Shown one piece after another: positions 1 to 64,000 of a DNA stretch of 64,000 nt. The notes below the pieces were generated by a model. The model was not told where the DNA came from and ran no database searches. It saw only the letters and a list, made by a program, of their open reading frames with translations. This DNA comes from Cerioporus squamosus (taxonomy: Eukaryota; Basidiomycota; Agaricomycetes; Polyporales; Polyporaceae): NCBI GenBank assembly GCA_022592435.1, contig JABYQS010000027.1:124001-188000 (forward strand). Direction: 5' to 3'. The translations under genes and the position numbers were made by a program. Positions within the stretch are counted from its first letter, which is position 1; the number at the start of each line of letters is the position of its first letter.

Positions 1-1993
1 AGACGCACATTGAACCAGATAGGGCCTGCTTTTTTTCTATCTGGGACGTGTCCTGTTCGTGGAGTCGTATGTCCTGGATAGATGCGACGTTTCGCAGAGA
101 TCAAGATAGTTCGGGGCCGAGCTTCGGCAGCATCGTACCACCACAGCTGCAGCAAAGGCCTTCAGGTACACAAGGTGCGTTCCGGGTTGCAGCAGGTTTG
201 ACATAGACGCAGGGGCAGCCTCTGTAGTAGGCCGTCGTCAGCATGGAGGAAATTCGGGGTAATACTACGAGGCTCACGGTTTGCAGGAACCATGATGCTA
301 CGAGTTCGCAGCGGAGAAATGCCTTAATGAGAAGACCGCGTTCATAATGCGCAATGAACAGCCTGGATGCGAAGGTGATTATAAGAAAGATGAGGGTAGT
401 AGCGAACGGCGTTGCAATCGCCCACCGAGAATATCCCGAGCACTCTGTGGTCTCGCCGGGGAATAAACTCCCAGACACCTGGATACTTCGCGGAAGCATA
501 CGCGTTGCAGTGGATACGAAGATGACGATTTCCGTGGCAGAGCCGGGATGCTCTTCGACGACACGAAGTACTGGTAGCGGTAGGAGTCGAACTTGCCCAT
601 GTTCAAGTTTGGAAGTTGATCACAAGCGCTCGGGAACAGCCGAGTCAACTCGGCGTCTACCGCAAATTCCTCGGCGACGTTTGAGCTCGGTCATGAACGC
701 ATGTCTCTCATTCCAGCCTTGCGGTTAACTTGATATTCTCTACGGCTATGGGCTTCACGCACGAGAGATAACGCACAAGGCCTCAAGAATATTCAAGAAA
801 GCTGATCTTCATGCGTACAACAACGGTAAGCGCCAAGATGATCTGCGTATCCCAAATGATCCTCGTCGCTGCTAACCTCCTGCGCTGTGTTAGCCTCATC
901 CTAGCGTGGCGAGCCAACGCGCCCGTAAAATCGGCTTTTCTGGAGGGGAATTTCTGGAGGGTCGGGCTCCGGACGGAAATGATCAAGCCCCAGGTCGTCT
1001 CAACGGTATCAACGGTATGTTCCACAGCAACTTGAACACGGTGCACAAAGCTCGACGTGTTCGTGGCGATCTGGGCAGCACACGACAGTGTGAGGTCTCT
1101 GTGTGCGATGTATCTTCCTCCTCGACCGACGGCTCCAGGCTCGGTGACAGGTTTCATCACTAGCTCACCTCCCGGGATTCCCTCAAGTCGCGCAGCGCGC
1201 CCTCGGGTAAGCGGTTACTTCGGCATCATAGGCAACCACAATCTGTCGCGCTCGTCTAAGTACATCCAAGACAAGTTCAGTCCTGGTAGAAATTGGTGAG
1301 CTCTAATTTTTCTGCTCGTTCGTTCTGCCGTATGCTGACCTTGGTCGTACTAGACATGGTTAGCAGGAGTCGGGTACAGAACATGGAAAGGGTCAAGCGC
1401 GATGCAGGGGGTAGCTCGCCCTGAGTTTCTGGACTCGCTGACCTTGAGCCGTAGGCCGAGACCACGCCTGCACCTGACGAAACGACCTGTAGTGAAGTGA
1501 CGTGCTAGAGAAGAAGACACCTGCGCTGCGAGGATTAACCCGGCTGAAGATCGAGTCGGTGACCAAGACGCGGATTGTGCGGACTTTTGTGACTCAAGTG
1601 TGTAAGTAGTTGTACATCGTGGTAAGTGAACATAGTATTTGCGACAAATGATACATATGAGAAGTGGATGCGGCAGTAAGTTTGTTCACCGCACCACGGC
1701 TACACAAGCTCTTGTCGCGCCAGCCGAGTTCGTTGGGACTTGGAGGGCATCCGTCCCTCCTCTTCACGAGACGCCGGAGTCATGAGACCGCGCTTCAGTG
1801 CCAATCACCGCCCTTCTTACGTCCTTACGTGAGCGTCTTCGTCCTCGTTCCCTCTCTCGTGCTGATCGTTTGCGCAAGCGGCAAGACGCTGAAAGATGAC
1901 TTAAGCAAGGGACCCTTTTGAGCTATAAAGTCGCTCACGGGACTTCCTCGGTGACGCTTCGCCCCTTGCGGTTTCCTGCGCACGTCGGACGAC
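1..1993. other. No confident gene; weak membrane-protein-like reading frames on the minus strand
   Basis: No gene can be assembled here with confidence. On the minus strand, 101-499 encodes two hydrophobic stretches (around 'FATTLIFLIITFASRLFI' and 'ELVASWFLQTVSLVVL'), and 783-1160 ends with another hydrophobic helix ('IIWDTQIILALTVVV'). Together they recall agaricomycete multi-pass membrane proteins of the DUF6533 type. I could not join the pieces into one open frame with clear splice sites, so this may be a decayed or mis-sequenced membrane gene. The last part (about 1,600-1,993) is probably the promoter and leader of the downstream alpha-glucosidase. Confidence 0.25.
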
Positions 1994-4900
1994 ATGCTGG
2001 CGGCTTTCTTCACCGCGATCCTCGCTTTCGAGGGGAGTGATTTTGTTCGGGAACCCTCGGGCCTCGTGCAACGATGGTTTAAGAGGACCGTCGACGAAGT
2101 TGCCACTCCTTCCTAAATGTGTCATCGTGTCCAGGTTGGTCGCCATATGGAGTCATGGTTAGCTATGTGTAACTGATACCGAACCGTCTGCAGGGTATTC
2201 GCTGTCGTCTGTGAACGAGACTGAGAATGGTTTACAAGCCCACCTGTCTCTCGCCGGACCTGCATGCAACGCGTTCGGCCACGATATCTCCGACCTGACT
2301 ATCGAGGTCACATATGAAACCCAAACCAGGTTAGTTCACATTTGATGCTAAAGTGACTTTCTGTACTCATTTTCTTTCCTCAAAGGCTTCATGTGAACAT
2401 TTTCGACTCGGCGAATGTTCAGTATCACCATTCCGCCTGATGTCATCGCCCTATCAAGACCTGAGGATGATCCGAGCTTGAAGAGACATTGCGACCTCGA
2501 GTTTAACTACGAGTCACAGCCTTTCGCATTCTGGATCACCCGACGTTCAGAACCTGACGCTCAGCCACTTTTCGACACTCGTATCGCGTCACTGCCGGCC
2601 ACGCCGATACCACCCGTCATACCGGCCGACAATAGTACTGCACTCGACGCCTTCCCACTAGTTTTCGAAGATCAATATCTCCAGCTTACCTCCGCACTTC
2701 CCCTGGGTGCGAATGTCTACGGCCTTGGCGAAGTCCTCGCTAGTAGCGGATTTCGAAGGGATGTAGGCACCGGCGGCGGGGTTGGCACGATACAGACGAT
2801 GTGGGCGCGGGATAGTCCGGACCCTGTGGACGAGAACGTGTACGTCTTCCTACATTCCTTGTCCCCAATGAACCTTGACCTCACGTGTACGTTTCGTTTA
2901 GGTATGGCTCACACCCCATCTACCTGGAACACCGCTACAACGAAACGACAAAGCGCTCGCAGTCTCACGGCGTCTTTCACTTTGGGTATGTCTTCCGCCC
3001 GTAACGCACGTCGGACTTCTAAGCCGTCCCACCTGACTGATTCTTCCCTTCTTACAGTGCTGCAGGTTCTGATATCCTCCTTCTGACACCCCCTTCTTCG
3101 CCCGTTTCTCTCGTGCAGTACCGACTACTTGGCGGGACGCTTGACTTCTACTTCTTCTCTGGACCCAGCCCGCAGAAGGTTATCGAGCAGTATGGCGAGC
3201 TCGTGGGCCTACCAACGTGGCAGCCCGCATGGAGCTTCGGCTTCCAGCTTTGCCGGTGGGGTTACCGCGACGTTAACGACACCCGGGACCAGGTGGTGAA
3301 GATGCGCGAGGCGAATATTCCGTTGGAGGTCATGTGGAACGACATTGACCTGTATCACGCGCTTCGCGACTTCACCACGGACCCTATCAGCTTCCCGGCA
3401 GATGAAATGCGTGCGTTCATCTCTGAGCTGGTGAGAAGTCATAGCATGCGAGCCTGTGTTCCTTGCGCTAAGCGATCTTCAGACAGCCAATCATCAGCAT
3501 TACATTCCAATCGTCGACGCCGCGATCGCGAAGCTTGTCAATGAGTCCGACGTGGTACGTAAAAACATCTTGACATCTTTCCGCCATCTTGACATCCGTC
3601 TGCAGTACGACCCGTATACCAGGGGCACGGACCTGTGAGTTAGCCTTTGGGCAGTCACGAGAGAGTCGCTGCTGACGCGTGTCGATCAGTGACGTGTTTA
3701 TCAAAAATCCCGATGGAACTGAGTACTTGGGGCAAGTATGGCCTGGCTACACTGTATGTTCACACGAACCTTGTCGTATGGATAGGCTAACCTTGTTGCT
3801 TGCAGGTCTTCCCAGATTGGTTCGCAAACCAGACGCAGGCATACTGGACGGAGTCCCTCCGTAACTGGTCCGATCTGGGCGTCAACTATTCTGGCATATG
3901 GCTCGACATGAACGAGGCTTCGTCGTTCTGCGTTGGCTCCTGGTGAGCGTTCATTTCCACGACACGCAGCTCTAGTTCTGATGATGCTCATCCTCCCGGA
4001 CTAGTGGCACGGGAGCTAACCTGACAGCAGCAACGATCCCAGACCAGTTCTTCCCCGGTACTCCAGGGAACTTGGTCACGGACTATCCTGAGGGGTATGT
4101 ACTCTACTCGCTCTTCCTCCTACCACTTGGGTCCCGCGCAGAATTGACATCGTCTTAAAAGGTACAACTCGACGATCTGGGGACCCAGCGGCAACCTCAC
4201 TATCAACGGCACGTTGACGTATGGGAATGACTCCGTTCTGCCTGAGTATGTCGACATACACACGAAGCGCGGTCTTGGAGAAGCGGCGGAAGGTGTTGTC
4301 AATCTGAACGAGCCGCCATATGCTATCCACAATGGTCGGTTTCATCTCCGTTCCGCTAAGTCGCAGCGCTGACTCGTGCACATGACAGGGGAGGGCGCCT
4401 TGTCAGCCCATACTGTATCAACGAACGCGACGCATGCGAATGGCCTGGTGGAGCTAGACGTGCACAACATGTGGGGCCTCATGGAAGAGAAGGCCACGCA
4501 CCTCGCGCTGCTCGACATCCACCCCGGCAAGCGTCCGTTCCTGATCAGTCGCTCGACCTTCCCGAGCTCAGGGAAGTGGACCGGACACTGGCTTGGGGAC
4601 AATATCAGCAAATGGCGATACATGTATCTCAGCATCCAGGGCGTCCTGCAGTTCCAGATCTTCCAGATTCCGTTCGTCGGGTCGGACACATGTGGGTTCC
4701 AGGGCAATACCGACGAGGAACTATGCAACCGATGGATGCAGCTCTCCGCGTTCCTACCGTTCTACAGAAATCACAATGTCCGGAGTGCGCTCGCGCAGGA
4801 GCCGTATCGATGGGACAGCGTCGCAGCTGCTTCGCGCACCGCAATCAGCATCCGGTACAGTCTGCTGCCGTACTGGGTGCGTCCATGTCTTGCTCTTCCC

Positions 4901-5678
4901 TAGACACACAGCGTTGATCACATGTCGTCGTGACCGCCCAGTACACACTGTTCGCGAACGCCTCGATGCACGGCACGCCGCCCATCCGAGCCCTCTTCTT
5001 CGAATTTCCTGACGAGCCAGAGCTCTTCGCCGTTGATCGCCAATATCTCATCGGCCGAGACCTCCTCGTTACCCCAGTTCTCACTCCCAACGTCTCGACC
5101 GTCGATGGTGAGGACCGTCACTCTTCTTTCTGCTGGCGGCCTCTGAAATTTCTTCAGGGATGTTCCCTGGACAAGGCCGCGTGACCTGGCGCGACTGGTA
5201 CACGCACAAAGTCGTCGACGCTGCCATCGCCGCAAACACCACGCTCGATGCACCGCTGGGCCACATCCCTCTCCACATTCGCGACGGTTCGGCAATCCTC
5301 ATGCATGCACAGCCGGCCTATACGATCGAGGAGACTCGCCAAGGCCCCTATGCACTTCTGGTCTCCCAGGCTGCGGACGGCTACGCGTTCGGGACAGTGT
5401 ATATTGACGACGGGGAGACGGTCCCGCCTACGCCCAACACAACGCTCACTATCACTGCGCGGAAGGGCACTGTCTCTTTGCACCCCAGCGGCACCTACCA
5501 CATCTCTCAGCGACTCAGCAACCTGACAGTGCTTGGTGCTGGAGAACATACGCCTGAAAAAGTCTCGGTCAACGGTAGCGGAGTGACCGGCTGGAAGTTC
5601 GATGCGGTCTTGGAACGACTAGCCATCGGCGACTTGGACGTAGATCTGAACCACCCTGTGGTGATTGTATGGAACTAG
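1994..5678 (+). CDS. Secreted GH31 alpha-glucosidase, 14 exons, two frame breaks
   Basis: Family GH31 enzymes hydrolyse terminal alpha-1,4-glucosidic bonds of maltose, dextrins and starch; this one should act outside the cell. Exons: 1994-2134, 2194-2329, 2386-2839, 2902-2985, 3058-3430, 3483-3554, 3606-3634, 3690-3753, 3806-3942, 4005-4094, 4162-4334, 4389-4876, 4942-5107, 5158-5678; every phase closes, giving about 975 aa. The start was chosen for a hydrophobic signal peptide ('MLAAFFTAILAF'). The conserved N-terminal 'SSCPGYSLSS' follows, then the catalytic nucleophile block 'WLDMNEASSF' in the exon from 3806 and the acid/base block 'HWLGDNISKW' in the exon from 4389. Two single-base problems break the frame: one T is missing near 2108-2112 (otherwise a TAA stop follows) and one extra C sits at 2426 between 'NVQY' and 'TIPPDV'. 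Exact substrate preference cannot be read from sequence. Confidence 0.93.
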
Positions 5679-5991
5679 TTTGTAATGCTTGTGGGATGTA
5701 TACGTATGTCTCTAGTCGATTATCTAAGATGCATCAGCCAAGATTCAAACAGTAAATGCCACCGTGGTCGTGGGGCGTGTTCGGAAACTTCAAAAGAGAG
5801 ATCGCGAATGCAAAAGATGTCCTGTGAGACTCGCGCAATTTACACGATTCCAGTGAGCATGACCCTCTCGGAAAATCCCTCCGTGTCGTCGTCGAGCTAC
5901 TCACACGTATGGAATTACTATGTCGTGCGGTGTCCTCTAATCATTGCGAGTAAGCTTGAATTGAAAACAAAATTTTACAGCCAGCAGAGAG
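5679..5991. other. Intergenic, alpha-glucosidase 3' flank
   Basis: This holds the 3' untranslated region of the alpha-glucosidase and the 3' flank of the minus-strand tRNA-Gly. Nothing else is recognisable. Confidence 0.6.
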
Positions 5992-6062
5992 TGCATTAAG
6001 GGGGAATCGAACCCCCGGCGGGTCGATGGCAACGACCCAGGTTACCACTACCCCATTAATGC
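5992..6062 (-). tRNA. tRNA-Gly(GCC)
   Basis: A 71-nt cloverleaf reads on the minus strand. The acceptor stem is GCATTAA (6062-6056) paired with TTAATGC (5999-5993), with A as discriminator. The anticodon stem is GGTCG/CGACC around the loop TTGCCAT, giving anticodon GCC for glycine. The T arm is GGGGG-TTCGATT-CCCCC. There is no intron. The length and D arm are normal for eukaryotic tRNA-Gly(GCC). Confidence 0.95.
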
Positions 6063-7032
6063 GGTGTTGCGGCTCCGCCTCATATCTGATAATGTCGCTG
6101 ACGGTCGCGCCGCATCAACTCGCCGCGGGCACCGGGCCTTCGACAACTCGAACCAGGATAGTACTTAGCTTGGACTGTAATTACGACCCCCACATCATAC
6201 ATCATCCAGCATACGCACACTAAAGCACAGCAGTACCTGGTTATTCCCTGCTTTGACATCCATATCTCCGCGAGAGATCAATACGGCGAGTAAGTATGCT
6301 CACGCAGGACTCCGAGTCGCCGTCGGTCGCCGAGCCTTATCGTGGGGTGTCGGTGCACCGAAAAATGATGGTCTTGCCTCCATGGATGCGACGGCACAAA
6401 TATGCGCTAACCGGCCGCCACAGTCGTTTCAGGCTTCTGCCTGAGCTGCAGAGCTATTCAAAGCAGGTTCGAAGTCAGGAGATGAGTTGTACAGTTGTCC
6501 GTCACCTTGTTGCGGCCAGATGGCCTGGGTGAATCCCGTCTACGGACTTGCGACGGTCTGGAGTGCCTAACCTGGAATGGAAGCGAGCAGTTGTGGCACC
6601 TCAGGGACGTCGGCGTCGAGCTACGTTGCTGTCATTTAGATCGTCCGCGGGTGCGCTCTTTTGTCAGGTGCCAGGCGATACAGCCTTTCACAAACGATTT
6701 TAGTGCGATACCAAGGCTAGTAGACAATATCTGCACATATAATCCGGGATGAGGCTGCCGTTCATGTAAGGCAAAGACGGATGAGGCTAGAGAGCAGGGC
6801 GTGGCAAAGAGCATTTGAGCCACAGAATGCGGTGCTAATGAGGCGTTCAAATGCCGCTTATGCATAACACAATAATCTCAAGTGTGGCTGTGGTCTTCTT
6901 TCTGAGAACGCATTTCGGAGTTTCATTCTGTCTTACGCGTCTTTTCCGTGCGTTTACTCGGTTTCTCCAGGATCTACTACCCCCTGCAACCGGGGCTCAC
7001 CCGTGTTGCCCACCTCCTCGGCCGCTAGAGTC
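6063..7032. other. Intergenic stretch without a recognisable gene
   Basis: Only short overlapping reading frames without domain signals are present. The last 200 bases probably include the promoter of the downstream paralog A gene. Confidence 0.5.
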
Positions 7033-8162
7033 ATGGAAAAGGCTCATCGTCATGCTACAGAAGGCATTGCAGTATCCAACAGCTCGTTCAGTCTGGATCC
7101 AACTCCGTCTGGCTCGGTCAGAGACTCCAACGACTCACACCCAATAGTGTTGGATCCCCATCCTACCACGCCGAAGGTCAACGTGAGTCTCATTCGCAGA
7201 TTCATGTATCTCAATGTCTTAACGGTGTTTGCAGTGGTTCAAGTGGTGGCCAGTACCGGCCTTCGCAGCTGCATACGGTGTGCACCGCTACTACAGGCGC
7301 TATAGGCCTCGTACGCTCCCCGTACTCACACCTCTGAGGCTGCCGGAGCTGTACATCTCCCTCGCGCTCGCCTTGGTTGTGGGTGGCGATAGCATAGAGC
7401 GCGAGGAGGCGGTCATTGACGACCGACACTTGCTCACTATCGAGATCGCAGGCCGGCGTGCATTTGGTGCGCTTGAGGACCCCGAGTTTGGCGAGATGTT
7501 CGGCAACATCGACAAGGTACTCTTGAGCGACGAGCACAAGGAGGAGCTCCGGAGGATACGGGAAGGTGAGGCTGGGTCCGCTTTGAGCTGTCGCTTGGTG
7601 TTCGCTGACTCTCCGGCTTCACAGCACGCTACCACGACGGCACCTTGCGAGGCAAGATCTCGTGGTGGCACAACCACTTGTGGTCAGATGACCGGACGTG
7701 GAACGAATGGTCGAGTATCATGGCTCTGCGAATACCGTTTTCTGAGTGGCCGAAGAAAGCCCAAGACTGGGATACCCTAGTGACGCACATCGCCAACAGC
7801 TGCGACGACTACGTATGTGACTGCACCTGTCGAAAGCGTCATGCACCCTCGACTCTGGAAACTTACCGTCTTCGCAGGACTATGGTACGGGTATGCTCAA
7901 GCTTCTCGCGCTCGCGGTACCTTTTGGGATGCTCGCTCGCTGGACACGTCGTCCCCTACTATTCCGACCTGTGAACGGGGTGCAAAGGCTCCTGTTCGGC
8001 TCGTACCTCTATTTCGACTTCGGCAGGGAGAACCAGCACTGGAGATACCTCCAGCAGATCCAGGACAAGGAGCAGTGCGCGAAGGCGGTGACGCACGTCT
8101 TTGGCGACTTCGAGGAGGATATCCAGTATGCCCAGCAAGAAGGACTCCCACGTATATCCTGA
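7033..8162 (+). CDS. Uncharacterised fungal protein, paralog A
   Basis: Four exons (7033-7182, 7235-7565, 7625-7812, 7878-8162) give a 317-aa protein with intron phases 0, 1, 0. I do not recognise a named domain. After a polar N-terminus of about 50 residues, the body has a Trp-rich opening 'WFKWWPVPAF', then conserved blocks 'TPLRLPELYISLALAL', 'ISWWHNHLWSDDRTWNEW', a hydrophobic 'LKLLALAVPFGMLARW' and 'VNGVQRLLFGSYLYF'. The same blocks in the same order, with the same intron phases, occur in the gene at 34450-35618, so both are real genes of one family. The two hydrophobic segments could be membrane or hydrophobic-core helices. The ATG at 7033 was chosen because it opens the exon shared with the paralog. 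Function unknown. Confidence 0.8.
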
Positions 8163-8738
8163 CTGGGTACGTCGGGGTTTCACTGACTCCCAACCAACTC
8201 TTGCTTAGACTTCGTCGTCCAATATGTATTACTAGACGTAACGGCAGTATACTGCAAACACTTGTTGTCGGGATGTGCCAATCTTCTACCTTTTGGGTCA
8301 CGAGCCAGCTGAGCGTTGTGCTACGTCCGAACTTACATGCATTATCCCCTACGGCTAACTAGTACTGTGAAGACAGTAGTGCACTATATGACATATCGGA
8401 GAGCAAGACGGCGATAGCACCTACTACTGCGCGCGGCCGATGGCCACGGCTGGTGAGCCATAGTTCAAGCGTTAGGCGACCGCAATTCCAGGGGAAGATA
8501 GCTGGGGAACGGGAAGATGGCTTACTCAGCCCGAGGAAGTATCACCGAGTCTCTGTCTGTCGCACTCCGTGTAACAGATGCGTCGAAGTCAGGTCAGGTC
8601 AGGATGTCATTCGAGATCTACTGCTGGGAGGCACTCGTGTAATATCGACATCGGAGACATCCAGTTGCTTATAAGGGGGCACGGATCCCTCCAGTTTGCA
8701 ACACCATCGACCTACCACCCGCTTCGCCTCACATCAGC
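8163..8738. other. Intergenic region holding the SDR1 promoter
   Basis: No coding region is visible. The 3' part carries a TATA-like box (separate entry) and a pyrimidine-rich leader just before the SDR1 start codon. Confidence 0.6.
8670..8675 (+). promoter_or_regulatory. TATA-like box of SDR1
   Basis: TATAAG lies 64-69 bp upstream of the SDR1 start codon. The paralog SDR2 has a TATAAA box at a similar distance (about 61 bp), which supports both being genuine core promoter elements. Confidence 0.5.
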
Positions 8739-9965
8739 ATGCCCGCCATCTCTTCCGGCAAGGTTCTTGTCACTGGAGCCAACGGCTTCGTCGCCGTATG
8801 GGTAATACAAGAGCTCCTTAAGCATGACTTCTCCGTTCGGGGCACAGTCCGGTCGGAAGACAAAGCGACCTACCTACGCAACAGGTTCAAGACTTTCTCA
8901 GACAAGTTTGAGGTGGTGATCGTCAACAACATGACCGCGGTACGCTCCCTCAACATGTTCCACGGTCAGCTCAGGTGCTCACACTCTTGATCGACATTCA
9001 TAGGAAGGTGCCTTCGATAAAGCTGTAGAAGGCACGGATGCGATCTTGCATCTGGCCTCTCCTGTCGTCTTGGACTCTGAAGATCCCAACGCAGTCATCG
9101 AACCAGCCGTGCAGGGTACCCTGGGCATCCTGAAGAGCGCGCTCAAGCACCGTGCCACCGTGCGCCGCGTCGTGATCCTCTCCTCTGCCGCGGCGATCCA
9201 CAACCCCCCTGGGCCTGGTGAAAAGACCCCGCGGGTGCTCTCCGAGAACGACTGGAACGAGCACTCTCTCAGGGAGGTCCGGGAGAAGGGCGGGAAAGCC
9301 TGGGGAAGGGACATGTATCGCGCAAGCAAGACCCTCGCAGAACGCGCCGCCTGGAAGTTCTACGAGGACGAGAGGGCGAAGGGCGGTCTTATATGGGACC
9401 TCGTCACCCTGAACCCGCCCTTGGTCTATGGGCCTCTCATCCACGAAGTGACGACGGTGGAGAGCATCTCGGGTCTCCCAGGATATGGTATGACGGCGTT
9501 GTCAAGGGAGCCGTGCAGGGGGACGCGTTGACGAAGGACGCGTGCGTTTCTTGACTTCCGCAGGTGTTGCCTTGTCTGATCTCGTCGGTTTCGCACAGGT
9601 ACGCCTATGTGGACGTGCGCGACTTGGCCTGCGCACACGTCCTCGGACTCACCGTGCCCGAAGCGGGCGGAGAGCGTTTCATTATTTGCGCTGATTCATA
9701 CGTCATGCAACAATTCGGTACGCGCCCGTGAACCACCGATCCGTGTACGTGTACTCACCTGTTCCGGCTTGTAGTCGACGCTGCTCGCCGCGTCACAGAC
9801 AAGATTCCCGCCGGCGAGCCATCCTATAAGAAGGAGAAGATCGTGTATTCCACGGTATACAACACCGAGAAGAGCAGGAAGGTGCTTGGCCTGAGCTATC
9901 GCAGCCTCGAGGAGACTGCGGAAGATACCATCCGGGACCTGGAGAGTCGTGGCTGGGTGCCATGA
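8739..9965 (+). CDS. Extended SDR NAD(P)-dependent reductase, SDR1
   Basis: This is an extended short-chain dehydrogenase/epimerase of the dihydroflavonol-4-reductase / fungal aldehyde (ketone) reductase type, expected to be cytosolic and NADPH-dependent. Exons 8739-8939, 9004-9541, 9599-9717 and 9775-9965 encode about 349 aa. The Rossmann motif 'VTGANGFVAVWVIQELL' is near residue 10, the catalytic Ser region is 'VVILSSAAAI', and the active-site Tyr/Lys pair is 'YRASKTLAERAAW' (YxxxK). Exon lengths 201/539/119/191 match SDR2 exactly once one missing base near 9471-9474 is restored; as printed, the frame shifts after 'TVESIS'. The true substrate cannot be inferred, but such genes often reduce aldehydes or ketones in secondary metabolism or detoxification. 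Confidence 0.92.
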
Positions 9966-10294
9966 GGTTCCATGTAGGCGGCCGGGCCTGATAGATGACT
10001 GTTCTTGCTTGTTCCGTACTACCCTCTTCGTCTTCATCAGTCGGAATGAACTTCGGACTGACCTGGTTTCGTCTATGAAGGCTCTACGGTAAGGGATATC
10101 GTGACCACGCACGGCGTTGCTGGTTGGGGCCCAGTAGTAAGTACGTACTTAGTGAGCGGCGCCTCCGAAGAACTCCCTGGGAACGTGACCGCGTAAGTAT
10201 AAGTTGGAAGCGTGGCGGTACACTCTTCCACCGACCACCACGAAAGTATCGACTGCAAGCTCGCAATTTGTCCGCGGCATTTCGAATTGTGGAT
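9966..10294. other. Intergenic spacer between SDR1 and F-box gene
   Basis: It carries the SDR1 3' flank and the F-box gene promoter; nothing else is seen. Confidence 0.5.
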
Positions 10295-11558
10295 ATGGAC
10301 CCGCGTCGTTCTTCAAGACTCAAGGTGAAGACAGCATCGAATGCTGAGGCGTTGAAGGAGGTCGCATCACCCAACAACGACCGTCCGAAGCGCCCTGCTG
10401 AACGTCGATCTGTGAAGGCGACTACCGATGTTGCGCGGACCATCTCTGCTGCAAGGCAGCATGCGGGGTTAAGCAGCATGAGCGCGGCTCTCAGCATGCT
10501 CCCCAATATGCCCATGGACATCCTGTGCGAGGTAAGTTCTAACGTCGGCTCTGGCTAGAGTGGCTCGACTGAGCGTCCTCCAACCGGTCAGGTCTTCTGT
10601 TACCTCCATCCACAGGACTTGCTACATCTTGCAAGGACAACTAAGGCATTCCGCAAGCTTCTCATGTCTCGCTCTTCTGCGGCTATCTGGCGAAGGGCAC
10701 GCGAGAACATACCCCGCTTTCCTTCCTGTCCAAAGGACATGATGGAGCCCGAATATGCTGCCTTCATGATAGAAGGGCCGCACTGTCAAGTAAGTCACCA
10801 TGCTGAGGGACCTTCGCGTGCGACACTGCCTTTCGACTGAAACCGCACACACTCCTACAGATCTGTTTCAGAGAGAGAGTCAAGAAAGTGGAGATCATGT
10901 CAGTATGCCGAGTACGATGCTGCAAGTTATGCTTCACGCGCAAGTACGTCCTCTCTGCCCATTTGCTCTGTGCCCTTCCTGATTGAGTAACCAGTTTCGT
11001 CGGGATAAATGAGCTCTCGGCCATGTTCCCCCCTCGGTATGATGCTCTTCGGCTTGCGCTCATGCTACGCTCGGAAATCATGCCCAAGACTACTCAGAGA
11101 CCCGAGGAGACTAGTACGTCTGCTGCCTCATTTACTTCGTCAGTGCATTCACCTCCCTGGTCGTCTTTTCAGGCATGTACTTCTTCAAGCGCGATATCCA
11201 GAAGTTACTTGACAACCTCGCTGTCCTCAACGACGATGCAGGCGTTTTGAAGGCCGCTGAACGCGCATGCATGGACGCTGTTGAGGAAATTGAGGAGGCG
11301 AGTCATCCACAGGCTGGACCTGCGCGACCCCAAGTTGCGCCTAACATATTATCCCGCACCCAGACTGCAAAGGACTTAGAGGATTGGCACCGTGATGAAG
11401 CCTGGCGGATACTGAGTCCAAAGCTCACGCGAATACCGAAGGGAGACAAGGAAGGCGACAGGCACCTCAGAGGTGCATTCAGAGATCTCTGCAAGCTACG
11501 GTGCCTACTTGGGGCGGATCCTACCAAGTACATTGGCTACCGGAATAGGGACGTGTAG
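10295..11558 (+). CDS. F-box protein with a cysteine cluster
   Basis: Exons 10295-10531, 10592-10789, 10861-10943, 10995-11113 and 11173-11558 give 340 aa. A basic Ser/Arg-rich N-terminus of about 70 residues precedes a canonical F-box ('LPNMPMDILCEVFCYLHPQD', then 'LLHLARTTKAFRKLLMSRSS'), which binds SKP1 in SCF ubiquitin ligases. After it comes a Cys-rich patch ('CQICFRERV', 'CRVRCCKLC') that looks able to bind zinc, as in many polypore F-box genes. The C-terminal 130 residues are helical and charged, without a known substrate-binding domain. This is one member of the large F-box expansion typical of agaricomycetes. The frame is intact and all splice phases close. Confidence 0.88.
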
Positions 11559-12001
11559 TGAGCTTTGCGAATAATGACGACGCCTACGGCGTCGTTACCT
11601 TCGATCGGACCTGTGACTTGTATACAGTTCTACATTGAACTTGAGCACCTGCCGCTCGTTGAGCGACCGAAACCGCTCACACACCACGATATGAACTGTA
11701 TGGTCTTGCCGGGTACTGTACCTCGTTACTGTCAGGACTGAATCGCCCTTTATCCTCCTATGTTAAATAAGGCTGGCTCGGAGTCTAGCTAGTACCTCAA
11801 GCCTAGTCACGACGAAGCAGTACACACCCAAGTTTACTTGACATCCGGGAAGAGACAGCGACGATACGGGAAGCAAGAAGACATCCCTGTGATTGAGCGG
11901 CGGTAGATAAGTATCCTAGAACCCAGCATGCACGACATTAGCACACGACACAGTAAGTAGCATTATACGAGCGAGCGATATGATATCCCCTGCGTTGCGA
12001 T
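11559..12001. other. Intergenic between convergent genes
   Basis: These are the 3' flanks of two convergent genes (F-box on plus, helicase on minus). No coding or RNA feature is visible. Confidence 0.55.
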
Positions 12002-14070
12002 CTAGTTGTGGTGGCTCTTCCGCCGCGACGCCCTCGAGCTGCCCCGCTGGAGCGCTCCCACCTTCTCCTGCACCTCCCGCGCCCTGTCCGACCCGCGCCC
12101 CTTGTCCTTGACAAACACGACGACCTTCCCGTCCTGCCCCGCCCGCCCGGACCGCCCCGCGCGGTGCAGGAAGTCGACCATATTCCGCGGCTCGTCGACG
12201 ATGAAGACGTGCTGCACGTCCGGCGCGAAGTCGAGCCCGCGCGAGAGCAGCGACGTCGTGATCATCACAGAGGGGGTCTCCTTGTCCTCCTTCTCGCCCG
12301 TCTTCTCGCCTACCTCGGCCGCAGCCGCATTCACAGTCGCATTGTCAGCCTCGTCCGCTGCGCCACCCGTAGTGTTCCTCACGCGAAGGAAGCCGTCGAG
12401 GTGGTGATTAGACCCGCGCAGGCGGGATTCGCTCGCCTTCGTGAGCGCGACGATCGCGATGCCCTTCTCGCGCAGAGCCTCCCCAAGCGCCTCCACCCTC
12501 GTGCTCTTGTTGCAGAACACGAGCACCTTCGACTTCGGCCTGCCCTTCTCCGCGTCCGTCGCCCAGACGCGGCGCAGCTGGTGCTCGATGTCCGCATCGC
12601 GGTTCCCGCCCGTCCAGCTCACGAACTCAGTCTTGAGCTTCGGCGGGAGCTTGTGCAGGTTCGGGGACGCGAGGCGCGTGAGTGACGGGTGGAAGCGGTC
12701 GAGGTACGCGGCGAGCGCGGAGGGGATCGTCGCGGAGGTGAGGATGAAGTTGAAGGGGTACTCCAGGGGCGTCGTCGCGGGCTCCTCCGCGGAGGAGAGG
12801 TCGAGCTCGGGCTCGTAAGGGACGGGATGTCCGCGGGCTGCGGAGATCTCGGAGAGGATCAGCCGCGTCTGCTCCTGGAAGTCGGGGTCTGTGTCGTATC
12901 CTTGCGGATCAGCGGTGTGCATGCAGAAACGGGGAGACGGTGCATACCAAAGAGAACATCTGCCTCGTCCACCACTACCCACTCGATGTCCGCGAGACCC
13001 ATCTGGGGCTCGCCGACGTTGACCTTGCGGCGCGTCTGCTCCTCCGGGTCTTTGTCCCATCCACGCCCGCGCATCAGCTCGAGCACCTTCGACGGCGTGC
13101 CCACGACGATATCCACCCCATGCGTCTGGGCGCCGGGCCGCGCGAACATCTGCTCCTCATCGACGAGGGCCTCTGCCATCTTCGACGCGCTGACGTTCTT
13201 GTGCGAGGACGTGTTCGCGCGCGACCCGCAGAGCACGCGGAGCTTGACGTTGTGTATGAGCTCCTTCGCGAACCCAGACAGCTGGCGGGACAACTCGTGC
13301 GTGGGCGCGAGGACTAGTGCGCGAGGGTTCATCGCGCGGCGTTGAGCAGAAGAGTCGGCGCTGCGGCGCTGTGTCCCGTTCAGCTCAGACTGCTTCAGGT
13401 CCTGGATCATGGGAAGGAGGTAGGCCAGCGACTTTCCCGACCCAGTCTCCGACGCGAGCAGGTATTCGTGGTACGCGTCGGGATTGCTGCGCTCCGTCTG
13501 AACAAGGTGCTTCAGCGAAAGTGCTTGAATGGGTGTCGGCCGTGCGTCAGGGCCGAGAGCATCGCGAACTGAAGAGAGGAGGCCCTCCATCAGTGGCGGG
13601 GACGAGAACTCCTGAGGGAGCTCCTTTGTCGAAACCGAGCGGTTCGTGATGTCGAACTCGTCACTGAGCGGATTGCTGACCTTTGCTGGGCGAGCTTCGG
13701 TCTCTTTGGAACGGGCGGGGGAGAGGGATAGCGACGGGGGGAGCTCCTTCACTTGCTGTATTCCACCCTGCCGTGATTCGTCCTTCTTGACGAATTGATG
13801 TTCCTTCTTGCCAAACTGCCGTTCCTTCTTGCCAAACTGCTGCTCCTTCTTGCCAAACTGCTGATCCTTCCTGCTAAATTGCTGTTGTCGGCGCAGTTCC
13901 AGCTCCCTCGTGCTAGGACGCTTGCGGGGTGCGAACTGATGCATATCCAATGCCTTCCGGCCGATATGTGGCGCCTCGTCTCGTGTGGGTGGTGGTGGTG
14001 GGGGCGCTACTTCAAGCTTGCCCTTGGACGACTTCAGATCCTTCACCAGGCGTTTGCGCGAAGGTGCCAC
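12002..14070 (-). CDS. MRH4: Mitochondrial DEAD-box RNA helicase, MRH4-like; 5' end unresolved
   Basis: MRH4 is an ATP-dependent RNA helicase needed for assembly of the mitochondrial large ribosomal subunit in yeast. Two exons are clear: 14070-12948 and 12900-12002 (47-nt intron, phase 1). Helicase motifs are complete: Walker A 'ASETGSGKS', motif Ia 'LAPTHELSRQ', 'GTPSK', DEAD box 'VVVDEADVLFG', 'TSATIP' (motif III), 'LVFCNKSTR', 'SLLSRGLDF' and 'HRAGRSGRAG' (motif VI). The N-terminus is a low-complexity run with repeated 'QQFGKKE' units. The reading frame opens with GTG at 14070 just after an acceptor-like site (CTCCAG), so a short upstream exon, perhaps with the targeting peptide, is likely; an ATG at 14279 opens a basic leader, but I could not connect it in frame. 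The MRH4 name rests on the motif set and is moderately sure. Confidence 0.85.
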
Positions 14071-14191
14071 ACCTGGAGTGAGTAGTCAGCAGTGTATACC
14101 TGAGGCCCGAAGCATTTGCGATCTAGCTGCCACCCGTCCGCTCGCCGTCTCTGGGACCACACATCCTGCAAGCACTTTGTAAGGTCATCAT

Positions 14192-14253
14192 CACAGCGAA
14201 GAGAGGACGTTCTCTGGGCGTGACCTACATAAGAACGTCCTCTCTTCGCTGTG
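14192..14253. repeat. Perfect 22-bp inverted repeat with 18-nt loop
   Basis: The arms 14192-14213 and 14232-14253 are exact reverse complements over 22 bp (core AGCGAAGAGAGGACGTTCT), separated by 18 bases. It lies in the 5' region of the minus-strand helicase gene, so the transcript could form a strong hairpin or the DNA a cruciform. Confidence 0.9.
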
Positions 14254-15067
14254 CCGAAACACACGGCTGATGCAACCATGTCTCCCAACATCCACGAACG
14301 GTACTCCACTCTTCAACTGTCTCGCGCGGTTTCACCGCCCGGTCTGAAGCTGAAAGCACCTCTACTATCCGTGACCCAGCCATGAGGGTGCGCATGTCCG
14401 GTGCGAGGATGCGTGCTGGTGTTCCAGGGTTCAAGGTTCCGCAGGCAAGGCGGCCCCATTCCCCGCGAAGCGCATCAGTCTGGGGCACACCACGGAGCGC
14501 AATCCTCCACAGGGACACTGTGTGCTTGACAGCCCTTCAACCCAACCGACTACATCCAAGCTACCGCGGCAACCGGTGCGCGAAGTGAGCAACTAGCGCG
14601 CCCACACGCGTGCAGAAACTTGTCCACTCTTCCCGCCAACGATCTACCAGACTAGTGGCCAACATTCGATAGCAAATGGTTACTCACGTTGTGCAGATAA
14701 TGACGACGTCGCTTGCAGCGAGCTTGATGCAGAAGTGTGCAAGCAAGCAAGGACGAGTTCCGGTGGCAGACTCGCGGCCCGATGGGCAATGCGAGACGTT
14801 GCAAAGAGCGACATTGACGCGACTAGTTTTGAGGGATTCGCGTAAGCTCAACCAAGAGTACGCGATGGATTATTGAAGCGTAGTAGGTGAACACGGAGGG
14901 AGGAGAAGTGGTTGACGGAGAGGGGGAGCAGGAAGCAGGCGACAATTTCCGGATCGAGTTTTGTCTGGCGCGCTCCGGCGCCTAGCGAACGTCCAGCTCA
15001 CCGTCCGCACTCACGTCCTCCACGACCCGCTCCCCGTCCCACCACCTTTTCTCCTTAAAAACCCGAC
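14254..15067. other. Intergenic between divergent helicase and TOM-like genes
   Basis: No gene is recognised. Overlapping short frames on both strands lack domain signals. The region should contain the promoters of both flanking genes. Confidence 0.45.
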
Positions 15068-15288
15068 ATGGCCCGCCGCGCAGCACCCGGAGCATCTCCT
15101 TTGGCCTTGCACCCCCTCGTCGTGTCGCCCACGACCCCAACGAGTCCGCAATCTCCCGCTTCATGCGCGAGGAGATCTTCTCGCCGGAGAACCTCCCGGG
15201 GAACCTCAGCATCCTCACCTCCGTCGTCGTTTTCTTCGGTGGCATAGCAGCGATCAGGACGTGGGGAGAGCTCATGATTCCGGCATGA
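15068..15288 (+). CDS. Small tail-anchored TOM-complex subunit-like protein (Tom5/Tom6 type), one frame break
   Basis: A short gene encodes about 73 aa: a basic, Ala/Pro-rich N-terminus, the segment 'SRFMREEIFSPENL', and one C-terminal membrane helix 'LSILTSVVVFFGGIAAIRTW' ending 'GELMIPA'. Small TOM subunits of the mitochondrial outer membrane have this form (cytosolic head, single C-terminal helix, short Pro-containing end), and the ending resembles fungal Tom5/Tom6 proteins. From the ATG at 15068 the frame changes once near 15093-15099; restoring one base gives a continuous 221+1 nt gene. Whether it is Tom5 or Tom6 is uncertain. There is no intron. Confidence 0.55.
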
Positions 15289-16369
15289 GCTGGCATTTCG
15301 GTATGGCAGGGGAAGAGCGAGGGGCGAGAAGGTGTAGCGGGTTGAAATCCCAGATGATGTCCCCCATGGATGCGCAAGTATGTCGCCGTCGGTATCACGA
15401 ATTCTACTCTGCTAATCAACATGCGCATGACAGAATCACTATGCTGGTTGCACCCGCGGCCGTCTATCTTGACCACCGTGCCCACACTTCGTCACTGTAC
15501 CCATCCATGACCATGGACGACTCGCATGCGGCTCTGTATTGTATCCATCCCTAATCGCGCACAATTCTCACCTCTTTGCATCTCTCGTGACGTTGCACTG
15601 TGTCGACGGCGTCACACAAAACAACGTATGGCCACGAACGGATGCGGACGCGCTGTGGACTCGAGAGGTGTTCACCGCAAGTTTCCCTTGCGCTGCCATC
15701 CGTGTCATGGTGGAAGTGAAAGACGGACGCCCCAACCTGAGTGAAATTCCCGCCCCGATCTTCTTATACTCTTTTCAGTCCTTCCCTTGTCTCTCTCTCT
15801 GCTCATGGACGTCTCGTTCTTCGCGACCCCTGTGGCTCTCGAACTGCAGTCGCCAGGCACATCTACAGCAAGAAGGGACCTGACTCGACAGAACTGAGAC
15901 TCGACAGAAGCCGTCCGCAACCACAGGTGACGTTTACGGTTTACCATGTGTCAACAACTCAGCCGTGCGCCCGTCAGTGCCGGTGTAGGTGTAGACACGG
16001 AGTCTCCTCACCGCGGACGGGATCGTGTACATCTCTGTCTGGACGACGAACCGTTGCAGGCTGCGCGACGAGACCAACTTTACTCCTAAGTATGGCGAAA
16101 TGCTTCAAGCGTTTGGGGTGTTCGAGCCGTCGTGAAGCAGCGGTGGCGCGTCACCTTGCTATATAGCGAGGACCTTCGCCTGAGGACCAGAGGATACTGA
16201 CCATCGTAACGTCATGCACATGGTAAGATACTTATGCTGACAGTCGCGACATCGAAAGAGCAGGACTTGTCGACTGCATGGTGCTTGGTAATAGTATAGG
16301 TCGTCGCAAGGTCTAGGTGGAAGTAAGCATAATTCAGGTTATAGTTGTTTTGGTGTGAATGGTTGTCAA
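15289..16369. other. Intergenic stretch without a recognisable gene
   Basis: Short frames on both strands have no domain or splice support. Nothing is assigned. Confidence 0.45.
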
Positions 16370-16447
16370 GCCATCGTGGCGCAATGGTAGCGCATCACCT
16401 TCCTACGATAGAGGTGGGCGTTGCGGGTTCGATCCCCGTCGGTGGTA
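16370..16447 (+). tRNA. tRNA-Arg(CCT) with a 6-nt intron
   Basis: The acceptor stem GCCATCG (16370-16376) pairs with CGGTGGT (16440-16446), and A16447 is the discriminator. The D stem is GCGC/GCGC, the T arm GCGGG-TTCGATC-CCCGT. The anticodon stem TCACC/GGTGG encloses TTCCTA-CGATAG-A; removing CGATAG (16406-16411) at the canonical 37/38 position leaves the seven-base loop TTCCTAA with anticodon CCT. Without the intron the loop would have 13 bases, so a very short intron is the best reading. Confidence 0.88.
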
Positions 16448-18650
16448 GAGGTTAACACACTCCTATGGCTTCCTTTTTCACCTGCAACTAAGTATGTTCA
16501 AACCTTCGGTAGGTAGGGTAGGATCCGTAGTGATTAATGAGCTCTTGGGACATCGTCAAACGTCCGACGTCGATCGAAGAGCTTCTCACAGTATCCGAAG
16601 CCGTGGATCCCTCGAGGCGAGCAAGCTTTGTCACAAGCTTTGCACCATGCACCAGACTTTCATTCTACTGACCACCGTCTGTACAAGCACTACCGGGGCT
16701 ATACTTACACTGTGGCCAGGTGTTCGGACGATGGAAGCGACAACAACATCGATCATGCTGCAGGTATTCTAGTGACAATGGAACAATCTGCATTGGCATG
16801 AAGAGGAGGAGCAAGGACTCAGAAGAGGGTATGATCATCATATCCGTCCGAAGCTGCAGTTGAGCTCATGGGTTGCAGGGATGGTAAATCACTCAGTGTA
16901 AGCAGTGACGCAAAGCAGAAGATGCGCCGTATAGGTGCTTGTATTTCCTCTCATTCTACCTGCACCATACGCGCTGCCAAGGTGTCTAGCAACTTGGAAG
17001 TGCGGACACGCAGCTCGGCCTCGCCAGTGGTGGATCACAGCTGTACTAGTGGGCACCTAAAGTGTTCGAACACCCGCATTAGGCGCTCTTGGTGCGGATA
17101 TTGTAACACATGAATCTTGCTCACAACCAAGGGTTAGTCAGAACATGTAGCCACATAATGTAGACAAAAATCTGAGCTCATAGTATATGTGAATAAAACT
17201 GTGTGCAACAGTCTCTAGCTGTCTGGAGAGCATGAACTCTTGGTAAGGTACTTTTCTCCTTTCTGCCCCAATAAGTCTGTAAGGGCCTATTGAGACAACC
17301 TCACAAATATACCCACAGATAGTTCAGAGCTTGCTGTATGCACCATATAAAACAAGGGATCTGAAGAGGACTACCAGGAGAGTTATCATCAGTGAAACTT
17401 GCCAGATGAACAGGCGTAACATACATGGTTTTGCTTATGCAGTCTTATTCGTTCAACTAATGTATACAGACACACATGGTCCACTGCATGCATGACTACT
17501 GCCCTGTCAATATTCATTGATACTATCAGCAGTTTGGTAGCAGCCCTTGAGAGACTGAATTCAGGACAAGTGATGTTCCTTATGCAATTATATTAATCCG
17601 TCTCCCATGTTTCTCAGGCGATAGCTCCCTCAGACTTTCTTGGTCCATCCCACCATTCATATATTACATGCAGGGGTCTCTAAGGTCCCCCTTCCAATTT
17701 TTATGAGATCATCTCAGCAAGCTTGAACAGTACTTATAAGGGCAGGGATGGGAAGGGTGGATTTTGTACACCTCAGATAAAGTTAATACTTTACAGAATG
17801 CCAGAGAGTGAACCATACAGTGTCACCCATATATACTAGAAGCTCAGATGCCTGTCTACCATATGCACTGAAGGGGTTCAATGTTTCTTGTGAAGTGACC
17901 AAGATATCAATATTTCATTATGCCCTCATGGTACACATAACCCGAGGTGTTCGAACACTTCAGGCACCCACGAGTAGTCGTCATCTTCGCGCATGGTACA
18001 ATCCCATTTACTCGACATTGAACCAGCCGAGATCTGACTAGAAGGAACTGTAACGGTACAGCTCGCTATCGGTCCAACAGCCATGGTCTTCCACACGTGT
18101 GGGACCGGCGGATCCTGTGGCAGCCCACAAGCTGCCCCTTCTCAAGGGAAGCTGCATGACGTCAAGCGAACCGACACATTTGCTAACCCTGACGCCCCCC
18201 GGGCCCTCGAGCTGCTTCTCCAGCTTCTCATAGTAGGAGCCACCAAGTCGCAGGATCGGGATGTTGAACTTACTATGGACTATGGACATTAGTTGCGCAT
18301 TAGGCGCTATGGGCACTGCCTCTTACAATTAGATCTTAGGCTATGCTTCTTCATTTCCTTTTAGGGTACGTTGTACGAAACCATGTGGTTCACCTGGCTT
18401 CTCTTTGTTTCCAGTCCATTCCAGTGCGTTCTGCAACGCTCTGGACCTTTCTAGTTCTTTCTAGATATCTCTGGGCTGTACTAGACATGCCCTTGTGACC
18501 TCGTATTTGTCGTATCTTCATCATCCTTCGTCATCGTCTGAGTCATCCCTACTCATTCTGACTCAGACAGCATTATGCTCTCCTTTCTGTCGCTTACTCA
18601 TGCTACTCCAGACACAGTATATAAGGAGGGACTCTTGGGCTTCGTCTCCT
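16448..18650. other. AT-richer, gene-poor stretch
   Basis: Base composition becomes visibly richer in A/T than in the gene regions, especially 17,100-18,000, and there are no long frames or splice patterns. On the minus strand 18038-18316 a 92-codon frame ('SKFNIPILRLGGSYYEKLEK') looks protein-like but is not recognised and has no visible partner exons. This may be decayed mobile-element or long intergenic DNA. Confidence 0.45.
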
Positions 18651-18825
18651 CAGTCTTTTGCTCTACTGACTGAGGAGTAAGTACTCGCCTACCTATGCTT
18701 ACTTATGCTTTACTTACAAGTACTTTGTAGCTCGTGTTGTCCACTCGTCTGCTAGGTACTTGTGTCTATGCTATCAGTCTTTTGCTCTACTGACTGAGGA
18801 CTCGTGTTGTCCACTCGTCTGCTAG
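18651..18825. repeat. Direct repeats: 26-bp unit and 25-bp unit each present twice
   Basis: Unit A (starts CAGTCTTTTGCTCTACTGAC) occurs exactly at 18651-18676 and 18775-18800. Unit B (starts CTCGTGTTGTCCACTCGTCT) occurs exactly at 18731-18755 and 18801-18825. In the second occurrence A and B are directly joined; in the first they are 54 bp apart. A TATA-like box (CAGTATATAAGG) lies about 35 bp upstream of the first A. The layout recalls the promoter part of a solo LTR, but no convincing LTR ends or target-site duplication were found. Confidence 0.75.
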
Positions 18826-18983
18826 TCGTTGGCACTTGCCTTCACAGGTTCAGACTTCATCACGGGAGAGGGCCCGCGGTCTGCCCGCGTGCCTCGAGTG
18901 CGGGAGCGATTGCGTCGACAGTGATGTGGCTGAAGTACCACATGTCAAACCTGAGGGAGACGAGGGCGGGGAAGAGGACTCGG

Positions 18984-20210
18984 TCACCGTTGTGCAGGAG
19001 GAGACATAGCTCGTAGGTAATGGCACCGATTACGAGCTACTTGACGTTCTTCAGATGGCCAGAAAGCCAGACAACCGCCTGCAAGTGGGTGGGGGGTGGG
19101 GTCTTGGATATTGAGATATGCGTCCTCGATGTCGTTCAGGCAGTCGAGTACAGGGCAGAGTGAGAGAACGGAGCGGGACATGTCACAATTCTCCTGCCGC
19201 AGTGTAAGCTGGAAGTCTGCGGTTTCGAAGATGGCGGTGAGATTCGAGCGGGTCTGCTCGACGTGCAGCCGGGTCATCACACGGTCGTGTGAGAAGGATC
19301 GTGGAATGTAAGCCGGTGTAGTATCCTATGCCAAGCCAGGCGTGCATCACCCTGATTAAGTCGGCGGCTACCAGATTCGGGAGAACCAGACGAGAGAGAA
19401 GGAAATGGACCGCGCTTGACCAGCTGTAATAGGATATCCTCAGCACGTGCAAAAGGGGGAGCGCCACACTAGATGTGTTGACGTTCCGGGTATGCAGCCT
19501 GATCGTGCGCAGGTCGAGAACCTCCCACGCCGGTTTTGCGCGCAGGATGTCCATCAAAGGAAGGATGCTATCGTTGGCTACTGCGACGACGTGCAGGTGA
19601 GTGAAGGAGAGGATGGGTGCCTTCGGGAGTAGAAGCGTTCCGCAGAGCGCGAGGGCCATGAGGGCGGTGAAACGCGCGAATGACATCCCGTGGACATTAT
19701 TTGGCAGCGCCTTTGTTCCTCTGAGGGACAGGACAAGGCAGGTGAGGCGTGGCATCGAGACATCGAGCAATGGCAACACTGTAAACGTGCGGTCAGCGCT
19801 CTTCAAGTTCTAACACGATCTCCAATTCACGGAACCGGTGCGCGTGGTTCTTCAGGAAAGATGAGATGACTTTGTGGCCGTCCTTGACGCATGCAGGGTA
19901 GGCGAATCGTACGTGGAGGTATGCAGCCTTGGACCGCTCGAGCAGGTGCGGAACCGCAGACATGGTGTTATTGACTAGGTCGACCTCGTTCCACAGAGCA
20001 GGATCCCAGTGCGATATGAGCTTGTGCCACCTTTGACGGACAAGCATCAGCACAATGAGTCGTTCTTAGGAGTCGAAGCGCCGCCGCTTGGGAGTCGCGG
20101 GGGCGGCCGCGGTGCTGGGCTGACGGATGTGCTGGAATATTATATGTGAGCAGTAGACGCATGGTCAGCTCGGACGACACGAATACGGCAAGTTGAAGCT
20201 TCACTGGCAA
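18984..20210 (-). pseudogene. Broken F-box/LRR-type gene
   Basis: Several minus-strand frames, read in order, give a typical agaricomycete F-box protein: 'RHIRQPSTAAAP'-like start region (20,150-20,070), the F-box-linked block 'LMLVRQRWHKLISHWDPALW' near 20,050, 'YLHVRFAYPACV', then leucine-rich 'LPLLDVSMPRLTCLVLSLRG', and C-terminal 'MTRLHVEQTRSNLTAIFETA'. Continuity requires passing an in-frame TAA at 20066-20068 and at least two single-base frame changes (near 19,801-19,806 and near 19,297-19,305). The frame changes could be assembly errors like others in this window, but the stop codon is a substitution and suggests a true pseudogene. No upstream F-box exon could be fixed. Confidence 0.65.
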
Positions 20211-21635
20211 CCAGGTTCAAGACTTACGGAGCTGACGCCACCGAGGCATTTCATGTCTGCAGCAGTATTCTGCGGTGGCCGGATACCTTCTTGATAACGA
20301 AGTGGTTAGCGGAAAGGCCACGAAGGAGTCGGTGGTGGTTGAAGCTAACTTCTGAACCGGGGAACTCGATTCCTAAGCGCCAGAGCTGCGCTATGGGCGC
20401 AAGGCGTTGTGATTGGCTCGCTGGGTGCACCGCTCTTATGCTCGTGGAGCGCCCACCTGGACGACACCTGTAACCACGATGAGGAACTCCATAGAACGAC
20501 GCCCAGATGCAGGACGACCTCTCTGTGCGAGTTTAAGCTGGAAGTACGTCTGCAGTCGGTTTTATGTGAGCTGACCCTTTTTGCGCCACACTTTCTCGCG
20601 TACTGACGGCGTTGCGACTCAGTGACTCCAGTGACCTCGTGGACTGCTGGACCCGACCGCGGGTAGACGTTGAGGGAAGCCGATCCGGACGTGAATCACG
20701 CATTGTGGCTCGAATCAGTACTCGCAGGCTCGTCTTAGTGCCCCAACCAAGGTGCGCAGGGCCGGCGCAAACCCCGAGGATTCGAATCCGTTGCGGTGCA
20801 CGATGACGACGACAGAACGAGTACAAAGGTCAATAGGCGGTGCATACAGGTGAAGCCAGAGCGCTGTTATAACATACCCCTTTGTGCTGATGTTTACTTG
20901 CACCGGGCAGGGCGGTAGCGGGCGACCGCCTGGCCGGATACAAGGTGACACAGCACGGGCTACCGACGCGCACAGGATGAGGTACCACGGTACATACTCC
21001 CTTGTGGTCCATTTCCGAGGTTCGTATCACTGACTTCAATCTATGCTCGGCCTCCCACACTCCTCTGCGCTCGTCCGAAGTCCTCCTCTCGGCGAACAGT
21101 TCTCATCAACGTTTGTAGGCGTTGCGGTACATCGTGAGTTCTACCACTGACAACTTGTTTCCACTGCTTACCCCCCTTTTGCGCACCGTTTGGACATTAT
21201 ATGGAGACTTTCCCAACACTTCTTTCAGCCCATGATAGTAGTTGTTGAGCGGGCTTGGATCAGACGAATCGCCGGTCAACTTCAAGCTATCGCAGTAGCA
21301 CTCCCAATGCGGACTTCTCGCGTCCAGGATACACGAACACACGTGTCGAAGCAGTGTGGTCAAGACCACACAGGCGGTCTGTGCTTGGATGCAGAAGCTT
21401 CACAAGGTGCGCCGACTGAACTGGTCCGGCTGTTACGCCCTTGACATCGCATGCGCGGCATCCGCGCCCGCACAGCGTATGCAGCCTGCAGCTAGGCAGC
21501 TCGCTGTTCGTGTGGACGCTCCTGTCCGCGAGTTCAGTCCTGCATCACTTGGTTGCTGGCACTGCTGCGCGTATAAAACGATGCGTAGACACACCCTCCC
21601 TCAACCACAACTCGTCCCGCCTTCCTGCAGGAGCC
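20211..21635. other. Intergenic stretch without a recognisable gene
   Basis: No open frame with domain or splice support is visible. The final 200 bases, with a pyrimidine-rich leader, should be the promoter of the secreted-protein gene. Confidence 0.45.
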
Positions 21636-23562
21636 ATGGTCTCCGCCGTCCTTCTTGTCTCCGCGATCCTCCCTCTCCTGGCCTTGGCGACGAACCACGC
21701 TACACAGCCCTGCCATACTGGACGTTGTCGCTGGGAACACGCGGACGACTACGGCTATGGAAGGTTCGACTTGGTACGTTACATCGCCTTCGCGTTTGAT
21801 CGAGCTTCTCTCTGACTTTGACGACTCGACCTCGTCTGCAAACTAGGCCGGCTCCGTCTCGAGTATCTCAGACCTGACACCCTCCGCTGGTTGGACAATT
21901 CTTGACTGCGACCCGTCGGCTACGGAACAAGACATCCGACTGGTGTGTCATGACCCCAGCAAGGGATGCGATCACCTCTATCTCAACGGAGCGCACCATA
22001 CGATCGTAAGACTTCCGGAAGAGGTAGTAAGCCTTGGTTGTTTGAGCAGTTCATGTCACCCCCAACCAATACTGGCTCTCGTACAGTGCGGCTCTACGGC
22101 ATTCGCCTTCGTCAAGGACGAGTGGGTCCACAACGATCAGAGTATCCGTGGGCACAAGCGGCACGTCCGTCGTAACGGTGCCCAGCCCGTCGTAAAGGGA
22201 ATCACTCTGTCGACGAACTACTCGGAGCTCGATCACACAAGGTTTGCACGCACAGCCTCGTACAAATACTATTGCTGCTGATTCGCGGTAATCGATCATA
22301 GGCATGGCGAAGTCTCGTTCGATGCCACAGGGTTCTCTGGGCCAGCCCCCACAGCCGACAACACCAAATGCATCAACGGCTTGAAATGGGACTGTGACGA
22401 CGCGACGATACCGCAATCTTTCAATGTGACGCACACTGGGAACCTCTACAGCCATTCTTTCGACTGTCCCCAACAAGGTTCCACACCTGGCTATGCGGGA
22501 GACGTCAACGTCGACCTCACCGCAAGCGTCAACGGTTCTATGGTGTTCGGCTGGTCCCTCGCCGGGACTCTCCTGCATCCTAAGCAGAAGATCGAGTTCT
22601 ACTTTGGCCTCAACACCACCATCGCAGGAACAATGAATTTAAACTCCAACCTCAACGTTGGTCCACTCGAATTCTTGCTGTGCACAGGGCTGACTAGCGC
22701 ACGAATGTAGGGCTCCTTGTCCTCGGGCAAGCAGGAATTCGCTCAAATTCAGCTCATACCTATGACCGGCATTCCAGGCCTCCTGAGCATTGGTCCTGCG
22801 TTCACGGTCTACGGGGAGGCAGACGCGACTCTGAGTGCGAACGTCGACCTGAGCGTCGACATGACATACTCTCTCGCGAACGCTAAGCTGTACTTCCCCA
22901 ACACTTCAGAGACGACGGGAGACTTCGACTCGACCGGATCCGGTGAGTTGTTTGAACCAGCATTGCGGACTACGCTAACCAATCTCGAGTCAGGTCTCCA
23001 ACTCTCTGCAAGTCCGAGTGCGGCAGCCGAGGGAAAGGTCTCTGTGCATCTCATCCCATCCCTGTCGATGGGCGTCGAAATCGTGAAGGTGCTCAACACT
23101 CATGTCGATCTGGGGCTGGACGCGAGCGCAGCTCTCGACATGACTCTCCACGCAGGGTTGGACGCCGCGACGTCCACAGACGGGAGTTCCAGCGCCGGAG
23201 CAGAATGGGGTGGCTGCATTAACGCGACGACGAGCCTGAATATCGACGTGAGCGCGGACGCGGACATCCCTCCGCTCTACAGCAAGGACGATACCATGTC
23301 GCTCTGGTCGTACACATGGCCTCTGTACTCGAACTGCTTCAACGGCAGCGCCCCAATTGATCGGAGGGCGTATATCGACCAGGGCGATGCGGTGATGGGG
23401 TCCTACCGGGACAGAGTCATGAACCGCTACATGAAGAACGCCACCCCGGCTAACGGCGCTGCCGGGACTCTTCCTAGCGGGTGCGGGACCATTGGCAATA
23501 GTCCCTCTTTGCTCCCAGTGGTCCCGAAGAAGGCGAGTAGTTCAAGGTGCGTGCTCTGCTGA
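21636..23562 (+). CDS. Secreted fungal protein of unknown function (DUF7029/DUF7223-like)
   Basis: Five exons (21636-21773, 21847-22023, 22087-22241, 22302-22656, 22711-23562) encode 558 aa with closed phases. The start gives a clear signal peptide ('MVSAVLLVSAILPLLALA'). An N-terminal Cys-containing region ('TPSAGWTILDCDPSATEQD', 'RLVCHDPSKGCDHLY', 'HTIVRLPEECGSTAFAFV') precedes a long beta-rich region with repeated 'VDL', 'NTTIAGTMNLN' and 'GIPGLLSIGPAFTVYGEADA'. I recognise this as a widespread secreted fungal family and believe it matches DUF7029 plus DUF7223, but that label is from memory. No catalytic motif is evident. The C-terminus may use another intron (donor near 23,546, acceptor 23,613) and end at 23,623 instead. 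Extracellular or cell-wall role is an inference. Confidence 0.8.
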
Positions 23563-23623
23563 TGCCGTAGTTCATCGTCATCTTGTTACTGACGGAGCTC
23601 ATGCTTTCCCCAGCTCGCACTAG

Positions 23624-23862
23624 TTGTCGTGTCAAGGCTGTTGGATGCTTCCATCTCTTTCTCTTCCTCTTCGTCTTTGGGAGTCAGCCTCGGGCTTCAG
23701 GACTCCTTTAGAGAACTTCTGGCTATCTTTATAAGCTCATCATCCTCACCTTACCCACTGAAGTATATATGTTACATAGAGCGCTACGTGAACTGGAGTG
23801 GACCTAATAGCGATAGAGTACTGAGACGACGGACTCGCTTAGAAGACGTATCTGTTCCGCTA
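23624..23862. other. Spacer between secreted-protein gene and transposon
   Basis: This holds the 3' flank of the secreted-protein gene, ending in the TA dinucleotide (23861-23862) that borders the element. Confidence 0.6.
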
Positions 23863-23892
23863 CACTGCAGCACGCAGGAACAGCGGATTTCG
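23863..23892 (+). repeat. Left terminal inverted repeat of the transposon
   Basis: It starts CACTGCAGCACGCAGG and pairs with 33298-33327 at 23/30 positions. The terminal seven bases are identical. Confidence 0.85.
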
Positions 23893-24298
23893 GGTGGAAA
23901 CAAGGGGCGGTTGAAACCGTCGGAGCAGCCGCCGGGAAATCACTCGGCGTGCCCACCGACATCCCACGGTTTTCCTGAACACCGGAATCCGAGTGTCAGC
24001 TTAGCTGGCTTCCCCGTGTCCATACCTTTGGCGTTATCTTTTCCATTCGGTATCCAGCCAGACGTGCCACTGGCAGTATTCTCCAGCTGTACTTAGCACG
24101 AGACACGAACACACGAGTGCCTCACGCGCAGCGCGTTTGGGCGCTCATCCACCTCTCTCTGTGCCGCCTCCTCGCGCAAGCATATCAGCCTCACCTACGT
24201 GAATATGGCCACTGCTGACGTACAGTACGTTGTTCTAATGCTCTATCAAGGCCTATTGAAGACGTCCGAAGGACAGGCCGACGGGATTGGTTGGGCAT

Positions 24299-24660
24299 AT
24301 GGGGCACAATACTGTCGCACCTCGCTGTGCTTGTGGGGGGAACTGTGAGTACTAGTTCTTGCTCCTTATTCACCAATATCTTGCCCCTCTACATGTAAAC
24401 GTACCATCTCTCATACATCTACAGGTGCTGTCCATCTTTTCCTCGCTCAAGAGCTCGGGGTCTTAAGCCAGGAGGTCCATCGGTGGCACGAGCGCGAGAA
24501 TCACGCGCGCGATCTCCTTGCGCGTACAGAACACTCCCTGCGCGAGTACGTCGCGCTTTTCCACATGATGCGCAAGGAGTGCGAACGCCTGGAGGCTCAA
24601 GTTCAGGAGCTGAAGGGTATGGCTAGCCACGCCGGTGGATTGGATGTGTCGCGGGGATAG
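24299..24660 (+). CDS. Small Cys-cluster/coiled-coil protein inside the transposon
   Basis: Two exons (24299-24344 and 24425-24660, 80-nt intron, phase 1) give a 93-aa protein. It opens with a short Cys cluster 'RCACGGNC' (CxCxxxC, split by the intron) and continues as an almost continuous amphipathic helix rich in Glu/Arg ('LSQEVHRWHERENHARDLLA', 'MMRKECERLEAQVQELKG'), predicted as a coiled coil. No family is recognised. It lies between the left TIR and the large transposase-like gene in the same orientation, so it may be cargo or an accessory DNA-binding or oligomerisation factor. The start is the only in-frame ATG after a stop codon. The second exon is convincing; the first is less so. Confidence 0.5.
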
Positions 24661-24920
24661 CTTCTCGTCCTAGACTCATGTACTTGTATCATCTCTCCTC
24701 ACTGTCTGTCTCTCTCATCTGGATTGGTTAAATGTCATCATCTTGCTGCATTGGAACTCTGTTGTGTGCCCTCAACTGTAAGCCTCAGCGATCTAATCAA
24801 GCTTAAGGAGAGCGACTTCAGCACCCTGCTCGGGATTTTCCGGGCAAGGTAGACCTCATCGAGGACATCTGTGTCGCAGAAGTCTGAACTTACCCTTTGC
24901 GCGACTCAGTCTCTATCGCT

Positions 24921-27900
24921 ATGTCTGCACACAATAAAGCAAATCCGGGCAAACGGGCACGCTCGGGAACCGGAGACTCTACTGACATTCAACTGAGGCC
25001 GCCGACTAAGAAACAACTGCTCTATCCGAAATGTATGTGCATATCTAGGACTCATAGTAGGATGAACAACTAAGTTACGTCTACGAAGTCTTCATGCAGA
25101 ATCGCATCGGCGATTGGCAGTGTGTGATCTGCGAGAATCGACCGTACGAAACACTGGCGCGGGCTATCCGGCACGAAGCCAGTGTCATGCACACAGAGAA
25201 GCTACGCTACATCGATCGCGCCGGGCAAGGAGCGCACACACTGTCAAGCCCACCTCTCATGGCGGATGACTCATTGGACGACGAAGACATCGAACCAGGT
25301 GCCACGGAGGAGGGTCTCGGGGGCAGTGTGAGCATGCCAGCCCTAGGCGAAGAGAACGGTGGCGGGGTCGGCGCGAGAGGATGGGACCAACCTCAGCCGG
25401 ACCAGCTTCAGGCAGGTGTTACCGGCTTGGACACGCTATACGATCCGGAAGGATATGCGATCGGGACGGTTCATGGTCCTGCCCTGCCTCACGACCCTCC
25501 TGGTCAGATCTATGACAACTGGGGCGGGTCGCTCTCGGATCTAAGCGAAGGCGAGGAGGAGACAGCTGAGGGAGAGTACAATGAGACATCGGTCCCGTTA
25601 TCGGATGAAGAGCGGGATGAGTACACTGCGCGCGAGGTCGATCTGGAGCTTGAGGACGAAGACGACCAGGACGAGCATGATGAGGACGACCTCCAGGGGG
25701 CTTCGGGTCCATTGTTCGTGCCCGACGTCATTGAGATGGACGCCGATGTCCTCCTTGGCCAGGAGGATGTGCCGGCTGAAGAAGCAGGTGAGTGATACAA
25801 GTATGTTCAAAGGTATGGGGTACTGACGATATCCATGCTCTCAGTCGATCATCCAGACCCGAAGTCCGTGCTTGAGGAGGATGCGGAGATGTGGTGGCCA
25901 TGGCCCAGCCGCGAGGTGAGTGCGCGCCCGAGTTCTACTACGAGTGCGGAGAGGTACTAACCTCCCCAACAGGCATGCTTGCTTGACATAATGGGTGCAT
26001 TCCCCCGAGCACTTTTCTCCGAGTCTGAGCTCGCCGCGGCTCGGTGGTTAGCTTCCAAACTGGGCGCGGGGAAGCTTCCAACGCTGCGCCAAGTGAAGCT
26101 CGCCCGGAAGGCTGTTCTAGATGTTGTCGGTCTGGCACCGCAGACGTTCGAAAGCCACCAGCACAACCTCTATACTGTTGAGGATTTCGAGCGGATTATC
26201 AAACATGTGAGTACATGACGCAGTCGGAAACATGGTGAATAATGGACTCACCCCGCTACACAGGAGTTCGCTAATCCAATTGTGCGCCGGCATCTTGCGA
26301 CTTACGCGCAGGATCCTGGCAATTTCCTGCACGATACTCGTCAGGCACGGAAATGGCGGGAGGAAGTGGATCCTAACCTCGCAGGTCCAATGGCACGGGC
26401 AGCCGACGGGAAGGACTACTTCGTCCAAGAGCTTGCACTTGCGGAGGTCCCCGCTGCCGGAGGTACGATCCCCATTATGATCCTACGGTGGTATGAGAAA
26501 GACGGTAAACTCATCGCTCGTGCACACCCTGTACGACTCACCCCTACCCGAGATGCCTTTGTGGTTGATGGACGGCCGGACAAGATCGTCGATATCCCTC
26601 TGGACTGTTTCAGGATGTCGGTGGAGGAGCTGCATAGCAAAGAGGTTCAGAGAGTGTACGAACTGCCTCCTCCCTCAAGTATTTGCGGTATGCAGTCCTA
26701 CATGTTGTTAGTCTTCGACCATCAATGTGATACTCATAGCGAACTGTAGGCATCATACGTACCAGTGACATCGGCATTCCACTGGATTGCTGGCCACATG
26801 ACACAAGAAACCCATGGCGCGTCCGGGCGGCAGGAAAGCGTGTGCTCGCGGTGCCGATATGGCTGTACTGCGACGACACATCTGGCAACTCATCAAAGAA
26901 ATGGAATAAGCATAATTCAATCCTCTTCGTGCTCGGCGGCTTACCTCAAGATCAAGTGCAGCGTCTCTACAATATTCACTTCTTGTCGACCTCGAACATT
27001 GCGTCGCCTCTCGAGATGATGGAGAAGGTCTCATCAGTCTTGCGGTATGTCGTCTCAATCGAGACCTCCATATGTGTATTGCTGTCTGATGCCAGTGCTC
27101 TTGGGCGTCGGAACTAGGGATACTCGTGAGCGAGGCTTGGAAGTTTGGGACTGCCTTACTGGAGAAGATGCACTGGCGGTTCCATGGGTACACGCCTTCC
27201 AGGGCGATAATCCCATGGCCAGCGAGTTTGCTTCCCATGTCGGGATGGCAGGGAAGTGTGTTTGCAGGATATGCGACGTCTATCGCAAGGTCGCTGGGGA
27301 GCCTGTGCTGAGAGGGGTCGCGGCGGAGGTTCGAAAGGTCACCGACTTCCTGAAGGCACGTGTGATTAATACTCTGACATAGTCTGTGCTCACAATCATC
27401 ACAACAGGCAGGAAACCCACGTACAAAGGCAGGCACACTGGCCGACTTGCGCCAACAAGAGGATCGTGCTTTTGGCGGGGCTCCCAGTGCGGTTGATGGA
27501 ATGGCAACCAATACCGGAACCAAAGACAAATACTTCGGTTACTTTGTCGATGAACTTCAGAAGAAGTTGAACCGCTTCCGCGAGAAGCGCAGCAAGAAAA
27601 AAACAGCCGCCCCCGGCACCGTCGCAGACTCAGGCCCAGAACAGGGTGGAGAAGGAGCGCCTGCGACAGGAACGGAGGTTCCTGCAGAGATGAGCGAGGG
27701 ATCAGATTCAGGTCTTAGCACAAGTGACGATGAAGAGGATGATCATACTGCTCGTGAGCACCACAGAAACATGGTGATGAGCCAACAAGACTGAACTAGT
27801 CCTTCAGCGCAACAGCTCCCTTGGGAGACACGCCTGGCAGACAAGTTGCGCGAGATCCGGGGGAACATGCCGGCAAATATCTTCAATCCTGTCTTAGACA

Positions 27901-30346
27901 TCCCAGGTACGTCGTTGCCTCTGCATGTCATGCATGAGAACACGACTGAACATTATTCCCTATGCAGACTTCGATGCACATGCAGATTCCCCTATTGAGA
28001 TCTTACATGTCGTCCTCCTCGGTGTTGGGAAGTACTTCTGGCGGGACGCGTGCGCGCGACAGACGCCAGAAGGGAAGGAGATTCTCAAGGCGAGGCTCTC
28101 GAGTATGAACGTCGACGGGCTGGGAATCTCACCTATTCGTGGTCATACCCTCGTGTACTACGCAAAGTCGCTTGTTGGCCGGGACTTTCGGATCGTTCTG
28201 CAGGTTGCGCCCGCCGTGTTACACGGGATGGTTCCAGACGCTGCATACGAAGCATGGTTAGCTCTGGGCCGTCTGGCGCCACTCATATTCCAGCATACAA
28301 TAGAGGACCTACCAACGTACACGGTGAGCAGCCTAGTCTTCGCAATACCCATGGCACATGTTCAGGACCAAGTCTTCTGCCAGAGTCATCTTCAATCTGC
28401 AATAGACGACTTCCTTAACACAACAGCCCTGTGGACCACGCAATGGTTCAACAAACCGAAGTTCCATCTGTTCGTCCATCTCCTCGACCACATTCTCCGC
28501 TTTGGACCAGCAGCATTGTATTCAACGGAAGCTTTTGAATCATACAACTTCGTCATTCGTCTGCGGAGCATCAATTCCAACAAACACGCACCAAGTTCGG
28601 ACATTGCACAGTCATTCAGTCATCTCCATGCTGTCAGGCACCTCCTGAGCGGCGGCTACATCACCGTCGACAAGGACGGCAATTCCATTACACCTCGACA
28701 AGCAGGCCAAAGGGTGAGAGACTTGCTGGACGACCCGGAGTTGCGCACTCTGATGTGCATGAACGACCTGAGTGAAACCACACGGCCAGGTCAGTATTAC
28801 CGAGTATCATTGTGACACATGCTGACATAGTGCTTAGGGGAGTACACACCTATGAAACTTGCTGACGGCGCTCGATGCTCCGCCGCGGAGACATGCACGG
28901 CGGCAGCCGGGATGACAACCACACTAACCCCTACTGTGACGCGGTGTACACTCGTCCACCTCCCCAATGGAGACCGGGCAAGTCTTGGAGGACATGTTGT
29001 GTATACCCAGCCAGCCACTGCCGGGAACAGCCGCAGTGAAGCTGTCCATGTCGGTCGTGTGGAGGAGATTCTCGCGGACGCGGACCACGGGGGCTTCCTG
29101 GGTGTCCTGGTTAGCCCATGTACGATCGGCTCTATCGTGCTCCCTTACCGTATGCCGGCTTGTTCGGTGCATCCTGACCGGCCCGTGTTTCTTACTCTCA
29201 AGGTGAGGCGACACTTATCAACATTGAAGTACTTGGTTGATGAACCTGCGTTCATGCAGAACCTTCTTGCAAGCGTCAACACCTTTCACAATTGCGCAAA
29301 GTACAAGTGTAAACTAAAGAATACGCACCATGTCATGCAAGAACGCGTTCTCACCAAGAAGACCACCCAAGAGCGCGTCCACCGGAGGCATCCTGATGAT
29401 CGAGTTCTTAATACAGCGCAGCTTCGGAGCTCAGCGGTCTTACTTGCCTTCCGACATCCCGATGCACGGTATCCCGACTTGACAAGAGCGCAGGTCGTCG
29501 AGCAGGCTATCAAAATACGCGCTGAGCTTGACCTCGAGGCCGCCAGAAAGAAGCTCGACACACAGCAAAAGCAGGCCACTCGTGCCGCAAAGCGCAACGG
29601 CACGAATGCCGCTCCCGCTGACCCGGTCGCCGGGCTGCAGCAGGATTTGGTCAACGATGCGTCGGGCAACCTGGTGAGCAATTGTGTTAGCCTAACAGTC
29701 CTACTTGATATAACGCGATATACAGCCCGTATCAAGATCCTCACGGCGAGGGACGTCCAGATCGCGCACGCCCGCAGCGTCCACAAGACCGTCGACTCCT
29801 CGGACACCCCGCGGCAGACAACCACCAACTGAGATGCCGCAAATGAGCAGCGAGCTGCCGCAGACACCTCAAACAGCAATGCCTGACTCCTCGCAGTGGA
29901 CGGCGCTCCCTCCCCCATCGACGGCAACTTCTGACTTCAATGCTGACCATCTCGCCGCATCTCCGTGGCCTGGGCAGTCCTCGCACATGACGCAACTTCC
30001 TATCGATCTTCGCTATACGCCCAACTACTCATCGCAAAACACCGGAGGCATCCCCGCGACCCACTCCTCTGCTTACATGGCTGCGGCCGCGTGGCAGCCT
30101 CAGGCGGCGGCCCACCAATCCTCGATGAGGGTACCCTATCACTCTAACTATGCCACCGCGCCGCCACACGGGCTGCCGACACACTTCCCATATGGGAGTG
30201 CTGCTTGGAGCCCATCTGCTAACCCAGCACCATACTCACCTGGACCATCCGCGCTATCCGACTACTCCTACGCCCCTCCGAATGCGGGGAGCCGGGGCAG
30301 TGAGCTGCCAGACCTGCGAGGAAGACATCAGCCTGAGCAGCGGTAA
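24921..30346 (+). CDS. Transposase-like protein of a large agaricomycete family, 13 exons
   Basis: From the ATG at 25094, exons 25094-25787, 25845-25915, 25973-26206, 26264-26687, 26750-27044, 27118-27359, 27412-27773, 27816-27906, 27968-28323, 28384-28789, 28838-29673 and 29726-30346 give about 1,543 aa, with every phase closed. A likely first exon (24921 to about 25023, basic) does not join in phase. Order of parts: an N-terminal C2H2-like finger ('WQCVICENRPYETLARAIRH', His near 'SVMH'), a long acidic linker, then the catalytic core with 'VPIWLYCDDTSGNSSKKW', 'IHFLSTSNIASPLEMM', 'WVHAFQGDNPMASE' and 'CVCRICDV'. Next come 'IEILHVVLLGVGKYFWRDA', 'WFNKPKFHLFVHLLDHILRF' and 'ALYSTEAFESYN', and finally an Arg/Ser tract and a Pro/Ser/Gln-rich tail. 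I recognise these blocks from a repetitive mushroom gene family related to Tnp2-type DDE transposases. 'CDDTSG' and 'GDNP' may carry the first two catalytic Asp residues (inference). Confidence 0.85.
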
Positions 30347-31186
30347 GACTGCGGACTGAGCAGGCTTACCAGAGGATGAACGATCGCGTTCACTGGCAGT
30401 AGGTGCTGAGCTGGCGGTGGGAAGAGGATGGGATGATCGATTGAAGGCAATGGGAAAGAACTCAGTTTGTATGTACGTACTACTAGGCGCTCGACGCCCA
30501 CACTCGCAAACATGTTCGCTTGCCTCGCGATTATCGAGTGTGCTCGCTGGCCTGCAGCAATTTAACGTTCACCCACCATTCTCGTCCATGCTGTGAGCAT
30601 ACAATGCGGCGTGAATTACTATGCACATTCTACGACCCTCCGGACTCGGGCCCGCACTATCATGGCAGTCACTCTCGTGAGTTTAACCATGGTTTCTCCC
30701 CCGCTCACGCTTCTTTGACCATATGGGATCTCCAGTCGATGGTCGCATTGCAGCGCACACCAAGCCTGCCCTGCTATCGAACGGCCGCATATCCCCTGAA
30801 GCCATTGACCACTGCTCGAGCTGCTCGCCTCCCAGTGAGGCTCCGCTGAGCCATTTGCATCATGTAAGTACCCTCGATGGCCGCTCTTCACGTCACTTCT
30901 AACGCCCTCGTCTCTGAAATAGCCATCAAGACACGTCCTCACGAGCACACGTCGACTCAAGTTCTCACTCTGCGTCTGGCGGCGCGCTGCAGATCCTGCG
31001 CCACTCAGATGGCACTCGAAAGCCTTTGGCCCAGTTTGGTCACCGACCCGCAGCGGCTATTCCTTTTTTGGTTCGTCTCCCGCTCTCTCCGCCCTGCGTT
31101 GCCAGCTCAACGTTTTTCTGTCCGCCCTTTGCACTCTCCCGTCCGGCTGCATCAGTCATTCCCACTTGCTCCGGTTCTCGCTCAAC
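30347..31186. other. Spacer between the two large genes of the transposon
   Basis: No conserved coding is apparent. A pyrimidine-rich stretch (31,060-31,180) directly before the next ATG looks like a fungal core promoter or leader. Confidence 0.5.
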
Positions 31187-33007
31187 ATGTCCTCCTCGAC
31201 GCCCGCCAATGACCCTTCCGAGCGAGGTGCAGGTGGCGTTGCTCGACACGCTACTTCAGGGATTTACCGCACCACGCCGTACAACGCCGCTCAGCGCAGG
31301 ACTGCCGGTAGCAATGGCGGGACACCTGCAGGGGGCAGTCCGCTCTTCCCACCTCTCCGCAACCTGCCTCCCAGCCCCGCAGACTCCTCGCCGATGCACA
31401 CCAACCAGACCAGCTGGCATCCTCAGGGTCACGCAGTGCAGCCCGATGGTTCCTTCTTCGCGCCTCAAGGAGCTCAGTCCGTGCCGCAGTCGTGCATGCA
31501 CGATGACGAGGATCCGCTCAACGCACACTATCCCATGAACACCGTCGGCACAATCCGTCAGCCCCCGCAACTCACACCGGCGCATGCCACGTCAACGCAG
31601 TACGCGCCGCCGCCGCTCCACACCGGCGGGCTCACCCTGAGTGAGATGGAGGGCCTGATCGACAGGTTTGGTATTGATACCCAGCGTAGTAAGGTGTACG
31701 CCTTCCAGGAGGTGCGTGACTGAGGCAGAACCCGCATGCCGAGCTAACGATACCGGGCACACAGAGGAACATCGAGGCCAAGCTCATGATCATGTTCATG
31801 CAGCAGCTGAGCCTCGACACTCGGCTGTCCGCTGTGTTCAACACACTTTCTCAGACTGACGATAGACTCCGGCACCTTGAGAAGCTCTGCTCAATCGGGT
31901 GGACCCCCAACAAACCGCAATATGTAAGTCTCGTGAGTATTGACTCGCCTGCTCATGGTCTGACTCCATCCCTTCCGCAGAAAATGTTGCGGGCACTCAT
32001 GCGCCACTACGCCATCAAGGCCTTGCCGACGTATACTGCGCTCGCGGGCTACGTCAAGGTTTGTCTATACGCTCTCCGCGACGTTCCGCAGCTGACACAT
32101 ATGACATGATTGGGCGCAGACTTATATACAGAACAACGCCGATGTCTTGCAAATGGGCTTCTACAACACCGACCCCCCCGTCCGTACTACCATCAACAGC
32201 ATCTGCATCGATCTCGCCGGGCAGGTCAAGAGCAATTTCCGGAAGGCGGTAAGTATTCCGTACTTCTCTTCCGCCGCTTCGCGGCATGTCTGACGTTTAG
32301 TTACTTGTTCCTAGCTCTTCAAGGCAGTGGCGAAGAAGACGTCGCTGAGTGTGTATGCCGCCAATACCTACAACAAGTACCACCTCGCTCCAGTCCCGAA
32401 GGAAGTTCCAAACCACATCCTCGCCACCTTTGCACTGATGGTAGGTGTCCTTCCTTCGAGTGCGCGTCCACGAGTTCCACTAACAGTCCACCTGTAGCGC
32501 GATGTCGCGGAGCCTCTCGCGAAGAAGAAGAACAGTGCTGGGAACGACACCGGGTTCTGGAAGAATCTAGAGAAGGCGATTGACGACGCTTACAAGAAGA
32601 ACGAGCCTGACAAGGACCGGGTGAATGGGCCGGCTTGGACAGAGTATGTATCTATTCTCCTTCTTGCTGTTCAGATCCCCCACACTGATTCTTTGACGCA
32701 TTCTGATAGGTGGGCTGCGAATCTAATTGCGAACGACAAGAGAAGGTGGCCGGCACTCGAGGACTCTGACACGGTCATCCCTGATGGCACCGAGGAGATC
32801 GACAACGCGCTGGGCATCACGCGCGAGTATGAGAACGACATAGGTATTCCAGGGTTCTCTGCTGATGCTTCTATGCAGGATGCCATGACGCATCCCCCGC
32901 AGGACGAGGAGGAGCCCGCTTCTGACGATGAAGAGGCGGCTGCTCCCATCTCAGATGCTCTTAGTGCTGAGCTCGCGCGCCGCGCCCAGGGGGAGCCTAC
33001 TATGTAG
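31187..33007 (+). CDS. Transposon companion protein of unknown function
   Basis: Seven exons (31187-31711, 31765-31923, 31981-32058, 32132-32248, 32315-32440, 32498-32643, 32710-33007) encode 482 aa with closed phases. The first 150 residues are low-complexity (Pro/Ser/Gln/His). A helical region follows ('RNIEAKLMIMFMQQLSLDTR', 'TDDRLRHLEKLCSIGW'). A conserved-looking globular part comes next ('ALPTYTALAGYVKNNADVLQ', 'INSICIDLAGQVKSNFRKAL', 'KKTSLSVYAANTYNKYHLAP', 'DTGFWKNLEKAIDDAY'). The motif 'WAANLIANDKRRWP' then precedes an acidic C-terminus. No known domain is recognised. Its place between the transposase-like gene and the right TIR, co-oriented, parallels the two-gene layout of plant CACTA elements (a transposase plus a subterminal-repeat-binding protein). 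A similar DNA-binding or regulatory role is a hypothesis. Confidence 0.75.
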
Positions 33008-33297
33008 TGATGTCGCTGTATTACTGTAATGATCGCTCAACAAGTGTGTTGCTTGCCCGACTTCTGTCATATGTGGTGTGCTATTGTGAATGAACGACAT
33101 ACAAACACTCGTTCTCGCCGCCCATGGGGAGGAGCATTGCGCGCCAATACTGTCTACATATGGAAATTATGCGGTCGGGATGCCCAAAGGTCCGGCCACC
33201 TGGTCTCCGGTAAGCTTACCCATTGAAATCCACTGTTCGGGAAAACCGTCGGATTCCCGGCGCGTCGACGCTGGTTTCCCCTGCGCTGCTGGATCAG

Positions 33298-33327
33298 CGG
33301 ATTCCAGTGTTCGTCCGTGGTGCAGTG
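33298..33327 (-). repeat. Right terminal inverted repeat of the transposon
   Basis: On the minus strand it starts CACTGCACCACGGACG and pairs with 23863-23892 at 23/30 positions. It is followed outward by TA (33328-33329). Confidence 0.85.
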
Positions 33328-33770
33328 TACTTGCGGAAGTCAATGTGGCTGTGCTTACTCCCTACTACTCAGACTCTTGACTCCATCGTAAACGGAATCA
33401 CTGAATAATGTATTGACTTTGCTCCACGACCGCTTTTCAGCCTGCAAATTGCTTCACGGACGACTGACTAGACTTACATCCCCTGCTCCTTCAGGATAAA
33501 CCTGGACCTTAGCGAGAGGTCGCGCATTATGTCCCTCTGGCCGTGGGTTCGATGTTTAGGAACATCTCCTATAGTCATGACTTGAAAGACCCATCCGAGG
33601 ACTCGTACAGCACTGAGGTTGGGCTGAGACATACTCGCTGGGCAAGTAACTCGCATGCTAACTTTACTACGGTTGTCTTCTCTTCCCAGGTCGACGCTCA
33701 CGTCACGGCGGGGTTCGACTCGGCTATCGGATCGGCGATTATCGTCTTGTTGCAGTGTCGGCGGCACGTT

Positions 33771-34385
33771 GTTACAGCTGTTTGCAGAGGTCGTGGCCAG
33801 GCGCCGATTGCACAGCACGCGTTGTGCACAAAAAAATCAGAAATTTAGAAAATCTGAACGAGTCGTTCGCCGCTTTCTTCTGACTAGGACTACTCTGGGA
33901 GACGCAGAAAGCTTACAGGAGTATGTACGGAGCGTCAGAAATGCGGAGAGCGCAGAAGATGAGCGAGTATCGCGATGTCGTCTACGAGCGCTTAAGATCG
34001 TCCCTGGGGGCTTATGGGATTTATGCATGCTCACACGTCCCAAGCCTTCGCAGCACCTTGGAGAGCATTCAATCATATACTTACGGCTTTGATGTACGCT
34101 TCACCAAATTTTGGTGGAGTCTGTAGGGGCGGAAACACCCTAAACACTCCTACAGATGAGCAGTGACCTGGCATTACTATCTCCGCATTATGGGCATGCT
34201 GCGACTCAGAAAAAGTTGGAACAGGTCGAGGGCGCATGCCATAGCATGATGGAGTGGCGTAGCATGTATATACTGGTGTTGTTGTCCTACGGACGAATTT
34301 TCTCAATATCGTGAATATTACGCGTCAAAAGTGTGTGCGCGTCAGTCGGAGTTGGGCGGACACGACTTCTGCAAACAGCTGTAAC
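33771..34385. mobile_element. Candidate non-autonomous element or MITE bounded by 25-bp inverted repeats
   Basis: The segment 33771-33795 (GTTACAGCTGTTTGCAGAGG...) and the reverse complement of 34361-34385 agree at 24 of 25 positions. The 615-bp interval has no supported gene, contains AT-rich patches, and includes two smaller hairpins (33,838-33,858 and 34,124-34,156). No target-site duplication was identified, and the exact ends may extend further out (a GGCGGC is present just outside both repeats). Confidence 0.55.
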
Positions 34386-34449
34386 TCGCCGCCATGTCGA
34401 CGGACCCTCCTCCGTGTTCGACGCAAGACACAAGCACGCCACAACCATT

Positions 34450-35618
34450 ATGACCGACACTTCGCGCTCGAAGTCAATGAACTCAGGGAAGAGCAAACCT
34501 TCCTACGTGGTAGTGGACGCCGCAGAATCTAGGGCCGGAACTGAGACGGCGACGCTTCGACAGCACTCCCCAAAGTTTACGTCCAAGCTATCCAAGGTTC
34601 GTCAGGCAAGACACTGTAGTGGTTCCAGCTGACCATCGGATCTGGCTTATAGACCTGGCATCGATTCTATCCTGTTCTTCCGCTGGTCTATGCGGGTCAC
34701 GTCTGGTTGAGGCGTCGAATGCCCCGGGTCCTGCCGCGGTTCACCACTTTGAGGCTGTGGGAGCTCTACGCTTCGTGGGGCCTCTACTCCGCCCTCACGA
34801 CGGAGACACGCCACATGCAGACTCAGTGGATCCGCGACCGCGACCTGGCCACGATAGAGCTTGGCGCATACGTCTTCTGGAGAGATAACCATCCTACTCT
34901 CCATGACATTCAGAAGCTAAAATTCCGGAAGGACACACTCCAGCGGCTAGGTACGGACGACAATCTCTGTGGCCCAAGCCAGCAATCTTACCGTGATCGC
35001 TGTTGCTGACTACTCTACAGACTTCTATCCGCGCAGAGAGGAGGGAGTGCTCGCGGAACTCAAATGGTGGAATGACCACATCTGGTCGTCTGAGCAGACA
35101 TGGAAAGGCGTGGCTCTCATACTCGATCCACACGTGGGTGCATTGGAGAAGCTTGGTTGGGTGATGCCGCAAGGTGAAACCACCAGAGAAGACTGGGATC
35201 GTATTATCACCTTCCTCGCGAACGCGATCCACGGAAAGAACGGTACCACGAATCCTGTGAGTGCGATCTCCCGTCGGCCGCCATCGCTGCTCGCCGCTCT
35301 AGTAGTCTACTAAGTTCTTGGTTTTCATAGAACCTGGCATTCCCGGTGTTGCAAGTCTTTGCTTGCCTCACGCCCTTCGCTATGCTTGCCCGGCACATCT
35401 GGGTACGCGCAACGCCGGTGCTATGGTTCAATGGCCTGCAGAGAATGTTGTTCTATGCGGCAGCATATCTAGGTTCTATGCAGGAGTATCAGTTCTACCG
35501 GTACTCAGCAAGTATCCAGCAAAAAGAGAAATTTGCTCAGCTGTTATGCCATGCGCTGCCTGGGTTGGACAAGGCTGTCGACGAGCTCATACGAGTAAGC
35601 CTGCCAGACCATGTATGA
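34450..35618 (+). CDS. Uncharacterised fungal protein, paralog B
   Basis: Exons 34450-34596, 34653-34950, 35021-35256 and 35331-35618 encode 322 aa; intron phases 0, 1, 0 equal those of paralog A (7033-8162). Shared blocks include 'TTLRLWELYASWGLYSAL', 'LKWWNDHIWSSEQTWKG', 'LQVFACLTPFAMLARHIW' and 'FNGLQRMLFYAAAYLGSMQ'. The N-terminal 50 residues are polar and Ser/Lys-rich. Overall divergence is high outside these blocks, so the duplication is old. The start codon is about 65 bp downstream of the inverted-repeat element, which may therefore overlap its promoter. No function can be assigned; a membrane-associated role is possible from the two hydrophobic stretches. Confidence 0.82.
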
Positions 35619-35984
35619 TCGAGTTGGTTGCTGGCGTGTTTGGGATATACGCTCTTCGAGCATCCAAGTGTACTTACTGTAATGTACTCGTTTACCATAC
35701 CCTTGCCGCTGCCTCCACGGTCCCCGGTCCTTGAGCTCCCGCATCGGGATCGATTAAATACGGAAGACTTGCGTCCTCTAGCAATGGAGTACACTAACTG
35801 CAAGGCGGAAACTACGTAACGCGAGAGTACACATACTATATAACGGTAGAATACGAAGAGGTGTCGCAAGGTGTCAGTATATCACAGGAATCATAATCAC
35901 CACATACACACGCTGGTCTGCAAAAATGAACGGTCACAACAACTCCGAAATCGTCCACCATGAGCAAGGCACAAATCTATCAGC
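35619..35984. other. Intergenic between convergent genes
   Basis: These are the 3' flanks of paralog B and the zf-4CXXC_R1 gene; no other feature is seen. Confidence 0.5.
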
Positions 35985-38900
35985 TCAACCCGCCACCACT
36001 GCTGCCTGCGCTGCCTGCATGTCCTGTAGAGCGCTCAATGCGATGGCAATCGCGCACTGCACGTCCGCGATTGGAGGCGTTGCAGGACGGGCAGCCGCAC
36101 CTCCACCCGCCCCGTCCTGCATGTCGACGCTTAGCGGGTCCGACGGCGGCTCGCCCCATTCCGGCTCCTCCTCCTGTCGCAGAACTCGGGCGACGACCTC
36201 GTCTATGGAGACGTACAAGCGCGAGTCGAGCGCCGAACGCTTGCCGATGTATGCTCGCCGTCGAGAAAGGAGCCGAGCCGAAGCAGGGCGTGGTGCAGGA
36301 GTCGCAGGTTGTGATGGACCCCCTGCGACGCCGTTGGCAGCTCCAACAGGAAAGGGGCCGGTGTGGAGGACCTGACCGGCTTGAGCGGCGGGTTGTCCCA
36401 TTGTCAATAGAGGATTCGAGGTGGCGTCCTGTACCGAAGGTGAACTGTGCTGCTGGGCACCGGAGACCTGCCCGTTCACATCCGACGGAAGCTGAGGAGG
36501 GACAGCAGGCAAAGGACCAGCGGAGGGAGTCGCAGGCCCGCGCTTCTTGCCGATATACGCCACGACCCTCTTTTGTATAGCGACCTTCTGTTTCTTGCGG
36601 ACGTAACCATCCCCGATGCGCTTCCCTTGCAAGTCATACACGACGCCAAAGAACGTCCCTGGAGGCGGCAGCTCAAACTCGATCGGCGGCGTCAGCGCCC
36701 TCTCCGCGCCCGGTGTCTTGTTCCACATCGCGTCTTCAATGAGCGCGCGCTCTTCGGTAGACCCGGGAGGCGGCAGCTTCCCGACACGCGCAGAGATGTA
36801 CGTCTCACCGCGCTTGGCACAGCAGCTCGTGCAGTTACAAGTACCAGCGCAGCGGGGGCACTCGAAGCTGACCGCATACGGGTTGAAGGTCATATCGGGG
36901 TACCTAGAAGTATGTACACATAAGGATCAACGATGTCTGTCCATGCCAGGGTGGTCGCCAGACAATAGAGAGAACACAGGGAAGAAAAGAAGTGAAGGGC
37001 GAAGAACTCTGAAAAGGACCAGCGACTCACCTCAAGTCTATGCAGCGCTCACAGTACCTCAGCCCGCACCTCTCATCTCCCTCCCTGACCACCGTGCAGC
37101 GCATCTTGTCGCGCGTGTTCTTGTTCCTGCACTGATGGCAGAATGTCGGCTGCTGCGCCAGCTGCCTGAACGTCTGGGGCGAGGGCGGAGCCGCGTCAGC
37201 CGCTGGGCGTTTACTACTAAGAGGATTCTTCCCCGGCCCCTTACCCTTCTTCCGCATGCTTGCTGCCGTCTCATCTGCGGACTTGCCCTGACTTGTGGGC
37301 TCCACAGCGACGGCCTTCTCCTTCCCCTTGCCTTTTCCTTTCCCCTTGCCTTTCCCCTTGCCTTTCCCCTTGCCGGGGCTCTTGCCGCCCTGCTCCGGGA
37401 CGAACACGTCGTCTTCGTCTGACGACTCGCCAAAGATTTCGTCGTACGCCTCCTTCATCGCGAGCGCACGCTCGGTGAGCCGTCGCGGTCGCCTCTTGTC
37501 CTGTAGCGCGGCTTCGTGTGTGAGCTCGGTCGGGTACTTTCTTTGTCGCTTCAACTTCTCCGCGAGCGGCCGTTCGCTCCCCGATGACTCGTCCACGCGG
37601 CTCGGGGTGGCGCGAGTTCGACTAGACGCAGAAGACGAAGGCGGGCGTTGCGACTTGCGGACGTGAGATGGACCAGCGATTGAACTGCTCGTCTGAGAGG
37701 AAGGTGATGGCGGGATCACCGGCTCAGGAGGAGGGAGCATGCCCCCGAGAAGAGATGGGTTGATCGTTCCGACTGCTTGTGTACCCTGTACGGGGGCATC
37801 GGGCGGTCCAGCCGGCATCCCAGCGACGGGATGCCCGTTGATCATCCACGGAACCATCGACGTATGCTGTCCATTGAGTGCGATGGGCATCGGAGCCATG
37901 AACACGCCGTGCGTGACCTGTGGAGGCTGATTGGGCGGAAAGTATCTCTTCGCAGCCACGTCGAGAGCAGCAAGTACGTTCGCGAAATTGGAGTCCGCGC
38001 CAGGACTGAATTGCGGCGAGTGATCGAAGGGGAAAGAGCCCTGCTGCATGATGGCGGGACTGAATTGCCGACCTTCGGCTTGGGGCACCGGAGGTGGGGG
38101 CATATTGTCGCTGGTGCCATTTGAGTCAGAGCTCGCGCCGGGCTGAGGTGTGGCGGGACCACCGAGCGAGAGCAGAATATCCGACATCGCGTGGTCAAGG
38201 CTGTGCTGCGAGTCACTTCGGGAAGACGGTCGAGGCACGTTTCGCAGTAGATCATGCAATGTCAGCGGATGTTGCTGGACGTGGTCGAACGGGAGTAGAG
38301 GCGAGACTGATGGAGGAGGCATAGTCTCAGCTCTATGCGGTGCGGGAGCATTGGGCGACTCAGGATGGGCGGGTGGTACAGAGTTCCGTGAGGAGCCAGA
38401 CGGGGGAGGGATGGTAGAGGAGGAGCGAGCTGAGCGGCGTGGCCTAGAAACGGGAGGCGTTCCCTGCGCAGAAGGAATGGCGAGACTACCAGAGGGCGGC
38501 TGCTGCTGCTGCGCCTGGGACTTGATCCATTGCCGTCTGGGCAAGGGTATCTTCTGTTTGGACGGCGTCGCGCGAGTCGAAGACGACTCAGGCGGCACAG
38601 ACGCTGAGTGAGGAGGGGAAATAGGATGAGGCTCGGATGGAGGAGGAACGGACGGTGAGTGCGATTGCGGTGCAGGTGATTCGGACTGGGAAGCAGTATG
38701 AGATGTGTGTGGAATATGGTCCAAGCTCATCCGCACCATGAGCAATTGGGGACGAGGCCGCGCAGGAGCGTTAGGATCCACGCCCTTCGTTAGGTGGCGG
38801 GAGATCGCAGAAAGCTCTGCCTGAGTGATCGAGGGGTACGATGCTATCTGGACCGTCGTAGAAGGACAGAAGTCCTCCAAGCTATCTGCTGGCCCTGTAG

Positions 38901-40621
38901 GTTGTTCTTCCTCCTCCTCGTCTTCCTCCGGTTGCTCAGCGTTCTGTACAGGTTCCGGCTCTGGCTCTGGTTCTGCGAGCAAGGACGGATCTGCCGCAGG
39001 AGGTTCGCTCTTCGGCTTCTTGGTCTTGGTCGATGCGGGCGTAGAAGGAGGCCGTCCCCGCTTCCGCGGAACAACTGCGCTAGCGCTCACGGGCTCTTGG
39101 GCGACGGGAACCGTGCTGGAACTAGGATCATCATTGATCAATCTCTTCGCGCGTGTTGCCTTCTCCGGAGGAGCAGATGCGACCACCGTCTTCGTCTTCG
39201 GTGGCCGGCCACGACGTTTCTTAGCAGCGGGAGACGCCGTCTCGCTCGGGGCTCGCGCATTCGACACAGAAGCAGAGTTCAACGCTTGCTGGAGTTGCGA
39301 TTCGTAGTCAGCGCCCACCTCTGGGTCCTGCAGAATAGGGATCTCTGACGCCCGCTTGTACACGGCCCTCCTGCGAAAATCGGGAAACGGCGGCACATCC
39401 ACGTAGTCGCAGATCAGTCGGCGTCGCTTGTTTGGTTGGTGCAGAGAGCCACGTTGTGACCGTACTGTGGAGAGCGATGTCAAGGGACTGGAAGACAGCG
39501 GGGGCCGGCTGCCGCCAGCAGATGCCTGAAGCGTGAAAAACATACCCGTCAGTATCCAAGCAGAAGCGTGCATCGAGTCGGCTTACATGATCTTCCGCAG
39601 GCTGAGCATAGGGTGTGGGGGATGATATGGGCGCAGGCACTCCAAATGCTAACGGTGACATAGTACCGCGTGTCGGTTGCTGGCGTCGTGCGAGCGTGGC
39701 TTGATACGAGGGAGGAGAAAAGTGGGGAGCGCTCTGCGCAGTGGACGGCACTGCAGATTCTGAGCGAGATACATAGTATTCCTGTGCAGCGTCCAGGAAT
39801 TCATCCGTGTAAGAACCATGACGCCAGGAAGGAACCTGTACCACAGGAGGTGCAGGAGTGCCCGTCTCGTCGTCCGTCTCGCCATCAGCGTCGAGCAACG
39901 AGCTTGCATCCTCCTCTTGCGCGGCGAGGTTGGAAGGATTCTTCTGACTTGCAACTGAGGAGCTTGGGTAGCTGTCCTTCAGTATGCCATTTACCGCCGG
40001 TTGGTCGGCCTCATGAGAAGTGCTTGCAGCAGGCGGTGTAGTAGAACGCATCGCGTCTTTCCCCAGGGGCTGCAGAGTGGCATCCGTTGTTTTTGGCAGA
40101 GAGTCGAGCTGCTACGGGTGTGTGGGGTGAGATCTTCCCGCCACAACCGCGTCCCCTCGCAAACGAAGCAGACGTACCTCTTTCTCTGCCAGCTCGGGGG
40201 TGAACAGCGGACTCATACGCGTCGTCTCGCCCTGGCCATCCACCACAAACCAGTCACCCATCCGCTCTTCCTCCTTTATAGAGCGTATAGATCCACTCAC
40301 CGTTCTCGACGCGTCCACCGCATCCGCCATCTCCACGTCAGTATCTTTTGCTCCTAGTCCCGCGCCGTTTTGCAACGTGCTCGGGTCTTCGTCTTCCGGA
40401 AGACTCTTGCTCATCGTAGTAGCATAGGCAAGCAGTTCAAGGGGTCCAGATGGCACAGATGGCGCGTCAGCCTTAGCGGGAGAAGCAGTGGCAATTTCCG
40501 TTCCCATGCGCGGTGCAGGCGAAGCTGGCCCTGAACCGGACGGCGTGTCCATGTCACCGCCAGATGCGGAAGCAAGCCCGCCGTCCCAGTTAGCGAGCTC
40601 TGAGTAGTTAAGGCCGTTCAT
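35985..40621 (-). CDS. Large chromatin protein with AT-hooks and a zf-4CXXC_R1 domain (CDCA7-like)
   Basis: Four exons on the minus strand (40621-40178, 40111-39587, 39525-37031, 36903-35985) give exactly 1,460 aa with closed phases. The first half is disordered, with two AT-hooks ('KKRRGRPPKTK' and 'RKRGRPPSTP'), which bind the minor groove of AT-rich DNA, and acidic runs. A (Lys-Gly) repeat ('GKGKGKGKGKGKGKGKGK') precedes the C-terminal zf-4CXXC_R1 domain. That domain reads 'FCHQCRNKNTRDKMRC', 'CGLRYCERC', 'FECPRCAGTCNCTSCCAKRG': four CxxC-type pairs that coordinate zinc, split by the last intron. The domain is known from CDCA7 (partner of the HELLS remodeller, binding hemimethylated CpG) and the MAOA repressor R1. 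A nuclear role linked to heterochromatin or DNA methylation is inferred. The start was set at the ATG at 40621 because the upstream frame has no ATG. Confidence 0.88.
37316..37376. repeat. Lys-Gly coding microsatellite
   Basis: An imperfect 6-bp repeat (CTTGCC/CTTTCC type on the plus strand) encodes the alternating Lys-Gly run of the chromatin protein. Such tracts vary in length between strains. Confidence 0.75.
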
Positions 40622-41067
40622 GCTGCCGCCGTCGACGAGCGCGACGGCGAGGACGATGAGGTCGGCGGTGGGCGCAGAGGGTGAGGTTGAGAGGGACAAC
40701 GCGCTCGCCGGCGCGTGCAGACGCGACTCGGGCGTCTACCAGCCTGCCATTTCGGGATTTTCTACTGAACTGCGCCAAGAGCCGGGCCAACGCTGTCCAC
40801 CATCCGGAGCAAGAGCACGTAGTTCAACAATTGTAGTACAAATGACAGAAGGGACGGCGATTACAGCTTTCATTTATATGCCAGCAAGAAACACTAACAC
40901 GCGCGATGAGGGTGGGAAGGAGTGATGATGATGGTTCCTAGCAGGGAAGAAAAGAAACAAATGAACGTCGAGCAAACTTCGACATGCCCACGTGTGCTAC
41001 GCCGGGCGAGGGTAATTGCGCTACAAACGGCCGTGTCGCTCATGCGGTCCGTGAAAGAGACAGGAGC
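40622..41067. other. Intergenic, promoter of the zf-4CXXC_R1 gene and NAP1 3' flank
   Basis: No coding signal is present. It lies between two minus-strand genes and should contain the promoter of the chromatin-protein gene. Confidence 0.5.
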
Positions 41068-42836
41068 TCACTGCTGCTTGCACTCTTCGGGGTTGACGTT
41101 CTGATTTGCGCCAGCACCGCGGCCCTTGGGCGGGCCACGTCTTCTCGCGGGGACGTCGTCGTCCGAATCCGAATCCTGCATAGCCACGCAGGTCAGCGAC
41201 GCGCAACCGAACAAAGGGACTGGATACAAACATACATCGTCCTCGAAGTCGTCCTCGTCCTCGTCGTCCTCGTCAATGTCCTCAAAGTCCTCGTCGTCAT
41301 CCTCGTCAAAGTCCTCGTACTCGAGCGCCTTGCCGGTAAAGTAGTCGATCGCACGGGGAATGATCTGCGGGCTTCGTTAGACAATGCATACTCCTACACA
41401 TCGGACCGACGCACCTTCTCCTTGAGGTCCTCGCCGAGCTGGTAGTCAATCTCTAGCTTCTCCTCGAGCTCCTCAAGCTCATCCTCGTCCAGGTCACCGC
41501 TCTCGATCGCCTCGTCTGATGGTGGCTGCGGCGGCGAGAAGAAGTTGAAGAACGAGTTCGTGGGACGCGCTTTCCGTACGAGGCGCGTGCGGTTCGTGTC
41601 TGTGCACACAGCGATCAGTGGATCAGAAAGCCTAAACGCCTAAGCCAAGCGAGGCGTACTCACTCTTGTTGCGCTGCTTCTTCACCTCGAACTCCTTCGT
41701 GAGATCCTTGTCCTCCTTCCACTTGATCTCCGTGCCGATCGCGCGGTCGTACATGAAATCACCCGAGTAGCCGACCTCCTCCTGGTAGAGGTACGTCTTC
41801 TCGAGCACCTCGTTCTCAAAGAAGTCGTTCGGCGCAAAGTAGAACAAGAGCTTGAAGCCGGGCTTCTTCTCTGTACTCGGCAGGTACTCGATCCGGATGT
41901 CGGTGAGGCTCTTGAGCGCCTCGGCATCGCGGTCGGTGATAGTGTCGCTGAGGTGAACATGTGTGCGGAGAGCCGTCAACCAGAACTCGGGAATACCAGC
42001 GGCCGAAGGCTGGACATCCTTGGGCAGAGGGGAGTAGTCCGGATCGTCCTTGATGGACTGCTGCTCGCCGGCCTCAATCTCCTCAGGGGTAGGTTGCGCC
42101 TTGCCGGTGATGATCGCAAGACGGCGGTCATAAAGCGGCTTTTGAAGCTCAAGATACTGTCGTGATATTAGTCAGTAACCTGCCAGTACAAGCGCAGCTA
42201 CTCAATTGTTGAGCAGCGGATGCGGGGTAGGAGGATTGATCCGTGGGTAGACAAAGGGGATAGCCCGCGGACGGAAAAACGTCGCATAAAAGCACATAGT
42301 ACCATGGCATACGACGCTGGAGGAGTTGTACCAGACGAAGCAGCTCATCATCGAACGAGTGTACGGTAATCGCACATCCATCGACTCAGCAGGATAAGAT
42401 CGCACCGACAATCGTTCCCCCTCTGAGCGCCGTCCCCTTCATGCTCCTCCGCAAAAAGGACGCAAGGACAGAAGTTGAGCATAATACACACCTTCTTCTC
42501 GAGCTCGAGACACTCGCGCTTGTACTGGTTCTGCAGCTCGACCTGCTTGACCTGCACGCCCTTGAGCGCCTCGATGTTCTTCTTCACCTCGACCGGCAGG
42601 CTCTCGACGTAGCCCGAGCTCTTGCCAACGAGCCCCGAGAGCTTTCCATGAACCAAACCAAGCATTGCCTGCTGGATCGTGCCCGCAGTCTCCTCCTCCT
42701 CGGCCTCAGCGTCCTCCGAAATGTCGGGTACCGTTGGGCGCGAAAGACCCTGAGCGATGGGGGCGTGCGTGAGCGGCGTGTTCTGCGGCGTCGGCGCCGT
42801 CGGGTCGACCTGGTTGATGGGGATGTTGTACGACAT
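41068..42836 (-). CDS. NAP1: Nucleosome assembly protein NAP1
   Basis: NAP1 is a histone H2A-H2B chaperone acting in nucleus and cytoplasm. Exons 42836-42492, 42156-41664, 41599-41415, 41364-41236 and 41175-41068 encode 419 aa, intact. The N-terminal helix region contains 'LPVEVKKNIEALKGVQVKQV' and 'RECLELEKKYLELQKPLYDR', the long dimerisation helix. The core has 'IPEFWLTALRTHVHLSDTIT' and 'FYFAPNDFFENEVLEKTY', then 'NSFFNFFSPP'. The C-terminus is the expected acidic tail ('FDEDDDEDFEDIDEDDEDED'). The first intron (335 nt) is much longer than the others. Length and domain order are standard for fungal NAP1. Confidence 0.96.
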
Positions 42837-43181
42837 GTTGCGAGCGGCGTGCGGAAGGTTGAGGTCGAAGAGAAAGAAAGAAATGCGGCTCGCGCAAAAT
42901 CTCCAGGCTGTCGGAGTTCTAATGCCTCTCGCGCGCCTCCAAGGTCCAGCCGCGCGGGTCCGACCTTTCTTGCACAAAACACACACATTCTGCTACCGCG
43001 GCTCAATCGATTTCATATCGTGGGCCTGCTCGCGAGGCAGCCTAACCACGAACAGCGGACAAAACGTTCAAACGGACGTAAATTCGTACACGACGCGCAA
43101 CATGCCTCCAGTCTCGTGCAGATACGATCGCACCACCCTCTGCCCAAGTCGAGGGACTTCGGCACGCACCAGCATTGGCCT
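42837..43181. other. NAP1 promoter and UBP14 3' flank
   Basis: The 345-bp gap separates two tandem minus-strand genes. No other feature is seen. Confidence 0.55.
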
Positions 43182-46100
43182 CTACACCCTCTCGAAGACG
43201 TACAGGTACGCCAGCTTCTTCAGCTCTCGCACGCTCTCCGCGTCCGCCTTGACGACCTTCTCGTCGTTGAACAGCACCCAGCCCTCGGCCTCGGTGTGGA
43301 TGTGCGCGACATAGTGCCCGGAGTGGACGGACGGGCCTTTGTGCGAAATAAACGCCTTCAGCCGGTACCTAGCTGGGAGCGCGGACGAGCCTCCGATGGC
43401 ACTGCTGGCCTTCTGTTCCGCGGTCGAGGTCGAGGGCGCGTCCTCGCCGGTATCATCGGGGTGCGAGAAGAGCCATTCGACCGCGCGCTCAGCATTGCCG
43501 CCCTGAAAGACAAGACCACGTCAGATCACTAGCGCAGGTGTTAGCAAGGAGATAACACTCACGGTCTCACGCAGAGCTTTCCGAGCTTGTGCGGGCGTGA
43601 AGCCCATGTCTGCGAGCATACCGATTTGCTCTGCCGATGGCTCCGGCGCCCCACCCGAACCCGCGGTCGAGAGTTGAATAGGAGCGTCGATGTCTGCAAT
43701 CGTCCGAGGGTTATTGCGCTGTATCATTGAGAGCCGGGAGCGATCACAAGCGCATGTAGGAAACAAAGCCCCGCTTCATACGGGCGCTTATCCCGACTGC
43801 AGCACGCAGAGGAAAGCATTGCGCATTGCGGCCACGTACCTGGGTCTTCCATATGGGCAAAGAGCCATTCCATCGCGGCCTCGGCATCTTCGTTACCCGT
43901 AGCGAGCAGCGCCTTCTGGCAGCGCACCTCTGGGAAGCCCATCGCGCTCAGCTGAGCCATCGCAGCCTCGTTGAACTGCGGCAGACCCGGCGCAGCTACA
44001 CACACGACCGTCAGTAAGCGTTGGCGTTCCCATTCTTGCGTCATGGAGACGCAACCGGGAATGACGTACCTGCCTCGTCGTTCGGCAGCTCCGTCTCCCC
44101 TGGCTGCAGCCCGCGGCCGACGTACTCGTCCAGCTGGAGGACGTCACCCTCGGGCAAGATGATCGGGATGTCTGCAACATGCGTCTGAGGAGATCATGCA
44201 CACGGACTTCACGTCAAAGAGACGTACCGAGCTTCGCCGGCACCCAGCTCACGAGCTGGAACTTCTTCGCGTGGACGACGAGAACCTGCGGGAACGTCGC
44301 GAACCGCGTGCGCCTGGCGGAGAGGTCAGCACGGCAGCAGCATGAGGTGCAGATAGGGCTCACTTGGTCGCGATGACCTTCTTCTGGCATGCGGGGCACT
44401 GGTACTCCAGCGCCTCCGTGCCGGCAAAGATGTCGAGGCACTCTTGAGCGGGACGTCCTCGTACAACGTCTTCCCGTCCGCATCCTTGCCCTTCTCCCTG
44501 GCCGGGACAGGGACGCTGACAGTGTCAGTCGCGTCCACGCGGTACCGCACGCGCTTGCACTCCCCACACTCGAGCCGCTGCTCGGTCCAGAACGCGAACA
44601 CCTCCGTCGGCTCCTTGTCTGCATCGAGCCCGACGCGTTTCGCGTGCCGGCGCAGGACAGTGACGAGGTGGGTGAAGAACTCCTCGGCATCCTGCTGCCT
44701 CATCGTCGCGAACTCCTCGTGCCCCTTGCCGACGAGCTCTTTGAAGCCAGAGGGGCGAACGCCCTCCTGGAAGACAGGTGTTGGCGAGTCATGCGCCAGC
44801 GGGTTTGTCTCCTTGGGCGCAGAGGGCGAGGTGGCGGGATGGGGACGCGGGTGGGAGTACCGGCCAGAGAGAAGCCCGTCAGCAAGCTTATGCATTTGAC
44901 AGTCAACGCACGTCGCTGGGAGAGTCTCGCGACAGGTCTCCCAGTGTGCTGCGGCACTAGGCAGGTAGCGCTCGCGGAACGGCTTCAACGAGAACAGAGT
45001 CTGCAAAACGGAGGCCATGTAGCAACTGCAGGATGTGAGCATGAGAGCACTGTGCGGTATAGAAAATGCTTACCTGTTCCCGAGATTAGAGAGACCAGTC
45101 AGGCCGGGGCCAAAGACAGGTTCAAGAGCCTTTCCGTCTTCGCCGGTGAGAGAGAAGTCGAACTTCAAGTTGTGTTCGATTTGCTAGATACAGTGCTCAG
45201 CAAATGGTAGATACTCCGGAGGGAGGCAGACTCACAAGCTCAGTCATCGACTTCTCCGTCTTCGTCTGAGTCTGGACGTTGATTTCGAAAGTGGAGAGGT
45301 GCCGTGCCAGGTCAGGGTCGAGCTTGGAATCGTTACAGATGTAGCAGTAGATATCTGCAAGTGATGAATTAGATGCATGCAATCGCAAACATAGAGGTCG
45401 AATACTCACCTGCATTTCCTTCAGGAGTGATCGTCCCGAGCTTGACGCTGACAGGATGATGCGTCTCTTCGTAGTGCTGCAGACCATGCCCATTACCGCC
45501 GAGACCACCGAACTGCTGGCGACCGCAGCCAAGAGAGCCACAGGTCAAGCATAACCACAGGTTTTCCTTCAGGTCGCACTTCGTACAATGAGCCAGACCA
45601 GACGCGGCTATGGGACCGGTAGCGTGCTGCTCAAGCATGAGGGTGTGCTCGCACGCTGCAATTTCTTCTTCCCATGCCTTGACCTCCGACTGACGAGCCG
45701 AAGACAAGGATTGCATGACACCCGTGATGAGGGACTGCACGTGGGGGTCTGCTGACGCGTCGGGCAGCTCCCGTCCATTCTCGGGGTCGCACTCCAACAC
45801 TTGAAGACGGTCTTGTGCTCGTACTTGTCTTCCTCGCGATCTTCAACAATGGCGAGTTTCGTCATCTTTGCTGGAGGCTCCTCATCTTCCGCCTGAGGCG
45901 CTGCATGTGAGTCCACGTAGCTGGTATGTAGCATGCGCGATGACGTACCCGGTTAGCCGAAGGCTTCAGCTTACGCTTGATGTTCACGGTGAAGGAGTGG
46001 CCTGTCTTCGCAGCATGCGAGCGTGCATGATGCCTGTCCTTGTCGAGACAGCCTCCGTTGAAGCACACCAAGCATACATCGACCCCCAGGGGGCTGTCCT

Positions 46101-46248
46101 GTGAGGTCGCGTTAGATTGACGAGTGCTGCGCCACCGGAGATGTCGCACCTGGTTGTCAAAGCACTGAGTGCATTCCTCTCGGTGCACCGACTGAGACAA
46201 CTTTGGCGGCTGCAAGCGGGCAATATCTGCAAGATGTCCACAAGACAT
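43182..46248 (-). CDS. UBP14: Ubiquitin C-terminal hydrolase UBP14 (USP5 / isopeptidase T), two frame breaks
   Basis: UBP14/USP5 disassembles unanchored polyubiquitin chains. Eleven exons (46248-46150, 46098-45949, 45892-45410, 45354-45236, 45183-45074, 45025-44364, 44313-44228, 44171-44070, 43995-43840, 43693-43563, 43502-43182) give about 806 aa, the family's usual length. Domains in order: a variant N-terminal zinc finger ('VCLVCFNGGC'), zf-UBP ('CTKCDLKENLWLCLTCGSLG'), the catalytic Cys box 'LSNLGNSCYMASVLQTLF', 'MRQQDAEEFFTHLV', two UBA domains ('QLSAMGFPEVRCQKALLAT' and 'MLADMGFTPAQARKALRET'), and the His box 'GPSVHSGHYVAHIH'. Two single bases are missing, near 45,800 (before 'VLECDPENG') and near 44,441-44,446 (before 'ECLDIFAGTEAL'). 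All other phases close. Confidence 0.95.
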
Positions 46249-46615
46249 TGTGAATTGTTTCGATTTCGTGACTTTGCAGCTTTCTGAACGGCGTGATTCA
46301 GTACTTGCTGCGTGCCTGCCACAACCAATTCGCGATGACAGTGATCATACCTTCAAATAGTTTCCTAGCCCTCTTAAAGTACAAGCTACGTCTCTTTCTG
46401 ATTCGTGCCCGTGTTTTACGCAAAAATCGGGCGCGATGTGGGGATGGTGGTGGCTTGGGACAAGCGTTGTACGCGTCAGAGGCGCCCATTAAGACGCGCT
46501 GATTAGAACGCGCGTCTATCTAATCTATGTTCCCAAATTTTGGCCTGGCGACGCGAGGCTTGACCTCTAATCCCTTCTCATCTTCCTCTCTCGCTTCATT
46601 CACAAACCCCTCAAA
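46249..46615. promoter_or_regulatory. Bidirectional promoter between UBP14 and SSZ1
   Basis: Only 367 bp separate the divergent start codons. A pyrimidine-rich leader (CTTCTCATCTTCCTCTCTCG) precedes the SSZ1 ATG, typical of highly expressed fungal genes. No specific factor site is assigned. Confidence 0.6.
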
Positions 46616-49000
46616 ATGTCGCAGCCCAACGGAACTGCAGAGGCACCTATTGAGGTTTCCGCGATCCCCACCGTCGTCGGAATCAACTTCGGCAACTCGT
46701 ACGCGTCGATCGCGGTCTTGACGAAGGTCACTCAATTAAAGATGGACCGCAGAATGCGTTGAATTGACCTCGATATTACAGGAGGGAACTGCCGATTGTA
46801 TAGCGAACGAGGATGGTGAGCGACAAATCGCGTGCGCGATTGCTTTCCAGGGCGAGGAACTGGTAAGCACCCATGGTTGCTCTTCCTTCATGCATCCGGT
46901 GTTCATGTACGGTGTTGTAGTACATTGGCAACCAAGCCAAGCACCAACTCGTCAAGAACTCGCAGAACACCATCACTGGTTTCCGCAACCTCCTCGGAAA
47001 GAAGTACGTCCTTCCGTTCTCACTTGCTGAGCCTTCTCAACGGCACGAGTGGAAGGATCCGGTCATTATGAGATCACGACCATACACGACGTGTGTCCGA
47101 AACATCTGACCGGTTGGCTGGTTCAGGAGCGTTGGGTAGTGTTCACTTCTTTCCCTCGCGCCCTTAGTGCATGGCACACCGAACGAGGTTAAAGTCACCA
47201 CATTGTGCCTCACCTCTTCTACTCGCCAGAAGCTTCGTGTCTTCACGTCTGCACTCATTGATGGCATATGACCGAAGTATTCAGACCCGCCACGCCGAGT
47301 CCTCTGAAGCTTGTGCCTGCTTTCAAGTCATACCGTGTTTTCGCGGCGTCAGTCCTGACTTCCTCTCTTTCATGCAGGTTCTCTGAGATCCCCGCAAATC
47401 AAATATCCGTGTCTGCGCCGGTCATCCAGCACCCCGAGATCCCCGATGAGCCCGCGTACAAGGTCAAGGTTCTCCAGGCATCGCCATCCCCCCTTCCCAC
47501 TACCGCATCGAACACTCCAGCTGCGTCCAAGACAGCAACTCCGCGGTCGGAGCCTGTCCCAGTCGATCGCGTCCTGACTGTTTCCGAGGTCACGACCATC
47601 TTCCTCAAGTCCTTGATCAAGTCTGCCGAGGACTTCCTTGGCAAAAAGGTTCAGGGTGCGGTTATCACCGTCCCCGGCTGGTTCGAGCAAGCGCAGAAGG
47701 ATGCCCTCGAGAAAGCTGCGAACGATGCGGACATCACCGTCCTGCAGCTGCTTGAGGAGGCTGGCGCCGCCGCTGTCACCACCACCTCCGGACCCCAGCC
47801 CGAGGGTCTCAGCGCCGACCGCACGCAACTCCTCGTCGACCTTGGTGCATCTGCGCTTTCCCTCTCCCTCCTCTCCATCCGCCAGGGTCTCGCGTTCTCG
47901 TTGGCAACGCTCTCGGATCACTCCGTCGGCGGCGACGCGATCGACGACAAGCTCATCAAGCACTTTGCAAAGGAGTTTGCGAAGAAGACCAAGGTGCCCC
48001 TCACGGTCTGCCCCGCAAGCGACCCTCAGGACAAGCGCGCCGAGGCGAAGCTCCGGCTCGCCCTTGAGCACACGAAGCGCACCATCTCCGCATCGCCCGG
48101 CGCCGCGACGTGCTCCGTTGAGTCGCTCAAGGACGGCTTCGACTTCACCGGCACGATCACGCGCCTCCGCTTCGACATGGAGGTGCGCTCGATCTACGAC
48201 CGTGTGTACGAGAAAGTGAAGGAGCTTGTCTCCGCTGCGGGCCTCGACCTTTACGACGTCGACGAGATTGTCTATGTCGGCGGCTCCGCGAGCCTCCCCG
48301 GGCTCGACGAGACGCTCTCGCAGGGCTTCCCGCCGAGTATTGTAACGCCTTTCACGCAGGGCACTGTCGTCGGTGGCGGTGTCGGTGACCCGACGACGAT
48401 CCTCGCTCGTGGCTGTGCGTTGCAGGCAAAGATCCTCGCGCAGCTCGGCGAGGGCACTGAGGAGGAGCGCGAGGTCAAGGCGTCGTTCACGCACGGCCAT
48501 CAGTATACCCAATCGAAGGCAACGTCGAAGACTATTGGCCTGCTCTTCCCCGAGGAAGGCGCAGAGAACGCGCTTGGCGGGCAGTGGATCCCTGCCGTGC
48601 TGAGGGAGACGCCTGTCCCCGCACGCCGCATCGTCGCGTTTAACATTGACCTCGGCGAGGGCGAGGAGAAAAAGGTCGGGTTCGAGGTTTGGGAGCGAAG
48701 GAGGGCGTGAAGATCGAGAAGGTGAAGATGCCCCTGCTCGAAGATGAGGAGCCCGCTGAGGGCGAGGAGGAAGAAGAGGAAGAAGAGGAGGAATTAAAGG
48801 AGAAGACGGTCGAGAAGGAGAACCTGCTCACGTCGCTGTCGTTTGTTGCACAGCACGCGACGAAGAAGGGCGGGCGATGGACGACAAGGTTAGAGGTGAC
48901 CACGATCGTTCGGGAGAATGGCGCGTTGGAGGTCACCGCTGTTGAGGTCGGTGCGTCTGGGAGGGGCGAGAAGAACGTTGCGACCGTCTCCGCTGCATAA
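46616..49000 (+). CDS. SSZ1: Ribosome-associated Hsp70 SSZ1, one frame break
   Basis: SSZ1 is the atypical Hsp70 that, with the J-protein zuotin, forms the ribosome-associated complex assisting nascent-chain folding. Exons 46616-46726, 46782-46862, 46921-47003 and 47378-49000 encode about 632 aa. The ATPase N-terminus reads 'PTVVGINFGNSYASIAVLTK' and 'CIANEDGERQIACAIAF'; the block 'NTITGFRNLLGKKFSEIP' is split by the last intron. Later come 'GAVITVPGWFEQAQKDALEK' and 'VDEIVYVGGSASLPG'. SSZ1-typical features are this non-DnaK N-terminus and a shortened substrate domain. One G is missing near 48,693-48,695, where the frame passes to the acidic C-terminal part ('EEEEEEELKEKTVEKENLL'). The third intron, 374 nt, is unusually long for this window. 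Confidence 0.94.
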
Positions 49001-49242
49001 AGCTCCTCTGTTTGTCCATATGTTCACTCACGCGAGACGACGCAGACGAATGTAGACTTCACGATACGCACTTCTTGTCTACGCGCATGTGCTTTTGGTG
49101 CGCCTGGAATGACGCATAATCGCGATATCGAGTCAGCCGGTTCCCACCGGATCGCCGGTGTCGCTCCTTCCTATGAACCTCCCACAGGCCGCATCCTGAC
49201 CTGCTCTGTGCTATTAAGTCAACATCTCTAGCAGCGAGCAGC

Positions 49243-50345
49243 ATGTCATCTGAGTCCGGTCCTCTCTCCGGCGTGGAGGCATATGTGTTCGATGTGTTCG
49301 GGACCGTCGTGGACTGGTACGGCAGTGTAACCCGAGCACTGGAGAAGGCGGCACCAGCAGAGTATGCTGATGAAGGTTCGTCCTCGTAGATGTCTATGAT
49401 GCACCTTAGCTGAATACGAGCTCGAAGACTGGGGCAGCTTCACGAAGGAATGGAGACGGGGTTATGGGGAATACACGTGAGTGCTCAGTATGGCCGTAGT
49501 TCCTCATGAACGAATTCTTGAGTAACGTCGCACCACGCAGCCGTCGAGTAGCTAACGGAGGTGAAGGGTCCAACAACGCGGACGCCATGCACAGAGAAGT
49601 AAGTAGCCGTCACGTCCTATGCGGCATATCTGCGCGCTGACAAGGCCGCGCGTGCCCTCCAGATTCTGGATGGCATGCTCGCGTCGGAGCGGTGGAAGCA
49701 TCTCGCGGCGGTCTGGAACCACGCCAAGAGGGAGGAACTCGTCCAGTTCTGGCACAAGTTAGACGGTCAGCAGAACTTGAAGCACTGCAAGATGCTCATC
49801 TCGGGATGCTGATTCACCGCGGCACAGGCTGGCCCGACACCAGCAAAGGTTTGCGGGCAATCAAGCAGAAAGCCATCATCGGCACACTGTCCAACGGCAA
49901 TGTGCGACTGCTGGTCGACATGGTGGGAGAGCATATCACCTGCTGCATGCGGCCCACTGATGTTCCTGTTCTTCCGCGCAGGCAAAGTACGCAGACCTCC
50001 CTTGGGATGTCATCTTTTCCGGGGAACTGCTCGGGTCGTACAAACCGTGCGCGTTCTTTCTCCCTTGTCATCCCGGTGACCGACTCGGACCCCACGATGC
50101 ACAGGAATCCGAAGGTGTATCTAGGTGCGATACACCACCTCGATGTCCCTCCTGAGAAGTGCGCAATGGTTGCGGCGCACATCTACGACCTCCGAGCAGC
50201 CGCATCCCACGGAATGAAGACCGTGTACGTCCGCAGGTCAACCGAAGATGCAGATTTGCAGGCACAGGTGAAGACTAAGCGCGATGGTGGCGAAGTCGAT
50301 GTTGTCGTGGACTCATTTGAGGACATCGCTGCGTTGATCTCGTAA
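49243..50345 (+). CDS. Haloacid dehalogenase type II (HAD superfamily hydrolase)
   Basis: Seven exons (49243-49375, 49410-49476, 49541-49598, 49663-49765, 49828-49922, 49982-50046, 50105-50345) encode 253 aa. HAD motif I 'YVFDVFGTVVDW' carries the nucleophilic Asp; motif II is 'IIGTLSNGNVRLLVDM' (Ser/Asn); motif III Lys is 'GELLGSYKPNPKVY'; motif IV lies at 'KCAMVAAHIYDLRAAASHGM'. The cap region contains 'GSNNADAMHREILDG'. The set matches L-2-haloacid dehalogenase-like enzymes, which hydrolyse 2-halo-carboxylic acids, though many fungal members have unknown substrates. The first intron would be only 34 nt. The gene lies directly downstream of SSZ1 in the same direction, 242 bp away. Confidence 0.9.
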
Positions 50346-50533
50346 CATGGGACTGCGACTTATGGACTGATGCACTCGAGCACCCTGAAAACGCGACTGC
50401 ACATGTATAATAGTACTACTAGAGCGTCCACAGGTGTTGCAAGTATTTGGTGCGAGGTCTCTCCGTCCGAAGTTGGTTCCGACTGATGAAGAAGAACAGG
50501 GTACAGCACAAGCAACAGCATTTATGTATCAGC

Positions 50534-51780
50534 CTATATACATAACGCCTTATGGCACCCAGCCACGACCTCGAGGTCCCGGATGGTATCTTCCGCAGTC
50601 TCCTCAAGGCTGCGATATCGCAAGCCCAGTACCTTCCTGCTCTTCTCTGCGTTGTAGGCCGTAGGATACACTGCATCCGCGTTTCCATAGGACGGTTCAC
50701 CGGCATGAATCTTGTCTGTGACGCGTCGAGCAGCGTCGACTACGCGTCGGAATTGCAGGTGAGCATGATGTGTGAACAGGTGAACCAGGTTGGCTTACCG
50801 AACTGCTGCATGACGCAGGCTCCGCCGCAAATCAGGAAGCGCTCTCCGCCCGCTTCTGGTACGGTGAGGCCGAGGACGTGCGCGCAAGCCAAGTCGCGCA
50901 CATCTACGTAAGCGTACCTGTGCAAAAGCGGCGACGCTTAGACCTGGTCACAGCCATGCGGAGTTATCAAACGCACCCATTCTTCGTCAACGCGTCACCG
51001 TGCAAGTCGCCCTGTACAATGTGGTCGTACCACATCCTCGGGGAGCCTCCAAAACTCTCCAGCGTCGGGACTTCGTGGATGATAGGTCCGTAGACATAGG
51101 GCGGGTTCAAAGTGACAAGGTCCCACTCAAGACCACCCTTCGCTTTCGCGTCCTCGTAGAACTTCCACGCCGCACGTTCCGCCAAGGTCTTGCTCGTGCG
51201 ATAGATGTCCACTCCCGACGCTTTCCCGCCCTTCTCCTGAACTTCCTTTGGCGAGTGTTCGTTCCAGTCCCTCTCGTCCAACACCCGCGTGCCCGCGTCC
51301 TCAGGTCTCGGCGGATTGAAGATGGCCGCAGCGGATGACAGGATTACAACACGACGGACGGTCGTCCGGTGCTTCAGTGCGCTGTTCAAGATGCTCAGAG
51401 TACCCTTTACTGCTGGGTCGATCACTGCGCTGGGGTCTTCTGAGTCCAAGACGACAGGGGAGGCCAGGTGCAAGATCGCGTCGACGCCCTCTACGGCTTC
51501 GTCGAACGCGCCTTCCTATGCATGTAGCCCAAGGACGTGAGCGGCTCGGCTACCAGGCTAATGTCGTCAGAGTGCATACCGCAGTCATATTGCCCACGAC
51601 CACCACGTCAAATTTTCCGGGATAAGTCGCAAAGCGGTCGCGAAGGTATGTTGCCTTGCCCTCCGAACGTACTGTGCCGCGAACGGAGAAGCCGTGCTCC
51701 AGGAGGTCCTGCAGCACCCATACGGCTACGAAGCCATTGGCTCCGGTGACGAGGACTGTGCCAGAAGAGACGGCGGGCAT
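50534..51780 (-). CDS. Extended SDR NAD(P)-dependent reductase, SDR2, paralog of SDR1
   Basis: Exons 51780-51580, 51515-50977, 50917-50799 and 50739-50534. The first three exon lengths (201/539/119) equal those of SDR1. Key motifs: 'VTGANGFVAVWVLQDLL', 'VVILSSAAAIF', 'YRTSKTLAERAAW' and 'RYAYVDVRDLACAHVLGL'-like C-terminal region. At the C-terminus SDR1 ends 'TIRDLESRGWVP'; here one base is missing near 50,573-50,576, so the printed frame continues to a stop at 50534, whereas the equivalent stop (TAA) is at 50550-50552. Substrate unknown; same predicted chemistry as SDR1. The copies lie 41 kb apart on opposite strands. Confidence 0.92.
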
Positions 51781-51840
51781 GATGTGAGGTCAGCCGGGTT
51801 GTAGGTGGACGATGGTCCTTCTGCCATGATATACGCACTT

Positions 51841-51846
51841 TTTATA
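51841..51846 (-). promoter_or_regulatory. TATA box of SDR2
   Basis: TATAAA on the minus strand lies about 61 bp upstream of the SDR2 ATG, matching the position of the TATA-like box of SDR1. Confidence 0.55.
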
Positions 51847-53001
51847 GGTACCGCCTTTAGCCATGGTACACGGGAATCCCTCCCCATGCATGATGACGTG
51901 ACATCAGCTCAAGGACATATCTGTGTCCACGGAGTGCGGCGGATATCACTCAGTCATATCTCTTCGGGATGAGTAAGCTGTCTGCTCGTTCCCGAGATAT
52001 CATCTTCTCCTGGAATGCCGAGTCGCCGAACGCTGACTACGGGCTCCAGTGGTGGGGATGATCTTCAAGCGTATGCAGTACGTGCTGTCACCTTCTTTGC
52101 TCTCACAGTGGGAAGTAACATCCGGGTTCACTTGCTTGCTGGTACTTAGTAGGGAGTCACTCGTCCTCGCGGAAGCCAGGGAAGTGTTACAGTTGGTGAG
52201 TCGCCCTATCTCGACGCCGAGCTGGCTCGGGTCCCTGCGGGTACTGATGCCAGACCTTTGATGGCTATTGTTCAGATATGCGAGCACTCGTGGGTCGCCC
52301 TCGCTGCACTTTGAGATTCGAAAGAAAGCATACCAAGACAGCGGAGGCGTACTTCTGTGTACCATTTTGAGCTTGTAACTGTGACCATTGTTATCGTATA
52401 CCGAATAGCACAACTTACCAGGTAACCAGACTGGAAGAGGAGATGCGGAATGAGTAGTACAGTGCAAGAAGAGGAGGCCAGAGTTCGAAGATTGTGGATA
52501 AGAAATCCTGCCCATGAACAGTTACCGCAATGCACACACAGTGTCCAGCATTGGCAGTCGGCGAGGATGTGGTCCCACACCGCCGGTCACATAGAAATCG
52601 TCCGCATCTTCCGCATCGTCCAAGAGCACGCCCTTCAAAATACTTCCGCACTGCGTCCCTCCACCATCAGGTTTACATGTGCGCGATATGCTTGCCCTGC
52701 ATCTACGCAGGCGGACACTCCTCGTGGGGTGTCGGCGAGATAGCTCTCCGCTTGTGAGTCACGGCTTAAAGGTCGTTAGACTGCGAGTGCTTCATTAGCA
52801 CGTTCAAGGCATAGAGTACATAATACGGAAACAACCTACACGACCGACGAGCCAAGCCTTCTACCACAGTCTTTCCGGAGCATTAACTTTTTTCTGATCT
52901 TCGGGCATAATCCAGTACCTCTCCGCATCCGGCATCGCCCACTCCGGACGCACCTTCCCTCTGTCCAACGATCCTGGCTCTCCGTCCGCTACAAGCACCA
53001 G
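51847..53001. other. Gene-free region containing a degenerate ATG4 3'-end copy
   Basis: Apart from the duplicated segment at 52415-52740 (separate entry), no gene is recognised. Confidence 0.5.
52415..52740 (-). pseudogene. Degenerate duplicate of the ATG4 3' end and downstream flank
   Basis: Two blocks match the ATG4 downstream region in the same order and orientation. One is around 52,430-52,470, with AACTGGAAGAGGA-like sequence and TACAGTGCAAGA, compared with 55,038-55,085. The other is 52,580-52,720, with CACACCGCCGGTC and AAATCGTCCGCATC, compared with 55,216-55,360. In the minus-strand frame the copy still encodes 'KGVLLDDAEDADDF', close to the ATG4 C-terminus '[11 protein letters not shown]', but the stop codon and upstream frame are lost. 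It is a tail-only duplication, not a gene. Confidence 0.75.
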
Positions 53002-54682
53002 TTAGTCCACATGTTCGGCGAGCGCCCGCTCGAACGTGTCTGCGAACAACTGACGAGGCTCAACTCCACCCGGGTCCGCGCGCCATTGGATAACCATCCG
53101 GCCGAGACGGCAGCCCGACTGCGCGCGGATGAGTGAGGGTGGAGTGAATACAGCGGGTATACGCTCTCTGGCCTGCAACGCCAGCGAGTGCCAATTCTTG
53201 CAAACAAGGGGATTTACCCGCGCCAGCGCGGCGTATAGTGCCTCCGATATCAGCTTCGAGTCCTCGGTCCTGTGAGCGTATCTCCACGAAATCGCAACTC
53301 ACAGGTCGACCGCGCATGGGAGGTACGGCAGAATATCCGGTAACAGAGCTGTGTTGCGGGTCGCGACGGAGAGACACTCGAGCCCGGAGAGAGGGAGCAT
53401 CATGTGCACCATCCTGGGCCACTGGTCTGGCAGTTCCCTTCTAGTCACTGACAACCAGAGACCTGAGTCCTCGTCGCTGCTGGACGTGTGCGCCACGATG
53501 TCGAGAGTATGAGCCGGATATGAATGCGTGGCGAGCTGCAGCGTGGTGACGCTTCTCGACATGAAGTGCTCACGCCCCGGGATTAAAGACACCGCCGAGG
53601 CCCAGGAGGTAATTCGAATGAGAGGGCTCCTGGGCATGGAAATGTGTTCCGTCAGAGTGAGGACATCGTCCAACAACATACTTTCCAGGATGAGACCGCG
53701 TAAGGAGCGGAGGGGAACAGAACCAAATGAGCGGTCCACCCTCTGACGCTCAGAATTGTCGGAAAACGAAGGACAAGTCTTCAAGTGGAAGTATTTCAGG
53801 GCAGGAGTATTCGCCAGCATTGTGAGGAGGGATGTCAGACTTGGTGTCTGCCATAGGGAAAGTGATAAGTAGAGATGTGTGAGTTTAGGGAACTGATTGG
53901 TAGGCAAGCCAATCACTTCTCCCAATGCCAGGCCCTGCAATCCCGCTACGTGTCCAACGTTCTGGAGCGCCATGTCCCAAAGTCTGACGTAGTTGTAGGA
54001 GTTGAAAGCAGTTAGACACTTTAGGAGAGGCAATTGGAGGTGGTTAAGGGCAGCGAGCGTGGCTTCCAGAACGCGTACAACATCGAGTCGTCGCAATTGT
54101 CGAGACATTTTCTCGAAGCCCGTGTCGCGGATCCCTCGTCCGCCCCCTGCAGACGAAGCGCTATGCCCACGGCTTTCGCACGAGATATGTGCTCTTCACT
54201 AGGCATTCCCTCGTGATTATCAATTCGGGCCCAGAGCACCGGCGTCGCGAGAGCGAGGTCGCGCCACTCGTGACATACATGAGTGAGCACCATGCGTGAA
54301 TGTCGCTCGGAGATGAAGGTCAAAGATCTGTCGTCCAAGCGTACTCGATCATCCTCGAACACGACGTAGACAAAGATGGCTATGAGCAGCTCTGGTGGGA
54401 GTTTGACAGTGTGGTTGGGACCGTTCATGCGAGCCAGGAGAATGGCAGATTCGATGGAGGGAGGCTGCGCTACCCGTCAGATCCAAGAAAAGCACACTGG
54501 ATTGAGCTGGATACGTACTCCTTGAGAACTATTCGGTTCCAAATATCCGGATCAGCTACGGATGAGATGCACCAGGACTGCGAAGTGCGCACCTCATACC
54601 GTCCAAGAGTGTAGTCAATTAACGATGCCAATTCTTCGCATCGCTGCAATCTATCCGCCACATCTCCATCAACACGTTCCAT
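53002..54682 (-). CDS. F-box protein with leucine-rich C-terminal part, one frame break
   Basis: Minus strand. A probable first exon starts at 54682 ('MERVDGDVADRLQRCEELAS'). The F-box exon contains 'VKLPPELLIAIFVYVV' and 'VLTHVCHEWRDLALATPVLW', the agaricomycete F-box signature. A long leucine-rich region follows ('FPKLTHLYLSLSLWQTPSLT', 'LRSLRGLILESMLLDDV', 'MVHMMLPLSGLECLSVATRN'). A last exon (53269-53002, 'AALARVNPLVCKNWHSLALQ') joins through a putative 33-nt intron (53270-53302). One A is missing in a run near 54,108-54,111, where the frame passes from 'ATRASRK' to 'MSRQLRRLDVVRVLEATLAA'. The intron structure between 54682 and 54428 is not resolved. It would recruit an unknown substrate to SCF. 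Confidence 0.78.
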
Positions 54683-55234
54683 GTTAAACCTCGAGACTCA
54701 GGTCGATGGGCAGATCAGGACTTGTTGCGAATTGGAGGATGTGGTTAGGATGTTGCTGGATAGGCTCTCGTTGCTGAATTCGAGCAACCGAGTGAGCGAG
54801 CTTCTAGAGTTTGACGTTTCAACCCGAGAAGGCCGGACCTTGAATCGATATAGTTCCGTTGCAGAGGGCGGTGTGTTCGAAGGGTATCTTGTGTGATAGC
54901 ATTGCGAGCACAAGACATGACCGATGACCTACAGACTCCTTGTATCCAACACGGAAATGTTGGGAACTCAGAGGCATGACGCGAAAGTACCGACGGCGGA
55001 AATGTACAACATATGGAACTATACCGAGGCGACCGAACTGGAAGAGGAAACGCGGAAGGTTGATCAGTGGTACAGTGCAAGAGTAGAAGGGTAAGGGGAA
55101 GAAGGTTGAGTGAGATACAAGGCGCCATCAGCCCTACGAGACATGCTCACAGTGAGGGGAGAAGAAGACGGGGCCACGAGACGAGGATGGGGGTAAGATT
55201 GAGATGAGTAAGTCCACACACCGCCGGTCCCATT
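54683..55234. other. Spacer between F-box gene and ATG4
   Basis: It contains the parent sequence of one block of the duplicate at 52,430-52,470 (here 55,038-55,085). No independent gene is recognised. Confidence 0.5.
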
Positions 55235-58200
55235 TCAGAAATCGTCCGCATCGTCCATGAGCACACCCTTGATGCCCCCGCTCTGCGTCCGTCCACCATC
55301 ACGCGCCTTCGCAGTCCGCATCTGCGGCACACGCTTGCCCTGCATCTGTGTCGGCAGAGGCTCCTCGTCTTCTGGGTCCGCCGCCGGGAATGGATACTGC
55401 ACCTGGCCTCGTGCTGAGGAACCGGGCGCGGCGTCTTCGACGAACTCGACGATGCCTTCTTCGTCTTCCGCCGCGTCGTCTTCCCGGTACCCTTACTCGT
55501 CGTCGAGCTCGTGGACCGTGACTGCGCAATAGCCGGAGGCGACTCGGGGCTTGACGTCCCGCCCTTCGCAGCCGCAGGGTCCGCGAGAGGAAGGTGGGGG
55601 TCCGAGAACTCCGGCGGGTCTGCCCACTCCTCGTCATCCTCGTCGTCGAAGCTGAGCGAATCCTGAGTAGAGCTGGAGGGCGCGCGCTTCATGCGCTCCG
55701 GAGCGTCGATATCGAATGACGTCTTGCCAGCGCTCGGGGTCAGCGGAGCAATGGGATCTTCCTCAGTATCGACCTCCGACTTGACAGAACCGCCGACGGA
55801 GCCTCCAACAGCAGAGCCGCGGAGGGACCCGTTAGGCGAACCGCCTGGAGAGTTCCCGAGGGAGAACTCCTCGTCGTCTGGCATGTCGATATCGGGCTCG
55901 GAGACAGACTCGAGGCCCATGTCGTCCGAGTCGGATGGGTAATGTGGTGGCTCGTTTGCCAGGGAGAAGATAGACTTGTTCGAACGGAAGAGCTAAACAA
56001 GCGATCATAAACATGCGGACGATCTGGCCGGGTGCGCAAGGACTCACCTCCGTTATCCTGTCCTTGAGATCCAACCACTCGCCCTCGTCCTTGCAGAGGA
56101 ACCCAAGTAACATGCTCGGGTCGAGGCCAGAGAGCGGCATCTTGCGGACGCGGTCGCAGTGGAACGTCTTGAGCTCCGCCGCCGAGTAGGCCGTAACGAA
56201 GTGACGCTGGAGTGGGTCAAGATCTGCCCCCAGGCCGAGCTCGCGCGAGTCCATCTCTGCAGAGTCGTCCGGGAGCACACTGGCTGACTGCCATCGATTG
56301 TGCATGTTGTTGGACTGCGAAGAATCCGAGAAGGAGGTGGACGCCGAAGACGTCGAGAGCTGCTGTTGGAGGGGTGATGGGGCGAGGGCGGGAGAGCGGT
56401 ACGAGAAGGACGACCCAGAGCCAGTGCTAGCATTGGAGCGCACAGACATTGGCGACGTAGGTGAGCGAACGTGATGCATCGTACGGTACTGTCTGTCGCG
56501 GTCGCGCTCTCGGTCGGAGCCGTACGCTTCTGGAGAGGATTGGCGCTCGTAGCCCTCAGGGGTGTGCCGGGGTGGCGGGCGGAGGGGAATGGCGGGTCGG
56601 GCATGATGGGGGTCAAGGTAGAAGAGGTTGTCGGCCTGTGAGCCAACGAAGTAATATGATGACGAAGGTCGGCCGCCAGCGATGCCGACAGACTGGGGGA
56701 AGGTATACAGTGTCTATAGATGATACTGAGGACCGCGAACGTGATGAGATTTACAGGATGGCTCACCTTGATTGTGTTATAATACAGTGGATTTACACCT
56801 TCAATTCCAAGGCGGATGCCAATGAGAATGAGGACGGCCCGATCTCCCCACTCCATGCGACCATGACCGTGTCTTCTGACTGAGTACATTGGGGATCGAG
56901 AAGCGGCGTAGACGTCCGATTCGTAGAGGGTACTATCCGTAGCCACAGCAACGCCGAGGCCAGCATCGGGGAAGTTGTGAACAAGGGTCCTGTCGGGAGC
57001 ATGTCAGATGGGTGCAGTGCGCGCGTAGACTGCGCACGAGGAATACAGTACGCACTTGATAGCTCCAGCGGCCGTACTAGGCCCGAACCATTGCCCTACG
57101 TCCTTGCCGAGATCCTTGCCCACCAAAGCCATTCGGTGCACGCTGAAGGGGCAAAGGGGAGAGGGGGTATCAAGGAACCAGGTGATGATCTGGACATAGG
57201 TGGCGTAGTCGGCAGTGTAGACAGGGTGGGGTGGTCTCCGCCAGTCTGGAAGATAGTCAGCATGAATAGTGGCGGTAGCAACGACTGACGCACCTCGCCC
57301 CAGGTGCAGATGCAGAAGAGCGTTGGCGAGAAGCGACTGTCCCGTCCGCAGCATGCAGCCCCACCCTGCATCGCTCGTCCACCCCTTTTCCCCTCCTAAA
57401 GGCCAATTCCATCGCTTCGTGGGCGGACTGCTTGGGAGGCCGCTGGGGCTCTCGGAAACTTCAGCCTCCAGCGCAGCGAGAGTGGTGTCTCGGATGGGGA
57501 AGAATTGCGACCGATATGTGAGCCATATTCGCGAGGTGAAGTCGGAGTAGAAGACTGGGGGCCAATTCTTCGACGGATCCTTCGGGTTGGCGGAAGCGGG
57601 TTGAGATTGGGAAAGCGACGAGTCTGGTGGCGCAGAACTCGGAGAAGCGGGCGAGGTACTCGAAGAACGGAAAGACGACCCACGACGCGAATCTGAGGAG
57701 TTGCGCCTTCCTGGACTCGATCCGGGATCAAATGCAGTAGGCGGAGATGGTTCGTATCCAGGATGTTGCACGCCAAGCAGCCAGATGGGCTCCGCGCACT
57801 TATCGGGCGTCGCGTCGCTGTCGAGAAGATAGCGCATGGCTTTGTCGAGATGGCCTTTCCCGTGGCGTGCAGCAGTGACGAGTGCAGATCCCTTGCCTTT
57901 CGGCGAGACGGACGCGGAGAGATGTTGCTGAGAGAGAAGGGTGGGGAGGCTGAGGTCGGTGGAGGAGGAACTGAAGGTGTGGGCGAACCACCCGGACAAC
58001 CGGGTCGGAAGGTCGGTCAGACGGGCGTTCGATCCGGGCGAATAGTACTGTACAGAAGGATAGTTGTCAGAAAGGGGTCGTTCAGAACGTGTGCGTGGCC
58101 GCGGCACCGTCGTGGGCTCGACAATGACAGGCGGCTCGTCGGGGTTGTCCTCGAAGTCCTTGGAGACGTCGCCGGGATCCACGTCTTGGGACTGTCTGCG

Positions 58201-58434
58201 ACTGCCTGCGTCCCTAAATATTGAGCCTCGGCGACCGGGCTTCTTGTGTTTTGGGGTCTCGGGAAGTGCGGGGCTGGAGGACGAGGAGCTGGGGGTGGGA
58301 CTGCCGGTGGGGTCGACCATTGACTTGGACCGGTCGCGGTTCGCCTTGGAGAGAAATTTGGGGAGCTTGGAACCATGGCTTGGGCCCGTCGGCGACGACG
58401 GCGAGGGCGATGTGCGCGATGGTTTGCCCGACAT
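55235..58434 (-). CDS. ATG4: Autophagy cysteine protease ATG4, one frame break
   Basis: ATG4 processes the C-terminus of ATG8 and removes ATG8 from phosphatidylethanolamine during autophagy. Exons 58434-57294, 57245-57056, 56989-56767, 56713-56048 and 55992-55235 encode about 992 aa, long for ATG4 because of disordered extensions. The Ser/Pro-rich N-terminus (about 190 aa) precedes the protease core. The catalytic Cys block is '[20 protein letters not shown]', and the Asp-His block is '[20 protein letters not shown]'. Other core blocks are '[20 protein letters not shown]' and '[20 protein letters not shown]'. Insertions rich in Ser lie inside the core. The C-terminal extension is acidic and ends '[11 protein letters not shown]'. 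Exon 5 is one base short: a G is missing near 55,490-55,493, where the frame passes from 'SSTTSKG' to '[19 protein letters not shown]'. The ATG at 58434 was chosen because the upstream frame has none. Confidence 0.93.
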
Positions 58435-60271
58435 CGTCGTCGTCGTCGATGGCAAGAGGAGAGTTGTGTGCGGGCGCTGCCGGCGCGGCGCGATTGATTC
58501 GGACTCCGGCGCTTACCGAATCCGACCGCCTGGCCTCTCCCTCCTCATCCCTCCTCGTTCTCGTCTCAACGTTCTCTGCTTTAACGTCCCTTCCACGAGC
58601 TAGACGGCCCGTTTTGTCATGCGCAGGCTCCAAACCCTTGTACTCAAGATGACATCGCTCACATATGCTCGACACCTCGCGCTCGGGGCGAGGGACTTCA
58701 GAGGGCTACTTGCTTGGACGACTGCGGCGTTAACCCAGCAGCTGAACGCTTACGTGGTGTTACAGGGATAACGGAAGGTGAGTTCTTCACGTCTAATGGT
58801 GCATGTGTTGCGAGAAACGGCGACCGAGGGGTCGGCCCGCGGATTGAGTGGTCAGACAACGGGCCTGCTGAGGGAGAGTGGGCGCACCGACAGGGAACAG
58901 TTCCACCCAAACACTCGTAGCTGACTCCCGGCGTCGTATGTTTGGGCGGTATTGAGACGTTGCCCCGGCCGCAGAGGGGAGAAGGGAGAGGGCTGTAGGC
59001 AGGAGAGTGGGACGAGGAGTTTCCGTCGTGTGCCTGATTATACATACGGGTACGACACCGACATGAAAACGTGCACGTACCATGTCCCCAACGGCACAAA
59101 GGCCTTCCTCCAGCGACCTCAGCCTGGCCAGCATCACGAAGTCACGGTGGTCGCCAGAAGCAATCTCGAACTCTTGTGAGAGCGCGGTTGCGCCTGGAGA
59201 GGCATGTCAGTACAAGAATTCCTAGGAGTAGGAGAGACAGGCATATGTTGGAGTCCATGAGTGCTTGTACTTTTGCCTGTTTGACCCCGCCTTTGGGCGC
59301 ATATAGTCAAGTATTTGCTTGAGTGCGTCGCTATATGCGCTGCGAATGTTGTGTCACCTAGATCCATGTCGCGTCACTGCTTAGAGAACGAGAGGTAGGG
59401 GATTATACACTGTACCGTGCACGGTGAAATGGGGACAAGTTAGAGAGCTCGTGGGGAGCTCGAATCTCCACGTACTTATATCCTGAATGTTCACGGGCGT
59501 CTGTCCGTTGCACGGCTGGAGGTCAACTACGGCGATGACGTCATTGCTTCTTCGTCCAGCGTTCAGTACACTGAGTCTCCAGAACTAGTAATGGAAGCGC
59601 CCACGTCGCTCTGCGCCCTGGAGATGATTAGTGGCATCTTGGCCGACGCTGACCATTATTAATTATTCCTGGAATCTGCGAGCTATAATATACGATGCAC
59701 TGCGACAGATCAAATACAATGGATCTGCCGACCATCTGGTCCTCCAGGACCTCGACTGGTTATCTGCTTACTGTGGAGGCTAGCAGTATCCGATGAATCA
59801 ACGTATCGGGCTGCTCGACTTAGGAGGCGTGTGCGAGATATCCTCACAGAGGACATACCGAAGTGTTCCGAAGTTCCGATCGTGGATATATGTGCGTGCT
59901 CCCTGAAGAGTTTCAGTTATCAAAGCTAATCATCATCGTCTTTAGAGCATGCAGCGGGACATTTTTCGGACGTTCACGGTCAGTACAGACTGGCTATCCG
60001 CCAGCTTGTCAAGGAGTTCGGTGTCGGCCGTATGATAATCGACCTCGGCCGGGGGACGCGGTGCTGTCATATTGTTTTTCCTCAGCAGCCCTCAGTCAGC
60101 CAAAGCGAAGGAGATGGCGTGTGGATGCCAGGGGCGTCCATACCAAGGCCTTCCCCCAAATCCGATGGAGCGGCGCTCAAGAAGAACTTGGGAAGTTCAT
60201 CCATGTATGTCCCCGTCAGCCACTTTCCTAAAGGATACAGACTGACTTTCGGACGTTGTACCTTTCTGTGA
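58435..60271. other. Intergenic region without a confident gene
   Basis: The first 200 bases are the ATG4 promoter. Around 59,940-60,260 short frames on the plus strand look partly protein-like but change frame and match nothing I recognise. They may be upstream exons of the doubtful gene at 60,272. Confidence 0.4.
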
Positions 60272-60612
60272 CCGGCCCATCTTGAGTCCGAAGCGTTCAT
60301 TCGGTTCGTGGAAGAAGGCAAGCGGGACGTCGCTGAAACCCCGGGCTCGATCAGCGCGCCGAGCTGAAAGCCTCATGGAATCAGTACATGAACAGCTTGT
60401 ATGTGCAGGAGAACAACGCGCGCGCGAATGCGAAGGGGCTTGGGTACCTGCCAGTGGCCATGCGAGAGCTGTATCCAGACAATCCGGCACGTCTTGAAGA
60501 TATCCGCCAAGCAAATCTACAGCTTGCCGGAGCTTGGCGAAGAGTGGGATGCATACGCGCCGAGGAAGTAGGGAAGTACATAGGGAGCGCTCCGGTGGTG
60601 AATAGTACGTGC
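60272..60612 (+). CDS. Unrecognised protein fragment, frame-broken
   Basis: A plus-strand frame encodes 'AHLESEAFIRFVEEGKRDVA' and, after a one-base frame change near 60,340-60,345, 'LDQRAELKASWNQYMNSLYV', 'NARANAKGLGYLPVAMRELY' and 'ARLEDIRQANLQLAGAWRRV'. The composition (charged, helical) looks coding, but no start, domain or partner exon could be fixed. It may be the C-terminal part of a decayed gene or one with an assembly error. Confidence 0.35.
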
Positions 60613-61300
60613 GTCTCTCGAGCAGTCTACCGTAACTATACCTTTGGTACGTCTGTCACTTGCACCCGAGGCGGCGAGCGTGCTGACACTAAACTGACGT
60701 GCAGAAAAGAGATGACCTACCTAGGTAGTGTAGGTACAGACTGGTCACCACAACATTCTGACCTATTACAAAGGATGCACGCTCCCGTGTCGGCTTGTCT
60801 CCTTGCCATGTGACGTTTCCGACCATACTCAGCGATTCAGCTCCGGATCGACACGAAAGACTGAATTCAAGGCACGAACGTCATTGTAGAGACCCAACGA
60901 CCGAAAGGACCATGGGCATGATCGCTCGTATGCGTTAAGCTGTCTGTCAAGTCATCCCGTGCTGTGAGCTCACTTCCCGATCTTTTCCGTGATCGGGAGT
61001 TAGCTGCTACCTACAGTATCACTGGCGGGGAGAGCGTGGGTGCGGGAGCGATAACTTCTTCAGGGTTTCCCATCTGACACCTTCGGAGCGCCCCTCGAGC
61101 CCTCCCTGAGATTCGGTCACACGCGAAGCACCAGAGATTAGCAAAGATACCTTCGCGGGGAGCGCACGGTACGTGCGTTCAACCAACCTCGGAGGTTAAG
61201 GTACTGACACGGGTCAGTTTAGGCCCTGTCTGCTACCATATATTCCTCGAGACTGTTTGCTGCGATTGTGGCCTCTCCGAACTTCCTGCAAACCATCAAG
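60613..61300. other. Upstream region of nitrite reductase
   Basis: No coding signal is found. Fungal nitrite reductase genes are usually controlled by GATA-type nitrogen regulators and a pathway-specific activator. A few TATC/GATA cores are visible (for example near 61,016), but their number is not exceptional, so none is called. Confidence 0.4.
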
Positions 61301-64000
61301 ATGGCAGAGACTGGGTCAGAACGCAAGACCATCGTGGTCGTCGGCCTCGGTATGGTGGGAATTGGTGGGCTTCACCGACTCTTTCATCCTCACAAGTCCG
61401 TCCTCATTGACGCGCTTCTAGCGTTCATCGAAAAATTGTTGGACCTTGACACGGAAGGTCGCTACCGCATAGTGACATGCGGGGAGGAGGTCCATTGTGA
61501 GCACTCAGATCACGACGCGATCGTATTGTACTCATGCACACGCTTCTGCACGCTCAGTGGCCTACAACCGAGTTGCTCTGACGGATTTCTTTCAACATCG
61601 CAACATCGAGAAACTCTACCTCAACTCACGTGCATCATGTTCTCCTTCACGATCCCCCGCGAAACGTCGCTGACGACTCTTTCGACAGCTGACTGGTATG
61701 CGAAGCAAGACTCGGAGAGGTTTGAGTTCCACATAGGCGAAGCGGTCACATCCCTCGACACAGAAGCGCGCGTGGTTACGACAGACAAGGGACGTGCACT
61801 CGCTTACGACCACTGCGTGCTCGCGACTGGGTCCGATGCCTCACTTCCTTCCTATGCAGACCTGTCCATCCCCGGCGTCTTCGTGTACCGCAACATCGCG
61901 GATGTCGACAAGCTACTTGCGCATGCCGAGAAAGAGGACATGAAGGACGCTTCGGTGAGCATACATACTGCTTGGTGCGGTGTCACATTCGCGATGCCCA
62001 ACTTGCTCGTGTATAGGCTGTTGTGCTTGGAGGCGGTCTGCTGGGTCTTGAGGCAGCGAAAGCCGTCTATGACCTTCCTACCGTAAAGGACGTCGCTATC
62101 ATACACAGACAGACGTACCCCCTATCCAGACAACTGGATGCACAAGGCGGGGAGATCGTCCTCCGCCGTATCGAAGGCATGGGTGTTCGTTTCCTCGGCG
62201 GTATCTCCGTCAAACGCATCATCACGGACGACAAGGGAGTTCTCACGGGACTTGAGCTTTCGGACGGATCGACTCTCAATTGTAACATCGTGATCTTCTC
62301 CATTGGAATCACGCCGCGGGACGACCTAGCGCGACAGGCAGGGCTGGAGTGCGGTCAGCGGGGCGGTGTCCTTGTCGATGACTATCTGCAGACCAGCGCG
62401 AAGGACGTATACGCGATTGGAGAGTGCGCGAGTTGGAAAAACAATACCTACGGTCTGATTGCGCCAGGTATCGAGATGGCAGACATACTCGCCTTCAACT
62501 TCACTCAGGCGCAGACGCAGGTCGGCAGCTTCAAGCTTCGGCAGATGGTACGCAGTTACTATCTCTCGCGGTTCCATTGCAGTAATCTAATTTGCATTGC
62601 AGAACAACCCGGACTTGTCTACCAAGCTCAAGCTCATGGGAGTCGATGTATGCGCATTGTTCAATATCCGGTATGCGGTCTGACGAGTGTTCGCTTTAGG
62701 TCGCCTCTTTTGGCGACTTCTTCGCAGAGAAGCATGGTCAATCCAGGTCTTCCACGCACGAGAACAGCTCTTCAGAAAAGCATCCACAAGGAGACTTTCC
62801 TCCGAGTGGGAAGCGCGATGCATCTGCTCCCAGGAAACGCCATGGCGCTGCAGCTGCCGCCGAAGGCCCGGTGGAAGCACTTACCTATCGAGATCCCTTC
62901 GCAGGTGTCTACAAGAAGTATAGTCCATTTTGCACTCATACGAACCCATCGTACATTTCCTGAAACCTTCGCTGCAGATACATCTTCAGTGCTGACGGGA
63001 AGTATGTCCTTGGCGGCATGATGGTGGGCGACACGTCCGATTATGTGAAGATGGTCGCTCTAGTGAAGAAAAAGGTTAGTACTATCTGTGTTCGTGCAAG
63101 GCAGAGACATCCGACTCACTTTGCGTCCCATAGAAACCCCTGGACATCCCACCCGCGCAATTTGTTCTCGGGACGCGCAGCGGCTCGGAGGACTCGGGCG
63201 AGGATCTCGACGACGATACGCAGATCTGCAGCTGCCACGTAAGCTTTCCTTTCCCGCAAGGATCGCGCCTCACGACTGAGATCCGTCCGTGCAGAACGTT
63301 ACGAAGGGTCGGGTTGTGCAATGCATCAAGGACGGCACGCAGAGCGTAGCCGACGTCAAGACGCAGACCAAGGCCGGAACAGGATGTGGAGGATGTCAGT
63401 ATGCGATCCCATTGTTCTCTTCACAACTCTATCTGAACTATCTCGATCGTACAGGCGTTCCGCTTCTCACCAATATAGTCAAGGTACGTTGCTGTGTCTG
63501 CTTCCATCGCGCCCGATAGTATTGATATTGATAATGACTAGGCCGAGATGAAGAAGGCGGGCATCGCAGTGAACAACAATCTCTGCCCGCACTTTGCCAT
63601 GTCGAGGGCCGATCTGTTCAATGTTGTGAAGTCAGCCTCTCGGGCCTCCCGCTTCGTTCTCGTCTTGTTGACATTCACGCCCATACAGGATAAAGCAATT
63701 GAAGACGTTCACGGCTATCATGGAGACCGTCGGTGTCAAACCCGATTCCGTCGGCTGTGAGGTTTGCAAACCAGCAATAGGGAGCATCCTCTCTTCCCTC
63801 TGGAACGAACATGTCATGAACCCGGCTCATCATGCGTAAGCAAGACCACTATCTGTATATACCAATGAACCGACCCCAGCCAATGTTGGCTTCGTAGGAA
63901 CCAAGACACCAACGATAGATTCCTTGCCAATATCCAGCGGAACGGTGAGTTTACCCGCCGGGGCATACTTAGTCGCGTCCAGTCGGCTGATCCTATTCTA
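61301..64000 (+). CDS. NAD(P)H-dependent nitrite reductase, 5' part, cut by the window end
   Basis: Assimilatory nitrite reductase reduces nitrite to ammonium using FAD, an Fe-S cluster and siroheme. The ATG at 61301 opens 'RKTIVVVGLGMVGI', the FAD-binding fold, followed by 'YNRVALTDFFQHRNIEKLYL' and 'DHCVLATGSDASLPSYADLS'. The second nucleotide-binding fold is 'VVLGGGLLGLEAAKAVYD'. Next come 'VLVDDYLQTSAKDVYAIGEC' and 'YIFSADGKYVLGGMMVGDTS'. A BFD-type [2Fe-2S] domain has 'CSCHNVTKG' and 'GTGCGGC', then 'NNLCPHFAMSRADLF' and 'VGCEVCKPAIGS'. Many short exons with 50-65-nt introns break the gene; the siroheme/[4Fe-4S] half must lie beyond 64000. In fungi this gene commonly sits beside nitrate reductase and the nitrate transporter, which may follow downstream. 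A Ser/Lys-rich insertion ('SSTHENSSSEKHPQGDFPPS') separates the FAD part from the later blocks. Confidence 0.93.

Follow-up and report, generated by a model that had tools for sequence, protein, structure and literature searches.

The antibody-gene recombinase RAG1 is accompanied by RAG2, which brings a PHD reader to it. The RSS on which it acts and the ends of Transib transposons both start with CAC, and the RAG/Transib target-site duplication (TSD) is 5 bp. Plant CACTA/EnSpm elements, which encode a transposase (Tnp2) and a second protein (TnpA), have CAC ends, subterminal repeats, and a 3-bp TSD.

In Kojima 2025 (PMC12730594), the CMCT clade (CACTA/EnSpm-Mirage-Chapaev-Transib) is defined by motif, fold, termini, and TSD: D, D, and E, with C(2)C and H(3-4)H separating E from the second D, a RAG1/Transib-like fold, CA..TG termini, and a TSD of 2-5 bp. 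The same paper describes Plavaka, with TGT..ACA or CATCA..TGATG termini and occasional 2-bp TSDs, and ESTA, an EnSpm-like lineage with TA TSDs and RAG1-like transposases in rust fungi, accompanied by a TET/JBP gene. Among the papers listed by literature searches for an element like the present one in mushrooms, only that one was directly relevant; an earlier, unlabelled entry in Repbase is conceivable.

The window is a 64,000-nucleotide stretch of Cerioporus squamosus, of the Polyporales (C190:124001-188000), within a 54-Mb assembly of 988 contigs, which was the genome searched; positions below are those of the window. We read 23863-33327, with a probability of about 0.87, as a complete, probably autonomous candidate cut-and-paste transposon that recently entered one haplotype, with end recognition, cleavage, and a partner protein's role as proposed below.

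Termini and target site

Both termini of this transposon, which occupies 23863-33327 (+) of the window, are fixed by comparison with an empty site. When the left flank up to 23862 is joined to the right flank from 33330, the product aligns in one uninterrupted stretch with another contig of the same genome, C499 (identity in 1654 of 1679 columns; 7 of the others are gaps). C499 has an uninterrupted target site there, with a single TA and no element; consequently, the termini are exact to the base and the TSD is TA. The delimiting features are:

23861..23862, no strand: TA target-site duplication, left (single TA in the C499 empty site)
23863..33327, +: complete transposon, 9,465 bp (unbroken C499 match of the joined flanks; end kilobases single in the genome)
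23863..23892, +: left terminal inverted repeat, CACTGCA... (inverted-repeat listing)
33298..33327, -: right terminal inverted repeat (inverted-repeat listing)
33328..33329, no strand: TA target-site duplication, right (C499 empty site)

Of the inverted repeats listed for 23600-33600, the longest pairs 23861-23892 with 33298-33329 (78% over 32 nt), and by hand count the termini, CACTGCA..TGCAGTG, pair at 23 of their first 30 bases. An earlier note, made from the sequence by itself, had proposed a complete mobile unit with these two ends, both beginning CACTGCA, matching at 23 of 30 positions and flanked by TA. The C499 site confirms the unit, our recount agrees, and the flanking TA is a true duplication, being single in C499. 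Each terminal kilobase occurs once in the genome, and so there has been no burst. Used as a pattern with up to 3 mismatches, the left 19 bases gave 24 genome matches versus 35 for the reversed control, which does not indicate further copies. Being single-copy in the assembly is what would be expected of an assembly artefact or of a non-mobile cluster of host genes, but an empty site that is exact and holds one TA, together with the inverted ends and three relatives with the same properties, makes either extremely improbable.

Most simply, C499 represents the other haplotype, with the element on one and absent from the other. C499, together with several Plavaka (PF18759) and Tnp2-type (PF02992) matches that score equally on two contigs, suggests that the assembly holds both haplotypes. 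In principle, the empty allele on C499 could instead be the product of an exact excision. Because its genes are open and only one of the two apparently allelic contigs carries it, the element makes a practical candidate for a transposon active in fungi.

The sequence to the right has features of its own. A 612-bp short element (617 bp in C499), with inverted ends CAGCTGTTTGCAGA.GTCGTG, lies at 33772-34383; C499 has a 94% copy instead at the position equal to about 33407 of the window, with TA on both sides, and C756 holds a further 94% match. It looks like a recently mobile MITE, and short-word blastn found no meaningful relation between it and the ends of the 9.5-kb element. Two long open frames follow, at 35988-36926 (-), 313 aa, whose sole hit is a zinc-finger match below threshold (zf-4CXXC_R1, E 0.0036), and at 37030-39582 (-), 851 aa, with no Pfam match at E <= 0.01.

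The transposase gene

The largest gene of the element, gene 1, has an intact reading frame. The earlier note had placed it correctly and had given it 1,543 aa; respliced, it encodes 1,565 aa. The homolog P0002 aligns with this product from residue 1. The database model of gene 1, P0001, starts at residue 307 of the 1,565-aa version and is a 93% match to it, interrupted by gaps where some of the introns lie. (The first intron, of 38 nt, is the least certain part of the splicing.) The gene and its parts are as follows:

24921..30346, +: gene 1, transposase, 14 exons, 1,565 aa; exons 24921-25036, 25075-25787, 25845-25915, 25973-26206, 26264-26687, 26750-27044, 27118-27359, 27412-27753, 27808-27906, 27968-28323, 28384-28789, 28838-29202, 29260-29673, 29726-30346 (own splicing; P0001)
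25121..25192, +: N-terminal zinc-finger-like stretch CxxC...HxxxxxH (sequence; splicing factor SF3A2 as a weak profile hit, E 0.11)
26300..26814, +: possible BAH-like domain inside the transposase (P0001 residues about 85-235, gene 1 residues about 390-541; interrupted by the intron at 26688-26749)
26872..26874, +: first catalytic Asp (DDTSGN), residue 561 (invariant in alignments A1 and A5; strand end in the predicted model)
27206..27208, +: second catalytic Asp (GDNPM), residue 648 (near-invariant in A1, invariant in A5)
27263..27274, +: C(2)C motif CRIC (alignment)
28465..28479, +: H(3)H motif HLFVH (alignment)
28537..28539, +: probable catalytic Glu (TEAFES), residue 1016 (near-invariant; inside a helix in the predicted model)

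In P0001 numbering, D255, D342, C361/C364, H639/H643, and E663 are invariant or near-invariant among 40 aligned sequences; the Glu three residues before E1016 is near-invariant too in alignment A5. The fold predicted for P0001 residues 1-730 is RAG1/Transib-like, at about 10-13% identity in fold alignments, while a PDB profile search with the transposase returned no transposase and only weak matches (best E 0.11). The protein thus carries the D, D, and E residues, C(2)C and H(3-4)H in the interval from the second D to E, and the predicted fold of the clade; CA..TG termini with a 2-5 bp TSD are present in all four elements delimited among the seven genomic loci treated below. From these features we infer that the enzyme is a CMCT-clade DDE transposase with the RAG1/Transib fold. 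The resemblance to CMC/EnSpm elements suggested in the earlier note is therefore right at the level of the clade.

Further along, P0001 residues about 740-960 (window about 28900-29460) form a conserved beta-rich C-terminal domain (VGRVEEIL... NTFHNCA..C), which is mostly well predicted; the listed fold matches mostly end at residue 730. A BAH identity for the embedded domain was also sought by sequence and found no support: PF01426, and Pfam in general, gave no match to this part in gene 1 or in the family members scanned, the 2 PF01426 matches in the genome both lie away from this locus, and hhalign of the embedded part against those two BAH domains gave a probability of <1%, with no BAH chain in a further search.

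The earlier note had counted three co-oriented genes. The transposase and gene 3 (below) stand; the left-hand one, at 24205-24660, was dropped, as no relative was found and no consistent splice could be made by hand. For its ORF, 24349-24660, neither the fetched loci (itself apart) nor 120 fetched transposase homologs contain a relative, and Pfam gives no match over the cut-off.

The partner gene

Downstream of the transposase, and in the same orientation, lies a second gene:

31187..33007, +: gene 3, partner protein, 7 exons, 486 aa; exons 31187-31711, 31765-31923, 31981-32058, 32120-32248, 32315-32440, 32498-32643, 32710-33007 (splicing; P0121; homolog searches)

Gene 3 is intact, with its frame open throughout, and P0121 is 99% identical to its product. 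Protein searches with it, which pass over proteins far longer than the query, returned itself, one Lentinus brumalis protein (49%), and the partner encoded by a related element on contig C23, and nothing else. A profile built from these three proteins finds the domain at the C-terminal end of 5 transposase homologs among the best 120 of 422 (two Trametes, two Mycena latifolia, and one Ceratobasidium). Such joined proteins may be gene-prediction artefacts; the join shows that the two genes are adjacent. Within the genome, the partner HMM is strong in C190 and C23 and weak in C90, though in the right place (E 0.049); it finds nothing in C151, which shows no more than a short similar motif, or in the C756, C712, and C6 stretches.

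No known domain was found in gene 3. Predicted alone, the protein gives an unusable model (pLDDT 37), and a PDB profile search returned only IpgB2 at E 1.2, which we take as chance. A passenger host gene, captured by chance and not a working part, would fit both the lack of a known domain and the failure of the HMM to detect it in C151. This is unlikely, however, given that C23 has a counterpart in the same order and orientation at 32-34% identity, that all 8 genome matches (protein search, E <= 0.001) fall inside the C190 and C23 elements, and that the domain is joined to the transposase in predicted proteins of three other genera. Gene 3 probably encodes a conserved accessory factor which, by analogy with TnpA of CACTA, would likely act in end binding or assembly; its position and conservation point to this role.

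Related elements in the same genome

The gene family, which the earlier note rightly called recurrent in mushrooms, comprises 422 homologs of gene 1 at E <= 0.001 in a protein database search. Among the best 120 of these, 119 carry an organism name (P0107 is the exception), and all 119 come from mushroom-class fungi. Empty sites fix the ends and the target rule of the transposon to which this common but unnamed mushroom gene family is now assigned.

Against the genome, a 217-aa core of the transposase gave 10 matches at 7 loci (C190, C23, C90, C151, C756, C6, and C712). The joined-flank test was applied to C190, C23, C90, and C151, and an uninterrupted site was found for all four; each has a TA duplication and CAC..GTG ends, with the rest of the termini differing. 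C6 lies at a contig start, and no ends stood out when C756 and C712 were scanned.

The C23 element is 9,175 bp long and starts CACGGGC, its ends having been located by scanning for TA only. Its joined flanks gave 9 matches, of which 5 cross the junction (four span all 360 bases, one 349), 2 are its own flanks, and 2 end before the junction. Read at the junction, 4 of the 5 crossing matches have one TA; in the fifth, C196, the exact 13-base junction string was not found. The TIR score alone (21, reached by 13 of 100 simulated sequences) is not significant, and the ends were accepted because of a subterminal match of 24 (null maximum 17 in 500) together with the empty sites. The C151 element (8,642 bp, CACC[AG]CC) has joined flanks that C212 matches over 340/340 bases, 100%. 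The C90 element (10,934 bp, CACAGC) lies within a dispersed repeat; its joined flanks gave 9 matches, 2 to its own flanks and 7 that cross the junction at 76-94%, with the left flank contributing just 31 bases. For both C151 and C90, the ends were picked by a scan for TA + CAC and the support consists of the empty sites, judged from match coordinates and identities rather than from base-level alignments.

Where measured over the whole protein, the transposases of the genomic relatives are 45% or less identical to that of the present element, and the relatives are separate families with their own ends. Common termini for the whole family were considered and rejected, since only TA-CAC is shared among the delimited elements; in the stretches of the six relatives CACTGCA is only scattered, and the 14-bp motif GAACASYGGAWTYC is absent at <=1 mismatch. 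The CACTG ends given in the earlier note therefore hold for this element and not family-wide, where CAC is all that the four delimited elements have in common. The note had also named copies with other ends as a finding that would speak against it; such copies do exist, yet they belong to those separate families.

Subterminal motifs and proposed mechanism

As the earlier note had observed, a motif occurs twice near each end in inverted orientation. The window contains four exact copies of GAACASYGGAWTYC (23878+, 23977+, 33225-, 33299-), two per end, and one further copy with 1 mismatch at 33292+; against these 5 matches at <=1 mismatch in the whole window, 100 shuffles averaged 0.34 and never gave more than 2. 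The inner copies sit within a 30-bp repeat.

23878..23891, +: outer left GAACASYGGAWTYC copy (motif scan)
23961..23990, +: inner left subterminal repeat ATCC[CG]ACGGTTTTCC[TC]GAACASYGGAWTYC (motif scan, end comparison)
33225..33238, -: inner right GAACASYGGAWTYC copy (motif scan)
33299..33312, -: outer right GAACASYGGAWTYC copy (motif scan)

The similarity score between inner ends is 31 for the window element and 24 for C23, above the maximum seen in 500 random pairs (17); the scores of C151 (15) and C90 (12) are near the null (95th percentile 11, 99th 14). The subterminal repeats are likely binding sites. The inner repeat lies deeper at the left end by 25 bp in the window element and by 24 bp in C23, the repeat sequences themselves being different. 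In the weak C151 and C90 alignments the corresponding offsets are 85 and 47 bp; because the 25/24-bp offset is absent from these two, asymmetric ends akin to 12/23 signals are not claimed.

In the mechanism that we propose, the transposase would bind the termini through the inverted GAACASYGGAWTYC sites, using its N-terminal finger and/or the partner protein. Cleavage would fall just outside CAC, probably by way of RAG-like hairpins on the flanks, and the 3' ends would then be joined at a TA, the two points of joining being staggered by 2 bp, followed by gap fill. The nicking, hairpin, and strand-transfer steps are suggested by the predicted fold and by the biochemistry of RAG and Transib.

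Comparison with known systems

Genome-wide searches gave 108 Plavaka (PF18759) and 54 Tnp2-type (PF02992) matches, counted exon-wise and not as elements. None is at this locus, and the element therefore represents a third CMCT-type population in this genome. Plant CACTA/EnSpm elements resemble it in their CAC ends, subterminal repeats, and second protein, but they have PF02992, CACTA termini, and 3 bp, whereas the present element lacks Transposase_21 and has CACTG and 2 bp. PF02992 was not found in gene 1, and of 22 family members scanned one gave a match (E 0.04); hhalign against one Transposase_21 protein of the same genome gave a probability of 0.5%. Pfam KDZ has no match at E <= 1 in gene 1, nor does it appear among the families listed for the 22 members.

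When the family profile was compared with a profile of five Plavaka proteins from this genome, the probability was 91.4% (E 9.3e-7). The alignment takes in the second D, then CxxC and HxxxH, and finally E, with the first D unaligned, so that homology at profile level and the CMCT motifs are common to both. The 2-bp TSDs that occur in Plavaka, according to PMC12730594, would also suit a Plavaka with unusual ends. However, PF18759 is absent from gene 1 and from 22 of 22 family members scanned (P0001 included), and CAC..GTG differs from both kinds of Plavaka termini given there, which leaves this reading improbable. The view of the earlier note that the gene set is unlike Plavaka is thus upheld, although a distant profile relation exists.

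In PMC12730594, fungal EnSpm elements have CAC..GTG ends, as here, with a TSD of 3 bp in place of the 2-bp TA. SmTRC1-type animal CACTA elements, as described in PMC1636069, share a 2-bp duplication, paralogous empty sites as proof, and a fast-evolving second protein; unlike the present element, they have CCC ends and a Transposase_21 domain. The TA TSDs and RAG1-like transposase by which PMC12730594 defines ESTA are both found here, as are C(2)C and H(3-4)H, and the element could be a member of this rust-fungus lineage that occurs in mushrooms. Against this, ESTA is described from rust fungi and with TET/JBP, whereas the element belongs to the mushroom class and has a different second gene. 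No rust is among the 119 named proteins in the best 120 of 422 homologs, and none of the three proteins scanned with Pfam has a match to TET/JBP. Membership in ESTA is possible but doubtful.

An equally tentative reading is that of a separate mushroom lineage of RAG1-fold transposons, which would insert at TA, have CAC ends and a conserved partner, and carry within the transposase a BAH-like chromatin reader, by which insertion might be aimed via histone marks; the PHD reader of RAG2 would be the analogue of this putative reader. Whichever lineage holds, the element resembles RAG1, ProtoRAG, and Transib in its predicted fold (P0001 1-730) and in starting with CAC, and differs in the possible BAH-like insertion in its transposase and in its duplication. 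Among RAG1-fold relatives it would stand out by its target rule, which is 2 bp as against the 5 bp of RAG/Transib, and its testable partner protein and possible built-in chromatin reader bear on how RAG1-type enzymes gained their helpers and targeting domains.
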